From contig NC_018002.1 in the NCBI RefSeq assembly GCF_000265295.1, positions 1,674,001-1,738,000 of the forward strand: a stretch of 64,000 nucleotides of DNA, read 5' to 3'. Made by a program: the position numbers and the translations under genes. This DNA comes from Sulfurospirillum barnesii SES-3. GTDB taxonomy: Bacteria; Campylobacterota; Campylobacteria; Campylobacterales; Sulfurospirillaceae. Below the pieces are notes generated by a model, which saw only the letters and a list, made by a program, of their open reading frames with translations, ran no database searches and was not told the DNA's origin. Below, in pieces: positions 1 through 64,000 of this stretch (the stretch's first letter is position 1; each line of letters opens with the position of its first letter).

Positions 1-221
1 CCAATCCATAACGTAGCACGGTAGGTTTTAGGCGCTTTTTTTAAAAAACGGAACAGTTTGGTAAACTGACCAAATGCCACAATTAAAACGCCCTGAGCAA
101 AGGGGTCAAGCGTGCCTGAGAACCCTGCTTTTTTTACACCATAACGCCTTTTGATACGACTTAAAAAATGGTTACACACCATGTTCGCTGGCTTATATGC
201 CACAAAAAGACGGTTTTGCAC
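1..221 (-). CDS. truB: tRNA pseudouridine(55) synthase TruB, N-terminal part (truncated by window edge)
   Basis: TruB converts uridine 55 in the T-loop of tRNAs to pseudouridine. The visible 73 codons show the N-terminal catalytic region: [10 protein letters not shown], then [17 protein letters not shown], which contains the family signature GTLDPxAxGVL with the catalytic Asp, followed by [10 protein letters not shown]. The reading frame opens with a GTG that shares one base with the TAG stop of the upstream helicase gene (TAGTG), so the two are probably translationally coupled. The C-terminal part lies outside the window. The start is inferred from the junction; the family assignment is firm. 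Confidence 0.9.
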
Positions 222-2266
222 TAAATTTTCTCGACAAAGGAAGCCAAAATATCACGTTTGGTTCCACTAAAATTAATTTGTAATTTAAACTCCCTACCCA
301 CCTTACTCACTTCAGTGACACGACCAATTCCAAAGATTTTGTGTTTGACCAAATCCCCTTTTTTAAACGATGTGGTTCTCTCTAAAATCAAACTTCCCTC
401 ACACACCCCTGCTTCTTTTAAAAAACGGCTTTTTGAAAGTTCCGTTCGTCTTCCTTTGTAAAAACGACTTCCTGAAAAACTAAGGGTCAGCTCTTTTTTT
501 GCTCTAGTAATGGCGACATACCCCAAACGACGCTCTTCTTCTATATCGCTTCCATCGCCAACCAATGGGAAAAATCCCTCTTCCAGACCAATCACAAACA
601 GGTATTCAAACTCTAAACCTTTACTCGCATGAATACTCATAATGGAGATATTCTCACTATCGATCTGATCTTGATCGCTCTGCAATGCCAATTCATTTAA
701 AAAATCATCCACGCCCATCTGCGGATTTTGTTTCACATAATCTCGAAAAAGTCCATAAAATTCATCAATGTTGGAGAGACGCTCTAGCGAGTCTGGTTGA
801 TTGTTATAATACTCTTTAATGGCAAACGCCTCTTCAATTGCATCAATCATATCGTAGGTGGAATGGGCTTGAATGGTTTGCATACGAGCAATATTGTGAA
901 CAAACTCTTTGAGTGCTAGCGCTGCTTTTTTACTCGCCTCTTTTTCAATCCCTTCCTCATTACATGTAATGTACTCATAAATGGATTGCGTGTTCTCGTA
1001 CGCTGCTTTAAAAATGCGTTCCATCGTCACTTTTCCAAGACCCCGTTTAGGACGATTGATAATGCGCTTGATGGAAAAATCATCATGAGGATTGGCAATG
1101 ACACGGAGATAACTGATGACATCTTTGACCTCAGCACGCTCATAAAACTTTACACCCCCTACCATGTTGTAAGGAATTTTCTCTTTGTTAAGTCCCTCTT
1201 CTAAAGAACGACTCAGCGCATTAATGCGGTACAACACCGCAATATCCCTAGGATTTACACCGCTTTCAATAAGCTTTCGAATTTTTCGAGCAATGCTTAA
1301 CGCTTCTTGATTTTCATCATGTGATTCGAGGACTTCAATGGCTTTGCCCTCCCCTTTTGTACTCTCTAAGACTTTACCGATGCGTCCACGATTGTGGTCG
1401 ATTAAATCATTTGCCGCTTTAAGAATCTGCGTGGTCGAGCGATAATTTTTTTCAAGTTTAACAATTTTTACATTTTCAAAGGATTCATGAAATTCCAAAA
1501 TATTTTTAATATTTGCTCCACGCCAGCCATAAATACTTTGATCATCATCGCCCACCACGCACAAATTGCTGTGTGTATGGCAAAGCTTACGAAGCAGTTT
1601 ATACTGCAGTTCATTTGTATCTTGATACTCATCGACCATAATGTATTGATAGCGTCTACTGGTCTCTTCACATAAAGTCTCATCGCTCTCTAAAATTTTA
1701 TAAGGAAGCACCAAGAGGTCGTCAAAATCAACTAAATTATTGGAAAGCAGATAATCTTCATACTGTTCATATAATTTTGCAATAATTTGATAATTTTGCT
1801 GTTCTGCCTTTTCCCATGCGACTTTGGGGTCCAGCAAAGAAGTTTTATACCGTGAAATTTCACTAGCAATCATTCCTGTTGGAAGTTCACTGGATGTATT
1901 TAAATTTTTTAAAATACGTTTTTTATCATCGGTGTCAATGACCACAAAACTGTTCTTACGCCCTAATTTATCCATGTGAAATTTTAAAAACAAAAGACCA
2001 AATTTATGAAAGGTACACAACAGTGGGGGATACGAGTGTGAATTTATCATTGCCATAGCACGTTCTCGCATCTCGCTAGCAGCCTTATTCGTAAAGGTTA
2101 GCGTAAGCGTATTGGCTGCTGGAATGCCTAAAGAAAGCAAATACGAAAGCCTTGTGGTAATGGTTTTAGTTTTACCACTGCCTGCGCCTGCTAAAATAAG
2201 CACAGGGCCATCCACACATTTGATTGCATCTTGTTGTGATTCATTTAACGTCGCTAAATCTTGCAT
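221..2266 (-). CDS. uvrD: UvrD/Rep/PcrA-type ATP-dependent 3'-5' DNA helicase
   Basis: Superfamily 1A helicase of 681 residues, the usual length for UvrD/Rep/PcrA, acting in excision repair and replication restart. The N-terminus carries the Q-motif-like NESQQDAI and a Walker A AGAGSGKT at residues 26-33. Motif II appears as VDEYQDTN with motif [18 protein letters not shown] just after it, and motif VI is [11 protein letters not shown] near residue 600. A C-terminal tail with [10 protein letters not shown] resembles the Tudor-like end of PcrA. Whether it is functionally UvrD or Rep cannot be decided from one gene. It precedes truB with a one-base overlap. Confidence 0.93.
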
Positions 2267-2296
2267 CGCTTTTCTACTTTTGTTGATATAGTCTTT

Positions 2297-2302
2297 ATTA
2301 TA
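2297..2302 (-). promoter_or_regulatory. Candidate -10 element for uvrD
   Basis: On the minus strand the sequence reads TTTGCTATAATAAAG, a perfect TATAAT about 30 bases before the helicase start codon. Campylobacterota housekeeping promoters typically have a good -10 and a weak -35, and no clear -35 is visible here. Confidence 0.55.
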
Positions 2303-2361
2303 GCAAAAAAAGTTTAAGCCAAACGTAGCGTTTCACTCTGCCTAAATTTATTAATTTTAGT

Positions 2362-2367
2362 TATAAT
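2362..2367 (+). promoter_or_regulatory. Candidate -10 element for the LysR gene
   Basis: TATAAT in the context TTAGTTATAATGC lies 37 bases before the ATG at 2404. An AAGGAT Shine-Dalgarno sequence sits about 8 bases ahead of that ATG. Confidence 0.55.
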
Positions 2368-2403
2368 GCTTATCATACGTTTATTTCCATAAGGATCGTT
2401 CAC

Positions 2404-3327
2404 ATGCTTAAAGATTTTTCTAAGATAGAGACATTTTTAACCGTTATTAAAGAAAAAAGCTTTTCAAAAGCCTCTAAAAAGCTAGGTATCAGTCAACCCG
2501 CTGTCACACAACAAATCAAACTTTTAGAAGAGTATTTGGATGTGCAGATTGTTGATCGTAAAAAAAATGGTATTAAGCTAACCACTGCTGGAGAAGAGCT
2601 CTATAAAGTTGCGATCAAACTTGAAAAACAAATTTTAGCAGCAGAACGTGAAATGCTAAGACTTGTCAATAAAGAGGTTATTTTTGTACTAGGGGCTTCT
2701 GCGGTGATTGGAAATTACATTCTGCCCGATTTTCTCAATGACATTCAAGATGCCATTAAAAACAATGTTATGCTTAAAGTTGAAAATACAGCAGACATTA
2801 CCGAAAAGCTTTTAGATAAAAAAGTGGACCTTGCCCTTGTGGAAGCGCCCTACTTTCAAGAAGGTATTATTTACAGAGAATGGATGGAAGATGAATTGGT
2901 CATTACCAGTAAATCCCCTCTACCAAAAAACCTCACTAAAGAAGATTTACTGAGCTTCAATTGGATTTGCAGAGAAGAAGAGTCGCATACACGAAAAATC
3001 ATTCATGACACATTTGAAAAAATCGATGTGGATTGCAAAAGCTTTAAGGTTAAGAGCATACTCACTAGTTCAACGGCGGTGAAACAAACTCTCTTAAAAT
3101 CAAATATTCAAGAAGGTACACCCACCGTTTCCATCCTCTCAAAATATATTATTGCTGATGAAATCGAAAGAGGCGAACTTTTTACTGCTAAGATGAAAGG
3201 CTTGAAGCTCACACGAATGCTCTACTTATGCTACTTAAAAGATCGCAAACACGATGCGCTGATTGACAGTGTCATTAACTATCTTATGAGTAAACACCCT
3301 AATAAAGCAATCGTTCCTACTTTTTAA
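2404..3327 (+). CDS. LysR-family transcriptional regulator
   Basis: A 307-residue protein of normal LysR length. The N-terminal winged helix-turn-helix is clear: FLTVIKEKSFSKASKKLGISQPAVTQQIKLLEEYL. A linker helix follows (about residues 60-90) and then the periplasmic-binding-protein-like effector domain. The ligand is not recognisable. LysR regulators often control a divergent neighbour; here the divergent neighbour is the uvrD helicase gene, which is an unlikely target. The stop codon region overlaps the convergent SspB-like gene by 11 bases. Confidence 0.88.
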   Translation: MLKDFSKIETFLTVIKEKSFSKASKKLGISQPAVTQQIKLLEEYLDVQIVDRKKNGIKLTTAGEELYKVAIKLEKQILAAEREMLRLVNKEVIFVLGASAVIGNYILPDFLNDIQDAIKNNVMLKVENTADITEKLLDKKVDLALVEAPYFQEGIIYREWMEDELVITSKSPLPKNLTKEDLLSFNWICREEESHTRKIIHDTFEKIDVDCKSFKVKSILTSSTAVKQTLLKSNIQEGTPTVSILSKYIIADEIERGELFTAKMKGLKLTRMLYLCYLKDRKHDALIDSVINYLMSKHPNKAIVPTF

Positions 3328-3769
3328 TCAACTTTTGATTTTCAGGATTGGCCATCAACGCTTCCATTGAGCGTTTGATGCCATTATCCTTTGGCGCTTT
3401 TTTCAGTACCTTAGAAGGTGTGCTTAGATTGATAAACACGGGCACCTCTTCAATAACAATTTGCAAAATAGCATCCAATGGAACACTTACCAAAGAGCCA
3501 AAATTATCATTCCCAAATCCTGCCTCAAAACTGAGTATATCATTGTAAATTTGCGCACTCTCAAACGTGTACCCTGCTAGAAAAAACATCGTAATAGGTT
3601 TAAAATTATGAGTAATACTCTCAGGCAATTCAGGATTAAATCCAACATCAGAAATATTGGTTAAAATCGAAAAAGAGACCCCTTGTTTAAGCAGTAAGTC
3701 AATAATCTCTTTGGTATGCTTTTGCATTAAAGCATGAAAAGCATCATCGCCTAGCACTGTTTCAATCAT
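3317..3769 (-). CDS. SspB-like protein (possible ClpXP adaptor)
   Basis: A 150-residue soluble protein. Residues 76-104 (NDILSFEAGFG, then LVSVPLDAILQI at 93-104) resemble the core of E. coli SspB (as I recall it, NDEVRFNARFGG... QVSVPLAAVLAI), including the spacing between the two strands. SspB delivers ssrA-tagged proteins to ClpXP. The match is by eye over about 30 residues, and the typical acidic SspB C-terminal ClpX-binding tail is absent: the tail here is basic and lysine-rich. It may therefore be a fold relative with another partner. It overlaps the start of the convergent LysR end and the pepF stop (8 bases, same strand), so it is probably co-transcribed with pepF. Confidence 0.6.
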   Translation of the reverse strand: MIETVLGDDAFHALMQKHTKEIIDLLLKQGVSFSILTNISDVGFNPELPESITHNFKPITMFFLAGYTFESAQIYNDILSFEAGFGNDNFGSLVSVPLDAILQIVIEEVPVFINLSTPSKVLKKAPKDNGIKRSMEALMANPENQKLIKK

Positions 3770-5483
3770 CGCACAATCCTTTAAACTCCGCTAAGAGGAT
3801 TTCAATTTCGCCAATACCCAATTTCCAAAAATTTTCATCTTCAATGTCAAACCCAAATTTTTTAATGAGCTCTTTGGGACTTTGACTTCCCCCTGCACTT
3901 AAAAATGCGGTATAGGTTTGCACAAAGTGGGCTTTATCGCTCTTTTTATATAAACCATATAATGCCAAAACCAACAACTGCCCATAACTGTACGCATAGC
4001 AGTAAAAAGGCGAATGAATAAAATGAGGAATGTAGCTCCACCACAATGCATAATTTTTAGAGAGGGTAATACTTGTGCCAAACATTTTTTGGCTCTCTTC
4101 CATCCAATAAGCATTCAACGTCGCAAGGTCTAACTCACCCTCATGCGCATGGACTTTTCGCTCAAAAGTTGTAAAGTTAATTTGACGGTAAAACGTTGAG
4201 AAAATATCCTCAATTTTACTTGCATATAAAGAGCGTTTCTCCGCTTTGCTTAAATCGTCTTTGATCGCATCAAACACCAACATTTCCGCAAAAACAGAGG
4301 CTGTCTCAGAAGTTGTTAAGGGTGTATCACTCCCCAAATAGCCCACACCACGAGAAAGATACTGATGAATCGCATGTCCTAATTCATGGGCTAAAGTAAA
4401 CAAATCACGCCTGGTATTGGTGTGATTTAAAAGCACATAAGGATGGGTTGAGGGAGTTGCAGGGTGCGAAAACGCCCCTCCTCGTTTTTTATCTTTTGGA
4501 AAAACATCAATCCAACCATTTTCAAATGCCATAGATGCAATTTCATAAAATTTTGGATTAAACTTTTCAAAAGCTTTAAGGACAATCTCTTTAGAGGTAT
4601 CAAAATCGTATCGTGCATTGGATGTCTCAAGTGGAGCGTAACGGTCGTACTCAAATAATTCTTCAAGCCCTAAAAGTTTTGCTTTTTGTGTGTAATACGC
4701 TTGCACCAAATGAAAACTATTTTCAGCACTCTTCACCAAAGCATCGACACTTTTTTGTGTAATTTTATTATCAATATGGCGAGGGTGTTCTGCACTTTTA
4801 TACCCACGCAATTCACATTCATTGGCAAGATCGGCTTTAATCATATTGAAAATATACGCCAATAACGGCTGATGCTCTTTAATGCCTTTTGTAAAAACGC
4901 TCGCTGCTTTTCTTCGTACCTCACGGTTGGCATCTTGCAGCTTACTTAAAATCTCTTCTTCTGAAAGTTTTTCTCCCTCATAACTAAATTTTAAACGGCT
5001 AAAATGCTCATCAAAAAGCCTGCTAAAAGCAGACGCAGAAGTCATCTCTTTTTTGAGCAAAATGCGCTCTTCTTTTTGTGAAAGCTGGTAAGGTTTTTCC
5101 TCTATCAACGATTCCAAATAAAACTTGTACATGGGCGCAGAGGCTATTAACTCTTCTTGTTTAGGTTTTGAAAGTTTGTTAAATTCTAATTCAAAGAAGA
5201 GAAGATTCTCAGCGATCTTGCTGTATTCTTGTTGATATTTTGCATAAAATCCACCCTCTTCACTGTTCGTAGCAAAGCGTAAAAACGCATACGTCATAAT
5301 GCGTCCTAGTTTTTCGTTAATTGCTTCGTATTCACGAATAGCTTCTAAAAATTCATTGACATGTAACGCTTTTAGTTTCCCTTTGCACATCGTTTCTAAG
5401 CTTTTAGCACGGCTATTGGCATCCTTTAAATCACTCTCCAAAGAGGCTTCATTTTCATATAATGCGCTAAGTTCCCAATTCAA
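3762..5483 (-). CDS. pepF: Oligoendopeptidase F-type M3 metallopeptidase
   Basis: A cytoplasmic zinc peptidase of 573 residues that cleaves oligopeptides. The zinc-binding motif HELGH is at about residue 366 in TLAHELGHAIHQYL, and the third ligand region SETASVFAEML lies about 30 residues later, as in M3B peptidases. The N-terminal half is helical and rich in Lys and Glu. Length matches the PepF family. There is no signal peptide. Its 3' end overlaps the SspB-like gene by 8 bases, and it begins just after pabC, so it belongs to the same minus-strand run. Confidence 0.92.
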   Translation of the reverse strand: MNWELSALYENEASLESDLKDANSRAKSLETMCKGKLKALHVNEFLEAIREYEAINEKLGRIMTYAFLRFATNSEEGGFYAKYQQEYSKIAENLLFFELEFNKLSKPKQEELIASAPMYKFYLESLIEEKPYQLSQKEERILLKKEMTSASAFSRLFDEHFSRLKFSYEGEKLSEEEILSKLQDANREVRRKAASVFTKGIKEHQPLLAYIFNMIKADLANECELRGYKSAEHPRHIDNKITQKSVDALVKSAENSFHLVQAYYTQKAKLLGLEELFEYDRYAPLETSNARYDFDTSKEIVLKAFEKFNPKFYEIASMAFENGWIDVFPKDKKRGGAFSHPATPSTHPYVLLNHTNTRRDLFTLAHELGHAIHQYLSRGVGYLGSDTPLTTSETASVFAEMLVFDAIKDDLSKAEKRSLYASKIEDIFSTFYRQINFTTFERKVHAHEGELDLATLNAYWMEESQKMFGTSITLSKNYALWWSYIPHFIHSPFYCYAYSYGQLLVLALYGLYKKSDKAHFVQTYTAFLSAGGSQSPKELIKKFGFDIEDENFWKLGIGEIEILLAEFKGLCDD

Positions 5484-5486
5484 ATT

Positions 5487-6083
5487 TCATTCCTTAATAA
5501 GTACGTTGTGAAGGATTTTAAATCCAATAAGTGCATTCATTATAGCAAATTTCTGCGCTTTTTGAAGGCTTTGGCGTCTTAGCGGTGCTTCTTTTAAGAA
5601 TCCACTTAGAAGCAACCGAGCACGTGTTGTTCCCTCTAAAAGGGGATGTGTTGGGGTGTACCATTGTCCATCGATTAATAAAGCAATGTTTGCAATGCTG
5701 GTATCTTTTAAAACATCTTTACATGTAAAGATTACATCATCAAATTTCCCTTGAAGGTCAGTTGCTAAGAGTGTTCTATCACAATATTTATACGCATACG
5801 ATAGCTCATCACGTTCCATCACTAAAAAACGCTCAAACAAACGAGGCACATAGGGAAAATACTCCACCTTTTCAATACCTGACGTATACTCGACACGCAC
5901 CCGATAAAGACCCTCTTTTGGAGGCGTAAGATGCTCACTTAAGCGTATGCTCTCCTTCGCACCATAGAGTGCATGGCGTGTTTTATCAAACCGTGCTTGA
6001 TGAAACGCAAGATGGTATAAATATCCATCTTGCACTTTAATCGTTTCAAAACACGGGGAAATAGACTTTATCGCACACCTCAT
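5487..6083 (-). CDS. pabC: 4-amino-4-deoxychorismate lyase (class IV aminotransferase fold)
   Basis: PabC converts aminodeoxychorismate to p-aminobenzoate and pyruvate in folate synthesis, using PLP. Visible features are AYKYCDRTLL with the candidate PLP lysine, FDDVIFTC in place of the usual (D/N)E(V/A)(L/I)F strand, and HPLLEGTTRARLL, the typical phosphate-binding end. I place the start at the ATG for MRCAIKS (6083), giving 198 residues and a 38-base overlap with the end of pabB in another frame. A longer frame from 6149 is open but would overlap pabB by 104 bases. Direct adjacency to pabB supports the call. One copy of TTTACATGTAAA lies inside the gene at 5718-5729. Confidence 0.82.
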   Translation of the reverse strand: MRCAIKSISPCFETIKVQDGYLYHLAFHQARFDKTRHALYGAKESIRLSEHLTPPKEGLYRVRVEYTSGIEKVEYFPYVPRLFERFLVMERDELSYAYKYCDRTLLATDLQGKFDDVIFTCKDVLKDTSIANIALLIDGQWYTPTHPLLEGTTRARLLLSGFLKEAPLRRQSLQKAQKFAIMNALIGFKILHNVLIKE

Positions 6084-7008
6084 CGTACTCCTTTTTTGCC
6101 TCACTAAGCACGGTAATTCCTCCACCACTTTTAAAGACATACCCCTCATCCGTTTTCTCTAAAAAACGAATCAACACGGCACTATCAAGCATTGTGCCAT
6201 CGTAAATTCCAAAAATACCTGTGTAAAAGCCTCTATCGTATCCCTCAATACGCTCAATAATCTCCACGCTGCTTCGCTTGGGTGTTCCGCTGATGGAACC
6301 TGCTGGTAAAAGGGTGGAGAGAATATCACCAATGCGTTCATGCCACTGCTCGTCCAATGTTCCTTGAATATGAGAACTCACTTGCAACAATGTTTTATCC
6401 GATGTATGCACTTTTTCAATATAACGAAATTTTTCCACACGCACTTCTTTGGCAACCATGCTGAGATCATTGCGTAACAAATCAACCACCATAACATGCT
6501 CTGCTTTTTCTTTTTCATCGCCCAATATAACCGCTTCAGCATTAGGAACACTCGCATCAATCGTCCCTTTCATGGGGTACGTATGAATCTGATTGGCTTG
6601 TATTTTAACAAATCGCTCAGGAGAAAAAGCAACAAATTGGTCTTTAAAATAGAGTTTAAACGGTGCGTGTGCTGCGTAAAAAAGTGACTTCAAATCAAAG
6701 GACACTTCCACTTTTGTTTGGGCTGTAAGATTTAGCATATAGGTGTTACCTGCTTTAATCTCTTCCATCACTGCATCAAATTTTTGAAAATATACCTCTG
6801 GAGATGGATACGTTTTTTTACATGTAACTGCTTTACATGTAAGCTTTTTTGAAGAACAAAGAGGTGTTTCAAACGCATACAAAACATCCTCATCCAACAA
6901 AGAGAGCGCTTTAGCATATACATTCTTTTGCGCATAATCAATCACAAAGAAAAAAGGCTCTCTTCTTCTTCCAAATGCATTCAAGCGTTCACACGTTTGA
7001 GCGTTCAA
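6046..7008 (-). CDS. pabB: Aminodeoxychorismate synthase component I
   Basis: PabB aminates chorismate to aminodeoxychorismate, using ammonia from the PabA glutaminase. The 320-residue chorismate-binding protein has YPMKGTIDAS, whose Lys corresponds to the PIKGT nucleophile that separates PabB from anthranilate synthase TrpE (PIAGT). It also has LLRNDLSMVA, PAGSISGTPK and the terminal GGGIT segment. It is shorter than E. coli PabB because the N-terminal domain is reduced, which is common in Campylobacterota. It overlaps pabC and abuts bioD with no gap. Two TTACATGTAA copies 15 bp apart (6818 and 6833) encode TCK twice in the poorly conserved N-terminal region. Confidence 0.9.
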   Translation of the reverse strand: MNAQTCERLNAFGRRREPFFFVIDYAQKNVYAKALSLLDEDVLYAFETPLCSSKKLTCKAVTCKKTYPSPEVYFQKFDAVMEEIKAGNTYMLNLTAQTKVEVSFDLKSLFYAAHAPFKLYFKDQFVAFSPERFVKIQANQIHTYPMKGTIDASVPNAEAVILGDEKEKAEHVMVVDLLRNDLSMVAKEVRVEKFRYIEKVHTSDKTLLQVSSHIQGTLDEQWHERIGDILSTLLPAGSISGTPKRSSVEIIERIEGYDRGFYTGIFGIYDGTMLDSAVLIRFLEKTDEGYVFKSGGGITVLSEAKKEYDEVCDKVYFPVF

Positions 7009-7656
7009 TCACACACCCAAACTTCGTAAAATATTCGGCATATCCTCTTGAACGGAGAGCACTCTGCCAAAAGTTTTTTTCAAAAATGGCAAGCTAATAG
7101 TATCAAAATGTGTTCGTTCTGCTTTAAAATTAATACACCACTCATAATCCTCAACGCCCAAACTATCTAAAAGATGTAAATTAAGCAAAATGTCATTAAT
7201 GCAGCCCAATTGGTCATGCCCAACCAATAAAGTTTTCGCTTCAAAAAGACGAATAAAATCGTACATGTAAAGGTCTTCTTCAATGGGGACTAATAAACCA
7301 CCAGCTCCTTCAATAAGGACAATATCACATAAAGATGCTATTTTTTCATAAGCATGTTGCAACACGTCTACATTAATTTTCTTACGTCCTTTTGCCACAA
7401 ATGGAGCCGCAGGAAGTTCAAAACAGTAAGGAACAATCTCTTTTAAAGAGAGTTTTTCCAAATCAGGATGGTAACGCTTTGCCATCTCAAACAACATCAC
7501 GGCATCCAAAGGCGCATCCATCACCCCTGTTTCAATGGGTTTCATTACCCCCACTTTTAAACCTTTTGCACTCAGTGCTTCGAGAAGTTTTAGCGTCGTA
7601 TAGGTCTTTCCCACATTGGTATTGGTCGCTGTAATAAAAATAGGAGAATATTTCAT
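7009..7656 (-). CDS. bioD: Dethiobiotin synthetase
   Basis: BioD carboxylates 7,8-diaminopelargonate to dethiobiotin with ATP and CO2. The 215-residue protein has the P-loop TATNTNVGKT at residues 9-18, MKPIETGV as the substrate-binding segment with its catalytic Lys, and LIEGAGGLLVPI. Length and motifs match the family. It is followed with no gap by pabB. The other biotin gene in the window, bioF, is 20 kb away, so the pathway is dispersed. Confidence 0.92.
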   Translation of the reverse strand: MKYSPIFITATNTNVGKTYTTLKLLEALSAKGLKVGVMKPIETGVMDAPLDAVMLFEMAKRYHPDLEKLSLKEIVPYCFELPAAPFVAKGRKKINVDVLQHAYEKIASLCDIVLIEGAGGLLVPIEEDLYMYDFIRLFEAKTLLVGHDQLGCINDILLNLHLLDSLGVEDYEWCINFKAERTHFDTISLPFLKKTFGRVLSVQEDMPNILRSLGV

Positions 7657-7686
7657 TCTAAGCCTTTTATTTTTTAAAAATTATAC

Positions 7687-8550
7687 CTATTTAAAACGCA
7701 CTGGCACACAAAAGTCCAAATCAAAACGTTCATCAGCGTTAATAAAATGATTTTCTCTATAAATAGCAAACGAAGGAAGGGCTACTTTTTCATACTCGCT
7801 TGCACATAACCATTCATGATAAATCACATCCATATACTTTTTTAAATCACCATACACCCCTTGAAGCGAAAAAACCGCACACAGTGTTGGAGGAATATGC
7901 ATAACCCCAACATCCCCATTTCGATAAAAACGACCCGAAGAAGGAAGCTGCAAACACGCAACATAATGACACTGTGACGATTCGACAAAACGAGGGTTGC
8001 TGTGGTGTAACGCTATCATGGTTTGTTGTGAAAACGCAACGCCTTGCCTGAGTGCCCAATCTTGCAATTTAAGCCATGCCCTTTTGATACTTCTATCGTA
8101 CCCCTTATGCCTTACGTATGCCACGTAAAAGGAAGGCATTGTTTGAATCTTTACATGTAAAGGTTTTTCCAAAAAACTCATATCTTTTTTTTCATTTGCC
8201 TTATCCACTTCTCGCCACTTTGTAGGAGTCACACCAAAATTCTCTTTAAAGGCTTGTGTGAAAGAAGCATTCGAGCTAAATCCAACCTCTTGCATGCTAT
8301 GGCTAATGGTAGAATGGGGATTAAAAAGGAGTAAATTGGCGGCATGCTCTAACTTTACCCGTTTAATATACCCATGCACACTCTCGCCAACTCGCTCTTT
8401 AAAGACACGATTGAAATGAAAAGGAGACATCGCAACCAATGACGCCAGTTCTTCCACTCCATAGTTCTTTTGCAAATCTTTGTGAATATAAAAAAGCACC
8501 TCATTGATACGTTCAAGGTGATCGTTTTGCGTACTTTGTCTGTGTTTCAT
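7687..8550 (-). CDS. AraC-family regulator with GyrI-like small-molecule-binding domain
   Basis: The N-terminal 110 residues form a double helix-turn-helix AraC domain (ELASLVAMSPFHFNRVFKERVG and GFSSNASFTQAFKENFGVTPTKWR). The C-terminal half (from about residue 130, with MPSFYVAYVRHKG and ICxPV-like DFCVPVRFK at the end) resembles the GyrI-like effector domain seen in SoxS/Rob-type drug sensors. I chose the ATG at 8550 (MKHRQS) over the upstream in-frame ATG at 8568, but the evidence between them is weak. It is divergent from the aminotransferase gene at 8653, which it may regulate. A TTTACATGTAAA copy lies at 8150-8161. Confidence 0.85.
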   Translation of the reverse strand: MKHRQSTQNDHLERINEVLFYIHKDLQKNYGVEELASLVAMSPFHFNRVFKERVGESVHGYIKRVKLEHAANLLLFNPHSTISHSMQEVGFSSNASFTQAFKENFGVTPTKWREVDKANEKKDMSFLEKPLHVKIQTMPSFYVAYVRHKGYDRSIKRAWLKLQDWALRQGVAFSQQTMIALHHSNPRFVESSQCHYVACLQLPSSGRFYRNGDVGVMHIPPTLCAVFSLQGVYGDLKKYMDVIYHEWLCASEYEKVALPSFAIYRENHFINADERFDLDFCVPVRFK

Positions 8551-8619
8551 CCGCAAATTATAGCACAAATGGACAAAACAAATCCCTCATTTTATGTGGT
8601 TTAACAAAAGGTGCATTGC

Positions 8620-8625
8620 TATAAT
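8620..8625 (+). promoter_or_regulatory. Candidate -10 element for the aminotransferase gene
   Basis: TATAAT in GCATTGCTATAATGAGG. Transcription would begin near 8632, so the in-frame GTG at 8611 cannot be the start and the ATG at 8653, preceded by AAAGG, is favoured. Confidence 0.6.
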
Positions 8626-8652
8626 GAGGCTATATTTTTACAAAGGTTTATT

Positions 8653-9822
8653 ATGCAAACCAAATTTGCAAAACGTGTTACCACCGCATCACGCTCGTTT
8701 ACACGAACCATTCTCGATTTAACTGCCCAAAATAAAATTATCTCGTTTGCAGGTGGACTTCCTGATGCTGCCTTATTTCCTAGAGATGCTATAGAATCGC
8801 ATGCAAAAACCCTCTTTGAAACACAAGACAATCGCCTCTTTCAATACAGCAATGCCTCAGGCGTTGAAGCCCTTAAAGTGGAGATCGCTAAGAAATACCT
8901 TCATACCACTTCCGCACAGATTATGCTTACCAACGGCTCTCAACAAGGGCTGGATTTGGTCTGTAAAACCTTTTTGGATGAAAAAGATTGCATCGTCGTT
9001 GAAGACCCAAGTTACCTAGCCGCCCTTGGTCTGTTTCATATGTACAATGTAACCATCAAAGCAGCACCTCTAAGCTCAAAAGGCGTTGATACGGAAGTTT
9101 TGGAAGTTTTATTTAAAGAACATTCACCCAAATTTTTCTATACAATTCCTATTTTTCAAAACCCAACAGGTTATTCCTATACGTTAGAGAATCGTCACGA
9201 AGTGGCACGTTTGGCTCAAAAGTACAACGTCATTTTACTTGAAGACAGCCCGTACGAGGCACTTCGTTACGATGGCATTCAAACCACTGCCTTTGCAGAT
9301 TTGCTCCCAGAACTTACCATTGCACTTGGAACGTTTTCAAAAACACTCGCCCCTGATTTTCGCATCGGTTGGATGAAGGCTCCTCAAGAGATCATCAGTG
9401 CCTTAACGCTGTGCAAAGAGAGCACGGATCTTCAAAACTCAAAGTTTTTCCAACACATCTGCGCCAAAATGATGCAAAGTGGCGAGTTAGAAGAACATAC
9501 CAAAATATTGATCGAATACTACCGCCCTAAACGTGATGCGATGGTAGACGCACTGCATAAATATTTTGGCGATAGCATTGAATTTGTAGTCCCTGAGGGG
9601 GGTATGTTTATTTGGGTGAATTTTAAAAAGTGTGCCGATAGTATGAAGCTGTTTGATGTAGCTATCAACAAAGGCGTTGCATTTGTCCCTGGAAGTGTTT
9701 TCTTTGCCGATAAACGTATCAGCACTTATGGAAGACTCAACTACACCAACTCAAGCTTAGAACAGATTGAAGAGGGTGTAAAAGCGCTTTATACGGCTTA
9801 TCGTGAAATACAAGGCGCTTAA
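8653..9822 (+). CDS. PLP-dependent aminotransferase, fold type I (2-aminoadipate/MocR catalytic-domain type)
   Basis: A 389-residue cytoplasmic aminotransferase of the class I/II family. Visible are ISFAGGLPDAALFP near the N-terminus, LTNGSQQGLDLVCKTF, FQNPTGYSYT with the conserved Asn-Pro, LLEDSPYEALRYD with the Asp that holds the PLP ring nitrogen, and GTFSKTLAPDFRIGWM with the Schiff-base lysine. The order fits the LysN/2-aminoadipate group, but the substrate cannot be read from sequence. The start is set by the promoter at 8620 and an AAAGG site 8 bases before the ATG. The divergent AraC gene is a plausible regulator. Confidence 0.88.
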   Translation: MQTKFAKRVTTASRSFTRTILDLTAQNKIISFAGGLPDAALFPRDAIESHAKTLFETQDNRLFQYSNASGVEALKVEIAKKYLHTTSAQIMLTNGSQQGLDLVCKTFLDEKDCIVVEDPSYLAALGLFHMYNVTIKAAPLSSKGVDTEVLEVLFKEHSPKFFYTIPIFQNPTGYSYTLENRHEVARLAQKYNVILLEDSPYEALRYDGIQTTAFADLLPELTIALGTFSKTLAPDFRIGWMKAPQEIISALTLCKESTDLQNSKFFQHICAKMMQSGELEEHTKILIEYYRPKRDAMVDALHKYFGDSIEFVVPEGGMFIWVNFKKCADSMKLFDVAINKGVAFVPGSVFFADKRISTYGRLNYTNSSLEQIEEGVKALYTAYREIQGA

Positions 9823-9836
9823 GAAGAGCGCTTTTC
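9815..9836. terminator. Weak hairpin at convergent gene ends
   Basis: GCGCT and AGCGC form a short stem across the overlapping stop codons of the aminotransferase and DUF2062 genes, followed by TTTTCTT on the plus strand. It is short, so only a candidate. Confidence 0.35.
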
Positions 9837-10310
9837 TTCACTTTTTTTTCGCTCTTTTCGTACCGAATGAATCCATAGCCAATCCACACAAAAATAGACC
9901 AAAGGGGCTAAGGTAGAAGCATAAAAAAGGGTTCCAACATATAAGGGTAAAAAAATAGAGGAAAAATGGTTCTCAAACCACGCAAGGCTAAGCTCCACAG
10001 GTTCATGCTCAATGCCTAAAATATAGCTCCCTGTGACGTACTCAACATAATACATAAACGGCATGGTTAAAGGGTTACTGAGCCAAACCATAGAGAGCGC
10101 AATGGGGACATTAAATTTTAAAAAAAACATCATCCCCATAACAGCGACCATTTGAAAAGGCATAGGAATAAGCCCAATAAAAATACCAATAAAAAGTGCA
10201 CGTGTCACCATTCTTCGGTTGATTAAAAGATATTCACGAGAAATATTATATTTTTGAATCAAACTATCAAACCGACTTGAAGATGTACGGTGTTTAAACA
10301 GTTTCCTCAT
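9819..10310 (-). CDS. DUF2062-type membrane protein
   Basis: A 163-residue protein with a basic N-terminus, then about three hydrophobic segments: residues 37-70 (ALFIGIFIGLIPMPFQMVAV and MGMMFFLK), 72-95, and a final one around 120-145. The pattern FIGIFIGLIPMPFQM followed by N(P)LTMPFMYY with the Asn-Pro matches the DUF2062 family as I recall it. The family has no established function. The C-terminus is very basic (RKERKKSEEK). Its stop overlaps that of the convergent aminotransferase gene. It lies 18 bases downstream of the DUF89 gene. Confidence 0.72.
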   Translation of the reverse strand: MRKLFKHRTSSSRFDSLIQKYNISREYLLINRRMVTRALFIGIFIGLIPMPFQMVAVMGMMFFLKFNVPIALSMVWLSNPLTMPFMYYVEYVTGSYILGIEHEPVELSLAWFENHFSSIFLPLYVGTLFYASTLAPLVYFCVDWLWIHSVRKERKKSEEKRSS

Positions 10311-10328
10311 TGGCCCTATCCTTTGCTC

Positions 10329-11192
10329 TCAAGCATGTGATGCTTTACACACAATATCACCCAATGTAGCGCCCACTGCATTAGCTACAACAGAACATTT
10401 CACTTTAAATAAAAAAAACAAAGGAAAGCCTTTTGTCTCTCCCAAACATTCATAGTTTCCCATGCCTTTAGCAATAATACACCCAGCATTATCAAAAATA
10501 GCCCTTGCTTCATCGTGCATAAGCTCCAAAACAAGCCCAGGAGTTGGAACACCACTGTCTACGAGTATTGCAACATCATCCATACCAGAATCTTTAGCAT
10601 CTTGATACGTGAGATCATTAATAATAGGCCGACCTCTTACAAAATAGTAGACCACTATATCAGGATAAAGCTTCTTAATCGTCTCAATATAAAGCTTATC
10701 AAAAATTTCTTCTCCTGCGTTATCGGCTAAATAAACTAATGTTTGTGCAGAAGCGAGCCTTTGCTTCAATGTCGCTACATCATCAATGGCAAAAGGGGTG
10801 TGATAAATCTTTTCTAACTCTTCTTCTAAATCATACAGCATGACAGCAGCTAAATCAATGACATTGCCAGCTACAGCAGTTTTTGTAGCAATAAGAAAAG
10901 TATCCTCTGCTTTTTCAAGGTGAGAAAGACAAAGTGGAATAAACGCTTTTGCTTTTTGAGAAGAGTCTTTTTTAAACACTTGATACAAATCCTCTACACC
11001 CAAAACGTCTGCCATCGCTTCGTAAAGAGGAGCAGCATTGTATGGGGGCGTTTGGTGCATATCAAAGTGTTCAATCATCTCTTTTGCTAGCAGATCAATC
11101 GCATGTGCTTTTTCAATGTTTACATGTAAAAGTTCACACACTCGCTTACTTTGATCATAAATACATGACAAACAGCGCTCTTCAATTTTCAT
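10329..11192 (-). CDS. DUF89 (ARMT1-like) protein, possible metal-dependent damage-control phosphatase
   Basis: A 287-residue cytoplasmic protein. It opens with CLSCIYDQSKRV, the paired cysteines of the bacterial/archaeal DUF89 subgroup, and carries YLADNAGEEIFDKL and, near the end, ARAIFDNAGCIIAKGMGNYECL. The DNAGE and KGMGNYE motifs hold the metal- and phosphate-binding residues of the DUF89 fold. DUF89 proteins are proposed to remove damaged phosphometabolites; the substrate here is unknown. The cluster with a DUF2062 protein gives no clear hint. TTTACATGTAAA lies at 11119-11130. Confidence 0.82.
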   Translation of the reverse strand: MKIEERCLSCIYDQSKRVCELLHVNIEKAHAIDLLAKEMIEHFDMHQTPPYNAAPLYEAMADVLGVEDLYQVFKKDSSQKAKAFIPLCLSHLEKAEDTFLIATKTAVAGNVIDLAAVMLYDLEEELEKIYHTPFAIDDVATLKQRLASAQTLVYLADNAGEEIFDKLYIETIKKLYPDIVVYYFVRGRPIINDLTYQDAKDSGMDDVAILVDSGVPTPGLVLELMHDEARAIFDNAGCIIAKGMGNYECLGETKGFPLFFLFKVKCSVVANAVGATLGDIVCKASHA

Positions 11193-11237
11193 AAAAAACT
11201 TCTAAAAATAGGATAAGGAAAGGGGAATGAAGAAGAA

Positions 11238-11264
11238 AGGAGTAACATGTTTTTCGTTACTCCT
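11238..11264 (-). terminator. Rho-independent terminator of the ffh-rplS cluster
   Basis: AGGAGTAAC at 11238-11246 pairs perfectly with GTTACTCCT at 11256-11264. On the minus strand the stem is followed by the T-rich tract TTCTTCTTC, just past the rplS stop. Confidence 0.75.
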
Positions 11265-11274
11265 CAAAAAAGTA

Positions 11275-11631
11275 TTATTTTCTAAGTTCTCTAATTTTTG
11301 CAGCTTTACCACGTCTGTCTCTAAGATAGAAGAGTTTTGCACGTCTTACAACACCACGTCTAAGAACAACAATCTCATCAATGCTATCAGAATAAATTGG
11401 GAAGATTCTCTCTACACCAACACTGTTCGCACCAATTTTTCTGACCATAAATGTCTCGCCAGTACCAGTTCCTCGTCTAGCAATACAAACACCCTCAAAA
11501 TTTTGAACACGTTGTTTATCGCCTTCAACAATTTTTACAGCCACTCTAAGCGTATCACCTGCTCTAAAAGCTGGAACATTTTTTTGTGCAATTTGTCCTG
11601 CTTCAAAAGCGTCAATATATTTATTTCTCAT
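11275..11631 (-). CDS. rplS: 50S ribosomal protein bL19
   Basis: A 118-residue protein at the 30S-50S interface. It shows the family pattern [33 protein letters not shown] and ENFMVRKI-like [25 protein letters not shown]. Length is normal for bL19. It is the last gene of the rpsP-khpA-rimM-trmD-rplS order found in many bacteria, and is followed by a strong terminator. The start is the only sensible ATG. Confidence 0.97.
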
Positions 11632-11658
11632 CTATTATCCTTTGATCATATCTAAATT

Positions 11659-12351
11659 CTAATGCTTCACGCAAAAGCGTGAAAACAGATCGGGTCTGAA
11701 ATATTTTGTTTTTGATTCAGACATTTGATTTTTTAAGCCTGTAATTTTAGCGTGATTTCCCTTTAAAAACTCTGAGGGCACAGATTTATTTTCATAAATC
11801 GGCGGTTTTGAAAAACACGGTGCCTCTAAAAGAGGACTTTCAAAACTCTCTACTGCTAAAGAGTCTTCATTTCCCAAAACACCTTTAATGTTACGACTAA
11901 TCGCATCACTCATCACCAGACTCGGAAGCTCCCCTCCCGTTAAAACATAATCACCAATGCAAAAAAGCTCATCGGCAAACGTCTCAATAACACGTTCATC
12001 AATTCCTTCATACCGCCCACTCACAAAGACTAAATGCTCTTTATGTGAAAGCCTTTTAGCATCATTTTGTGTAAAAAGCTTTCCTGCTGGCGTTGGGAAA
12101 ATAATGTATGCCTGCGGAGATTCTTTTTTAATATGCCTAAGGGCATCAAATAAAGGTTGTGCAAAAAGAACAAGTCCTGCACCACCGCTGGCTTGATAGT
12201 CATCTACCTTACCATGTTTATTTTTCGTATACATCCTAGGATTTACAAAAGAAACCTCTAAAAGCCCTTTTGCAATGGCACGTTTTAAAATAGAGTCTTC
12301 AAAATAAGAAGCAATAAGCCCCTCAAAAAGGGTAACATACGAAAACCGCAT
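11659..12351 (-). CDS. trmD: tRNA (guanine(37)-N1)-methyltransferase
   Basis: TrmD methylates G37 next to the anticodon, using S-adenosylmethionine bound in a trefoil knot. The 230-residue protein has [14 protein letters not shown] and [22 protein letters not shown], the signature knot region. Its ATG shares a base with the rimM stop, so the pair is translationally coupled. Length matches the family. Confidence 0.96.
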
Positions 12352-12890
12352 TAAGAGTTCTCCAAAATACCCAAACCATCTTTCACATACACACGTTTAT
12401 TTTCTTTATCAAACGAAATAACATACCGCTCAATATAGGGTACATAAAAGAGTTTTGCCAAACCTTTTTCCAGTAAAGCAGCTTCCGTTTTTACCACAAG
12501 ATAATCCGTAACCCCAATGCGTTCAATTTCATCTACAACACCCAAACATACCAAATCCTCATCTATCACAGATGCGCCGATTAAATCAAACCAGAAAAAT
12601 TCGCCTTCTTTGAGAGCGCACTCTTTCATGGAATTCTCTTGCGATGTGTACAAAATGGAATTGACAAGTTTTGCGGCCACTTCTCTTTCTTGAAAGCCTA
12701 CAAAAGAGATAAGCCCACGGGCATGATTGTATGAAAAAACCTCAAGAACTTCACCTTTTTGAGTGGTGAATGTCTTACCTTTTTTAAATTGTTCAGGAAA
12801 ATCACATTCCAAGTAGAGCTTGAGCTCACCTTTTAAACCCACAAGTCGCCCAATTTTGGCGACTTCTATCAGGGAAGATTGATTATTCAT
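12351..12890 (-). CDS. rimM: 16S rRNA processing protein RimM
   Basis: RimM assists maturation of the 30S head near S19. The 179-residue protein has the N-terminal [16 protein letters not shown] beta-barrel start and the C-terminal PRC-barrel with [21 protein letters not shown] and [11 protein letters not shown]. It overlaps khpA by 8 bases upstream and trmD by one base downstream, within the usual operon order. Confidence 0.94.
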
Positions 12891-13128
12891 CGTTGGCTTT
12901 AACGGTCACTCGATACGAGATGCCATCTTTTGCCTTACATCCAGAAATAAGCGTTTTAAGCGAATTAATCATTTTGCCGTCTTTTCCAATTAATTTACCC
13001 GTATCAATTTTATCGGCGTAAATAACCACTTCACAAAATGTTCCATCAACATCGCTTCTCTCGACTCTTACACCTGCTGGATTGTCCACCAAAAGTTTGG
13101 CAAACTCTTCGAGAAATTTTTCAATCAT
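12883..13128 (-). CDS. khpA: KH-domain RNA-binding protein KhpA
   Basis: An 81-residue protein that is almost entirely one KH domain. The GxxG loop is visible in LIGKDGKMINSLKTLI (GKDG). KhpA works with KhpB in RNA binding in Gram-positive bacteria; the role in Campylobacterota is less known. It sits between rpsP and rimM, the standard position, two bases from the rpsP stop region. Confidence 0.88.
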   Translation of the reverse strand: MIEKFLEEFAKLLVDNPAGVRVERSDVDGTFCEVVIYADKIDTGKLIGKDGKMINSLKTLISGCKAKDGISYRVTVKANDE

Positions 13129-13130
13129 GA

Positions 13131-13361
13131 TTATTTACCAGTGATTTTTGCAACCCTGTCACTTAGCTTTGCGCCAACACTTTTCCAATACGCAAGTCTT
13201 TCCGCATCAAATTTGATGGTTTGAGGATTGCTTAGGGGATTGTAATAACCAATTGTCTCAATTGATCCACCATCACGTTTTTTTCTGCTGTCTGTTACGA
13301 CAATTCTGTAAAACGGTGCTTTATTTCTACCCATACGTGTTAATCTTACAACTGTTGCCAT
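13131..13361 (-). CDS. rpsP: 30S ribosomal protein bS16
   Basis: A 76-residue protein of the 30S body. It begins [22 protein letters not shown] and continues with GYYNPLSNP, typical of bS16. An AGGAG site lies about 8 bases before the ATG. Upstream is the 34-bp palindrome that separates it from ffh. Confidence 0.96.
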
Positions 13362-13401
13362 TCTTATGGTCTCCTAATGTTTATGTTTCGTTTTTTACAA
13401 C

Positions 13402-13435
13402 TTATATTTACATGTAAGCTTACATGTAAATATAA
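13402..13435. repeat. Perfect 34-bp palindrome built from two TTACATGTAA copies
   Basis: The two arms TTATATTTACATGTAAG and CTTACATGTAAATATAA are exact reverse complements with no spacer. Each arm contains one TTACATGTAA copy (13408-13417 and 13420-13429). It occupies the 85-base ffh-rpsP gap, so as RNA it would form a long AT-rich hairpin between the two genes. It lacks a GC-rich stem or a U-tract, so it is not a typical terminator. Confidence 0.9.
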
Positions 13436-13446
13436 ATCGTCACACA

Positions 13447-14787
13447 TTAACGAAGGTGTGCGTGTTTATTTTGAGAAAGCATGTTTTGCAAATCTTGCAT
13501 TCCCTTTTTGCCTGAGAATTTTTTTGCCATTTTTGCGGCATTTCCAAATTGTTTTAAAAAGCGATTGACTTCCACTTGTGAAAGTCCTGAACCCTCAGCA
13601 ATTCTTCTTTTTCGACTGTTATTTAAAAGCTCTGGATCTTCTCTCTCTTTTTTAGTCATGGAACCTATCATCGCACGGATTCGCTTCATTTCAACCGAAT
13701 TTTCCATATCAACGTCTTGAAGCTTTCCCGCCATTTGAGACAATCCTGGGATCATCCCAATGAGTGATTTCATACTTCCAAGCTTTTTCATCTGCTCCAT
13801 TTGTTCTAAAAAGTCATTAAAGTTAAACTGACCCTTTTTAATCTTTTGGGTCATCGCTTTGGCTTGTTTTTCACTAATGATACCACTGGTCTTTTCAGCC
13901 AAAGTCTCAAGGTCACCCTCACCCATCAAACGATTGACAATACGCTCAGGGATAAAATGCTCTAAATCCGCAACTTTTTCACCCACACCGATAAATCGAA
14001 GTGGAACACTTGTTTGCTCTGCAATACCAAGAGCAACACCACCCTTACCATCGCCATCAAATTTGCTTAAAATAACACCACTTAAGGTGATTTTTTCATG
14101 AAAGGTTACCGCACTCTTAACCGCATCTTGACCCGTCATAGCGTCTGCTACATAAAAAATCTCATCAGGTGTGACTTCTTTTTTTATAGACGCTAGCTGC
14201 TCCATCAATTCTGTATCAATAGCTAAACGACCAGCCGTATCAATTAATACAACATCATAAAGCCCTTCTTTGGCTTTTTTCATTGCATTTTTAGCAATAC
14301 CTAGAGGATGGGTACTATTATCTTCAAAATACAAATCAATTTCGTTTGCTTGACACAGCTGTTTTAATTGTTCTACCGCTGCCAAACGCTGAAGATCACA
14401 GGCAACAACAAGCACTTTTTTTTGTTTTAGTGTTAAATAATTAGCTAACTTAACCGTTGTGGTTGTTTTACCACTTCCTTGTAAACCTACCATCAACACC
14501 GTTGTAGGTGGTTTTGAAGCAAAAACAAAGCCTTGCTTACCAGGAACCGTTAAAATTTCTGTTAATTGTGTCTTTAAAGAGCGTAAAAAATTGGCTTGTC
14601 CAATGCCTTTTGCTTTGGTTTCTATTTCTACTTGACGCAATAAATCTCGTACAATTTTATGGTGAACATCTGCTTTAAGAAGGGCTTTTTTTAGGTTTTC
14701 TAAGGCACTTTTTAAAGATTTTTCATCATCACTGAAACGAATTTTATTAATAGCAGATCGAAATGAATCGGTTAAAACCTCAAACAC
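13447..14787 (-). CDS. ffh: Signal recognition particle GTPase Ffh
   Basis: Ffh binds 4.5S RNA and signal peptides and targets membrane proteins to FtsY. The 446-residue protein has the N domain, a P-loop GLQGSGKT at residues 101-108, DTAGRL, SKFDGDGKGGVAL and GVGEKVADLEHF in the G domain, and a methionine-rich M domain (EQMEQMKKLGSMKSLIGMIPG) with the RNA-binding RIAEGSG. Length is normal. It heads the cluster that continues with rpsP. Confidence 0.97.
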   Translation of the reverse strand: MFEVLTDSFRSAINKIRFSDDEKSLKSALENLKKALLKADVHHKIVRDLLRQVEIETKAKGIGQANFLRSLKTQLTEILTVPGKQGFVFASKPPTTVLMVGLQGSGKTTTTVKLANYLTLKQKKVLVVACDLQRLAAVEQLKQLCQANEIDLYFEDNSTHPLGIAKNAMKKAKEGLYDVVLIDTAGRLAIDTELMEQLASIKKEVTPDEIFYVADAMTGQDAVKSAVTFHEKITLSGVILSKFDGDGKGGVALGIAEQTSVPLRFIGVGEKVADLEHFIPERIVNRLMGEGDLETLAEKTSGIISEKQAKAMTQKIKKGQFNFNDFLEQMEQMKKLGSMKSLIGMIPGLSQMAGKLQDVDMENSVEMKRIRAMIGSMTKKEREDPELLNNSRKRRIAEGSGLSQVEVNRFLKQFGNAAKMAKKFSGKKGMQDLQNMLSQNKHAHLR

Positions 14788-14957
14788 AAGTTATCCTTCT
14801 TAAAATTTCTTCATGATTCTTTTTTAAAGCGACGCATTATATAAAAGCAATGCTTTAAACTAAATAAAACCTTAAAAACACTTCAACTTTTTGAAGCCAT
14901 TATATGCGATACAACATCGATAATATAGGCTCTAAACAAGATTTCTATCCGTGAATT
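14788..14957. promoter_or_regulatory. ffh upstream region with two candidate -10 elements
   Basis: On the minus strand TATAAT occurs at 14841-14836 (TTTTATATAATGC) and at 14904-14899 (CGCATATAATGG). The first lies about 50 bases before the ffh ATG and is the better candidate. A small hairpin, CTTCAA/TTGAAG, sits at 14881-14896, just past the stop of the RluA-type gene. I see no gene in the gap. Confidence 0.5.
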
Positions 14958-15686
14958 CTATTCACTAAATTTAATAAAATCTTCAGGTTCTTTACTCTGA
15001 AAAATATAACCTAACAGCATAATTTTGGAAGCATGAAGCATTAAACGCTTAAACGGTCTACCGCCATATTCTGTATCTCCTAAGATAGAAGCGCCAATGC
15101 TTTTAAGGTGTACTCTAATTTGGTGTGTTCGCCCTGTTTCAATTTTTACTTTTACTTTAGAACGTTTGCCCTCAATCATCAAAGGCTCTATATGACTAAT
15201 AGCTTCTTTCCCATCAGAACTAATTTTACTGTAAGCAGAATTACCTTTTTTAATCGTTAAAATAGGTGCATTAACCTCAACAGCTTCAACCACTTTTCCC
15301 TCAACAATCGCTATGTACTCTTTTTGAACCTCACGCTTTTTAAATGCATTGACTGCTTTTTCACGAAAGGCATCATCTTTAGTTAAAAGCAATACACCAC
15401 TGGTTTCTCTATCCAATCGGTGTAAAAGTGGCAATTTTTTAATCTCTGCTACTTCTTCTGATGTCATAAAAGCAGGTTTATCCACCGCCATAATATACTC
15501 ATCTTCAAATAAAACCTTAATAGGTGCAATTTTTTCTACTTTAAACTTTGTACTTGGCAGAAGCTCTCCACGGGCTACGCTTACTTTTTTCCCAGCAGCA
15601 TAGACAACACCTCTATCAATCAACTCTTTAGCAGCACGGTTTGAAATTCCCTCTTGCAATGCCAATAATTTATACGCTTTTTCCAT
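14958..15686 (-). CDS. RluA-family pseudouridine synthase with N-terminal S4-like domain
   Basis: Isomerises uridine to pseudouridine in rRNA or tRNA. The N-terminal 60 residues resemble an S4 RNA-binding domain (ISNRAAKELIDRGVVYAAGKKV). The catalytic Asp is in LLHRLDRETSGVLLL, and the family motifs KEYIAIV and TGRTHQIRVHLKSIG follow. The exact target cannot be read. I prefer the second ATG (15686) because AGGA lies 7 bases ahead of it but abuts the first ATG at 15692. It overlaps the end of waaA. The neighbour order matches HP0956-HP0957 of H. pylori as I recall it. Confidence 0.88.
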   Translation of the reverse strand: MEKAYKLLALQEGISNRAAKELIDRGVVYAAGKKVSVARGELLPSTKFKVEKIAPIKVLFEDEYIMAVDKPAFMTSEEVAEIKKLPLLHRLDRETSGVLLLTKDDAFREKAVNAFKKREVQKEYIAIVEGKVVEAVEVNAPILTIKKGNSAYSKISSDGKEAISHIEPLMIEGKRSKVKVKIETGRTHQIRVHLKSIGASILGDTEYGGRPFKRLMLHASKIMLLGYIFQSKEPEDFIKFSE

Positions 15687-16845
15687 TTTCATTTCCTAAT
15701 AATTTATCCACAAGTGGCGCTATGTCACCACGATGAGTAATCGCACTGTTGGGAGACTCCTCAATACGATCAAAAACATTTCCTAAATCTTCCACTTTAC
15801 ATGTAATGGCATTTTCTACAGATTCAAACAATACTTTTTGATTAAAAATAAACTCTCCACTGATGAGTTTAACACCAAAATAAGCAGGTTCTAGTGGGTT
15901 ATGACCACCAATGCCATCTCTAAAAGAGCCTCCTAAAATCACCACATCCGCAATGGCATAAAGATTAACTAACTCTCCCATTTTATCACACAAGAGAATG
16001 TCTTTTTCCATAGAAGTATCTAATGATAATCTTGTATAACGTTTACCCTCTTTAAAAGCAAAAGTATTCAACAGCGTATCAACACGTTCAAAACGTTCAG
16101 GATGCCTTGGGACAACAATAAGCTGGTCATCAGGCTGTAGTTTAATGTGCAACAAAATCAGCTCTTCTTCACCCTCATGCGTGCTTGCCAAAATAACGAT
16201 ACGCCTTGTATTCATTTTAGAATAGTGCTTGGTTGGTCGATAATCTTGAAATGTTTTAATATTGCCTGAAACATAAACCTCTTTAGCGCCTAATGAGGTT
16301 AAACGTTTGCCATCCACATCGCTTTGCGCAAGCACCACATCTATATAAGAAAATATCCAACGATACACCCACGCAAAACGCTGATACGATGCGTAAGAGT
16401 GATCAGAAATACGCGCATTGAGTAAAACTGTTTTCATTCCCTTCGCCTTAGCGACACAAAAGAGCATTGGCCACAACTCTGCTTCCATAACAATAAGCGT
16501 TTTTTGCTTTTTTATCCAAAAAGAAAGAAAAATCTCAAAAGGTAAATAACGTACTTGTGCATGCGTGTACTTTTGTGCCTCTTCAAAACCTGTTTGTGTA
16601 ATCACACTAATGCGAACATCTGAGGGATTAGCAACTTTTTGGATAAAAGGGCTTAACGAACGGACTTCTCCAAAAGAACATGCATGAAACCAAATGCCTT
16701 CTTTTTCGCAAAACGGTACATTATCTTTCAGAAAAAAACGAGCGGGAATAGATTTTTGATACTTTGTTTTAAAGCGAAGGTAGAGTAAAAGAGGCAACGC
16801 CAAAAGATACAACAGCGTTGCCACACTATAATAAAAAAAATGCAA
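15670..16845 (-). CDS. waaA: 3-deoxy-D-manno-octulosonic acid (Kdo) transferase
   Basis: WaaA adds Kdo to lipid A precursor at the inner membrane, an essential lipopolysaccharide step. The 391-residue protein has an N-terminal membrane anchor (FYYSVATLLYLLALPLLLYL), IWFHACSFGEVRS, VMEAELWPMLF, LLNARISDHS and, in the C-terminal GT-B domain, ILGGSFRDGIGGHNPLEPAYFG, all typical of KdtA. It lies two bases after the HP0958-like gene and overlaps the pseudouridine synthase gene. TTACATGTAA at 15797 encodes TCK. Confidence 0.94.
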   Translation of the reverse strand: MHFFYYSVATLLYLLALPLLLYLRFKTKYQKSIPARFFLKDNVPFCEKEGIWFHACSFGEVRSLSPFIQKVANPSDVRISVITQTGFEEAQKYTHAQVRYLPFEIFLSFWIKKQKTLIVMEAELWPMLFCVAKAKGMKTVLLNARISDHSYASYQRFAWVYRWIFSYIDVVLAQSDVDGKRLTSLGAKEVYVSGNIKTFQDYRPTKHYSKMNTRRIVILASTHEGEEELILLHIKLQPDDQLIVVPRHPERFERVDTLLNTFAFKEGKRYTRLSLDTSMEKDILLCDKMGELVNLYAIADVVILGGSFRDGIGGHNPLEPAYFGVKLISGEFIFNQKVLFESVENAITCKVEDLGNVFDRIEESPNSAITHRGDIAPLVDKLLGNENGKSV

Positions 16846-16847
16846 GC

Positions 16848-17567
16848 TTACGCCTTAGCTTCCTCAATCTCTTTGTATAGAATACGTCCACAATGCGGGC
16901 ACGTTACAATATCATCTTGCTTCATAACACCTGCATAGGTTTTGTCATTAATACGCATAAAACAACCATAACACGCCTGTTTTTTCACAGGAACGACGGT
17001 TGAATTTCCTGCCCATTTTCTAATTTTCTCATAAAAAGTTAAGATTTTTTGACTCATATCTGAAAGTAATTCTTCTTTAGCCTGATAGACACCCTTACGC
17101 TCTTCTTCAATGGCTTGAATTTGTGAATCAATGGATGTTTTAATAGATTCAGATTCGCTACTGGCTTCTGCAATTTTTTCTTCAAGTGTTGTGATGTTAG
17201 TCTGTTTTAATCCAATAATTTTGTCTAAACGGTTAATCTCATCGTTGGCAAAATCACATTGCTCTTTCGAAATTTCCTCTTCAAGTTGAAGCGCTTTAAT
17301 CTCTTTGGCAGTCTTAACTAACGCACTTTTTTTACTAATATCTTTAAGTTTCGCAGATAATTCAGCAAGATGTGCCTCATTTTTGCCTTTTTTAAGCTTT
17401 GCATCAGCAATATCTGCAGCAAAGGTCTCAACTTGAAGCTTTAACTCTCTTTCTTTATCCAAAGAAAGTTTTAACATTTTCTCAACTTTGGCAATGCGGG
17501 GTGCAAAATCATCAATCTCTTTATCTAACTTGGAAAGCGCAATTAACTGTTCTAAATACTTATTCAT
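16848..17567 (-). CDS. Coiled-coil zinc-ribbon protein, HP0958-like
   Basis: A 239-residue protein with a long charged coiled coil (about residues 15-180) and a C-terminal C4 zinc ribbon: CYGCFMRI and, 20 residues on, CPHCGRIL. This architecture matches H. pylori HP0958, whose structure is a coiled-coil hairpin plus zinc ribbon and which is reported to stabilise sigma-54 (RpoN) and bind flaA mRNA in flagellar control. The flanking genes (waaA, nif3, glyQ) are the same as around HP0958 as I recall. Function here is by that analogy. The window also has a candidate sigma-54 promoter ahead of flgB. Confidence 0.82.
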   Translation of the reverse strand: MNKYLEQLIALSKLDKEIDDFAPRIAKVEKMLKLSLDKERELKLQVETFAADIADAKLKKGKNEAHLAELSAKLKDISKKSALVKTAKEIKALQLEEEISKEQCDFANDEINRLDKIIGLKQTNITTLEEKIAEASSESESIKTSIDSQIQAIEEERKGVYQAKEELLSDMSQKILTFYEKIRKWAGNSTVVPVKKQACYGCFMRINDKTYAGVMKQDDIVTCPHCGRILYKEIEEAKA

Positions 17568-17581
17568 ATCTTTTTTGTCCT

Positions 17582-18301
17582 CTACCTATACTCAAACGGA
17601 TTTTTCGAATTTGACATTATAGCTTGTAATGGAAAATTTTTCAAATAAAGCGCCAAACACTCTGGGAAATAGCACTCTGATTCAAAGTGCCCTATGTCAA
17701 TTAATGAGAGCTTATTTTCTTTTGCCTCTAAAGCTTGATGGTATTTAAAATCTCCGCTTAAAAAACAATCCGCTTCAATTTTGGAGATTAAATCGCCTCC
17801 TGAACCTGTCGTGATTGCGCAGGTTTTAATCCATGTGCCTGATTGAGTCACCCGTATATGCTCAAGATTTAAAACCTCTTTTACATGTAAAGCAAAGTCA
17901 TTAAACGCTTGATTCACTTCACAATAAATCACATACCCCTCACTCCTTAACACCTTAAAACCCAATTTAGATGCCACATAATGATTCAGATGAGAGAGGT
18001 CAAAGTTCGTATGCATCGCAATTAGTGAAATCTTCTTTTGAATCATCTTCTGAATAAGATGGGCAGGATACTTTGTAAAGTCAAGCTGTTTTAATCCACT
18101 AAAAATAAGCGGATGATGGGTAATAATAAGCGCATTTTCACCTACTTCTTCCAAAAGGGGGCTATCCACATCAAGGCTTAGATAAATACGTTCAACCTCA
18201 TCGTTTCTGCTGCCTATTAAAAGGCCACTGTTATCCCACGATGCTTGGGTTTCAAAAGGGCTGAGTAAATCTAAATAGTCATAAATTTCACCTAAACGCA
18301 T
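17582..18301 (-). CDS. Nif3-like (DUF34) dinuclear-metal protein
   Basis: A 239-residue member of the Nif3/YbgI family. Visible are SWDNSGLLIGS near the N-terminus, ALIITHHPLIFSGLK with the metal-ligand histidines, SLIAMHTNFDL, and near the C-terminus LIDIGHFESE with the last ligands. The family has been linked to GTP cyclohydrolase I activity in some species, but a general role is unsettled. It overlaps glyQ by one base. TTTACATGTAAA at 17880-17891 encodes LHVK. Confidence 0.88.
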   Translation of the reverse strand: MRLGEIYDYLDLLSPFETQASWDNSGLLIGSRNDEVERIYLSLDVDSPLLEEVGENALIITHHPLIFSGLKQLDFTKYPAHLIQKMIQKKISLIAMHTNFDLSHLNHYVASKLGFKVLRSEGYVIYCEVNQAFNDFALHVKEVLNLEHIRVTQSGTWIKTCAITTGSGGDLISKIEADCFLSGDFKYHQALEAKENKLSLIDIGHFESECYFPECLALYLKNFPLQAIMSNSKNPFEYR

Positions 18302-19158
18302 TAACCTACGATTTCCTTATATTTTAACGCACACCCTTTGGCAAGTTCTCTGATTTTTAAGATGTAATTTTGACGTTGTGTCACCGAAATGGCTTTTCGT
18401 GCGTCCAAAACATTAAAGGTATGCGATGCCATGAGACAATAATCATACGCAGGCAAAGGCAAATTTTCATCCAAACAACGCTTGCACTCAAGACTTGCAT
18501 TTTCAAATTGAGCAAAAAGCATTGCAACATCGGCGACTTCAAAGTTATAACGGCTAAACTCGTATTCACTTTGTTTGTGTACATCCCCGTACGTTATGAC
18601 GCCAAATTTGTTTTCATTCCAGACCAAATCAAAGACTGACTCTTTTTCTTGTAAATACATCGCAAGACGTTCCACACCATAGGTAATTTCAACCGATACA
18701 GGATTGCAAGGAATACCGCCTACTTGTTGAAAGTACGTAAACTGGGTTACTTCCATACCATCCAACCACACTTCCCAACCAAGTCCCCATGCACCCAGTG
18801 TTGGTGATTCCCAGTTATCTTCCACAAAACGAATATCATGTTTTTTAATATCAAGTCCCAACATCTCAAGGCTTTTTAGATAAAGCTCTTGAATATTATC
18901 AGGGCTGGGTTTAATTAAAACCTGAAATTGATAGTAGCTCCCCAAACGGTTTGGGTTTTCACCATAACGTCCATCGGTGGGTCTGCGACTTGGCGCCACA
19001 TACGCTGTTGCCCATGGTTTAGAACTTAGGCTTCTTAAAAATGTTGCATTATGAAAGGTTCCTGCGCCTGAAGGCATATCGTAAGGCTGAACAATGGTAC
19101 AGCCTTGTTCTTGCCAAAATGTTTGAAGATTTAAAAGCATTTGACTAAATGTTAACAC
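18301..19158 (-). CDS. glyQ: Glycyl-tRNA synthetase alpha subunit
   Basis: GlyQ is the catalytic alpha subunit of the bacterial alpha2-beta2 glycyl-tRNA synthetase. The 285-residue protein has [39 protein letters not shown] and [21 protein letters not shown], all diagnostic. The start is a GTG at 19158, preceded by AAGGA. The beta subunit glyS is not in the window, so the two genes are unlinked, as in other Campylobacterota. A TTTACATGTAAA copy (19170-19181) lies directly upstream of the ribosome binding site. Confidence 0.96.
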
Positions 19159-19183
19159 ACTCTTTCCTTTTTACATGTAAAGA

Positions 19184-19672
19184 TTATTCAGCAGATGGCG
19201 TATAACTTTCCACCGCCTTATTCCACATCATTTTATATTTTCGTTTGGTAAATTCAAGTTCATCTTGCAGTAATTCAAGTTGCTTTGTCAGTGTTTCGAT
19301 GGTTTTTCTATCTTCATCGTAAAGCTCTTGCATGGAAAAAAGCGCCTCTTTTAAAAAACGGTTTTCCCCTTTAAGAGCATCTAGCGTCTCTTCTTTTGCA
19401 TCCAAAACTTTTTCGTGCAAATTTAAAATGGCACCCACCGTTTTTTCAACAAACTCTGAACTCATGCTAACCGATGCTCCCTCGTACGCCTCATCCACGA
19501 CAATGCCTTTAGTAGCAGGGATCAAAGCGTGAGCACTACGACTTACCTCTACAAAACACTCCCCATTTGCCTCTTTTGAAAGAAGTTTACCCTCATCAAT
19601 TAACGCATGAACAGCCAATATGTCTAAATTGACTAAAGCACAAAACTCTTCAATTTTCATCCAACTGTTCAT
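19184..19672 (-). CDS. Conserved coiled-coil protein (DUF3972-like)
   Basis: A 162-residue soluble protein. The N-terminal 30 residues look like a small MerR- or excisionase-like helix-turn-helix (MKIEEFCALVNLDILAVHALIDEGKL), and residues 75-150 form a coiled coil rich in Leu, Glu and Lys (LKGENRFLKEALFSMQELYDEDRKT). It resembles the Campylobacterota family annotated DUF3972; I have no function for it. The ATG at 19672 is chosen because AAGGAG lies 5 bases upstream, whereas the in-frame GTG at 19678 touches that site. It lies between purE and glyQ. Confidence 0.68.
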   Translation of the reverse strand: MNSWMKIEEFCALVNLDILAVHALIDEGKLLSKEANGECFVEVSRSAHALIPATKGIVVDEAYEGASVSMSSEFVEKTVGAILNLHEKVLDAKEETLDALKGENRFLKEALFSMQELYDEDRKTIETLTKQLELLQDELEFTKRKYKMMWNKAVESYTPSAE

Positions 19673-19683
19673 CTTCACTCCTT

Positions 19684-20178
19684 TTAAAGAATAATTTCAA
19701 TTCCCATTGAGTCCGTTTCCACTTTTTTAGCTTTTAAAATACGGTCTTCTTTTAGTTTGGCGGCAAGTTCTTCATCTTCAATGGCTAAAATTTGCATGGC
19801 TAAATACGCACTATTTACTGCTCCTGCAGAGCCAATAGCCACCGTTCCAACAGGCATACCTCCTGGCATTTGCGCTGTGCTTAAAAGAGCGTCCATTCCT
19901 TCCATCACACCACCTTTCATCGGCACGCCAATAACAGGTTTAGTCGTAAGTGATGCAACAACACCCGCTAAATGTGCTGCCATACCTGCTGCTGCAATAA
20001 AGACTTTAGCGCCTTTGGCTTCTGCATTTTTGACATATTGATGGGTTCTCTCTGGACTTCTATGTGCTGAAGAAACGACAACTTCATGTAAAACACCAAA
20101 TTTTTCAAGGGTTTTTGCACACTCCTCCATCACGGAATAATCACTTTTGCTTCCCATGAGAATAGAAACGAACTTCAT
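19684..20178 (-). CDS. purE: N5-carboxyaminoimidazole ribonucleotide mutase
   Basis: PurE converts N5-CAIR to CAIR in purine synthesis. The 164-residue protein has ILMGSKSDYSVME, VVSSAHRSPERT with the catalytic His, and FIAAAGMAAHLAGVVASLTTKPVIGVP, the class I signature. It overlaps the upstream U32 peptidase gene by 4 bases (ATGA-type). No purK lies nearby. Confidence 0.95.
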   Translation of the reverse strand: MKFVSILMGSKSDYSVMEECAKTLEKFGVLHEVVVSSAHRSPERTHQYVKNAEAKGAKVFIAAAGMAAHLAGVVASLTTKPVIGVPMKGGVMEGMDALLSTAQMPGGMPVGTVAIGSAGAVNSAYLAMQILAIEDEELAAKLKEDRILKAKKVETDSMGIEIIL

Positions 20179-21446
20179 TCTTTATCCTTTGTTTGTAATC
20201 GTAAAAAACTAAATCCTGCCACAGGCGCAGGAAGCACAATGGCATGAATATTGCCACTATGAATTTCATCAAATTCCTTACCACTGGCAGTTTGAAGTTT
20301 TTTAAAAGAGAGTTTCCATAAACCATTCTCTTCAAAAATAGCCCCAATCTCATTTTCCATGGGCAGAATTTTTGCAGAAGATGGCATGACTAATTCATAG
20401 CTTACATGTAACTTCAAAACATCTTTGCACAAGCAACTTTTTCCATCTTCACTGACCTGCGCAACGACTTGATGGGTGCCTTCACTAATGGAATGGGCTA
20501 AATTTTGTGTATCATTTTTTTCAAAAGGACGATTCACCAAATAACCATCACTAAAGCCTCTATTTTTTGTTGAATCAAGCTCTTTGGTATATTTATCAGC
20601 ATCAAATTGATTGGCATAATAGTCTTCAATGGCTTGGCGATAGGTTTTGGTGGTAATCCCTACATAGTAGGAGCTTTTCGTGCGTCCTTCAATTTTTAAA
20701 GAATCAATCACACCTGAGTCTAAAATTTCTTTGACATGGGCACTTAAATTAAGGTCTTTTGCATTCATAATGTGCGTGCCCTCTTCGCTCTCTTCGATAC
20801 GAAACAGCGTTCCACTCTCTTCATTATGCGCATAAAGCGTGTAGGGAAAACGGCAATCATTGGCACAACTTCCACGATTAGAAACCCTACCACTTTGTAC
20901 AGAACTAATGAGACAGCGACCACTGTAGGCAAAACACATGGAGCCATGCACAAAGACTTCTAACTCTAAATGCGGTAAATGCTTTTTAATCTGCTCTAAA
21001 TCTTTCAGACTCACTTCTCGTGCAGCAATAATACGTTTTACGCCCATATCTGAGTAGACTTCCGCGTCCAAATAACTTAAAACATTGGCTTGTGTTGAGA
21101 GATGAATGGGAATATGTGGTGCAATTTTGCGTGCCAATTTAATCACACCAGGGGCTGCAACAATAAAGGCATCAGGATTCATTGCCGCCACACGCTCAAT
21201 GTGCTTTTCTAAGAGAGGAATTTGCGCATTAAAAGGAAATCCATTAATGGTTGCATGCAAATGCTTTCCTTTTGCATGCGTATAAGCAATCGCCTCTTCA
21301 AAACTCTCATAGGTAAACTCTTTGCCTGAACGAATACGAAGCGAGAAGTGACTGACCCCAGCATACACTGCGTCCGCACCGTACGCAAGGGCGATTTTTA
21401 ATTTTTCAAAATTTCCAGCGGGGGAGAGAAGCTCAACGTGTTCCAA
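20175..21446 (-). CDS. U32-family peptidase-like protein (PrtC/TrhP type)
   Basis: A 423-residue protein of the U32 family. It starts LLSPAGNFEKLKIALAYGADAVYAGVSHFSLR and has QANVLSYLDAEVYSDMGVKRIIAAREVS, then a cysteine cluster (CFAYSGRCLISS ... GSCANDCRFPY) that binds iron-sulfur or metal in TrhP. Members are called collagenases in Helicobacter (prtC), but in E. coli and B. subtilis they act in tRNA uridine-34 hydroxylation, which is the likelier role. It sits between cheZ and purE, matching the HP0169-HP0170 pairing. Confidence 0.88.
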   Translation of the reverse strand: MEHVELLSPAGNFEKLKIALAYGADAVYAGVSHFSLRIRSGKEFTYESFEEAIAYTHAKGKHLHATINGFPFNAQIPLLEKHIERVAAMNPDAFIVAAPGVIKLARKIAPHIPIHLSTQANVLSYLDAEVYSDMGVKRIIAAREVSLKDLEQIKKHLPHLELEVFVHGSMCFAYSGRCLISSVQSGRVSNRGSCANDCRFPYTLYAHNEESGTLFRIEESEEGTHIMNAKDLNLSAHVKEILDSGVIDSLKIEGRTKSSYYVGITTKTYRQAIEDYYANQFDADKYTKELDSTKNRGFSDGYLVNRPFEKNDTQNLAHSISEGTHQVVAQVSEDGKSCLCKDVLKLHVSYELVMPSSAKILPMENEIGAIFEENGLWKLSFKKLQTASGKEFDEIHSGNIHAIVLPAPVAGFSFLRLQTKDKE

Positions 21447-22187
21447 CTATTTTTTTCCTAAACTAGCAATTAATGCTTCAATATCTTCACTGCTAACAAC
21501 ATCTTCTGTAGACGTATCTCCATGAATATGCACCGCAGAACCCACACGTTTATCATCGTCTTTTTTACCTTCAAAAAGGGCATTCATATATTTTGAAAGG
21601 GCTCGCATAACATTAATAACACGTTCAATTTTTTGACGATGAATGTCTTGATATTGCATAACGTCCATAATCATCATAACTTCATCTTGCGTCATTTGCG
21701 TATTCATTAAAATATTTTCAACATGGTTTTTCATCATTTGATTGTCATCTAACGCTTTTTGAAATTGCTCAATTTTCGGAAATTTCGCAACCAACGTTTC
21801 AAACAATGCAATATTAGATGCAACTTGCTTAGCAACCATTTTTGTGTCATCTTCTGCACTCATCATAAACGTATTGATTGTTTCTAGTTTATCAAAGACC
21901 TCTGTTGCTTTTAATTCAGAATCTTTGGTAACATCGTCTAATTGATGCACCATTTTGTGATCGTCTGTTGGAGGGGGTGGTGGCCATGACATGGTTGAAG
22001 AGGGGCGATATTCATGCATCAACTGGCTTGTTGCTTTATCTTTTTCAATATCCAATGCATCACTGTCAATCAATGACTCTTCCATCGTCTCATCATCTGC
22101 ATCCATCAGTAACGCATCATCCGTGGTATTCGTTGGCATATCATCTAACTCACCTGCCATCAAGGCATCAAGTTCTTCTTGCGTCAT
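21447..22187 (-). CDS. cheZ: CheZ-type chemotaxis phosphatase (divergent, epsilonproteobacterial form)
   Basis: CheZ dephosphorylates CheY-P and so resets flagellar switching. The 246-residue protein is mostly helical; residues 165-195 include MQYQDIHRQKIERV, where D181 and Q185 match the catalytic Asp and Gln (four apart) of E. coli CheZ. The last residues, SSEDIEALIASLGKK, match the CheY-binding tail. The first 15 residues, MTQEELDALMAGELD, look like the CheY-binding FliM N-terminus. A low-complexity acidic stretch and a proline run (69-73) link the parts. The pairing with a U32 gene repeats HP0170-HP0169. Confidence 0.82.
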   Translation of the reverse strand: MTQEELDALMAGELDDMPTNTTDDALLMDADDETMEESLIDSDALDIEKDKATSQLMHEYRPSSTMSWPPPPPTDDHKMVHQLDDVTKDSELKATEVFDKLETINTFMMSAEDDTKMVAKQVASNIALFETLVAKFPKIEQFQKALDDNQMMKNHVENILMNTQMTQDEVMMIMDVMQYQDIHRQKIERVINVMRALSKYMNALFEGKKDDDKRVGSAVHIHGDTSTEDVVSSEDIEALIASLGKK

Positions 22188-22219
22188 AAGCGTTCTCCTA
22201 AAAAGACAAATTATGGTCT

Positions 22220-22225
22220 ATTATA
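22220..22225 (-). promoter_or_regulatory. Candidate -10 element for the cheZ-led run
   Basis: On the minus strand TATAAT in GTTCACTATAATAGACC lies 33 bases before the cheZ ATG. It would drive the whole run down to the RluA-type gene, in which gaps are 30 bases or less and several genes overlap. Confidence 0.55.
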
Positions 22226-22237
22226 GTGAACTTTATA

Positions 22238-22243
22238 TATAAT
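22238..22243 (+). promoter_or_regulatory. Candidate -10 element for the PHP-domain gene
   Basis: TATAAT in CTTTATATATAATTTAAC lies 36 bases before the ATG at 22279, back to back with the cheZ promoter. An AAGGAGAG ribosome binding site follows. Confidence 0.55.
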
Positions 22244-22278
22244 TTAACTTTAAAACTCTAAAGCAAAAGGAGAGAAGA

Positions 22279-23058
22279 ATGGTCATTGATTTACACAACC
22301 ATACGCCTTTGTGTAACCATGCGCATGGTAGCATTGAGATGTATGTTCAAAAAGCCATTGAGAAAAAAATAGATGTTTTTGGCTTTTCAGATCATGCTCC
22401 TATGCACTTTGATGAAGCTTACCGTATGAGCTTTTTGCAAATGGATGCGTATGAACAAGAGGTCTTACATGTAAAAGAAAAATACCACGATACGATTGAT
22501 GTTCTCTTAGCCTATGAAGTGGATTTTTTAAAGGGATATATAGATGAAAGAGTCTTATCACGTCGTGTTGATTATTTCATCGGTTCGGTTCATTTTTTAG
22601 ACGAATGGGGCTTTGATAATCCAACGTTTATCGGTGAGTACCAAAACAAAAATATTGATGAAATATGGGAAGGCTATTTTGAAGCCATTGAAGCAATGGC
22701 AAAACAAAATCTTTTTGATATTGTTGGACATTTGGACTTAATTAAAATTTTTAATTTTCTTCCTAAAAAAGAGATTCGTACTATTGCAACACCTGCAATC
22801 AAAGCGATTAAAAAAGCCAATATGTGCATCGAACTTAACGCAGCAGGATTTCGTAAACCTATTCAAGAACAATACCCCAGTGGTTCACTCATGGAACTGA
22901 TTGCAGAACATGATATTCCCATTACCTTTGGTTCAGATGCCCATGCGTTAGAGCATATTGGGTTTTGTTATGATGAAATAAAAAGCATTGCAACACACTA
23001 TGGGTATAAAAAATGTGCAATGTTTCAACAAAGAGAACGGAAAATGGTTAATTTTTAA
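22279..23058 (+). CDS. PHP-domain phosphoesterase, histidinol-phosphatase type
   Basis: A 259-residue PHP-fold metal hydrolase. Metal-binding motifs are visible: IDLHNHTPLCNHA at the N-terminus, GFSDHAP near residue 35, YEVDFL near 80, GSVHFL near 97, GHLDLI near 152, and FGSDAHALEHIG near 222. The set fits HisJ-type histidinol-phosphate phosphatase, which acts in histidine synthesis, though other phosphoesters are possible. No other his gene is nearby. TTACATGTAA at 22465 encodes LHV. Confidence 0.82.
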   Translation: MVIDLHNHTPLCNHAHGSIEMYVQKAIEKKIDVFGFSDHAPMHFDEAYRMSFLQMDAYEQEVLHVKEKYHDTIDVLLAYEVDFLKGYIDERVLSRRVDYFIGSVHFLDEWGFDNPTFIGEYQNKNIDEIWEGYFEAIEAMAKQNLFDIVGHLDLIKIFNFLPKKEIRTIATPAIKAIKKANMCIELNAAGFRKPIQEQYPSGSLMELIAEHDIPITFGSDAHALEHIGFCYDEIKSIATHYGYKKCAMFQQRERKMVNF

Positions 23059-23093
23059 GCAGTCGCTCTCGTATTATTTTCAGCTCTATCTGA

Positions 23094-23099
23094 TAAAAT
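23094..23099 (+). promoter_or_regulatory. Candidate -10 element for glnA
   Basis: TAAAAT in ATCTGATAAAATTAC lies 31 bases before the ATG at 23130, which has GTAGGAG as ribosome binding site. It is one mismatch from TATAAT and weaker than others in the window. Confidence 0.35.
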
Positions 23100-23129
23100 T
23101 ACTTAAATTTAAAATTGTAGGAGTTAGAC

Positions 23130-24560
23130 ATGGGTAAGTTCGTTAACAGTGTTGAAGAATTTTTCAAATACTGCACCGATAATGAAGTTGAATTTGTTGA
23201 TTTTCGTTTTACCGATATGAAAGGAACATGGCATCATGTCACCTATACCATTGAGGCTATTAGTGCGGACTCTTTCCATAGCGGTATTCCTTTTGATGGT
23301 TCATCCATTGATGCTTGGCAACCAATCAATAAATCAGACATGCTCCTTAAACCAGAAGCTCAAACAGCGTTTCTAGATCCATTTACAGCTGATCCGACCG
23401 TGGTGGTTTTTTGTGACGTTTATGATATTTACAAAAACGAATTGTACGAAAAATGTCCACGTAGTATTGCCAAAAAAACATTAGCCCATTTGGAAAAAAC
23501 AGGTTTAGGTGATGTGGCTTATTTTGGTCCAGAAAATGAATTTTTTGTGTTTGATGATGTCAAAATCAGAGATGACATTAACTGTTCTTACTATGAGGTT
23601 GACTCTGAAGAGGGTGGCTGGAACAGTGCAAAAGAGTATAAAGATGGTTACAACACAGGTCACCGTCCAGGTACAAAAGGTGGTTACTTCCCTGTTCCTC
23701 CAATTGACTCAATGGTTGATTTACGTGCAGAGATGGTACAAATTTTAAAACAAATTGGTCTTGAAGTTTTCGTGGTTCACCACGAAGTAGCACAAGCTCA
23801 AGGTGAAATTGGTGTTAAATTTGGAACACTTATTGAAGCAGCCGACAACGTTCAAAAATATAAATACGTTGTCAAAATGGTAGCGCACCTTAATGGGAAA
23901 ACAGCAACCTTTATGCCAAAACCACTGTATGGTGACAATGGTAGTGGTATGCACGTTCACCAATCTATTTGGAAAGATGGCAAAAACTTGTTCTACAAAG
24001 CAGGCGAATACGCAAATCTAAGCGATATGGCTCGTTGGTATATTGGTGGTATTTTAAAACATGCACGCAGTGTTGCAGCATTTACAAATCCATCAACCAA
24101 CTCTTATAAGCGTTTAATTCCAGGATTTGAAGCACCTTCAATTTTGACATACTCTATGCAAAATCGTTCTGCATCTTGCCGTATTCCTTATGGTGCAGGT
24201 GAAAAATCGGTTCGTGTTGAGATGCGCTTTCCTGATTCAACTTCATGCCCATACTTAGCATTCTCTGCGATGTTATTGGCAGGAATTGATGGTATTAACA
24301 CCAAAACAGAGCCTATTGGACCAATGGATGAAGACTTGTTTGAATTAACACTGGATGAAATTAGAGAGAAAGGGATTAACCAAATGCCTCATACCTTAAG
24401 AGGTTCTCTTGAAGCATTAATCCGTGACAATGAGTACTTAAAACCTGTCATGACCAAAGAGTTTATTGATACGTATCAACACTACAAATTTGAAACTCAA
24501 GTTTGGCCAGATGAAGCAAGACCTACGGCGTTTGAATTTAAAACAATGTTCTCTTGCTAA
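23130..24560 (+). CDS. glnA: Glutamine synthetase type I lacking the adenylylation tyrosine
   Basis: GlnA makes glutamine from glutamate, ammonia and ATP. The 476-residue protein has [43 protein letters not shown] and [11 protein letters not shown], the standard motifs. At the adenylylation loop the sequence is [10 protein letters not shown] with Phe at residue 404 where E. coli has the modified Tyr in NLYDL. The same change has been noted in H. pylori, so GlnE-type control should be absent. It is monocistronic, ending at a hairpin. A GlnD-type gene lies 35 kb away. Confidence 0.97.
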
Positions 24561-24566
24561 GACACT

Positions 24567-24586
24567 AAAGGGGAGAAATCCCCTTT
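24567..24586. terminator. Hairpin terminator between glnA and the PBP1A gene
   Basis: AAAGGGG (24567-24573) pairs with CCCCTTT (24580-24586) around a 6-base loop. The right arm runs into a TTTACATGTAAA copy at 24584-24595. No long T-tract follows, so it is a modest terminator serving two convergent genes. Confidence 0.6.
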
Positions 24587-24606
24587 ACATGTAAACTACA
24601 AACAAA

Positions 24607-26532
24607 CTAAAAAATCAATCCACCCTCTTCTTTCAACTCTCTCACACTTGACTTTGGTAAAGGCGATACATCTGTAAAATATTCTGTTGTGCCATCTACT
24701 TTTCGAGCATTAACGCCCTCAGGTATTTTAAATGTACGGGTCGTTTCAGGATGTAATTCCAGGTATTTACCCATAAAATGTTTAAATGCAGGGGCTGCTG
24801 CACGACCACCTGTTTCGCCTTTGTGCATAGGTGTATTATTATCATTGCCATACCATGTCAACACTTCAATATCAGGAGAAAATCCACAAAACCAAACATC
24901 CACATTGCTATTGGTTGTGCCAGTTTTTCCTGCAATTTCAATGCCAGAAACCTGCGCATTACGGCCTGTTCCACGCTTGACAACCTCTTTTAGCATATCA
25001 ATCATCAAAAAACTCTGTTTAGCAGACGTGATAGTCTGTGTTTTAGGAAGATATACCTTTTCTTCTCCCGTACGGGTTATTACTGATTTGACCAAAATAG
25101 GTTCTACTTTCACACCATAGTTGGGGAACATCGAATAAAAACCACTGTACTCAAGGGGTGAAATACCAAAGCTTCCTAAAGCAAGGGTTAAATCCATTGC
25201 AATATTTTTAAAACCATCTTTTTTAAGCTCTTTATGTACACTATCCATACCTAAAAGAGAGAGAAGATTAATGGTTGCAAGGTTGCGAGAATGTACAATT
25301 GCCTCTTTTAAAGTGATAAGCCCTTCAAAGTTATTTTCGTAATTTTTAGGTGTCCATGTTTCATCGGTCTCACTGTTAACATACGTGCGTGAAATATCAG
25401 GAATTTCGCTTAAAGGAGAATACCCCCAATCCAATGCTTTTTGATACAAAAAGGGTTTAAAACTAGAGCCTGGTTGACGTTTACTCTGGGTGGCACGATT
25501 AAAACTACTCTTAGCATAATCAATCCCTCCTACAAGTGCTAACACATTGCCTGTAGTATTTTCAACAACCACCATCGCACCATTGAGTTCTGAAAGATTT
25601 GCATTTTTCCCAGCCCGTGATACCATGCCTTGATAGCCAACATTGAGTGATTCGTGGGCTAAGTGTTGAAGTTTTAAATCAATACTGGTATAAATTTGAT
25701 ACCCACCACGCTTAATATCTTCATACTCTGGCAACAAGGATTTAATCACCTCATCCACCACATAGGGTGCTTTATTGCGTGTCAGGGTTTCATCGTAGAC
25801 CACAGGATGCTCTAACGTTGCTTTGGTGTACTCGCTCTCACTAATCCATCCAATGGTATACATACGATTGACAACTTGATTGGCTCTGCTTAAAGACAAA
25901 TCCATATGACGGGTAGGGTCATACGAACTGGGTGCCTTAGGAAGACCTACAAGCATCGCAATTTCTTTAAGGCTCAATCTATCCAGTGATTTATTAAAAT
26001 AGCCAAGGGCTGCTGTTTTAATCCCATAATAACCATGACCAAAATAGACATGATTAAAATAGCGCTCCAAAATCTCTTCTTTACTCAATTCTGCTTCGAT
26101 AGTATACGCAAGAACGGCTTCATTGATTTTTCGAGTCAGGGTTTTTTGGCGTGTTAAAACCGTATTTTTTACCAACTGTTGCGTGATAGTACTTGCCCCC
26201 TCCACCAATTTCATGGCTTTAATATCTTTGATTAAAGCTCTAAAAATGGCTTCAATATTAATCCCACCGTGTTCAAAAAAGGAGGTGTCTTCTGTCGCAA
26301 CCAATGCCTCAATCACACGGGCTGGAATCTCCTCATATGGGACATACAAACGATGCTCTTCCTCAAATAAATTGGCAATAAGCTCCCCATTTCTATCGTA
26401 AATTTGTGTGGTTAATTTTGGATTGTATTCAATAATCTTGTGTGCATCAAAACGAATTTGTGCATATAAAAAAATTATTGCTAAAACCACTGCAAATAGA
26501 ACCATCATTAAAATGCTCATTATATATTTCAC
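24607..26532 (-). CDS. Class A penicillin-binding protein 1A (glycosyltransferase-transpeptidase)
   Basis: Bifunctional peptidoglycan polymerase of 641 residues. An N-terminal membrane anchor (SILMMVLFAVVLAIIFLYA) is followed by a GT51 domain with EDTSFFEHGGI and GASTITQQLVKN, then a transpeptidase domain with PGSSFKPF (catalytic Ser in SxxK), SRNLATINL (SxN) and GKTGTTNSN (KTG). Length suits the smaller PBP1A of Campylobacterota. The stop lies just past the glnA terminator, and the start overlaps the ABC ATPase gene by 4 bases. Confidence 0.95.
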   Translation of the reverse strand: MKYIMSILMMVLFAVVLAIIFLYAQIRFDAHKIIEYNPKLTTQIYDRNGELIANLFEEEHRLYVPYEEIPARVIEALVATEDTSFFEHGGINIEAIFRALIKDIKAMKLVEGASTITQQLVKNTVLTRQKTLTRKINEAVLAYTIEAELSKEEILERYFNHVYFGHGYYGIKTAALGYFNKSLDRLSLKEIAMLVGLPKAPSSYDPTRHMDLSLSRANQVVNRMYTIGWISESEYTKATLEHPVVYDETLTRNKAPYVVDEVIKSLLPEYEDIKRGGYQIYTSIDLKLQHLAHESLNVGYQGMVSRAGKNANLSELNGAMVVVENTTGNVLALVGGIDYAKSSFNRATQSKRQPGSSFKPFLYQKALDWGYSPLSEIPDISRTYVNSETDETWTPKNYENNFEGLITLKEAIVHSRNLATINLLSLLGMDSVHKELKKDGFKNIAMDLTLALGSFGISPLEYSGFYSMFPNYGVKVEPILVKSVITRTGEEKVYLPKTQTITSAKQSFLMIDMLKEVVKRGTGRNAQVSGIEIAGKTGTTNSNVDVWFCGFSPDIEVLTWYGNDNNTPMHKGETGGRAAAPAFKHFMGKYLELHPETTRTFKIPEGVNARKVDGTTEYFTDVSPLPKSSVRELKEEGGLIF

Positions 26533-27227
26533 GTTCGAAAACTCCTTTGTCTAAATCCTGAGCTTAAAAGTTGTTGGGTATAACTCGCTTTTGGATCATT
26601 TAAGACCTCATGCGTCATACCGTATTCCACCATACGCCCTTGCTGGATAATACCTATTTCTTCACACAGATTTTCTATGGTTGCGACATCATGCGTGACA
26701 AACAAAAGATCAAATCCGCAGCGTTCTTGCAATTGTTTAATCAAAGCAAGCACAACGGTTTTACTCTCTTCATCCAAGGCAGTAGTCGGCTCATCCAATA
26801 AAAGCAAACGTGGCGAAAGACTAAGCGCCATTGCGATAATAATACGTTGCAACTGCCCCCCACTTAGCTCTGATGGAAAGCGATCTAAAAAGTGCTCCTC
26901 TAAACCTACCATTTCCAAATAGCCACACGCCGCCTTACGTGATGCCATAAATTGTCTTTCAATCTTACTTAAAGGAGAGAGTGCCGTAAAAGGATTTTGA
27001 GGAACAAAGGCTATACTCTCCCCTCGTTGTAATGTATAGGAGGCATGATAGTCTAAGCTAACACTTAATTCACGAGGAAGCATCCCTAAGAGTGCTTTTA
27101 GGGTTAAACTTTTGCCACTACCACTCTCGCCAATGAAAGCAAATGAGCGTTCAAAGGAGAAGCTCACATTGAGTAAAACTTTCTCTTTGCTTTTAATTAA
27201 AAGCTCTTTACATGTAAAGCTCAACAT
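26529..27227 (-). CDS. ABC-transporter ATP-binding protein, oligopeptide/nickel type, without adjacent partners
   Basis: A 232-residue nucleotide-binding domain. Walker A is GESGSGKS at residues 33-40, followed by FVPQNPFTALSP (Q-loop), LSGGQLQRIIIAMAL (signature), LLLLDEPTTALDEES (Walker B and D-loop) and THDVATIENL (switch His). It is shorter than OppD or OppF because it lacks the C-terminal extension. No permease or binding protein lies next to it: neighbours are bioF and the PBP1A gene, both overlapping it by 4-7 bases. Its partner is therefore unknown. TTTACATGTAAA at 27207-27218 encodes TCK at residues 5-7. Confidence 0.88.
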   Translation of the reverse strand: MLSFTCKELLIKSKEKVLLNVSFSFERSFAFIGESGSGKSLTLKALLGMLPRELSVSLDYHASYTLQRGESIAFVPQNPFTALSPLSKIERQFMASRKAACGYLEMVGLEEHFLDRFPSELSGGQLQRIIIAMALSLSPRLLLLDEPTTALDEESKTVVLALIKQLQERCGFDLLFVTHDVATIENLCEEIGIIQQGRMVEYGMTHEVLNDPKASYTQQLLSSGFRQRSFRT

Positions 27228-28315
27228 TTTTCCTTTTGAATCACATTACAAAGAGATTCCAATGCTTCTGCTGATTCACCCAATCTAGGAATCAAGCGCA
27301 ATATAGGCTTTAAAACCGTAGGCGGGCGAATGGCACCGACCAAAAAACCTTTCTGAATGAATCTCTCTTGCACCGCAAGAGCATCACACCCCGCATCAAG
27401 TGTATAAGCACAAATGAGCCCTTGCATGTTTATACCTAAACCCTCAGCAATAATCCTTTGACGTTTAGCAATCTCTTTTTTGATAGACTCTTTATGTCTC
27501 AAAAGGTATAAAAATCCTTGATACCCAAGCGCAATATCAAACAAAGAGGGAGCGGTTGTATAAATCATCGCTTTGGCACGGTTTTGCAGAAATTCTGCAA
27601 TGTGATTAGAACATAAAATATACGCCCCATAACTGCCAAGTGCTTTTCCAAGCGTTCCCATTTTGATGTGATTTGCCTCTGGAGTGATGTTAAACAGATC
27701 AAAGACACCTCGTAAATTCTCACCCAAAACACCTACACTGTGCGCTTCATCCACAATTAAGAGCGCATTGTAACGGTTCGCCACCTCAAAAATTTCACGA
27801 TTGAGTAGGTCCCCACTCATAGAATAAATACCCTCAACCGCAATAATAATGCGATTATGCGTATGGGTATTAATGAGATGTTCCAAATGGTTTGCGTCAT
27901 TGTGAGTAAAAAGTAACACTTGCGCATCAATTGTTTTTGAAGCAACCATACCACTGGCATGATACTCTTCATCTAAAATCAATAGGTCTTTTTTACGAGG
28001 CAATGCTTCAATGAGTGAAAAATTGGCTAAAAAGCCACTCCCACACACCATAGCCGCTTCAAAGCCATTGGTGCGTGCTACAAACTCTTCAAATGTTTGA
28101 TGAATCGGATGATACCCATTGACAACCATAGACGCTTTAGGCGCATGGCTTTTATACATGCTAACCTGTGTTACCGCACGCTCAAAAAGTTTTTTATTCT
28201 CTGCCAATCCTAAATAATCATTGGAGCTAAAATCCGCCAAAGATTCATCGTATAGATGGCGTGTTCGTATACGATTGGACTTAGCAAGTGCGCTTAATTC
28301 ATTTTGATACATCAT
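27221..28315 (-). CDS. bioF: 8-amino-7-oxononanoate synthase
   Basis: BioF condenses pimeloyl thioester with alanine in biotin synthesis. The 364-residue PLP enzyme has FSSNDYLGLAENKKL, MVCGSGFLANFSLIE, VEGIYSMSGDLLNR, LIVDEAHSVGVLGE and MGTLGKALGSYGAYI with the Schiff-base Lys. The C-terminal substrate region VGAIRPPTVL is intact. Another alpha-oxoamine synthase is conceivable, but the GAIRPPTV motif favours BioF. It overlaps maf by 4 bases. Confidence 0.88.
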   Translation of the reverse strand: MMYQNELSALAKSNRIRTRHLYDESLADFSSNDYLGLAENKKLFERAVTQVSMYKSHAPKASMVVNGYHPIHQTFEEFVARTNGFEAAMVCGSGFLANFSLIEALPRKKDLLILDEEYHASGMVASKTIDAQVLLFTHNDANHLEHLINTHTHNRIIIAVEGIYSMSGDLLNREIFEVANRYNALLIVDEAHSVGVLGENLRGVFDLFNITPEANHIKMGTLGKALGSYGAYILCSNHIAEFLQNRAKAMIYTTAPSLFDIALGYQGFLYLLRHKESIKKEIAKRQRIIAEGLGINMQGLICAYTLDAGCDALAVQERFIQKGFLVGAIRPPTVLKPILRLIPRLGESAEALESLCNVIQKEKC

Positions 28316-28869
28316 GAATGGGATAAAAAAGGTATGAGCTTTTCAATGCTAAGCCCCATAGCAGTACTTTGCAATCCTACGACCTCTTTAATATACGATT
28401 TGCAAAATCCTTCAACCATACATGCCCCTGCTTTTCCTTTCCATTCTTCCCCTTGCAAATAAGCTTCAAGGGATGCTTTATCAAACGGTCTAAAAAGGTA
28501 ATGTGTTGCACTAAGATCTATAAGTTCAAAGGTTTTGGATTTATACATCATGCAGGTTAAAATACTCACGGTATTACCACTTTGAAGCGTTAAAATACGT
28601 CTAGCATCCTCTACATTTTTGGCTTTTCGTAAAATTTCTCTATTTGCAGTGACAACGGTATCGGCACATAATACAGGAAGCTCTAAATCATAATGTTCCA
28701 AGTAACTTTGCATCTTTCCCTTCGTCGCATGATAAACAAAATGGGCAGGCTCTGAGATACAAAGTTGTTCTTCATCAAAACCACACTCCCTTTGAATAAA
28801 AGCAATCCCATGCGCTTTTAATATTTCAGCACGGGTGGGTGAACTAGAGCCTAAAACAATATGTTGCAT
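28312..28869 (-). CDS. maf: Maf-family nucleoside triphosphate pyrophosphatase
   Basis: Maf hydrolyses non-canonical or modified nucleotides to monophosphates. The 185-residue protein opens with VLGSSSPTRAEILKAHGI, the family N-terminal motif, and has PVLCADTVVTANREILRKAKN and KAGACMVEGFCKSYIKEVVG, in place of the usual GKAGAY-x-QG. It lies between bioF and a small membrane protein gene. alaS follows upstream as in H. pylori HP1240-HP1241. Confidence 0.88.
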   Translation of the reverse strand: MQHIVLGSSSPTRAEILKAHGIAFIQRECGFDEEQLCISEPAHFVYHATKGKMQSYLEHYDLELPVLCADTVVTANREILRKAKNVEDARRILTLQSGNTVSILTCMMYKSKTFELIDLSATHYLFRPFDKASLEAYLQGEEWKGKAGACMVEGFCKSYIKEVVGLQSTAMGLSIEKLIPFLSHS

Positions 28870-28871
28870 GC

Positions 28872-29369
28872 TTAAAACCCTCGTAAAATAACGCCAAAAT
28901 AAGCAGAAATGGCTGCTAAAAGAAGATTGAGAGGGATAAGGTAACGAACAATTAAAACCACATCTTCTTCTACTTCGATATAATTTTCTTCCACTAAACC
29001 TTTTTTTGCTCTTCGGTATTTTAAATACATATAAATCATATTAAACGCAATAAATGTCCACAATGCCTCTTTGGTGTGAACCATCACATTGGTAATGGGA
29101 TTGCCCCCTCGAAAACCTAAGCCTATATGCATAAAGACTGAAGTAAAAATAATGACGAGCATGATAGGTACAGAAAAAAACATATAACTACGTATAATTT
29201 TCATGCATGTTTCAAATCGCATTTTAATATCAGAGATCTTTTTTTGTACAGGATGCACCACAAAACGAATCATAAACATGCTACCAATAAGCAATGCTGA
29301 ACTTATGACATGAAAAAAAATAATGACCCTGCTGTAATCACTAAAACTTTCAATAAAAAAATCTCTCAT
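28872..29369 (-). CDS. Four-helix inner-membrane protein of unknown function
   Basis: A 165-residue membrane protein with four predicted helices: residues 14-36 (VIIFFHVISSALLIGSMFMI), 57-78 (FFSVPIMLVIIFTSVFMHI), 97-117 (WTFIAFNMIYMYL) and 142-162 (LNLLLAAISAYFGVIL). Histidines lie in the first two helices, a pattern seen in some CopD- or HemJ-like heme proteins, but I cannot assign it. It lies between alaS and maf with gaps under 10 bases, so it is part of that run. Confidence 0.75.
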   Translation of the reverse strand: MRDFFIESFSDYSRVIIFFHVISSALLIGSMFMIRFVVHPVQKKISDIKMRFETCMKIIRSYMFFSVPIMLVIIFTSVFMHIGLGFRGGNPITNVMVHTKEALWTFIAFNMIYMYLKYRRAKKGLVEENYIEVEEDVVLIVRYLIPLNLLLAAISAYFGVILRGF

Positions 29370-29377
29370 TTTAGACC

Positions 29378-31918
29378 TTAAAGAAGTGCTTTAGCATAGG
29401 CTAATGCAGCATTTTTAGCTTCTTCAATCCGTGAAGCATCTTTTCCACCAGCTTGTGCAAAATCATCTCTTCCTCCACCGCCACCGCCGACAATTGGAGC
29501 AATCTCTTTAATCCACGCCCCTGCTTTAATTGGCGCATTTTTAACGCCTGCTGCGATCAAGACTTTGTCATCTTTTACTTGCAATAAGAGCACAGCAACA
29601 GAGCTTTTTTCATTTTTCAAATCATCAATACGTGCTTTAATATCGCCAGCACCCAACACATCAACAATAAGTTCAACACCGTTTACATGTAAAGACTCAA
29701 CAGCTTTACCTGCTTGAGAATTCAGTGATTCTACTTCAACTTTAAGGGTTTTAATTTCTTCTTTAAGGCGGTTAATACCAATCAAAGGCTCTTTGTGTTT
29801 GACACTCTCTTTAATCATTTCAAGTTCAGAGCGTAAATTTTGTGCATATGCCAATGCTGCACTTCCACAAATGGCTTCAATACGACGCACACCTGCACTG
29901 ACACCGCTCTCTTTTAAAATAAAAAAACTTCCAATGTTCGCCACATTTTCCACATGTGTTCCACCACATAGCTCAATGCTGGCATCCCCAAAACTCACCA
30001 CACGTACTTCAGAGCCATATTTTTCACCAAAAAGAGCCATCGCTCCACTTGTTTTAGCCTCTTCAATATTCATCAATTTGGTTTCACCTGCAACACCACT
30101 GGCAATCACACGGTTTACAAACGCTTCAATAGCAGTTATTTCTTCACTGCTAAGTGCTTTTGGATGCGAAAAGTCAAAGCGAAGGCGCTCTTTCTCTACC
30201 AAACTTCCCGCTTGTGAGACATGCTCACCTAAAACGGTGCGAAGCGCACTGTGAAGAAGGTGTGTCGCACTGTGATGCTTTTCAATTTCCAAACGAGACA
30301 CATCAACCACAAGATGAACCTCATCGTTTACATGTAAAGGTTTTTCAAGTTCTACCAAAGAGAGATTGAGGTCAAAAAATTTCTTCGTATCAATGACTTT
30401 ACCATATCCTTTTATCTCACCCTCATCGCCACTTTGTCCACCGCTCATCGCATAAAAAGGAGTGGTTTCAAACATCACCCAACCATTTTCGTCTAAGCTT
30501 TGAACCTCTTTGAAGTTCTCATCAAGCAGTGCTAAGACTTTTGTTTTCGCTTCTTTTTGTGTGTAACCCACAAAGGTGTTTACGCCAAATTTTTCAAGAA
30601 GGGGTTTAAACTCACCTTGGGTTGCCTTATCGCCACTGCCTTTCCATGAGGCTTTGGAACGTGCTTTTTGCTCCGCCATCAAAGCTTCAAACTCCGCTTC
30701 GTTGACGCTTAAACCTTTTTCTCTGAGCATATCCGCTGTGAGATCAAGAGGGAAACCATAGGTATCGTAAAGTTTAAACGCCACTTCGCCGCTAAACATC
30801 GTTTTGGTATTGGGGAGTTCTTTTTCAAAGAGTTCAAGTCCTGAAGCGATGGTCGTAAAGAAGCTCTCTTCTTCATTTTTGATCTGCTCTGCAATCACCT
30901 CTTTTTTAGCGACAAGGTACGGGTACTGTTTGCCCATAAGATCACATAAAGTATCTAAGAGCTTGTACATAAACGGCTCACGAAGTCCTAGCAAATAACC
31001 ATGTCGAACCGCTCGGCGTAAAATTCTTCGAAGTACATACCCACGACCCACGCGACCAAAGGTGGTTCCTTGTGCGACCAAAAATGAAACCGCACGAATA
31101 TGATCGGCGATCACACGGTAACTCGCACCCGTTGCATACGCATACGGCTTTCTGCACAACTCTGCCACTTTGTTTGTTAAAGGAATAAAGAGTGAAGAGT
31201 CATAGTTACTAAAAACGCCCTCTTTCACCGCTGTTACACGTTCTAATCCCATACCTGTGTCAATGGAAGGTTTTGGAAGAGGATGAAGCACACCAGAAGC
31301 ATCTCGCTCGTACTGCATAAAAACAAGGTTCCAAATCTCTAAGAAACGGTCTCCGTCTCCTCCCATGTAATCCTCAGGCGTATTAAAGTTCTCAGCTCCC
31401 TGATCGATGAAGATTTCGCTGCACGGACCACATGGTCCCGTATCGCCCATTTGCCAGAAGTTGTCTTTATCGCCAAAACGCATAATGCGACTCGCATCGA
31501 TGTGTTTTTTCCAAATCGCCTCAGCCTCATCATCGCTCTCATGAACGGTTACCCAAAGTTTTTCTTTAGGAAGTTTAAGCACTTCGGTCACAAATTCCCA
31601 CGCATGAGAGATGGCATCTTCTTTAAAATAATCACCAAAAGAGAAGTTTCCAAGCATTTCAAAAAAGGTGTGATGGCGCGCTGTGTAGCCGACATTGTCA
31701 AGATCATTGTGTTTACCACCAGCCCTGATACATGTCTGACACGTTGTCGCACGTGGAGGGTTGGGACGAGGCACTTCGCCTGTAAAAACACTCTTAAAAG
31801 GAACCATGCCTGCGTTGGTAAATAACAAGGTTGCATCATCTGGTACCAAAGGAGAACTCTCAATCACCTTATGACCTTTTTGTTCAAAAAACTTTAAAAA
31901 CTCAGCTCTAACATCCAT
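29378..31918 (-). CDS. alaS: Alanyl-tRNA synthetase
   Basis: An 846-residue synthetase of usual length. The N-terminal class II catalytic core has [13 protein letters not shown] and [19 protein letters not shown]. The editing domain has [12 protein letters not shown] and the CGGTH zinc motif, and the C-terminal glycine-rich segment is [18 protein letters not shown]. It is the first gene of a minus-strand run to PBP1A. Two TTTACATGTAAA copies (29682 and 30327) encode LHVN. Confidence 0.97.
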
Positions 31919-31990
31919 ATTTTCGTCCTATTTTATTATCAAAAATTCATCTATTTTAGCCAAAAAACCTAAAGGCTATCATTAAACGCT

Positions 31991-33943
31991 CTACAGTGTA
32001 CACGTCTCGTTCAAACGGTATCCAACAGCCCACCATCCTAGCACAAGAATAATCGCCCCTAAAAAACCATTAAAGGTTAAAAGGCAAAAAAGCCCCATTA
32101 TCATAGCAAGCATCCCTAAAATATAACTTCCAGAAAGCACACTAAAGATGGCAACCAAACTCCCAAAAAGCCCTATATAATTGAGATAAATCACCTTCCC
32201 CAACATCGCTCTAAATTGACAGATGGGAAGCATAGCATCTGCGGCACAGATTCCAATGAGAGATTCTTTGACATAAACACCCTCTTTGATTAAAACAAAT
32301 AAAAGAGCACTAGCAATCAATACTAAAAAGCTTTTCGTAATTCCACATAACCGTGTTTTAGAAAGCCATAATGTTGAGCCAAACATCACCACTAAAATCA
32401 CCCAATTCAGCGCAAATCCATTACGGGCACTCTCTTGCAATAAAACAGCCAAAGCAGCGACAAACAGTGCCAAGCCACTGACTTTTTCCATCAATCCATT
32501 TAATTCCAAACGCTCTGTACTCACATATGCAACGGCATACGTAATGGCAATAATGGCTAATGTACCTAATTCAAAATTTAAATACCGTCCGTCAAATGCC
32601 AAGGAAAGCGCCATTATTAGGACGATACTGACACTTAAAAGATGCAAAGCATCTTCCCAAAACGTCTCTGCTTTAGGCTCTCCTAGCGTAATAACATTCA
32701 TAAAACGTGCCATAGAACCACGAAGGCTTATCTCTTCGGTGATAAGAAATTGAACCAATTTAAGCCATAAAATAAACGCCACACTCAAACAGATAATCGC
32801 CCAAACATACTCTAAGGTATTGCGAGAGACAATCCAATACATATTGGCTTGCCATATGAGTGCTACAGCGCCTCCAAACAAGCTTGCAAACCATACAGGT
32901 GCTTTTTTACATGTACACGTAGGAATTCCCCATAACCAAATCAATCCAACCAGTGAAAGCATAAAGCTTCCCGCAAACAGCCAAAGGGCATTGGGGAAAT
33001 TAGAAACAAATCCATGCAAAATATGCTTATCCATACGCTCTGCATCAAAGAGACCCCAATATCCACCCACAGCACCTTCACTGATGCGTTTCCACGGCTG
33101 ATCAAAGGCCTCAATAAAATTATATTTCCAGCCATTTTCCTCAGCCATTTTTACAAAACCTCTCGTAAAAATCGCTTGATTGACAGCACTTGGATAGGCT
33201 CCCTCTCGCATTCGCCCCTCGCTTGGCCATCCCGTCTCTCCAATGACAATCTCTTTATTGGATATTTTTTGACTCATTTCGTTGTAAATATTCTTTACAT
33301 GTAAAAGTGCTTTATCAACGCTAATTGGCTTGTCTTCCCAATAGGGCAAAATGTGAATCGTCACACGATCTACCGAGGGAGCAATCTCAGGGTGTTTATT
33401 CCAAAATTCCCAAACATCCGCATACGTTACCACCATATCAGGCAACGCTTCTTTCACACGTTCAATATAATCTACCAGCTGCGAAGCACTCACATCCCGA
33501 CGTAAAAGTGCCTCATTACCAACAATAATCGTTTCAACATCTTCTTGATACTCTTTAGCCAACGCAATGACCGTATCAATCTCTTTTTGCGTGAGGCTTG
33601 CATCACTGCTGACCCATGCCCCTAGCCACAGTTTTAAACCATTTTTACGAGCTATTGCAGGTAGCTCTTCCAAACCAACACTCGAATAGGTACGAATGCA
33701 TTTGGTGAGGGTTGAAAGTTTTGCTAAATCATTCTCCATCTGCTCTTTGGAGGGACGAAAACCCTTTGGAATATCAAAAGGTGAGTCATCTTTACCAAAA
33801 GGGGCATAAGAGAGGCATTGTAATTTCACATCATCAGGTAAGGTTATCAGATCACTAGAAGGCTTTGCCATCCAAAACCAAAACAGACCTAAAGATAAAA
33901 ACATTGTGAGGTAGAAAAGAACGATTTTAAAGGCATGCGTCAT
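31991..33943 (-). CDS. GH17-like glycoside hydrolase/transglycosylase domain fused to an ~11-helix membrane domain
   Basis: About 650 residues. One membrane helix at the N-terminus leads to an outer-face domain of about 280 residues with the GH17 pattern: TIIVGNEALLRRD, whose Glu would be the acid/base, and IVIGETGWPSEG, whose Glu matches the GH17 nucleophile. GH17 enzymes act on beta-1,3-glucans. From about residue 325 on there are about 11 hydrophobic helices with no motif I recognise. Together it may remodel or export a glucan. The ATG at 33943 is chosen over an in-frame TTG at 33973 because GGGAG lies 10 bases ahead of it. Confidence 0.8.
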   Translation of the reverse strand: MTHAFKIVLFYLTMFLSLGLFWFWMAKPSSDLITLPDDVKLQCLSYAPFGKDDSPFDIPKGFRPSKEQMENDLAKLSTLTKCIRTYSSVGLEELPAIARKNGLKLWLGAWVSSDASLTQKEIDTVIALAKEYQEDVETIIVGNEALLRRDVSASQLVDYIERVKEALPDMVVTYADVWEFWNKHPEIAPSVDRVTIHILPYWEDKPISVDKALLHVKNIYNEMSQKISNKEIVIGETGWPSEGRMREGAYPSAVNQAIFTRGFVKMAEENGWKYNFIEAFDQPWKRISEGAVGGYWGLFDAERMDKHILHGFVSNFPNALWLFAGSFMLSLVGLIWLWGIPTCTCKKAPVWFASLFGGAVALIWQANMYWIVSRNTLEYVWAIICLSVAFILWLKLVQFLITEEISLRGSMARFMNVITLGEPKAETFWEDALHLLSVSIVLIMALSLAFDGRYLNFELGTLAIIAITYAVAYVSTERLELNGLMEKVSGLALFVAALAVLLQESARNGFALNWVILVVMFGSTLWLSKTRLCGITKSFLVLIASALLFVLIKEGVYVKESLIGICAADAMLPICQFRAMLGKVIYLNYIGLFGSLVAIFSVLSGSYILGMLAMIMGLFCLLTFNGFLGAIILVLGWWAVGYRLNETCTL

Positions 33944-33972
33944 ACAAAATGCTCCCAATATAAAATGAGGCA

Positions 33973-33978
33973 ATTATA
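33973..33978 (-). promoter_or_regulatory. Candidate -10 element for the GH17 gene
   Basis: On the minus strand TATAAT in TTTTGTATAATTGCC lies 30 bases before the preferred ATG at 33943. A TTACATGTAA copy at 34000-34009 falls just upstream of where the -35 would be. Confidence 0.5.
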
Positions 33979-34059
33979 CAAAAAAGGAGTTTAAAGCCTT
34001 TACATGTAACCGTTGTTTTCTTTTCTATGCTAGACTTTTACATGTAAAAGGAATCAACA

Positions 34060-34239
34060 ATGGCAAAATGTAAACCACTCTGTGCACTCAAAAAAGATGA
34101 CGTAAAAAGCATGATGAAAAAACTTATTAAAATCGTCTCAAAACCGACGTTTATTTGTGAAAAATGTGCTCGTGTTGCAAACGATGAAGACTATTTGTGC
34201 CATGGTATAGCACTTAAAACGAAAAAGGAGAAGAAATAA
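34060..34239 (+). CDS. Small 59-residue cysteine-rich protein upstream of hemH
   Basis: A short reading frame starting MAKCKPLCALKKDDVK and ending in a lysine-rich tail. Cysteines are at residues 4, 8, 33, 36 and 47, with CEKC as a CxxC and CH at 47-48, so metal binding is likely. GGA of AAAAGGAATC lies about 10 bases before the ATG. Its stop is two bases before the hemH start, so the genes are almost certainly co-transcribed. A TTTACATGTAAA copy (34037-34048) lies directly upstream. I do not know the family; a role in iron or heme handling is only a guess from its neighbour. Confidence 0.75.
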   Translation: MAKCKPLCALKKDDVKSMMKKLIKIVSKPTFICEKCARVANDEDYLCHGIALKTKKEKK

Positions 34240-34241
34240 AA

Positions 34242-35180
34242 ATGGCACAAAAAGCACTCATCCTCCTCAATATGGGAGGGCCTAATAATCTGCAAGAGGT
34301 AGAACTTTTCCTCAGCAATATGTTCAATGATAAAAATATCATCACCACAAAAAGTACCCTTCTAAGACGCTTTATTGCTTTTATGATCACTGCTTCACGC
34401 ACCAAAAAAGCACAAGCCAATTATGCCAAACTTGGAGGTAAATCGCCTCTTGTAGGATACACGCAAAAGCTCGTCGCTAAAGTGCAAAAAAAACTCCCTT
34501 CTTTACATGTAAGCTTTGCCATGCGCTACACACCTCCTTTTTGTGAGGGTGTCATTCGTGAATTAATCGCAAAAGAAATAAACGAAGTGCTTTTATTGCC
34601 ACTTTATCCACACTATTCAACAACAACAACAAAATCCTCTGTTGAAGATTTTATGGACGTTGCACACACACTTGGCTATCAAGGAAAGATCCGTGTGATT
34701 GAGCGTTTCTACGAGAATGCTTCTTACAATAACCTCATCGTTCATAAAATCAAAGAAGCATTAAAAGACAATGAAGCGCATCATGTAGAGCTTATCTTTT
34801 CAGCACACTCTCTGCCTCAAAAAATCGTCGACAAGGGTGATCCTTACCAAAAAGAGATTGAATTACATGTAAAGATTTTGAGTGAACTTTTGGAAAAGCA
34901 AGGGCTTCATTTTAAAGCGATTCATCTTGCGTATCAGTCTAAATTAGGACCTCTCAAATGGCTAGAACCCTCTTTAGAGCAAAAGCTCTCATCCCTTCAA
35001 AATAAAAATGCCCTCATTGTACCCCTCTCTTTTACCATTGATAATTCTGAAACAGAATTTGAGCTGAGTATGGAGTATGCAGAAGTAGCCCACCACTTAG
35101 GCTTTGAGCGCTATTTGGTGGCTAAATGCCCCAATGATGATGATGCGTTTGTGGCGTGTATTAAGGAACTTTGCTCTTAA
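34242..35180 (+). CDS. hemH: Ferrochelatase
   Basis: HemH inserts iron into protoporphyrin (or coproporphyrin) in heme synthesis. The 312-residue protein has ILLNMGGPNNLQEVELFL, LGGKSPLVGYTQ, LLPLYPHYSTTTT, LIFSAHSLPQKIVDKGDPY with the catalytic His, and the C-terminal FTIDNSETEFEL in place of the usual SEHIETL-type segment. Two TTACATGTAA copies (34503 and 34863) encode LHV. The end overlaps ftsI, which is convergent, by 20 bases. Confidence 0.94.
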   Translation: MAQKALILLNMGGPNNLQEVELFLSNMFNDKNIITTKSTLLRRFIAFMITASRTKKAQANYAKLGGKSPLVGYTQKLVAKVQKKLPSLHVSFAMRYTPPFCEGVIRELIAKEINEVLLLPLYPHYSTTTTKSSVEDFMDVAHTLGYQGKIRVIERFYENASYNNLIVHKIKEALKDNEAHHVELIFSAHSLPQKIVDKGDPYQKEIELHVKILSELLEKQGLHFKAIHLAYQSKLGPLKWLEPSLEQKLSSLQNKNALIVPLSFTIDNSETEFELSMEYAEVAHHLGFERYLVAKCPNDDDAFVACIKELCS

Positions 35181-36969
35181 CAGGACTTACTTGAAGCTCA
35201 GAAGACGGCGTTAAATAGCCGTTTTCTACCAATTTTTCGACCACCTCTTTAAAAATAGGCACGGCACTTTGGGCTGCAAAATAAGCATGTCTTTTTTTCG
35301 CTTCTCGTACCAAAATCCCAATAGTAAAACGATTGTTTTTGTCATTAGCAAAGCCAAAAAAAGAGCCATTGTAACTGCGCACGTATTCTCCACCCTCAGC
35401 AATATGTGCAGTACCTGTTTTTCCGCCAATTTCCAAGCCTTCCATTCGTGTACCCTTTGCCGTACCCTCCTGCACAACCTTAATGAGAATTTTTTGCACC
35501 CGTTTTGCAACCGATACAGGTAAAATTTGATTTTCAGCTGCTTTTTCAGGATAAAGATCCTGTCCAGAGGGTGAGACAATCTTTTTAACCAAACGAGGCG
35601 TTGAGATACGCCCATTATTGTTAAAAACACTATACGCTTTTAGTACTTGCATAAAGGTAGCATTCATACCATACCCATACGAAACAGTTGCTTTATAAAT
35701 GGGTGAGTTAAAACGGTTCATTGCAGGAATAATCCCAGGATTTTCAAAGGGTAAATCTACCCCACTTCTTACAGAAAACCCAAAATCTTTCAAACCTTGA
35801 TAAAATTCAACTGCATCAAGTTTTTGAGCTAAAATTGCAGTACCCACGTTGCTTGATTCAACAATCACGTCTTCTGCTGTTAATTTATCGGCTTTATGCG
35901 TATCGGTAATAACCTTGTTGCCTATTTTGTAACTTCCTCCGTACACGTTTACAATATCATAAGGATTGACTTTATTGGCTTTAAGAAGCAGTGCGAAGGC
36001 AATAGGTTTTAAAACAGAACCAGGTTCATAAAGGTACTCAACAGCTGCAATATTTAAAGCACCATAATCCTTTTTTTCAATGAGATCAGGATTGAAACGA
36101 TTACTCGTAGCCAAAATGAGTAATTCACCTGTCTCACTGTTCATAACCCCTACAATCACCTCTTTAGACTCTAATGTTTTAGAGTGTTTATCCAAAACAT
36201 TTTCGATAATTTTTTGCATTTTAAGCGAAAGGGTCAGATGGACATCGTACCCATCAAACCTTCTTGAAGAAATGCTATTTCCATCCAAAATAATAGCATT
36301 GGAAATATCCCTTGCCCCAACCAACAAAGAATCTTGAGCCGCAGAAAGTTTGTCTTCATAATATCGCTCAATTCCTTTAACTCCAGCTGTTTTTGTAATA
36401 TTTTTATGCTCGATCTTTTTCACATAGCCTAAAACGGGTGTGACCGAATCCATTGAAGGATAAAGCCTATCTTCACCACTTTCAATGACACTAAGCCCAT
36501 GTAAAAATGACACACCCGTTTTAGGATCATCATAGCTTTTAAAAACACCTAGTTTATAAAGTTTTCGTGAAAGTTCTTGAAGGTATTTTGCTGTTTTTGA
36601 ATCAATACGGTACGAGAGTACGGTACTTCCAGAATTACTTTTTAATGTTGCAGCAACTGCCTTTGGGTCATCACCGCTGTAAAGACTATAGAGTTTTACA
36701 AAAAGTTCAAATTTTTTAGGATCAATATTTCGAGTGTCCACTAAAGCTTTATAGAGTTTTTGACTTGTAGCAAGTTTAAAACCATCCGCACTAACAATAT
36801 TACCTCTGAGTGCATAATTGACCTCTTTATGATCAAGCCTAGGAAGCCTTCTATCTATTGTTGCCCAATAAAAAAGGGTACCTAAAAAAATGATAAAACC
36901 TAAAAGTACAACAACAAATAAAAAAAGAATTTTGATTTTTTTTGTGTCAGAGTGTTCCATGGAAGCCAA
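35161..36969 (-). CDS. ftsI: Septal peptidoglycan transpeptidase FtsI (class B PBP)
   Basis: A monofunctional transpeptidase of 602 residues for division septum synthesis. After the N-terminal membrane helix (KILFLFVVVLLGFIIFLGTLFY) there is a pedestal domain and then the transpeptidase with YEPGSVLKPIAF (catalytic Ser in SxxK), VESSNVGTAIL (SxN) and GGKTGTAHIAEG (KTG). The gene order ftsI-fliE-flgC-flgB with ftsW nearby is that of H. pylori HP1556-HP1560 as I recall. Confidence 0.94.
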   Translation of the reverse strand: MASMEHSDTKKIKILFLFVVVLLGFIIFLGTLFYWATIDRRLPRLDHKEVNYALRGNIVSADGFKLATSQKLYKALVDTRNIDPKKFELFVKLYSLYSGDDPKAVAATLKSNSGSTVLSYRIDSKTAKYLQELSRKLYKLGVFKSYDDPKTGVSFLHGLSVIESGEDRLYPSMDSVTPVLGYVKKIEHKNITKTAGVKGIERYYEDKLSAAQDSLLVGARDISNAIILDGNSISSRRFDGYDVHLTLSLKMQKIIENVLDKHSKTLESKEVIVGVMNSETGELLILATSNRFNPDLIEKKDYGALNIAAVEYLYEPGSVLKPIAFALLLKANKVNPYDIVNVYGGSYKIGNKVITDTHKADKLTAEDVIVESSNVGTAILAQKLDAVEFYQGLKDFGFSVRSGVDLPFENPGIIPAMNRFNSPIYKATVSYGYGMNATFMQVLKAYSVFNNNGRISTPRLVKKIVSPSGQDLYPEKAAENQILPVSVAKRVQKILIKVVQEGTAKGTRMEGLEIGGKTGTAHIAEGGEYVRSYNGSFFGFANDKNNRFTIGILVREAKKRHAYFAAQSAVPIFKEVVEKLVENGYLTPSSELQVSPVKSKVP

Positions 36970-36972
36970 AAA

Positions 36973-37272
36973 TTAAATCTGAGTTTTCGAAATCTCTTTG
37001 TATGCGCTCAGTGCTTTATTACGAATTTCCAACATCAACTTCATACTTGTCTCAGCTTTATTGATGGCAATGGCTGCTTGATGTAAATCTTTCACTTCAC
37101 CTGTTGCAAGATCGGCCATAGCACGATCTCCTTTAACTTGTCTGTCATTCACTTCATCAATAGACTCTTGCAATATTTTCGAAAAATCTCCCCCTGCATC
37201 GGCTGTCTTAGAAACAGGTGTCGCATTGGAGGTATTGGTCAAGGATGAAAGTTTATCAATAGTATTGTACAT
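36973..37272 (-). CDS. fliE: Flagellar hook-basal body protein FliE
   Basis: FliE links the MS ring to the proximal rod. The 99-residue protein has the family's C-terminal pattern VNDRQVKGDRAMADLATGEVKDLHQAAIAINKAETSMKLMLEIRNKALSAYKEI, seen here in parts around residues 40-95 and ending in the conserved rod-type helix. It lies 19 bases after flgC and 3 bases before ftsI. Confidence 0.94.
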   Translation of the reverse strand: MYNTIDKLSSLTNTSNATPVSKTADAGGDFSKILQESIDEVNDRQVKGDRAMADLATGEVKDLHQAAIAINKAETSMKLMLEIRNKALSAYKEISKTQI

Positions 37273-37291
37273 GACGTATCTCCTAAATTTT

Positions 37292-37783
37292 CTATTTTAA
37301 AATATCAATGGCGCTTTGCGCAATTGCTTTTGCACTTTGAAACGCTGAGACATTGGCTTGATAAGCCCTTGTTGCCTCAATTAAATTTGCCATTTCAATC
37401 ACTGGGTTGATATTGGGATAAGCGACATATCCTTCTTCATTGGCATCGGGGTGAGATGGTTCATACTTATACGTAAATTCACTCTCATCACGCACCACTT
37501 TATCTACAATAACACTCATTATAGCAGGATTGGCATTTTCTTGCAAAAAAGAGTCATCCAATGGATTTTCATAGGCAAGCATATTATTATTTTCTGCAAT
37601 TTTTTCATTCAACGTTTTACTAAAATCAACGGCCTTAAACACGACATCTTTTCGCTGATACGGTCCGCCTTCACTGGTACGTGTGGTATTTGCGTTAGCA
37701 ATATTAGAGCTAATAATATCCATACGAAACCGTTGTGCAGAAAGACCATAACTGCTAATATCAAAACTGCTTAAATAGGCCAT
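37292..37783 (-). CDS. flgC: Flagellar proximal rod protein FlgC
   Basis: A 163-residue rod subunit. The N-terminus has SSYGLSAQRFRMDIISSNIANANTTRT, the rod signature with SNIANA, and EGGPYQRKDVVF. The C-terminus MANLIEATRAYQANVSAFQS is the matching helix, and GYVAYPNINPVIEM is typical of FlgC. It is 9 bases from flgB. Confidence 0.96.
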   Translation of the reverse strand: MAYLSSFDISSYGLSAQRFRMDIISSNIANANTTRTSEGGPYQRKDVVFKAVDFSKTLNEKIAENNNMLAYENPLDDSFLQENANPAIMSVIVDKVVRDESEFTYKYEPSHPDANEEGYVAYPNINPVIEMANLIEATRAYQANVSAFQSAKAIAQSAIDILK

Positions 37784-37792
37784 TGTTTATCC

Positions 37793-38227
37793 TTATAGTT
37801 TTTCAGACGCTTCTAAAACGCTTTTAAAAATCAAGCCATTTTTACGTAACCCTGAGCTCAAGGCATCAAACATCATGGCATTTTTTCCTAATTCTGATGT
37901 CTCAACATCTAAATCAACTGTATTACCATCATTTCGAGCCATATGTCCATCCCGAAGGTAAAGTGTTGCTTTTTTATCATCAAAATCTGTGATGCCATTG
38001 AGATGAGACGCATTGGTTTGTGCCATTTCTAATTTTAATGAAGCACTCTCTTGTGCATATATCTCTTTTTTCTTTTCAATCAAGGCACTCTCAAAATCAA
38101 CATCCCGTGCTTTGTAAAAAGGTGTATCAATATTTGCGATGTTACTTGAAATCAAATCTTGTCGCATCGCTCTTGCATTAAGACCTGCTTCTAAGAGTTG
38201 ATTTGATTTTGATGTTATAAAACCCAT
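37793..38227 (-). CDS. flgB: Flagellar proximal rod protein FlgB
   Basis: A 144-residue rod subunit, starting MGFITSKSNQLLEAGLNARA and carrying RQDLISSNIANIDTPFYKARDVDFE. The in-frame start at 38281 is rejected: AAAGGG lies about 8 bases before the ATG at 38227, and the candidate sigma-54 promoter at 38258-38275 sits inside the extension. It heads the flgB-flgC-fliE-ftsI run. Confidence 0.95.
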   Translation of the reverse strand: MGFITSKSNQLLEAGLNARAMRQDLISSNIANIDTPFYKARDVDFESALIEKKKEIYAQESASLKLEMAQTNASHLNGITDFDDKKATLYLRDGHMARNDGNTVDLDVETSELGKNAMMFDALSSGLRKNGLIFKSVLEASEKL

Positions 38228-38257
38228 CGGTATACCCTTTTTAAATGATAATTTATA

Positions 38258-38275
38258 CAAGCAAATTTTATTCCA
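38258..38275 (-). promoter_or_regulatory. Candidate sigma-54 (RpoN) promoter for flgB-flgC-fliE
   Basis: On the minus strand TGGAATAAAATTTGCTTG has the -24 GG and -12 GC separated by exactly 10 bases, with TTTGCTT around the -12. Transcription would start about 22 bases before the flgB ATG. Rod genes are RpoN-dependent in Helicobacter and Campylobacter. The -24 box departs from TGGCAC, and a sigma-70 TATAAT also occurs at 38329-38324. Confidence 0.55.
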
Positions 38276-38349
38276 AATCATGCCATAATAAGGTTTAATC
38301 TATTTTAATGTAAAATCTTAGAAATTATACCATCACGATTTAAGAAGCC

Positions 38350-39510
38350 ATGCAAACAGATAAAATACTTTTTTCACTTTGTGCCTTTGCCATTTTTGTA
38401 GGGATTGTCTTTTCACTCTCTTTGCCTGTCTTTACGACCCTTTTTTTTGATTATTCAGAATACCACTTTTTTATTCGCCAATTCGCAGTAGGTATGGTGT
38501 GTGTCACGGTTATGTGGGCACTTTCACAACTTGATCCTGATAAATTTCTCAGTGCGATTGGATTTAGTATTTTCCTTAGTTGCCTTTTATTGATGGGCGT
38601 TATGCACTACTTACCAGAGTCTTTAGTCACATCAGCAGGTGGTGCTAAACGATGGATTAGACTTCCAGGTTTTTCGCTCGCTCCTGTTGAATTTTTTAAA
38701 ATTGGTTTTGTCTATTTTCTGGCATGGAGTTTTGCACGCAAACTGAACAATGACAAAAAAACACTCAAAGAAGAATTTAAGCTTATTTTACCGTACCTCG
38801 CACTCTTTATCTTAGTAATTTATCTTATTGCGGTCATGCAAAATGACTTAGGGCAAGTTGTTGTTCTAGCGCTAACCCTTGCTGTGATGGCATTTTTTGC
38901 GGGAACAAGTTTACAACTCTTCATGCTTGCAATTTTAGGCTCTTTATTTGTCTTTTTAATTGCTATTTTTAGCTCAGCACACCGAATTATTCGTATTAAA
39001 ACATGGTGGGCAACCATACAAAATATGGTACTTTCACTTTTCCCTGAAAGTATTGCTTCGGTCTTAAGGGTTGAAGATGCTCCTGAACCCTACCAAATTT
39101 CCCACTCACTTAATGCAATTAAGCACGGTGGAATTTTTGGAGAAGGTATTGGTAATGGGATGCTAAAACTAGGCTACTTAAGTGAAGTGCATACCGATTT
39201 TGTTCTTGCTGGTATTGCAGAAGAAATTGGAGCATTAGGTGTGCTTGGATTAACACTTATTATTATTACCATCATCTACCGCATTTTTAAAATTGCCTCT
39301 CGAAGCTCTAATAAAGTCTATTATCTTTTTTCCCTAGGGATTGGTCTTTTAATTGTTTTTTCATTTTTAATGAATGCCTATGGTATTACATCTATCACTC
39401 CCATCAAAGGTATCTCTGTGCCATTTATTAGCTATGGAGGAAGCTCTATTTTAGCACTTTCCGTAGGCATTGGTATGGTACTCATGATCAGTAAAAAGGT
39501 TAAATTATGA
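38350..39510 (+). CDS. ftsW: SEDS-family lipid II polymerase FtsW
   Basis: A 386-residue membrane protein with about ten helices that polymerises glycan strands at the septum with FtsI. It has GGAKRWIRLPGFSLAPVEFFKIGF, LQNDLGQ-like MQNDLGQVVVLAL with the conserved Asp, and GITSITPIKGISVPFISYGGSSILAL, the FtsW/RodA signature. Its pairing with murG (4-base overlap) and with divergent ftsI favours FtsW over RodA. Confidence 0.9.
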   Translation: MQTDKILFSLCAFAIFVGIVFSLSLPVFTTLFFDYSEYHFFIRQFAVGMVCVTVMWALSQLDPDKFLSAIGFSIFLSCLLLMGVMHYLPESLVTSAGGAKRWIRLPGFSLAPVEFFKIGFVYFLAWSFARKLNNDKKTLKEEFKLILPYLALFILVIYLIAVMQNDLGQVVVLALTLAVMAFFAGTSLQLFMLAILGSLFVFLIAIFSSAHRIIRIKTWWATIQNMVLSLFPESIASVLRVEDAPEPYQISHSLNAIKHGGIFGEGIGNGMLKLGYLSEVHTDFVLAGIAEEIGALGVLGLTLIIITIIYRIFKIASRSSNKVYYLFSLGIGLLIVFSFLMNAYGITSITPIKGISVPFISYGGSSILALSVGIGMVLMISKKVKL

Positions 39511-40529
39511 TTGCAATTACAGGCGGAGGAACAGGTGGGCACTTGGTGATTGCAAAGGCAATTAAAGAAGAGCTCAATCAACGAGGGATTAAAGCCATTT
39601 ACATTGGCTCAAACTCAGGTCAAGATAAAGCATGGTTTGAACACGATGAAGGTTTTGAGCAGAAGTACTTCCTAGAGAGCAGAGGTGTCGTCAATAAAAA
39701 GGGAATACAAAAACTTTTATCACTTATGACGATTGTGCGTTCTTCCTTTACATGTAAAGCGCTTTTTAAAAAACATAACATTCACGCTGTATTTTCAGTA
39801 GGAGGATATTCTGCTGCTCCTGCTTCTCTGGGTGCTCTATTGTCAAGATTGCCTCTTTATATTCATGAACAAAATGCGATTCAAGGAAAACTCAACACCC
39901 TTTTGCGACCCTTTTCAAAAGCTTTTTTTAGCGCATACGATACATCTGCCACCCTCACAAGCTATCCTGTGAGCGAAAGCTTTTTTAAGTACAAAAGAGA
40001 ACGTACCCATTTAAAAACAATTATTTTTTTAGGGGGAAGTCAAGGGGCTACCTTTATTAATCAATTAGCGCTTAAAATGGCAAAAATACTTCATGAAAAT
40101 AACATAGCCATTATGCATCAAACAGGAAATAAAGAGTTTGAGGCTATTCAAAAATTTTATGAAACAGAAAAAATCCCAGCAGATGTTTTTGCATTCACAA
40201 CGAATATGGCTCAAAAATTAAAAGAAGCCGATTTTGCTATCAGTCGCTCAGGGGCAAGTACCTTGTGGGAACTTTGCGCTACAGCGCTTCCTGCCTTATT
40301 TATCCCCTATCCTCATGCTGCGGCAAACCATCAGTATTATAATGCTAAAACACTTGAAGAAAAAGGCTTAGCACTACTACTGCAACAAAATACAATAGAT
40401 GAAAAAATACTTTTTGAAAAAATCAAGTATCTGGATTTGAAGAAAATGTCACACGAACTATCAACACTGATACGTGTCAATGGTAGTAAGGAAATTGTTA
40501 ACCATATTTTAAAGGAATCTACATGTTAA
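39507..40529 (+). CDS. murG: UDP-GlcNAc:lipid I N-acetylglucosaminyltransferase
   Basis: MurG makes lipid II on the inner face of the membrane. The 340-residue GT-B protein has ITGGGTGGHLVIAKAI at the N-terminus, VFSVGGYSAAPASLGAL, IHEQNAIQGKLN, FLGGSQGATFIN and FAISRSGASTLWELCA, the sugar-nucleotide site. It overlaps ftsW by 4 bases. TTTACATGTAAA (39747-39758) encodes TCK. Confidence 0.95.
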   Translation: MIAITGGGTGGHLVIAKAIKEELNQRGIKAIYIGSNSGQDKAWFEHDEGFEQKYFLESRGVVNKKGIQKLLSLMTIVRSSFTCKALFKKHNIHAVFSVGGYSAAPASLGALLSRLPLYIHEQNAIQGKLNTLLRPFSKAFFSAYDTSATLTSYPVSESFFKYKRERTHLKTIIFLGGSQGATFINQLALKMAKILHENNIAIMHQTGNKEFEAIQKFYETEKIPADVFAFTTNMAQKLKEADFAISRSGASTLWELCATALPALFIPYPHAAANHQYYNAKTLEEKGLALLLQQNTIDEKILFEKIKYLDLKKMSHELSTLIRVNGSKEIVNHILKESTC

Positions 40530-40981
40530 AAGATCTTATTGTACGTATCGCCACAAGAGATGATGCAACCAGCATCGCACAATTCAATGTCCTTTTTGCT
40601 AAGGAAACCATTAATAAAAACATTTCGTTGGCATTAACGACAGAGGGTGTCCATCAAGTTTTTGCGAAATTTCATAATGGTTTCTATTTATTAGCGTCAC
40701 TCGAAAATACTATTGTGGGAATGACAATGATTACTCGTGAATGGAGTGATTGGAATAATGGAGCATTTTACTGTATACAAAGTATCTTTGTAACTGACCA
40801 TGCCCATGAAAAAGAAATTCATGATGCATTGCTAACAAAAGCAAAAAGTTTAGCTAAGGAACACTATGATGTCTGTGGTATTAGACTTTATGTCCATAAA
40901 GATGACAAAGAAACACACAAAAAATATGAAGATTTAGGATTACAAAAAACACCCTACAGGCTCTTTGAAGAGATGTTTTAA
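40523..40981 (+). CDS. GNAT-family N-acetyltransferase
   Basis: A 152-residue protein of the GNAT fold. The start, DLIVRIATRDDATSIAQFNVLFAKET, and the later segments GMTMITREWSDWNNGAFYCIQSIFV and GIRLYVHKDDKETHKKYEDLGLQKT match the usual strand-helix order, with the C-terminal YEDLGLQ typical of these enzymes. The substrate is unknown. It overlaps murG by 7 bases, so it is probably co-translated with it. Confidence 0.82.
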   Translation: MLKDLIVRIATRDDATSIAQFNVLFAKETINKNISLALTTEGVHQVFAKFHNGFYLLASLENTIVGMTMITREWSDWNNGAFYCIQSIFVTDHAHEKEIHDALLTKAKSLAKEHYDVCGIRLYVHKDDKETHKKYEDLGLQKTPYRLFEEMF

Positions 40982-40990
40982 ATGAAGTGG

Positions 40991-41064
40991 TGCGCTCGAA
41001 GGAATTCGAATCCCTGACCTCCGGTACCGCAAACCGATGCTCTATCCAGCTGAGCTACGAGCGC
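40991..41064 (-). tRNA. tRNA-Arg, anticodon GCG
   Basis: The minus strand folds into a full cloverleaf: acceptor GCGCTCG/CGAGCGC, D-arm GCTC/GAGC, anticodon stem TCGGT/ACCGG with loop TTGCGGT, variable AGGTC and T-arm AGGGA-TTCGAAT-TCCTT. The discriminator is A and CCA is encoded (40990-40988). The anticodon reads GCG at positions 34-36, decoding CGC and CGU as arginine. Most bacteria use an ACG anticodon modified to inosine for these codons. Confidence 0.92.
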
Positions 41065-41085
41065 ACATATTTGTTTGAGGTCGGT

Positions 41086-41091
41086 ATTATA
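41086..41091 (-). promoter_or_regulatory. Candidate -10 element for tRNA-Arg
   Basis: On the minus strand TATAAT in AGCTAAGCTATAATACC lies 22 bases before the first base of the tRNA. Confidence 0.55.
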
Positions 41092-41131
41092 GCTTAGCTA
41101 ATATAAATTAAGTATTAAAAAAAGAGTCAAA

Positions 41132-42010
41132 ATGTCATTTAGCGTACAAAAATCACTTAGAACATCGTTAAAAAGTTCTTGGACGATTCTAAAACTCATT
41201 GTTCCTATTTACATTTTGGCGGATGTTCTCTTTTATTACAATCTTCTCTCACACATTACTTTCATTTTTAAACCACTTGTTTCACTCTTGGGACTCCCTC
41301 AAGAGGCAGCCCTTGCCATTGTTAGTGGTCTCTTTCTCAATCTTTATGCGGCCATTGCATTTGCAGCACCACTGGGACTGGACGCTAAAGAGTGGACGAT
41401 TTTAGCCGTCTTTTTAGGCATAGCCCATGCACTTATTGTTGAAACGGAGATTATGAAACGTCTAGGACTTTCAAGAATCTACTCTATTCTTTTACGACTG
41501 AGTGTGGGTTTACTCGTTGGCGGACTTACTTCAAAGCTTCCGCAGAGTTGGTTTTCAAGCAAGATTCTCCAAGAGGCGGTAACCCCTGAACATCCTGTGT
41601 ATCAATCGCTCTTTGATCTCGTGCAAAACTCGCTGTACGAATCCCTTTCGCTATCACTCAAAGTTATTGCACTCGTAACACTGCTTATCTTTTTTCTTGA
41701 CTTTATCAAATCACTTACCATCATTGAAAAGCATTCACAAAAAGTGAACAGTGGTTTTTCAATTACCGTGGGTGTAATTTTGGGCATTACTTATGGTGCT
41801 GGTATTTTAATTTCCGAGTATGAAAAAGGGATTTTAAAAAAGAAGGAAATTCTTTTCATTGGGACGTATTTGATGATCGCGCATGCGATTATTGAGGATA
41901 CACTTCTTTTTGTCATTTTTGGGGCAAATCCATGGCTTATCGTAGGATTACGCTTACTGTTTGCAACTTTGATTGCAACTCTTATCGTACGGTATTCTAA
42001 AGCTACTTAA
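41132..42010 (+). CDS. Nucleoside-recognition (Gate) domain membrane protein
   Basis: A 292-residue protein with about eight hydrophobic helices, arranged as two related halves. The first has LKLIVPIYILADVLFYY, LVSLLGLPQEAALAIVSGLFLNLYAAIAFAAPLGL and FLGIAHALIVETEIMKRLG; the second has ITVGVILGITYGAGILISEY and LMIAHAIIEDTLLF. This repeated gate pattern is the nucleoside-recognition domain also found in FeoB and SpmA/B proteins. The substrate is not known. Its end overlaps the convergent thioredoxin-like gene by 8 bases. Confidence 0.75.
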   Translation: MSFSVQKSLRTSLKSSWTILKLIVPIYILADVLFYYNLLSHITFIFKPLVSLLGLPQEAALAIVSGLFLNLYAAIAFAAPLGLDAKEWTILAVFLGIAHALIVETEIMKRLGLSRIYSILLRLSVGLLVGGLTSKLPQSWFSSKILQEAVTPEHPVYQSLFDLVQNSLYESLSLSLKVIALVTLLIFFLDFIKSLTIIEKHSQKVNSGFSITVGVILGITYGAGILISEYEKGILKKKEILFIGTYLMIAHAIIEDTLLFVIFGANPWLIVGLRLLFATLIATLIVRYSKAT

Positions 42011-42395
42011 ACTCTTGCGTGTATACAATATCTAACAGCTCTATAAAATTTAGAGGATCACTATAGCCTGCAAATTCATCTACAATGCTAAGATCACGGG
42101 GTGATAAAATCAAATTCGTAGGAAAATACTTTACATGTAACGCTTGCGGCAATGTTGGATCTTCTCCATTAATGCTTACATGTAAATAGTTTTTAGCAAT
42201 ATGTTGATTAAATTTTGGTACACCAAAAACATCTTTTTGCATCTTAATGCAATAGGGACACCCCTCTTTTTCAAGCGTTAAAAGAATCAGTTTATTTTCC
42301 TTCAACGCTTTTTGGCGCTCCATTTCTAAAAATCCAGCTTGTAAAGAAAACACACTTAGCATAACCATCATTACGATTTGAACCCATTTTTTCAT
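42003..42395 (-). CDS. Periplasmic thioredoxin-like protein
   Basis: A 130-residue protein with a signal peptide (KKWVQIVMMVMLSVFSLQA, cleavage likely after LQA). The mature part has LEKEGCPYCIKMQKDVF with a CPYC redox motif, and a cis-proline region KYFPTNLIL. It belongs with small periplasmic thioredoxins (SoxW/DUF255-like). A role as thiol reductase or oxidase is inferred. It overlaps the DMT transporter gene by 4 bases. Two TTACATGTAA copies (42131 and 42176) encode LHV in both cases. Confidence 0.82.
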   Translation of the reverse strand: MKKWVQIVMMVMLSVFSLQAGFLEMERQKALKENKLILLTLEKEGCPYCIKMQKDVFGVPKFNQHIAKNYLHVSINGEDPTLPQALHVKYFPTNLILSPRDLSIVDEFAGYSDPLNFIELLDIVYTQEFK

Positions 42396-43282
42396 TGACG
42401 AATCACTCTCTTTTTTTGTTGAATCACTAAGCCCATTATAATAAAAATCAACCCAATAAAGGTAGAAAAAAGAATGGTTTCACCTACAAAGAAGGCGATA
42501 AACACTAAAGATAAAAAAGGTGAGATAAAAATAAGATTAGCAATTTTTGCGGTATTGGTACTTAACTTCATCGCTTGCAGCCACAGGATAAACGTAATAC
42601 CCATTTCAAAAACCCCAATATACAGTGAGCCAAAAAAACCATAGATGTTAAAGGTTAGCGGATGCGATGTCACAAGGGCGTACAGTAAAATAGCAGGAAC
42701 ACCAAAGAGAAAATTGATAAAAAGCCCAATCAAAGGGTCTACATGTAATTTGGTATTGTAAATCCAATAAAGCGACCACAATACGGTCGAAAAAAGCGCT
42801 AGAAAAACACCTGTGAGGCTTGAGAAAGAGAAATTCCAAAGATCACCGTGCGTTGAAATCACTAAAACGCCGCAGTAACACATAAGCCCTGCTAGAAAAT
42901 CATAGAGACTCAATTTCTGCTTTAAGATAAACACAGATAGATACGTCAATGTCAACGCCCACGTGTAATTAATAGGCTGTGCCTCTTGGGCAGGCAATAG
43001 CTCATAGGCTCGAAAAAGGATTAAATAATAGATAAATGGATTGATTAAACCCAACAAAGCAAGGTAGAAATAGGTTTTTTTTGAATAGGTCAAAAGCGTA
43101 TAAAACTTTTTTTGATACACCATAGCCATAAAAAAGACGCATAATGAAAAAAATGAAGCATACAGTAAAAGTTGTAACGCATCAAAATGGGCTAATGTCA
43201 GTTTAAAAGCACTCGCAACGGTTGACCAAAGTAAAACAGCAGAAATAGCAAATAAATAAGCTTTTGATTGATTTTTTTCCAA
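42392..43282 (-). CDS. EamA/DMT-superfamily transporter
   Basis: A 296-residue protein with ten hydrophobic helices in two EamA repeats. The first starts YLFAISAVLLWSTVASAFKLTLAHF, and the second has FSSLTGVFLALFSTVLWSLYWIYN. FISPFLSLVFIAFFVGE near the C-terminus is typical of the family. Members export amino acids or metabolites; the substrate cannot be read. It lies just downstream of the 5S gene in the same orientation. Confidence 0.87.
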   Translation of the reverse strand: MEKNQSKAYLFAISAVLLWSTVASAFKLTLAHFDALQLLLYASFFSLCVFFMAMVYQKKFYTLLTYSKKTYFYLALLGLINPFIYYLILFRAYELLPAQEAQPINYTWALTLTYLSVFILKQKLSLYDFLAGLMCYCGVLVISTHGDLWNFSFSSLTGVFLALFSTVLWSLYWIYNTKLHVDPLIGLFINFLFGVPAILLYALVTSHPLTFNIYGFFGSLYIGVFEMGITFILWLQAMKLSTNTAKIANLIFISPFLSLVFIAFFVGETILFSTFIGLIFIIMGLVIQQKKRVIRQ

Positions 43283-43335
43283 GAAAGACCGCCTTTGTAT
43301 AAGACGAAATGAAGGAGTAAAGTAAAAAGAATCAC

Positions 43336-43455
43336 GGAACTGGCAGCGACCTACGTTTCCATCCCAGTAAGGGAGAGTATTATCGGCGATGAAGAGCTTA
43401 GCTTCCTGGTTCGAAATGGGACAGGGCGTTTCCTCTTCTCTATAGCCACCAGAAT
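43336..43455 (-). rRNA. rrf: 5S ribosomal RNA
   Basis: The minus strand contains the conserved 5S core CCATTTCGAACCAGGAAGCTAAG-like segment and ends in a terminal helix in which CTGG pairs with CCAG. Ends are approximate to a few bases. It is the last gene of the operon. Confidence 0.9.
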
Positions 43456-43561
43456 CGTGAATTAAATCTATGTCATATTATAACGAAATAGGCTTAATTC
43501 ACCATTCTTTTGGTGATTTTAGTATTGTCTAGTCAACATCACGCTTTACACTTAATAAGGA

Positions 43562-43585
43562 AGTGAAATAGCATTATCATACGTA
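43562..43585 (-). other. 3' arm of the pre-23S processing stem
   Basis: AGTGAAAT (43562-43569), GCATT (43571-43575) and a TACG (near 43582) on the plus strand are complementary to ATTTCACT (46521-46528), AATGC (46514-46518) and CGTA (46506-46509) on the far side of the 23S gene. This is the expected RNase III stem that brackets 23S. Confidence 0.65.
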
Positions 43586-43592
43586 ATAATAT

Positions 43593-46502
<2,910 letters not shown>

Positions 46503-46821
46503 ATTCGTATTCTAATGCACATTTCACTCCCTTATTAAATGTAAACCATCTAACAAGTTGTAAATTGTTTTTTTTGCGTTTTGTTGACTTTGACAATAAT
46601 AAATTAAATAACATCTTTATGTTCTTTCACCAGATAGCAAAGCTATCTTAAAGAACCAAACCTAAAGTACAACGCAAAGCATCGTATTCTAAATTGTAGA
46701 ACATAAACTTAGACTAAAAAGTCTAATATAAAAACAACTAAAATTGTTCTTATATTAGACGTTGTGTCCTCATTTTCACTAACAATGTCTCTTAGCAATC
46801 TTTCACCATCTCTCTAAAAAA
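46503..46821 (-). other. Spacer between tRNA-Ala and 23S
   Basis: This 319-base spacer has no gene. It holds the 5' arm of the 23S processing stem (46506-46528), one copy of the duplicated 66-bp boxA/hairpin element (46621-46686), and an 11-bp perfect stem at 46721-46731/46750-46760 that overlaps a smaller alternative hairpin, AGACT/AGTCT, at 46711-46724. Confidence 0.7.
46621..46686 (-). repeat. Duplicated rRNA leader element, copy ahead of 23S
   Basis: Sixty-six bases that match 48579-48644 with three differences. On the transcribed strand it has TTTGGTTCTTTAAG, close to a boxA antitermination site, directly followed by the hairpin AGATAGC-TTT-GCTATCT and closed by GAAAGAAC, which can pair with GTTCTTT. 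The copy number and positions, ahead of 16S and of 23S, mirror E. coli rrn antiterminator sites. Confidence 0.8.
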
Positions 46822-46824
46822 TGG

Positions 46825-46897
46825 TGGAGAATAGCGGGATCGAACCGCTGACCTCCTGCGTGCAAAGCAGGCGCTCTCCCAGCTGAGCTAATTCCCC
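46825..46897 (-). tRNA. tRNA-Ala, anticodon TGC
   Basis: The minus strand has acceptor GGGGAAT/ATTCTCC, D-arm GCTC/GAGC, anticodon loop TTTGCAC with TGC, and T-arm GCGG-TTCGATC-CCGC. Discriminator A and an encoded CCA (46824-46822) are present. It lies in the 16S-23S spacer, the usual place. Confidence 0.97.
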
Positions 46898-46901
46898 ATG
46901 G

Positions 46902-46975
46902 TGGGCTTAAGAGGACTCGAACCTCTGACCTTACCCTTATCAGGGGTACGCTCTAACCACCTGAGCTATAAGCCC
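46902..46975 (-). tRNA. tRNA-Ile, anticodon GAT
   Basis: The minus strand has acceptor GGGCTTA/TAAGCCC, D-arm GCTC/GAGC, anticodon stem ACCCC/GGGGT-type (here CCCCT-GATAAGG) with anticodon GAT, and T-loop TTCGAGT. A CCA is encoded (46901-46899). It follows 16S and precedes tRNA-Ala by about 4 bases. Confidence 0.97.
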
Positions 46976-47064
46976 CTTTTTCATTCAATCTCTCAAAACT
47001 AAATAAGCTTCCCTAGACAAGTGCTCGCCGGAGCACCATTGTGAGATAGTGCCCCTATACTCTA

Positions 47065-48575
<1,511 letters not shown>

Positions 48576-48908
48576 GTTGTTCTTTCAACAGATAGCAAAG
48601 CTATCTTAAAGAACCAAACCTAAAGCACAACGCAAAGCGTCGTAAACTTTAATGTCCTTGACATATGAAGTGTTTTCTTCAATGACTTAAAGTATCTCTT
48701 TTTTTTCAAAGAGTTGATAATCTCTTTTTTCGCGTCACTGACTAAGGTCGCTTATTTAGATTTCAAAGATTGAATTTGACATTGTTAAAATGGTAATGAA
48801 CTTGAAGCAAATCCCCTACTTTGGGTACTTCTCTTTAACCCCGTTCTCTCAAACGAGGACGAAATTATATACCCATGTCCCTTAAAAGAAGATTAAAAAA
48901 TGTGGGGG
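48576..48908 (-). promoter_or_regulatory. rRNA operon leader and promoter region
   Basis: This 333-base gap holds no gene. On the minus strand a TATAAT (48869-48864, in GGTATATAATTTCG) lies about 290 bases before 16S and is the best rrn promoter candidate. Nearer 16S is the second copy of the 66-bp boxA/hairpin element. The rest is AT-rich leader without other recognisable features. Confidence 0.55.
48579..48644 (-). repeat. Duplicated rRNA leader element, copy ahead of 16S
   Basis: Matches 46621-46686 with three mismatches. It ends a few bases before the 16S start. Its GTTCTTT/AAAGAAC outer stem and AGATAGC/GCTATCT inner stem are identical in both copies. Confidence 0.8.
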
Positions 48909-49595
48909 CTATAAAATGTGTGTATAACCTGTTTCTGGTTCAATTGCAATGACAATATTTAAAGTCCCATCTGACAAAGTGATACGGCATTGATTTATGA
49001 TTAAACGAGGGAATCCCACATTAATCTCTCCAGCTGGATTGTTATTTGTGATATAACTATTGTATGGTCTTCCTATTTCATCAAATTGAATATGTGTTAT
49101 TCCACCTCGACAACCGCCTGCAAATGTGATAGTTTGAATGCCAAATTGAGTTTTTAAACGCATTTCTTTCATAGATTGTTCATCTTCTACATGTAAAGTA
49201 TTATTATATCCTCCACTAAGATATTGATTTTGATTAAGAGGGTTTCGTGCTAATTCTGTTAAGTTAGGAAGATGTGTATAATTTGGTCTGTCCGAATAAA
49301 TAGAATAAGCCCATTCATTATCATAATTTTTTATGGGTGGTAATACATTTGTGAATGAGAGATTTTGAAAAAATCTTATTTGCCAACGTCCTTGAAACCA
49401 ATTGGCATCATTACTATTGAAATGATTATCCTGCATCGCTAAATGTTGCGTATACCTTATGTGACTCACCACTTGGTCGGCAGCTTCTCGAAGGGGATTG
49501 CGTACAAAGCTTGAGGCTACCATATAAGAAAGAATGCCTACGATAACAATCACGAATACAAGCTCAATCATCGTAAATGCTTTTTTCACGCTCAC
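48909..49595 (-). CDS. Type IV pilin-like (pseudopilin) protein
   Basis: A 228-residue protein with a class III signal: KKAFTMIELVFVIVIVGILSYMVA, where Phe after the cleavage point and Glu at +5 are typical, though Ala rather than Gly is at -1. The mature globular part (about 200 residues) has single cysteines in GGCRGG and NQCRIT that could form a disulfide. It may belong to a type II secretion or pilus-like machine. No other pilus gene is nearby. It lies 7 bases after the GT39-like gene. Confidence 0.82.
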   Translation of the reverse strand: MSVKKAFTMIELVFVIVIVGILSYMVASSFVRNPLREAADQVVSHIRYTQHLAMQDNHFNSNDANWFQGRWQIRFFQNLSFTNVLPPIKNYDNEWAYSIYSDRPNYTHLPNLTELARNPLNQNQYLSGGYNNTLHVEDEQSMKEMRLKTQFGIQTITFAGGCRGGITHIQFDEIGRPYNSYITNNNPAGEINVGFPRLIINQCRITLSDGTLNIVIAIEPETGYTHIL

Positions 49596-49602
49596 CTCTT
49601 TT

Positions 49603-50793
49603 TTATCCTACAGGGTAAAGATAGAATGTTTTGACAGTTTTACCATAATAGGCAATATCAATCTGTTCAAACCCTTCGTCTATCTCTTTTTTACTTGTTA
49701 ATTTATAATCTCCACCTTTTTTGATGGCATAAAATTCCAAACGTAACGCCAGTTTATCATCACGAAGGATAACGTTATTAATACCCCTATTTTTAAGCTC
49801 TTCTGCCAACTCTTTTGCAATATGATAATTCACCGCAAAATGTTTAGATGGATCATCCATAAGAAGATAAAGTGGTTTATGAAAAAAGCTTGCCATAGTA
49901 TTGATAAAAAGAGAACACATTACAAATGTAAAAACCACGGTATGTAACTTACGAAATTCTGGCAATCGTACACGATAACTGTTAAAAAAGACTTTGACCA
50001 TTAAAGGAATAGATAAGACAACAAAAGGTGCAAAATCTTCTAGCAATAAGCGTTGCCTCAAAGAAAGGAGTAAAGAGACTACCAATGAAAAAAATGAGAT
50101 ATACCATAAAAGATTTTTTTCTTCCTTGATCAAAATACGATACATAGAATAAACAAAATAAATGAATAGAAATGGCGAGAAAATCGCTGCATAAACACCT
50201 AATGTATCCACAAAATAGCCTTTTGGTTTTCCACCAGTATCAAATCCATACAGATACATCGAAGCTCCAAATAAGACCAATGTCAAAATAAGCAAGTCCG
50301 TTTTTTGCTTAAAGAGTGCATAACAAAAAAGTGCTACATAAAAAATTGCAAAAGAGTTATCAATAAAAAGTGTTCCTACCAACAGAAGGTGCGAAAGAAC
50401 TTTGTGTTCTTGAAGATAAAGGTAGGTGAACAATAAACTCAAAAATACCACAATGATACTACTATTAACCAATAAAGCAATACTGTTGACTCCTGGCAAA
50501 AGAGCATAAATACTCAGACTCAAAAACCTGTCAATTCTTTGTTTTAAAAAGAGCTTACTGATTTTATAGAGCAAGAGCATTGAGGCTAAATAAAACAAAA
50601 TAAAGGGTAAGCGCAATGCCAAATCATTTTGCCCTAAGAGTTTGGTCGATAAAACTGCCACATAGTGAACCAAAGAGTCACCGTTAAAAAAAATCTGTGC
50701 TTCATCGTAACTAATGGAAAGTACTTGCGTCTCATAGACTAAAAGCGTGCTACTAAAAAGTAGCAAAAAGAGTAAATAAAGTCTCTCTTTCAT
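49603..50793 (-). CDS. GT39-like (dolichyl-phosphate-mannose mannosyltransferase type) membrane protein
   Basis: A 396-residue protein with about ten hydrophobic helices. The N-terminus LLFLLLFSSTLLVYETQVLSISYDEAQIFF has an acidic DE in the first external loop, and LALRLPFILFYLASMLLLYKISKLFL follows, typical of the GT39/ArnT/PMT fold. It may add a sugar from a lipid carrier to a lipid or protein. The acceptor is unknown. It overlaps pabA by 4 bases and precedes the pseudopilin gene. Confidence 0.72.
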   Translation of the reverse strand: MKERLYLLFLLLFSSTLLVYETQVLSISYDEAQIFFNGDSLVHYVAVLSTKLLGQNDLALRLPFILFYLASMLLLYKISKLFLKQRIDRFLSLSIYALLPGVNSIALLVNSSIIVVFLSLLFTYLYLQEHKVLSHLLLVGTLFIDNSFAIFYVALFCYALFKQKTDLLILTLVLFGASMYLYGFDTGGKPKGYFVDTLGVYAAIFSPFLFIYFVYSMYRILIKEEKNLLWYISFFSLVVSLLLSLRQRLLLEDFAPFVVLSIPLMVKVFFNSYRVRLPEFRKLHTVVFTFVMCSLFINTMASFFHKPLYLLMDDPSKHFAVNYHIAKELAEELKNRGINNVILRDDKLALRLEFYAIKKGGDYKLTSKKEIDEGFEQIDIAYYGKTVKTFYLYPVG

Positions 50794-51359
50794 AGTTTTA
50801 AAAAATTATTTAAAATAGCATGACCGTGTTCACTCAAAATGGATTCTGGGTGAAACTGCACACCATAAATGGGTTGATCTTTGATTTGAAGTGCCATAAT
50901 TTCGTGGTCATCGGTACTATATGCTGTAGGGATAACACATGCTGGAAGATTATCTTGCTCAACAATAAGTGAATGATACCGTGTGGTGGTAAAGGATTCA
51001 GGTAATCCATTAAAAAGGCAACTGTTTTGAAGCTGTTTGGTTGTAGAGGTTTTCCCATGCATCATACGTTGTGCCCGTACAACTTTTCCACCATAGGCCT
51101 GAGCGATAGCTTGATGACCTAAGCAAATACCCAAAATAGGAATTTTCCCGCCAAAATGTTTAATCACTTCCAAACTCACCCCTGCTTCATTAGGCGTCGC
51201 AGGACCTGGAGAGATAATAATTTTTTCTGGGTGTAACGCTTCTATCTCTTCAACACTCAGTTCATCATTGCGAATGACTTTTAAATCTGCACCAAGTTCC
51301 AGGCAATATTGCACGATGTTATAGGTGAAACTGTCATAATTGTCTATCATTAAAACCAT
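50790..51359 (-). CDS. pabA: Glutamine amidotransferase component of aminodeoxychorismate/anthranilate synthase
   Basis: A 189-residue class I glutaminase that feeds ammonia to PabB or TrpE. It has MIDNYDSFTYNIVQY, IISPGPATPNEAG, LGICLGHQAIA with the nucleophile Cys, and YGVQFHPESI with the catalytic His and Glu. It is not next to trpE, and pabB in this window lacks its own glutaminase, so pabA is the likelier role. It may serve both enzymes. Confidence 0.87.
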   Translation of the reverse strand: MVLMIDNYDSFTYNIVQYCLELGADLKVIRNDELSVEEIEALHPEKIIISPGPATPNEAGVSLEVIKHFGGKIPILGICLGHQAIAQAYGGKVVRAQRMMHGKTSTTKQLQNSCLFNGLPESFTTTRYHSLIVEQDNLPACVIPTAYSTDDHEIMALQIKDQPIYGVQFHPESILSEHGHAILNNFLKL

Positions 51360-51399
51360 AATGCTTATCCTTGCACGCTACTTTTACATGTAAAGGATG

Positions 51400-51405
51400 A
51401 TTGTA
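51400..51405 (-). promoter_or_regulatory. Candidate -10 element for pabA
   Basis: On the minus strand TACAAT in TTGCTACAATCATCC lies about 40 bases before the pabA ATG. A TTTACATGTAAA copy (51383-51394) covers the expected transcription start. Confidence 0.4.
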
Positions 51406-51491
51406 GCAATTTTTGCGTTGTTTTTTAATTAAGTCTTCACAGAGTCTTATGTGAAAATACACCATTTAAAACCCATTAAAGAAAATAGAGA

Positions 51492-51497
51492 TATACT
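51492..51497 (+). promoter_or_regulatory. Candidate -10 element for the hybrid kinase gene
   Basis: TATACT in AGAGATATACTTTTT lies 59 bases before the preferred ATG at 51556. One mismatch to the consensus. Confidence 0.35.
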
Positions 51498-51555
51498 TTT
51501 TTTTAACGAGAGTTCCTAATAAACTCATGATACCTTTTTTTAAGGTTTGAACACT

Positions 51556-53409
51556 ATGCGCAAATGGCTTACATCGGTTTTTCTCCTTGCCTTTCTGCTT
51601 TTTGCAACCTTGGGTTGTATGATGCCAATACAAATACATGCTGCACTGTTCTATGGAAGCTATGAAAATAAATTGAGCTTGATTTTTTTAATCTTTGTCT
51701 TGGTATGTGGTTTTGTTTTTTATCGCTTAAAACGAGCACTTCGTAAACGAACACTGGGTGAAAAAAAAGCAAAACGCTCACATGAGCGACTCCAAAGGAC
51801 AATGGAAGAGCTTAATACTGCCATTCAAAAAACAGCCGATGCCCACCAAATCAAAAGTCAATTTCTAGCCAATATGAGCCATGAGTTGAAAACACCCATG
51901 AACACCATTATTGGTATGGGGGAGCTTTTGGTGCACAAAAAACTACCTGAAAAAGAGCATCGTTGTCTTACCAAAATGGTCGAGTCTGCACACCATTTAA
52001 TGAATATTATTAACGATATTCTTGATTTTTCTAAAATTGAAGCAAACAGTATGGAGCTAAAATCTGTTCCTTTCCAATTAGAAAAGTTGGTACTTTCCAT
52101 CAGTGAATTTTTTCGTTTACGTGCGCAACAAAAAGGTCTAGACTTTTTAATTGACCTTAGCAATACCCATGCACAACGCTATAGAGGCGACCCCAAACGA
52201 CTGAAACAAGTTCTATTTAACCTTCTCTCCAATGCCGTTAAATTTACCAATAAAGGCGAAATTCTTTTAAAAGCCAAGGCTTTACAAAAAGAAGATGGCA
52301 AACAAATTGTACGTTTTGAGATTAAAGATACAGGCATAGGCATTCAAAGTGATCAGGCAATGAACCTTTTTAATGCCTTTTCGCAAGCGGATATGTCCAC
52401 AACACGTCATTACGAGGGCGTGGGGCTGGGGCTTAGTATTGCACAAGGGTTGGTGTTAATGATGGGTGGGAGTATTCAGTGTGAAAGCGTTTATGGAAAA
52501 GGAAGTACGTTTTGGTTTGAAATTCCCCTGCCTTTTGATCACTCTATCACTCTACCAAAACCATCAGCCAAACTCTCTTCTTTGCGGATCTTACTGGTTG
52601 ATACCAATGAAACAGCGCTTGAGATTCTTGCTCAAATTTTAAGTGACTTAGGTGTTCTTAGCATTACATGTAAAAATGTCAAAGAGGCGTTAACCCTTTT
52701 AGAGAGTCACTTTCATGTCAATGCGGTTATTATGAGCTATTCCAGTGAAACACCAGAGACTTTAAATCTATTTCATACCATTAAACATCGATTTTGGAAT
52801 AAAATTCCTTCCATTTTACTGACACATACGCATGACAAGGAAGCATTGCTCTCAAAATTAGGAACACGTAAACCTTATAAAATTCTCTCAAAACCTATTA
52901 CTTCCTCTATTCTTTTAGAAACGCTACTAGAACTTAGTGAATACTCTTTTATTGAAAAATCCCTTCCCAAAACAGCTTCCACAGTTTTACATCAATTAGC
53001 TGTTTTAAAAACCATTCAAGATAACACTGTTAAAGAAAATATGGCGTATGAAATTTTTGAAGCAGAGGGTATTCATACACACTATGCACTTGAAGCACTA
53101 GGAGGTAAACGCTCCTTTTACCATGAACTCTTAAATATTTTTGCGACTGAATATACCTATTTTAAACAAGAGTACGAAGCTTTAGTTTTAGCAAAAGATA
53201 CCATTGCTATCAAACGTATGTGCCATACCTTAAAAGGGATGAGTGCCACACTGGGGATGGAAGACCTTTGTACTTTAGCACAATACGCAGAGTGTTTAGA
53301 GCATCCTCTAACACATAATTCTGAGCTACTTCAAGAAATGGCTAGTACGATAGAACGCTATATTTTAATGATTCGTGCGCTACATACCGCTTTACATGTA
53401 AACCAATAA
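51556..53409 (+). CDS. Hybrid histidine kinase with degenerate receiver and C-terminal HPt domain
   Basis: About 617 residues. Two N-terminal membrane helices with a very short loop give little sensor domain. A coiled coil leads to HisKA (QFLANMSHELKTPMNT, His near 109), then HATPase (LFNLLSNAVKFTNKGE, DTGIGI, GVGLGLSI). The receiver (about 345-460) starts ILLVDTNE, but the usual phosphoacceptor position reads VIMSYSS with no Asp. A C-terminal HPt has CHTLKGMSATLG, His near 557. The ATG at 51556 is preferred to the TTG at 51547, as AAGG lies 10 bases ahead. Orphan: no regulator gene adjoins it. Confidence 0.88.
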   Translation: MRKWLTSVFLLAFLLFATLGCMMPIQIHAALFYGSYENKLSLIFLIFVLVCGFVFYRLKRALRKRTLGEKKAKRSHERLQRTMEELNTAIQKTADAHQIKSQFLANMSHELKTPMNTIIGMGELLVHKKLPEKEHRCLTKMVESAHHLMNIINDILDFSKIEANSMELKSVPFQLEKLVLSISEFFRLRAQQKGLDFLIDLSNTHAQRYRGDPKRLKQVLFNLLSNAVKFTNKGEILLKAKALQKEDGKQIVRFEIKDTGIGIQSDQAMNLFNAFSQADMSTTRHYEGVGLGLSIAQGLVLMMGGSIQCESVYGKGSTFWFEIPLPFDHSITLPKPSAKLSSLRILLVDTNETALEILAQILSDLGVLSITCKNVKEALTLLESHFHVNAVIMSYSSETPETLNLFHTIKHRFWNKIPSILLTHTHDKEALLSKLGTRKPYKILSKPITSSILLETLLELSEYSFIEKSLPKTASTVLHQLAVLKTIQDNTVKENMAYEIFEAEGIHTHYALEALGGKRSFYHELLNIFATEYTYFKQEYEALVLAKDTIAIKRMCHTLKGMSATLGMEDLCTLAQYAECLEHPLTHNSELLQEMASTIERYILMIRALHTALHVNQ

Positions 53410-53416
53410 AGCCTTA

Positions 53417-54589
53417 CTATGACAATGACTTGTGCAAGTTAAAAAGTAGAAAAAACATAGCACCAGCAAAGAGTGAAAGCAAAATAACAAAGCTATTCCA
53501 CCCCAAATATTCAAAAAAGACGCCAGGGGCAAAAGTACCAATGGTTCCTCCTAAATAATAAAAGGAAAGATAAAGGCCACTGGAAATAGCACGTTTTTCC
53601 TGTGCTAGTTTACTAATAAGTCCTGAAGCAACCGAATGAATAATAAAAAATCCAGCACACACGACAAACATTCCTGCAAACATAATCGTATAGTTGTTCA
53701 TATGAAACAGTTGCAAACCTAAAAGATAAATCAATAAACCAATCCCAATTGTTTTCACTTCATTACCAAAAAAACGAATAATCGACAAAATACGAATAGA
53801 AATGATAAAGCCTACAATATACCCTGCATACATCATACCAACTTTTCCATAACTGACATCAGAACTAAATGTGCGTAACTGAAAAGGGAGAAAATTTAAC
53901 AACGCTTGAAAAACAAAAAAGATAAAAAACATTAAAACAAAAATGGTTAAAAAGGTTTTATTTTTGCACACATCAATGACTTGTGCTAATTTTGGCTTTA
54001 CAAAATCAACCTTTATCTCCTCGCTTAAAAAGCTCAAAGCCCCATACATCACAATAAGTGCTAACCCCAAAACAATAAAAAAGGGTCGCCAACCAAAAAC
54101 ATCACTCATCGCCCCTGAAAATAAGCGCCCAAAAAATCCCCCTAAAATCGTCGCTCCAATATAATATCCCATGGATTGCTGAACCCTATCTTTAGGTGCC
54201 ATAAAACCAATGTAGCTCATAAGGGAGGTTAAAATCGCAGGAATCAAAAGCCCTTGCAAGGCTCGAATTCCTACCAAAAGAGGATATGTATTGCTCCATC
54301 CAAATAAAAGCTCTAAAAGTCCCAAAAGTAAAACAGCATTTCTCAAAAAGCGCTTTGTCGAAAATGTCTCCAAAATATAACCGTAAAAAACAGGTGCAAA
54401 GCCTAGTGGCAACATGATTACCGTTGTAAACATAACTGCTTCAAAACGGCTTAGACTAAATTCATTTTCAAAAAGGGGTTGAATGGGTTGGGCAGCATAT
54501 AAAGAGCACAGCGTCAGCATCGTGCAAACGTACACAATGAGACGCTGTTGTTTCAGAAAAAAAGCGTGAAAGTTATTTGTACTTATCAA
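53417..54589 (-). CDS. Major facilitator superfamily transporter
   Basis: About 390 residues and 12 predicted helices. Visible are LYAAQPIQPLFENEF at the N-terminus, GRLFSGAMSDVFGWRPFFIVLG near the centre of the first half, and a second half that starts FLTIFVLMFFIFFVFQALL. The family exports drugs or metabolites; the Yfkf/YnfM-like YAAQPIQP start suggests an arabinose-efflux-like exporter. The reading frame is open to 54736, but that would overlap the phosphoribosyltransferase gene by 164 bases. I take the TTG at 54589; a GTG further in is also possible. Confidence 0.75.
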   Translation of the reverse strand: MISTNNFHAFFLKQQRLIVYVCTMLTLCSLYAAQPIQPLFENEFSLSRFEAVMFTTVIMLPLGFAPVFYGYILETFSTKRFLRNAVLLLGLLELLFGWSNTYPLLVGIRALQGLLIPAILTSLMSYIGFMAPKDRVQQSMGYYIGATILGGFFGRLFSGAMSDVFGWRPFFIVLGLALIVMYGALSFLSEEIKVDFVKPKLAQVIDVCKNKTFLTIFVLMFFIFFVFQALLNFLPFQLRTFSSDVSYGKVGMMYAGYIVGFIISIRILSIIRFFGNEVKTIGIGLLIYLLGLQLFHMNNYTIMFAGMFVVCAGFFIIHSVASGLISKLAQEKRAISSGLYLSFYYLGGTIGTFAPGVFFEYLGWNSFVILLSLFAGAMFFLLFNLHKSLS

Positions 54590-55022
54590 TCTGGAAATCC
54601 CAGAAAAACTCAATCCACTCTGTTGCCTCACGAGCAGCAAAATCAGGACGTACAAGTGCTTTTTCTTTATAAAAAACCGAAGCAACTTTGAGCTCAACAT
54701 CAGGGTATTTTTCGCCCAACACACGTTTAATCTCAATCATCGTTTCACCACTGTCAATAATATCATCCACAATTACCACACGTTTAGCTTTACTAAGATC
54801 AGGAATATTAAAAATATTAATCGTATCAAGCTTATGCGTCTCTTCATAATGAATGGAGTTGATAGAATAAAGAGCTCTCATCTCCAACGCTTCTGAGAGG
54901 AAATGCCCTAAAGTCATACCTCCACGGGCTACCGCTAAAATAACATCAGGCGCATAAGGCTTGATTTCCTTGGCTAAATGATTTACATCAACTTTAAATT
55001 CTTCATAACTGTAATAACGCAA
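54573..55022 (-). CDS. Purine phosphoribosyltransferase (Gpt/XGPRT-like)
   Basis: A 149-residue type I phosphoribosyltransferase. The PRPP-binding loop is RVVIVDDIIDSGETM near residue 80, and AVARGGMTLGHFLSEAL is the N-terminal loop. The length and the ARGGM segment suggest xanthine-guanine phosphoribosyltransferase. It lies one base after the NCS2 permease gene, so uptake and phosphoribosylation of a purine are likely linked. Confidence 0.85.
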   Translation of the reverse strand: MRYYSYEEFKVDVNHLAKEIKPYAPDVILAVARGGMTLGHFLSEALEMRALYSINSIHYEETHKLDTINIFNIPDLSKAKRVVIVDDIIDSGETMIEIKRVLGEKYPDVELKVASVFYKEKALVRPDFAAREATEWIEFFWDFQIDKYK

Positions 55023-55023
55023 A

Positions 55024-56313
55024 TTAATGTCCTTCCTGTACGATAAATACGATTAAACTAATCGCTGCTAAAAATACAATACCAATATTAATATCTTTGT
55101 ACTCTTTCTTAATCAATTTTATCACCAAATAGGAGATAAGCCCAAAGGCTAAACCATTCGTAATCGAAAATGTTAAGGGCATCATCACCACAATTAAAAA
55201 GGTCGAAACGGCAATCGCTGTATCTTTAAAATTAACATGGGAAAGTTCACTAAACATCAAAACCCCTACCATAACCAATACAGGATAAATAGCATTTTCA
55301 GGAATGGCTTTAAACAGAGGCATCATAAACAGCGTTAAGATAAAAAAGAGTCCTGTTGCCACAGCCGTTAAACCAGTACGCCCACCCTCTTCTACACCGC
55401 TCGCACTTTCAACAAAAGCTGTCGTTGTTGAAAGTCCAAAAAGAGTACCAGCGACTGTTGCAGCAGCATCGACTTCTAAGGTTTTTTGCAGTTCTTTACC
55501 ATCGTCTTTAAAAATACCCGCACGATACCCAACGCCTGCTAGTGTACCAATGGAATCAAACAAATCGGTAATTAAGAAGGTGATAATCACAGGTAAAAGC
55601 GCTAATGAAAAAGCAGAGACAATATCAAGTTGCATAAAAATAGGTGAGATAGAGGAAGGCATTGAGAAAAATTCTGTTGGATACGCCCCGATACCAAAAA
55701 CCCATCCCACAATAGAGGTGAAAAATACCGCTAAAATAAACGCTCCTTTAAGCTTCCATGAGTACAAAGCGAAAACCAAAATAAGTCCTAAAACACCTAA
55801 TAAAACATTAGGATCTTTAAAATTTCCCACCCCAACTAATACAGCAGGATTTGCTACAATCATTCCCATACTTTTTAATCCAATAAAGGCAATAAATGTT
55901 CCAATACCCGCACTAATCGCTCGTCTTAAATCTTGGGGAACACTTTTCATAATCCACACACGAAATTGTGTAAAAGAGAGAATGACAAACAAAAGACCTG
56001 AGAGAAAAACAACACCCAAAGCAGTCTGCCATGGCACTTTCATTCCCAAAACCAATCCAAAGGTAAAGTAAGCATTAAGCCCCATGCCCACACTCATAGC
56101 AATAGGCGTGTTTGCCCAAAGCCCGTTTAAAACCGTTGATAAAATTGTAATGAGCGCCGTTGCAGTAATGAGCGCATCCATAGGCATGCCTGTTTTGCTC
56201 ATAATAATCGCATTTACAGGCACAATGTACATCATCGTTAAGAAGATGGTAAACCCAGCGGTTACTTCCGTTTTCACGTTGGTACCGTGTTCTTTCAGTT
56301 TAAAAAAGTCCAA
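55024..56313 (-). CDS. NCS2-family purine permease (AzgA-like)
   Basis: A 429-residue transporter with about 13 helices. The N-terminus MDFFKLKEHGTNVKTEVTAGFTIFLTMMYIVPVNA shows the AzgA-type start in parts, and TALGVVFLSGLLFVILS, LFDSIGTLAGVGYRAG and GLSTTTAFVESASGVEEGGRTGLTAV are the signature motifs. This group imports guanine, hypoxanthine or adenine. The pairing with a Gpt-like gene supports guanine or xanthine. The start is normal and the gap to mqnE is 18 bases. Confidence 0.9.
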   Translation of the reverse strand: MDFFKLKEHGTNVKTEVTAGFTIFLTMMYIVPVNAIIMSKTGMPMDALITATALITILSTVLNGLWANTPIAMSVGMGLNAYFTFGLVLGMKVPWQTALGVVFLSGLLFVILSFTQFRVWIMKSVPQDLRRAISAGIGTFIAFIGLKSMGMIVANPAVLVGVGNFKDPNVLLGVLGLILVFALYSWKLKGAFILAVFFTSIVGWVFGIGAYPTEFFSMPSSISPIFMQLDIVSAFSLALLPVIITFLITDLFDSIGTLAGVGYRAGIFKDDGKELQKTLEVDAAATVAGTLFGLSTTTAFVESASGVEEGGRTGLTAVATGLFFILTLFMMPLFKAIPENAIYPVLVMVGVLMFSELSHVNFKDTAIAVSTFLIVVMMPLTFSITNGLAFGLISYLVIKLIKKEYKDINIGIVFLAAISLIVFIVQEGH

Positions 56314-56331
56314 GCCTTATCCTTTTAAAAG

Positions 56332-57396
56332 TTAATATATTTTGCGTTCATTGTAGAGGCTATCACGCTCTACAGGGGTAAAACCACTGGTTTGAATGAG
56401 CTCCAAAATACTCTGTAACCCAAGCCCTTTTGCACTCTTAGCTCCTGCTGCGGATTGGATGGATTCAACTTCAATGGTTCCATCCAAATCATCCGCACCA
56501 TACTCCATGGCGACAAGGGCTAAATTGATGGTTGATGTCGCCCAATATGCTTTAATATGGTCGATATTATCCAACATCAAACGGCTAATTGCAAACGTTT
56601 TTAAAATCTCCGTGGAACTTAAAAAATCTTTTACATGTAAATAGTTATTGTCTCGTTGATACACCAATGGAATAAATGCATTAAAACCACCCGTTTTATC
56701 TTGCAAATCACGAAGCCTGAGCATATGGTCGATACGATGTTCACGTTTTTCCACATGTCCAAAAAGCATGGTAGCATTCGACTCTTTGCCTCTTTTATGC
56801 CACAATTCATGTATGTGCAACCACTCTTCTGAGCTCACTTTGCCCTTACAGATATACTCACGCACCGCTTCATCAAAAATCTCCGCACCGCCTCCTGGCA
56901 TCGAATCCACACCGTGTTCTATCATCTTCTCAATGACCTCATCAAAACTCAGCCCATACTCTGTTGCTAAAAAGTTAATCTCCGCAGCGGTCAGTGCCTT
57001 TACATGTAAAAAGGGAAAACGCTCTTTAATTTTTGAGAAAACTTCCAAATACCACTCTAAACCTGTTGCAGGGTTGTGTGCTGAGACGATGTGTACCTCG
57101 GTAATAGCACTGTGTTTGAGTGAGTTTTCCAGCGCACTTAAAATCTCTTCGTGGCTCATAGTGTAAGGATTGGGATTTTTTCGATTGGCAGAAAAGGCGC
57201 AAAATTTACAGACGTCTTTGCAGATATTGGTGGGGTTAATATGTCGATTGACATTAAAAAAGACTTTGTTGCCATGAAGCGCACGTCTTCTTTTATTGGC
57301 GTACTGACCCAGTGTAAAAAGGTCTAAATCATACAGCGCAATGCCATCTTCAAGGCTCAGTCTTTCATTGTTTTCTAGTTTTTCAATCAGTGTCAT
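56332..57396 (-). CDS. mqnE: Aminofutalosine synthase
   Basis: A radical SAM enzyme of 354 residues in the futalosine menaquinone pathway; it joins a chorismate-derived enolpyruvate to SAM-derived adenosine. The cluster motif is CKDVCKFCAFS (CxxxCxxC), then ITEVHIVSAHNP, KALTAAEINFLA, GVDSMPGGGAEIFDEAVR and KESNATMLFGHVE, which fit MqnE better than MqnC. Two TTTACATGTAAA copies (56630 and 56999) encode LHVK. Confidence 0.92.
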   Translation of the reverse strand: MTLIEKLENNERLSLEDGIALYDLDLFTLGQYANKRRRALHGNKVFFNVNRHINPTNICKDVCKFCAFSANRKNPNPYTMSHEEILSALENSLKHSAITEVHIVSAHNPATGLEWYLEVFSKIKERFPFLHVKALTAAEINFLATEYGLSFDEVIEKMIEHGVDSMPGGGAEIFDEAVREYICKGKVSSEEWLHIHELWHKRGKESNATMLFGHVEKREHRIDHMLRLRDLQDKTGGFNAFIPLVYQRDNNYLHVKDFLSSTEILKTFAISRLMLDNIDHIKAYWATSTINLALVAMEYGADDLDGTIEVESIQSAAGAKSAKGLGLQSILELIQTSGFTPVERDSLYNERKIY

Positions 57397-57491
57397 GCTG
57401 TGCTTTCAATAAGAAATAAAGAAAGATTTTAGCCATTTTTTTTATAAAGAGAGGTTAAAGTAAAATGCTACTCATCTTAAATGTTCTTAGC

Positions 57492-57497
57492 TATAAT
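57492..57497 (+). promoter_or_regulatory. Candidate -10 element for the DUF350 gene
   Basis: TATAAT in CTTAGCTATAATATGC. Transcription would begin near 57504, which rules out the in-frame ATG at 57465 and favours the ATG at 57516. Confidence 0.6.
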
Positions 57498-57515
57498 ATG
57501 CAAAAAGGCTACACC

Positions 57516-57920
57516 ATGTTTATCGGCGCATTTTTCTCTTTTACCCTCTTTTTTGTAACCGCTTTAGGTGTTCTTATCCTGTTTCTCTTCTTGTATGCCA
57601 AAGTCACACCCTATGATGATTATGAGATGATTTTCACCCAAAACAACACCGCTTCTGCGTTAGGATTTGGTGGAGCCATTGTAGGTTTATGTATCCCTTT
57701 GTATAGCGCATTGGTCAATTCCATTTCTTACGGTGATTTTGTTATATGGGCAGGCATTGCCATGTTTGTTCAACTCCTTTTTGCACTCATTATGACACGC
57801 TTAGGTGGAAGATTTTCCGTGGAAAAGCATATGGACAATGGTGACATTTCAGTGGGGATTTTGATGGCATTTATCTCTAGTGCTATTGGACTTTTAAACG
57901 CAGGTTCGATGAGTTATTAA
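57516..57920 (+). CDS. DUF350-type inner-membrane protein
   Basis: A 134-residue membrane protein with four helices in two similar pairs: FFSFTLFFVTALGVLILFLFLYA, ALGFGGAIVGLCIPLYSAL, FVIWAGIAMFVQLLFALIM and VGILMAFISSAIGLLNAGS. The two LGFGGAIVGL and ISSAIGLLNA segments match the DUF350 (UPF0719) family; function unknown. The start follows an AAAGG at 57502-57506-type site and the promoter above. It ends at a strong bidirectional terminator. Confidence 0.78.
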   Translation: MFIGAFFSFTLFFVTALGVLILFLFLYAKVTPYDDYEMIFTQNNTASALGFGGAIVGLCIPLYSALVNSISYGDFVIWAGIAMFVQLLFALIMTRLGGRFSVEKHMDNGDISVGILMAFISSAIGLLNAGSMSY

Positions 57921-57931
57921 GCTTTACATGT

Positions 57932-57962
57932 ACAAAGGGATTTGAGTTTCAAATCCCTTTGT
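57932..57962. terminator. Strong bidirectional terminator
   Basis: ACAAAGGGATTTGA and TCAAATCCCTTTGT form a perfect 14-bp stem with the loop GTT, between the DUF350 gene and convergent trpB. AATTTTTATAAA follows on the plus strand. A partial copy of the palindrome (TTTACATGTACA) abuts the left arm. Confidence 0.85.
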
Positions 57963-57967
57963 AATTT

Positions 57968-59179
57968 TTATAAATAATCCTCAGGCTTATAATTTTCCAC
58001 CACAAAATCAATATCTTTATCGCCTCGTCCGCTCAAATTCACCAAAATAGACTCGTATGGTTTTTCTTTGGCTAGCTTCATCGCAAATGCCACTGCATGG
58101 GCACTCTCTAAGGCTGGGATGATGCCCTCATAATGGCTCAAATCGTAAAAGGCTTGAATGGTCTCTTTATCATTGGCGATGCCAACTTTCGTGCGTCCTG
58201 AAGTACTCAAATAAGCGTGTTCTGGCCCAACAGAGGGGTAGTCTAGTCCACTGGCGATGGAGTGAACGGCGGCTGGTTCACCCGCTTCGTTTTTGAGCAT
58301 AATGGAGTTAAACCCATGCAAAATGCCCTCGCTTCCATAGGTCAAGCTCGCCGCATGTTCGCCTAGTTTTGTGCCAGTACCTCCAGGTTCCACGCCGTAC
58401 ATTTCGCAGGAATCTTCGATGAAAGCGGAGAAAAGTCCCATTGCATTGCTTCCTCCACCCACACATGCCACGAGATTATCAGGTAAGTTACCCGTCATCT
58501 CCAAAAATTGCTCTCTGGCTTCAATGCCCACAACACTTTGAAAATCCCTGACCATTTTGGGAAACGGATGAGGGCCTACAACGGAGCCGATACAATAAAT
58601 AGAATTTTCTGGGTCTTTCAAATACGCTTCAAACGCTGAGTCTACTGCTTCTTTAAGTGTACGTGCTCCAAAACTAACAGGCACGACTTTCGCACCCAAA
58701 ACTCTCATTCGCACCACATTGGGGTGCTCTTTGGCGATGTCCACTTCACCCATATGAATCTCACACTCTAGCCCAAAATACGCCGCAGCCGTTGCCAATG
58801 CCACGCCGTGTTGCCCTGCTCCTGTTTCAGCGATGAGTTTTTTCTTACCCAAATATTTGGCTAAAAGCGCTTCACCCATACAGTGGTTAAGCTTGTGCGC
58901 TCCTGTGTGGTTTAAATCTTCACGTTTAAGATAAATGCGTGCACCTCCCACATACTCACTCAAACGCTTGGCATAATACACAGGCGTGGGTCTGCCTTGA
59001 TAGTGTTTGCGGATATCACGCAGTTCACGGATAAAATTGTGCGAATTACCAATCGTCAAATACGCCTCTTCAATCTTTTTAAATTGTTCTTCTAGTTCGG
59101 GTGGCAAGAACGCTCCACCAAACTTTCCAAAATAGCCTTTACTATTGGGAAATGCTCTTAAATAGGGTTTTTGAACCAT
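57968..59179 (-). CDS. trpB: Tryptophan synthase beta subunit, stand-alone copy
   Basis: TrpB joins indole and serine to tryptophan with PLP. The 403-residue protein has [34 protein letters not shown] with the PLP Lys, [14 protein letters not shown], and [15 protein letters not shown]. The ATG at 59179 has AAAGGA 8 bases ahead; the open frame to 59284 runs past the promoter at 59268 and is rejected. trpA and other trp genes are not nearby, so this may be a second, dispersed TrpB. Confidence 0.92.
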
Positions 59180-59267
59180 AAATATCCTTTTTACATGTAA
59201 AAGATGTTTTGTACTTCTGCTTACAACTTCATCACACAAAGGGGCAAGGCAAAAGCACTTTTGGTGT

Positions 59268-59273
59268 ATTATA
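59268..59273 (-). promoter_or_regulatory. Candidate -10 element for trpB
   Basis: On the minus strand TATAAT in GTGCGTTATAATACACC, with transcription starting near 59261 and a leader of about 80 bases that includes TTTACATGTAAA at 59190-59201. Confidence 0.55.
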
Positions 59274-59298
59274 ACGCACTCCAATTAAAATAGGAAAA

Positions 59299-61836
59299 AT
59301 GATGGAAATCGAAGAAATTATTGAAGATTTAATCGAAAAAAATGCCAGTGATTTTGAAATATCTAAAGTCATCAAAGAGCATATCAAAGCCTATTTAAGC
59401 TCTTTAAATGAGATTTTTGTGGAAAATCAAGGCAAAGATTTCTTAGTCAAACATGCTAAAAAAATTGACCAATTTATTATGATTATTTACAAATACACCC
59501 TACGCAAATACTTTGGTAACTATATGCCCTTTGCCAATGCCATTCCTGTGGTTTTAGTCGGCATGGGAAGCTATGGACGTGAGGAGTTATGCGTCTACTC
59601 CGACATTGACCTTATGGTCGTTTACAAAGCACTTCCTGGCTACAACATAGAACCCCTCATCCAATCCATGCTCTATTTGGCGTGGGATGCAGGGATGAAA
59701 CTGGGGCATCGCACCCATAAACTTGAAGAACTGCTAAGTGCTAGCAATCAAGACCTTACCATTAAAACTGCCATGTTAGAGTCTCGCTTTTTATGCGGTT
59801 CAAAGCTTTTATGGATGGAAACAGAGCGTGAGTTACTGAAAATTCAAAAAGGCGACAAAGGGGATAAAAAAGAGATTATCAGGCAAATTATTGCGGCGCA
59901 TGAAGCACGCAGAGCAAAACATCCTATGAGTATGGAGCCCAATATTAAAGAAGGCGTAGGAGGGCTTAGAGATGCGCATACGCTCTTTTGGATGTGTAAG
60001 ATTCTATTTGGAAGCATCCGCATTAAAGACCGTGTACCTGAAATTATCAATGAAGAGGAGTATAAAGAGTTTCGCAGTGCATTAGAATTTCTTTACCGTG
60101 TACGCTCTGCATTGCATTTAAGTGCGAAGAAGAAACAAGATATTTTAAACCTCGAATACATCCCTGATGTCGCAAAAAAACTAGGCTTTGAAGATAAAAT
60201 ATTGAAAAATGCCCATATGCAACTCTCCTCTCGTACGTTTGCCTCCATGCACACCGTGGATGTTACATGTAAAATTTTTATGCGCAAACTTACCGCCTCA
60301 CTGTTTTTATATCCACCTTGTCTCAATGCGCTTAAAAAAGGGCGTATTGAAAAAGGTCTCTACCGTGTCAATAATATTGTATATGCGTCTTTGAAAAAAC
60401 CCAACCCTAAACTTTCACTGGTATTAGAGCAACTTCAGAACTTTGATGATGCTGCGGTGCGTTTTGATATTAGCTATGTGCATTACATCAAAAATGCTAT
60501 CTATCCAGTGCACAATACCCCAAAAACCTATAAACAAATACGCTCTCTTCTCTTTCAACCCAATGTCTACACCCTCTTTAGCCTGCTTTATGAGGCCTCT
60601 CTTTTACCACAACTCATTAAGCCTTTTCGCCATATTTTAGACCTCGCTCAATTTGATGGCTACCATAAATTGCCTGTGGATATTCACTCTTTACATACCC
60701 TCTACCATTTGGAAAATATACAAGAGCCTTTTATTAAAGCGCTTTTTGATGACCTCTGCCCAGAAGGACGTGCCATGCTAAAACTGGTTGCCTTCTTGCA
60801 TGACAGTGGGAAAGGCAGAAAAGATGACCACAGTGAAATAGGCGCAAAGATTTTTAAAGCCTACGCTACCAAATTGCATTTCTCTGAAAAAGCCATTGAA
60901 ATGGGCGTTTTACTGATTAAGTACCATACGCTTATGAGCAATACAGCCTATCGTGAAGATATTTACAGTGAAAAAGTGGTCCTCTCCTTTATCTCAAAAT
61001 TGCAAAATCCTCAAGCGCTCAAACTGCTCTACATTCTCACCTATGCGGATATGAGTGCGGTCAATGACAATATTTATTCGGGTTTTATTGCTAAATTATT
61101 GCGAGAATTTTACCACTACAGTATGGAGATGTTTGAAAAAGAAGAGCTCATTGATGAGACAACCAAACGCTTACGCAAAGAGAATAGTCTTAAAAAAAGT
61201 CCCGAATTTTTAGCACTTTCAAAAGGTTTGCAGAAAAAAATTCTCTCCATTCAGTCTAATTTTTTCTTTCTCAAGCTCAAACTTCCTGAGATTCTTTTTA
61301 TTGCCAAAGAAGCCGATGAGACATTAAGCGATTCATACCGCTATATCATCAACAATGAAGACCATTTAAGCATTCAAGTGATTCGTGCTAAAGCGTTTAA
61401 TATTGGCTACCTTCTAGGAAAGCTCTCTTACTTAGACCTTGTTCAAATGGATATTTATAAACTTTTTGACAACAAAAAATACTTCCAAATTGACTTTAAT
61501 GAAAAGGTGCAAGAGAGTGACATTGCTTATATTACAGAACTGCTAGAAAACTCCTTTGATATGAGTAAACGAGCCACACTCAAAAAACCTACCATTTTAA
61601 AAGGAGAAATCACCCTAGACTTTGAACACTCAAAATCTTATGCCTTAATGCAACTTAAAACGAAAAATCAGCAAGGATTGATGGCCTACATGATGAGTAT
61701 TTTTGATGAATATAACATTGATATTGCGATGGCAAAGATTCAGACCATTAAAAACAGAACTCGTAACCTTCTTTTAATCGAAAAAACAGTGGGCTTATGT
61801 AACAATAAAGACAGTATTTTAGATTATTTTTATTAA
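59299..61836 (+). CDS. glnD: [Protein-PII] uridylyltransferase-type nitrogen sensor
   Basis: An 845-residue protein with the GlnD architecture. The nucleotidyltransferase domain has VGMGSYGREELCVYSDIDLMVVY (GS and DxD). The HD domain has LKLVAFLHDSGKGRKDDHSE near residue 490 and HTLYHLENI just before. The C-terminus has an ACT-like segment (ALMQLKTKNQQGLMAYMMSI), perhaps only one. GlnD modifies PII in response to glutamine. It ends 12 bases before glmS. With GlnA lacking its adenylylation Tyr, the downstream target of the cascade here is unclear. Confidence 0.85.
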   Translation: MMEIEEIIEDLIEKNASDFEISKVIKEHIKAYLSSLNEIFVENQGKDFLVKHAKKIDQFIMIIYKYTLRKYFGNYMPFANAIPVVLVGMGSYGREELCVYSDIDLMVVYKALPGYNIEPLIQSMLYLAWDAGMKLGHRTHKLEELLSASNQDLTIKTAMLESRFLCGSKLLWMETERELLKIQKGDKGDKKEIIRQIIAAHEARRAKHPMSMEPNIKEGVGGLRDAHTLFWMCKILFGSIRIKDRVPEIINEEEYKEFRSALEFLYRVRSALHLSAKKKQDILNLEYIPDVAKKLGFEDKILKNAHMQLSSRTFASMHTVDVTCKIFMRKLTASLFLYPPCLNALKKGRIEKGLYRVNNIVYASLKKPNPKLSLVLEQLQNFDDAAVRFDISYVHYIKNAIYPVHNTPKTYKQIRSLLFQPNVYTLFSLLYEASLLPQLIKPFRHILDLAQFDGYHKLPVDIHSLHTLYHLENIQEPFIKALFDDLCPEGRAMLKLVAFLHDSGKGRKDDHSEIGAKIFKAYATKLHFSEKAIEMGVLLIKYHTLMSNTAYREDIYSEKVVLSFISKLQNPQALKLLYILTYADMSAVNDNIYSGFIAKLLREFYHYSMEMFEKEELIDETTKRLRKENSLKKSPEFLALSKGLQKKILSIQSNFFFLKLKLPEILFIAKEADETLSDSYRYIINNEDHLSIQVIRAKAFNIGYLLGKLSYLDLVQMDIYKLFDNKKYFQIDFNEKVQESDIAYITELLENSFDMSKRATLKKPTILKGEITLDFEHSKSYALMQLKTKNQQGLMAYMMSIFDEYNIDIAMAKIQTIKNRTRNLLLIEKTVGLCNNKDSILDYFY

Positions 61837-61848
61837 AAGGCAAGTGGT

Positions 61849-63660
61849 ATGTGTGGAATTGTTGGCTATATCGGGAAAAAAGAAAAACGTGATTTTCTCA
61901 TTGATGGGCTTAAAGAGCTTGAATATCGAGGGTATGACTCAGCAGGTATTGCTGTACTAAAAGATGGCGAAATCACCTCTTTTAAAGCCACAGGTAAGCT
62001 CTCCAATTTAGACCACAAGGTTGAAAATTTTAGCTCTACAGGTTTTGGTGTTGGCATTGGGCACACACGGTGGGCAACACACGGTAAACCCACAGAAGCA
62101 AATGCGCATCCACATTGGGGGCAATTTTCTTATATTATTCACAACGGAATTATTGAAAATTACAAAGAGATTAAAGACGAACTTCTCAAAGATGGCATCA
62201 CATTTTTAAGCCAAACCGATACCGAAGTTGCCGTGCATCTTTTTGAAAAAAATGTAAGAGAATTGGGAGATTGTTTTAAAGCGTTTGAAAAAACCATTGC
62301 CTCCTTGCATGGGGCATATGCCATTTTACTGATTACCAAAAAAGAGCCCGATGTTATCTTCTTTGCAAAAAATGCCGTTCCTTTACTGCTTGGAAAGAGC
62401 AGTGAGGGTGAGGTCTATTTTAGCTCTTCAGACGCACCCCTTATTGGTTTAGCAAAAGAGGTGGTTTACCTAGAAGATGCTCAGTACGGTTGGGCAAAGA
62501 ATCAAGACATCACCCTTTTAAAAGAGCATGTTCAACAACAGCTTGATTTCAAACCCCTTATCCACGATAAACTCTCAGCCCAAAAAGATGGGTACCGTTA
62601 TTTTATGGAAAAAGAGATTTACGAGCAGTCCGTGGTGGTTGGTGAAACTTTAATGGGGCGCATTAAAGAAAATAGAGTTATTTTGGATGAACTGTGTGGT
62701 TTTGATTTTAGCAGAATCGATGCGATTAAAATTTGTGCGTGTGGTACCAGCTACCATGCCGCTTTGAGTGCATCTTATATGTTTGAACGCCTCTCAAAAA
62801 TTCGCTGTAATGTTGAAATTGCCAGTGAATTTCGCTACAAAGAGCCTTTGTTAGATCCAAAAACCCTTTTTATTGTTATCTCACAAAGTGGTGAAACCGC
62901 CGATACCCTTGAAGCCTTAAAAATGGCAAAAAAAAGCGGTATGCCAACCCTTGCGATTTGCAACGTCGATAACTCTTCTATCGTACGAACCGCTGATGCA
63001 ACCATTTTAACACGTGCAGGCATTGAAAAAGGGGTGGCAAGTACGAAAGCGTTTGCCACACAAGTGGTCACCTTGTGGCTTTTAAGCCTTTTTGTAGGAA
63101 CAGCTAAAAACACCCTTGATGAAGAGATTCTTAAAAGTGAAATTCGAGCCCTTTTACATATTCCTTTGGTTTTAAAAGTAAATGAAGCCAAACATGAAAA
63201 AATTCGCCGCCTCTCCAAACGCTATTTACATGGGCATGGTTTCTTCTTTATTGGCCGTGATGTTTTTTATCCTCTTGCCCTTGAAGGAGCATTGAAGCTT
63301 AAAGAGATTAGCTATTTACACGCAGAGGGCTACCCTGCAGGAGAGATGAAACACGGTCCCATTGCCCTTGCTGATAGCGAACTTTTCACTATTGCGCTCA
63401 TGCCAAAAAATCTTTTATATGACAAAATGAAAAGCAATGTTGAGGAGCTAGGGGCTAGAGATTCAACACTCTTAGTGATTAGTCCAGAGCCTTTTGAATT
63501 AGCCGATGATTTTATTAAGACACAAGCGCATTCACATATGATGGGTGAATTTTTTGAGATGATGCTTATGACCCAATTACTAGCACTTGAAATTTCCATT
63601 CGTTTAGGTAACGATGTCGATATGCCACGCAATCTTGCCAAAAGCGTGACGGTAGAGTAA
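61849..63660 (+). CDS. glmS: Glutamine-fructose-6-phosphate aminotransferase
   Basis: GlmS makes glucosamine-6-phosphate for cell wall and lipopolysaccharide. The 603-residue protein starts MCGIVGYIG with the catalytic Cys2, has RGYDSAGIAV, HTRWATHG, and two SIS domains with ACGTSYHAALSA, SQSGETADTLEAL and GRDVFYPLALEGALKLKEISYLHAEGYPAGEMKHGPIAL in parts. The C-terminal end NLAKSVTVE is typical. Length is normal. No ribozyme-like leader is seen. Confidence 0.97.
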   Translation: MCGIVGYIGKKEKRDFLIDGLKELEYRGYDSAGIAVLKDGEITSFKATGKLSNLDHKVENFSSTGFGVGIGHTRWATHGKPTEANAHPHWGQFSYIIHNGIIENYKEIKDELLKDGITFLSQTDTEVAVHLFEKNVRELGDCFKAFEKTIASLHGAYAILLITKKEPDVIFFAKNAVPLLLGKSSEGEVYFSSSDAPLIGLAKEVVYLEDAQYGWAKNQDITLLKEHVQQQLDFKPLIHDKLSAQKDGYRYFMEKEIYEQSVVVGETLMGRIKENRVILDELCGFDFSRIDAIKICACGTSYHAALSASYMFERLSKIRCNVEIASEFRYKEPLLDPKTLFIVISQSGETADTLEALKMAKKSGMPTLAICNVDNSSIVRTADATILTRAGIEKGVASTKAFATQVVTLWLLSLFVGTAKNTLDEEILKSEIRALLHIPLVLKVNEAKHEKIRRLSKRYLHGHGFFFIGRDVFYPLALEGALKLKEISYLHAEGYPAGEMKHGPIALADSELFTIALMPKNLLYDKMKSNVEELGARDSTLLVISPEPFELADDFIKTQAHSHMMGEFFEMMLMTQLLALEISIRLGNDVDMPRNLAKSVTVE

Positions 63661-63691
63661 TCTAAAATCTTTTACATGTAAGGATGTGCGC

Positions 63692-64000
63692 ATGCAAAAA
63701 AGGCTTTCATGGGTTATTGTTGGAACGATTTTTATCTCATTTATGCTTTTATTGGTTATTTACATTCTCTCCATGCGTAGCTTTTGGATTAAGGGTGCTG
63801 AAGAAAAGGCTGCTGTCATTGCAGAGTTGGTTCAAGATGGTCTTAGTGCGCATATGCTTAGTGGAACGATGGATCAGCGGGAGTTTTTTTTAAACAAAAT
63901 TGCTTCAGCAAAAGGAATTGACTCCTTATGGATTGTGCGAAGCCCCTCTGTCATTGAACAGTTTGGTAAAGGCTTTAATAATGAAACCCCTCGTGATGAA
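63692..64000 (+). CDS. N-terminal part of a membrane sensor protein (truncated by window edge)
   Basis: The visible 103 codons start MQKRLSWVIVGTIFISFMLLLVIY, one membrane helix, and then a periplasmic or external segment (FWIKGAEEKAAVIAELVQDGLSAHMLSGTMDQRE). This order is typical of sensor kinases, chemoreceptors or diguanylate cyclases, but the output domain lies outside the window. AAGG at 63680-63683, at the edge of a TTACATGTAA copy, lies 9 bases before the ATG. Confidence 0.7.
   Translation, partial: MQKRLSWVIVGTIFISFMLLLVIYILSMRSFWIKGAEEKAAVIAELVQDGLSAHMLSGTMDQREFFLNKIASAKGIDSLWIVRSPSVIEQFGKGFNNETPRDE

Follow-up and report, generated by a model that had tools for sequence, protein, structure and literature searches.

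A perfect palindrome between ffh and rpsP in Sulfurospirillum barnesii consists of two adjacent copies of a hyperabundant 10-bp motif, possibly a self-DNA recognition sequence

What is a perfect palindrome doing in the gap between two genes, and does its explanation lie in that gap at all? The question is raised by positions 13402-13435 of a 64,000-nucleotide stretch of the Sulfurospirillum barnesii SES-3 chromosome, referred to here as the window. Both neighbouring genes are on the minus strand. The upstream gene, ffh (13447-14787), encodes the signal recognition particle protein and is identified by its open reading frame, by its relatives in tblastn searches (the closest of which are in Sulfurospirillum) and by matches to annotated ffh in plasmid records. 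The downstream open reading frame (13131-13361), which has an AGGAG about 10 nt upstream of its ATG, is presumably rpsP, the gene for ribosomal protein S16; the assignment is taken from the common gene order ffh-rpsP-rimM-trmD and from the name used in an earlier note on this DNA. A direct rereading of the gap agrees with the description given in that note, a 34-bp palindrome with 17-bp arms, no mismatch and no spacer: TTATATTTACATGTAAG (13402-13418) and CTTACATGTAAATATAA (13419-13435) are exact reverse complements of each other, and an inverted-repeat search extends the palindrome to arms of 22 bp with a 91% match. Also as described, the palindrome contains two copies of one motif, exact TTACATGTAA at 13408-13417 and at 13420-13429, which are 12 bp apart from start to start with 2 bp in between; matching flanks make up the rest. 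However, the label "head-to-head" that had been attached to the two copies is meaningless, because each copy is by itself a perfect palindrome.

The motif is found far beyond this gap. There are 33 exact copies in the window, or 40 if up to one mismatch is allowed, compared with 4.2 in shuffles, and the genome (one contig of 2,510,109 bp) has 1230 copies, compared with 6 of the reversed pattern. In 464 kb sampled across the chromosome, 220 sites were observed where a Markov model predicts 1.15, and all of the sampled regions contain the motif. A short word over-represented hundreds-fold and genome-wide is also what characterizes the known uptake sequences, the DUS of Neisseriaceae and the USS of Pasteurellaceae. 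In the same 464-kb sample, variants at inner positions 2-5 occur at the level of chance. Outside the core, there is a preference for cTTTACATGTAAAg and then for AT-rich bases 4-9 bp out, and these flanks are alike within and between genes. With gene calls from a simple in-house ORF finder, 143 of the 220 sites (65%) fall within genes, where they encode LHV or xTC and are distributed over the full length of the gene; the other 35% are intergenic. The density of sites is 0.34 per kb in coding DNA, compared with 12.5 per kb at 3-10 bp past stop codons; intergenic DNA has 2.3 per kb overall and 5.7 per kb between convergent genes. Placement is, in other words, permissive.

Some stretches hold few copies or none. 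The longest motif-free gap of the window (42176-51383, 9.2 kb) includes the rRNA operon, and copies are few in a large hybrid non-ribosomal peptide/polyketide synthase cluster of about 10 kb elsewhere in the chromosome (L087, G000:C1:720001-740000). A 20-kb stretch that is almost motif-free (L099, G000:C1:2280001-2300000; 34% GC) contains a mobile element that has integrated there and carries a TrwC relaxase, a tyrosine integrase, a phage Gp157-like gene, DUF932 and type I restriction-modification genes, and the roughly 18 kb up to these restriction-modification genes contain no TTACATGTAA. In this one mobile element sampled, the motif is missing from recently acquired DNA, as DUS and USS are. 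As a separate observation, GATC (595 observed, 1498 expected), GGCC, CGCG, CCGG and GATATC are strongly depleted in the window and in 20 further loci (L081-L100), which suggests the presence of several restriction systems.

Comparison with relatives reveals that the sites stay unchanged within DNA that varies more. In G008, G014 and G015, where nucleotide identity is about 80%, exact sites number 22 of 23, 21 of 26 and 19 of 29, respectively. In coding DNA, the identity of the core is 98, 96 and 94% in these three motif-rich genomes, compared with 72, 71 and 74% for its flanks and 78, 77 and 80% for random coding DNA. The motif is more conserved than its surroundings and occupies permissive positions of the core genome, again as DUS and USS do. 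The process that holds the sites can be lost: in two motif-poor relatives at the same level of identity, none of 27 sites (G009) and 3 of 20 (G021) are exact. The core in G009, at 72%, is no more conserved than its flanks, at 71%, and consequently all constraint is gone.

Copies were counted in roughly 190 genomes and in some more beyond these. Most Sulfurospirillum genomes have 400-1500 copies (the genus and species names behind the genome handles used here are inferred), and the density in Sulfurospirillum and some relatives is about 500 copies per Mb. Beyond the family of Sulfurospirillum, hyperabundance of the exact 10-mer is confined to part of one other family (f17). Whole genera of that family have about 200-1061 copies (340 in G154), and there are nearly none in most of a Sulfurimonas-like genus and in all of a second genus (g61). 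The GC content of the rich genomes in this family ranges from 34 to 54%; since a rich member (G309) is at 54%, base composition cannot explain the abundance of the motif. Several of the "poor" genomes use variants that share its CATG centre, namely TTACATGTMA, YTACATGTAR (in G025) and TATCATGATA; the variant in G024 is cTTACATGTAAg, and G021 has TTACATGTCA alongside TTACATGTAA. For TATCATGATA, 22 copies were observed in 208 kb of G026, where 1.0 is expected. Independently of this count, there are 15 copies in L024 and L025, where 0.1 is expected, although these are the same locus in two genomes and their counts are partly dependent. At these two loci, TATCATGATA has a density of 0.57 per kb within genes and 2.5 per kb in intergenic DNA, a pattern like that of TTACATGTAA in the S. 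barnesii genome. No substitute word was found among 500 kb of G009.

These findings lead to the hypothesis that the palindrome pairs neighbouring copies of a 10-bp watermark (cTTTACATGTAAAg) found throughout the genome, and that this watermark is most likely a self-DNA recognition sequence of the uptake type, a reading to which we assign a probability of roughly 0.45. In such a system, natural transformation would involve a DNA-binding receptor with a preference for motif-bearing DNA. Recombination with this DNA would repair mutated copies and would also seed new ones at permissive places, for example, the first bases past stop codons. A drive-type process of this kind, biased uptake plus recombination, is favoured because it is less plausible that each of over 1000 redundant sites is under strong selection of its own.

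Neisserial DUS are 97% identical where the surrounding DNA is about 85% identical, they occupy permissive core regions, are absent from acquired genes and form inverted pairs behind genes (PMC2397512; PMC1852404), and their dialects share a fixed core (PMC3630211). The motif resembles them in its core of about 10 bp, its hundreds to thousands of genic and intergenic copies, its conservation above the surroundings, its permissive positions, its absence from acquired DNA, its inverted pairs and its fixed-core dialects, and these traits match neisserial uptake sequences better than they match transcription-factor sites or the methylase-linked HIP1. However, TTACATGTAA is perfectly palindromic and known uptake sequences are not, which counts against the uptake reading; in addition, its pairs mostly lack T-tails, and it belongs to a different phylum. 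The USS of Pasteurellaceae are like the motif in that a genome has some 1000-1500 copies of them, that the bases flanking their core are AT-rich and that inverted pairs lie near gene ends, but they are asymmetric and unrelated in sequence. It is tentatively proposed that the palindromic watermark, together with its CATG-centred dialects, represents the first system of the uptake-sequence type in the phylum, present in parts of two Campylobacterales families and read by a putative symmetric receptor.

Competence genes were considered as candidates for this receptor. ComEC is found whether a genome is rich or poor in the motif. Among the Sulfurospirillum genomes searched (G000-G022), only G015 has a true ComEA, so that neither of these two uptake genes tracks the motif, and ATPases of PF00437 (T2SS/T4P-type) are present in all genomes searched. 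No reader protein emerged from the few gene families compared, which also weighs against the uptake reading. A T2SSE-type ATPase has an in-frame TAG in motif-poor G009 (L277, G009:C1:240531-241331), but it is broken also in motif-rich G008 (L278) and was rejected as the reader; it adjoins cheV-cheA-cheW, in a chemotaxis/housekeeping locus. We know of no counterpart of ComP, the Neisseria receptor, and of no uptake assay for TTACATGTAA, nor are we aware of any demonstration of transformation in Sulfurospirillum. A search of the open-access literature, with subscription papers and preprints outside its scope, found no previous description of the motif. Pairs of the motif on viral contigs were also considered and set aside; the 32 matches are of mixed GC and have no host-like density, and they are probably unrelated operators.

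A perfect palindrome suggests a binder with two-fold symmetry. It is conceivable, if rather doubtful, that the motif is instead bound by an abundant protein of the nucleoid type that organises the chromosome, with selection for binding keeping the sites in place and the pairs serving as strong points. This would agree with a motif that is spread over the whole of the sampled chromosome, is sharp and decays once its maintenance is lost, and the dialects could follow a changing protein. However, each of more than 1000 redundant sites would need strong selection in the face of near-saturated synonymous divergence. Furthermore, the stretches that were sampled reveal no bias by domain, and no candidate protein was found.

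HIP1 (GCGATCGC) of cyanobacteria is also a hyperabundant palindrome and is tied to methylases (PMC4390886). By analogy, a DNA methylase recognizing some portion of the motif could, together with biased repair, create and maintain the copies, an explanation that we regard as unlikely. HIP1 and the motif are alike in occurring in coding and non-coding DNA, in their patchy loss and in having alternative forms, and the motif includes CATG and ACATGT. Nevertheless, neither of these inner words is enriched outside the motif. The alternatives to HIP1 track methylases of new specificity, whereas the variants of the motif keep the CATG centre and do not follow the three methylase families tested: PF02086 is missing in several motif-rich genomes, PF01555 is missing in others, and PF13651 is absent nearly everywhere. 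Within these three families, a set that excludes type I, Eco57I-type and C5 methylases, the presence of a methylase does not coincide with abundance of the motif. Finally, the HIP1 model depends on MutS1/MutL repair, which Campylobacterales are not known to have.

There remains the gap itself, for which the earlier note had raised the possibility of a long RNA hairpin. This proposal is now strongly supported. In the ffh-rpsP transcript of S. barnesii, a stem-loop (H2, 13397-13440, minus strand) has a stem of about 20 bp and a z of -5.7. A small stem-loop (H1, CACACCTTCGTTAATGTGTG, 13441-13460, minus strand) overlaps the ffh stop codon and has undergone a compensatory change from C-G to U-A among relatives. 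Of the 28 pairs in the two hairpins, 8 have changed in both partners and still pair (23 distinct sequences), and there are 21 such cells compared with 9.1 in shuffles; slid controls have only 1-3 such pairs. One pair proceeds from A-U to G-U to G-C across G014, G015 and G009/G020, and double changes are seen in G008 and G021. The gap is readable in about 20 members of the genus, and all of them have the hairpin; the loss among close relatives that the earlier note would have taken as evidence against the element was not seen. The hairpin is mismatch-free in S. barnesii, in the S. multivorans group (G004, G008, G019) and in G002, and in most relatives it is imperfect, with conserved U-C and C-A mismatches. 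It outlasts the exact motif through compensatory changes in G009, G020 and G021, and it is also present in a second genus (L021). The compensatory changes and this survival after the decay of the motif show that selection acts on the structure of the hairpin, whose inner half is, in motif-rich species, kept to the motif as well.

Such persistence might be taken to mean that the palindrome is nothing other than a local regulatory RNA hairpin, of the rpsP leader or the ffh 3' end, and that its likeness to the genome-wide motif is secondary. This is improbable, given that each half exactly matches a motif with 1230 occurrences and that the same pairing recurs behind unrelated genes. Furthermore, in the lineage that uses TATCATGATA (L024 and L025), a strong hairpin is found behind ffh, and its tip follows the dialect. 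Since the motif is genus-wide, strongly maintained, has dialects and is genic in two thirds of cases, its explanation is not local to ffh-rpsP. A known RNA family, such as a ribosomal-protein leader, was also considered and rejected, as there is no Rfam match at the gap in the window or at nine related loci. In other Sulfurospirillaceae and in Sulfuricurvum, the DNA just downstream of ffh (L012, L015, L018, L019, L020, L023 and L036) has no hairpin; in its place are a TATAAT that resembles a promoter and, near AATCCCTCTGTGATTGTAAG, a conserved block, and Rfam, searched with all of these loci but L018, gives no match at L012, L015, L019, L020, L023 or L036.

The search for further paired copies that the earlier note had recommended returned 51 pairs of TTACATGTAA no more than 20 bp apart genome-wide, compared with 0 for the reversed control and about 13 expected from random placement of 1230 sites, an excess of about four times. 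Many of these pairs are perfect hairpins, for example, TTACATGTAAGGAAAAATCCTTACATGTAA, and those inspected lie mostly 3-20 bp past a stop codon, as does the pair behind ffh. T-runs after the paired hairpins are rare (5 of 23); inverted pairs that serve as T-tailed intrinsic terminators, a common but not defining trait of DUS and USS, are not what is found here. Palindromes of the REP/BIME type are likewise often found behind genes, and they too can form RNA hairpins. REPs are longer than TTACATGTAA, whose conservation is limited to 10-14 bp. They are also extragenic (PMC2817692), in contrast to a motif with two thirds of its copies in genes.

It is very improbable that the motif is a transcription-factor operator, or that its pairs are intrinsic terminators made of paired operators, since, although 35% of the sites are intergenic and enriched behind genes, 65% are genic and spread along the gene, 1230 copies are far above the size of a regulon, and no T-run follows the stem. 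For the focal palindrome, where the tail past the stem is ATATAAGTTGTAAAA and no terminator-like match was obtained, a terminator in the usual sense was rejected. Its use as a double protein-binding site, which the earlier note had also raised, is possible because each half is one of the roughly 1230 genome-wide copies. If the motif is an uptake-type sequence, two copies that come to lie side by side behind a gene, as at ffh, would provide a ready stem-loop. The one at ffh would then have been kept as an intercistronic RNA hairpin, probably protecting the ffh end or separating it from the rpsP messages.

Neisseriaceae are known to have hyperabundant self-marking sequences with dialects, and a simpler form is described for Pasteurellaceae, for which, to our knowledge, the reader protein is still not known. 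A palindromic counterpart in two Campylobacterales families, with its clear losses and changes of dialect, would offer dozens of natural events of gain and loss, and the gene content of rich, poor and dialect genomes should expose the reader protein. The system also bears on how close copies of a marker are converted into RNA hairpins, as the ffh-rpsP hairpin persists through both dialect change and loss. For genetic work in these hard-to-transform organisms, adding the motif to donor DNA may help.
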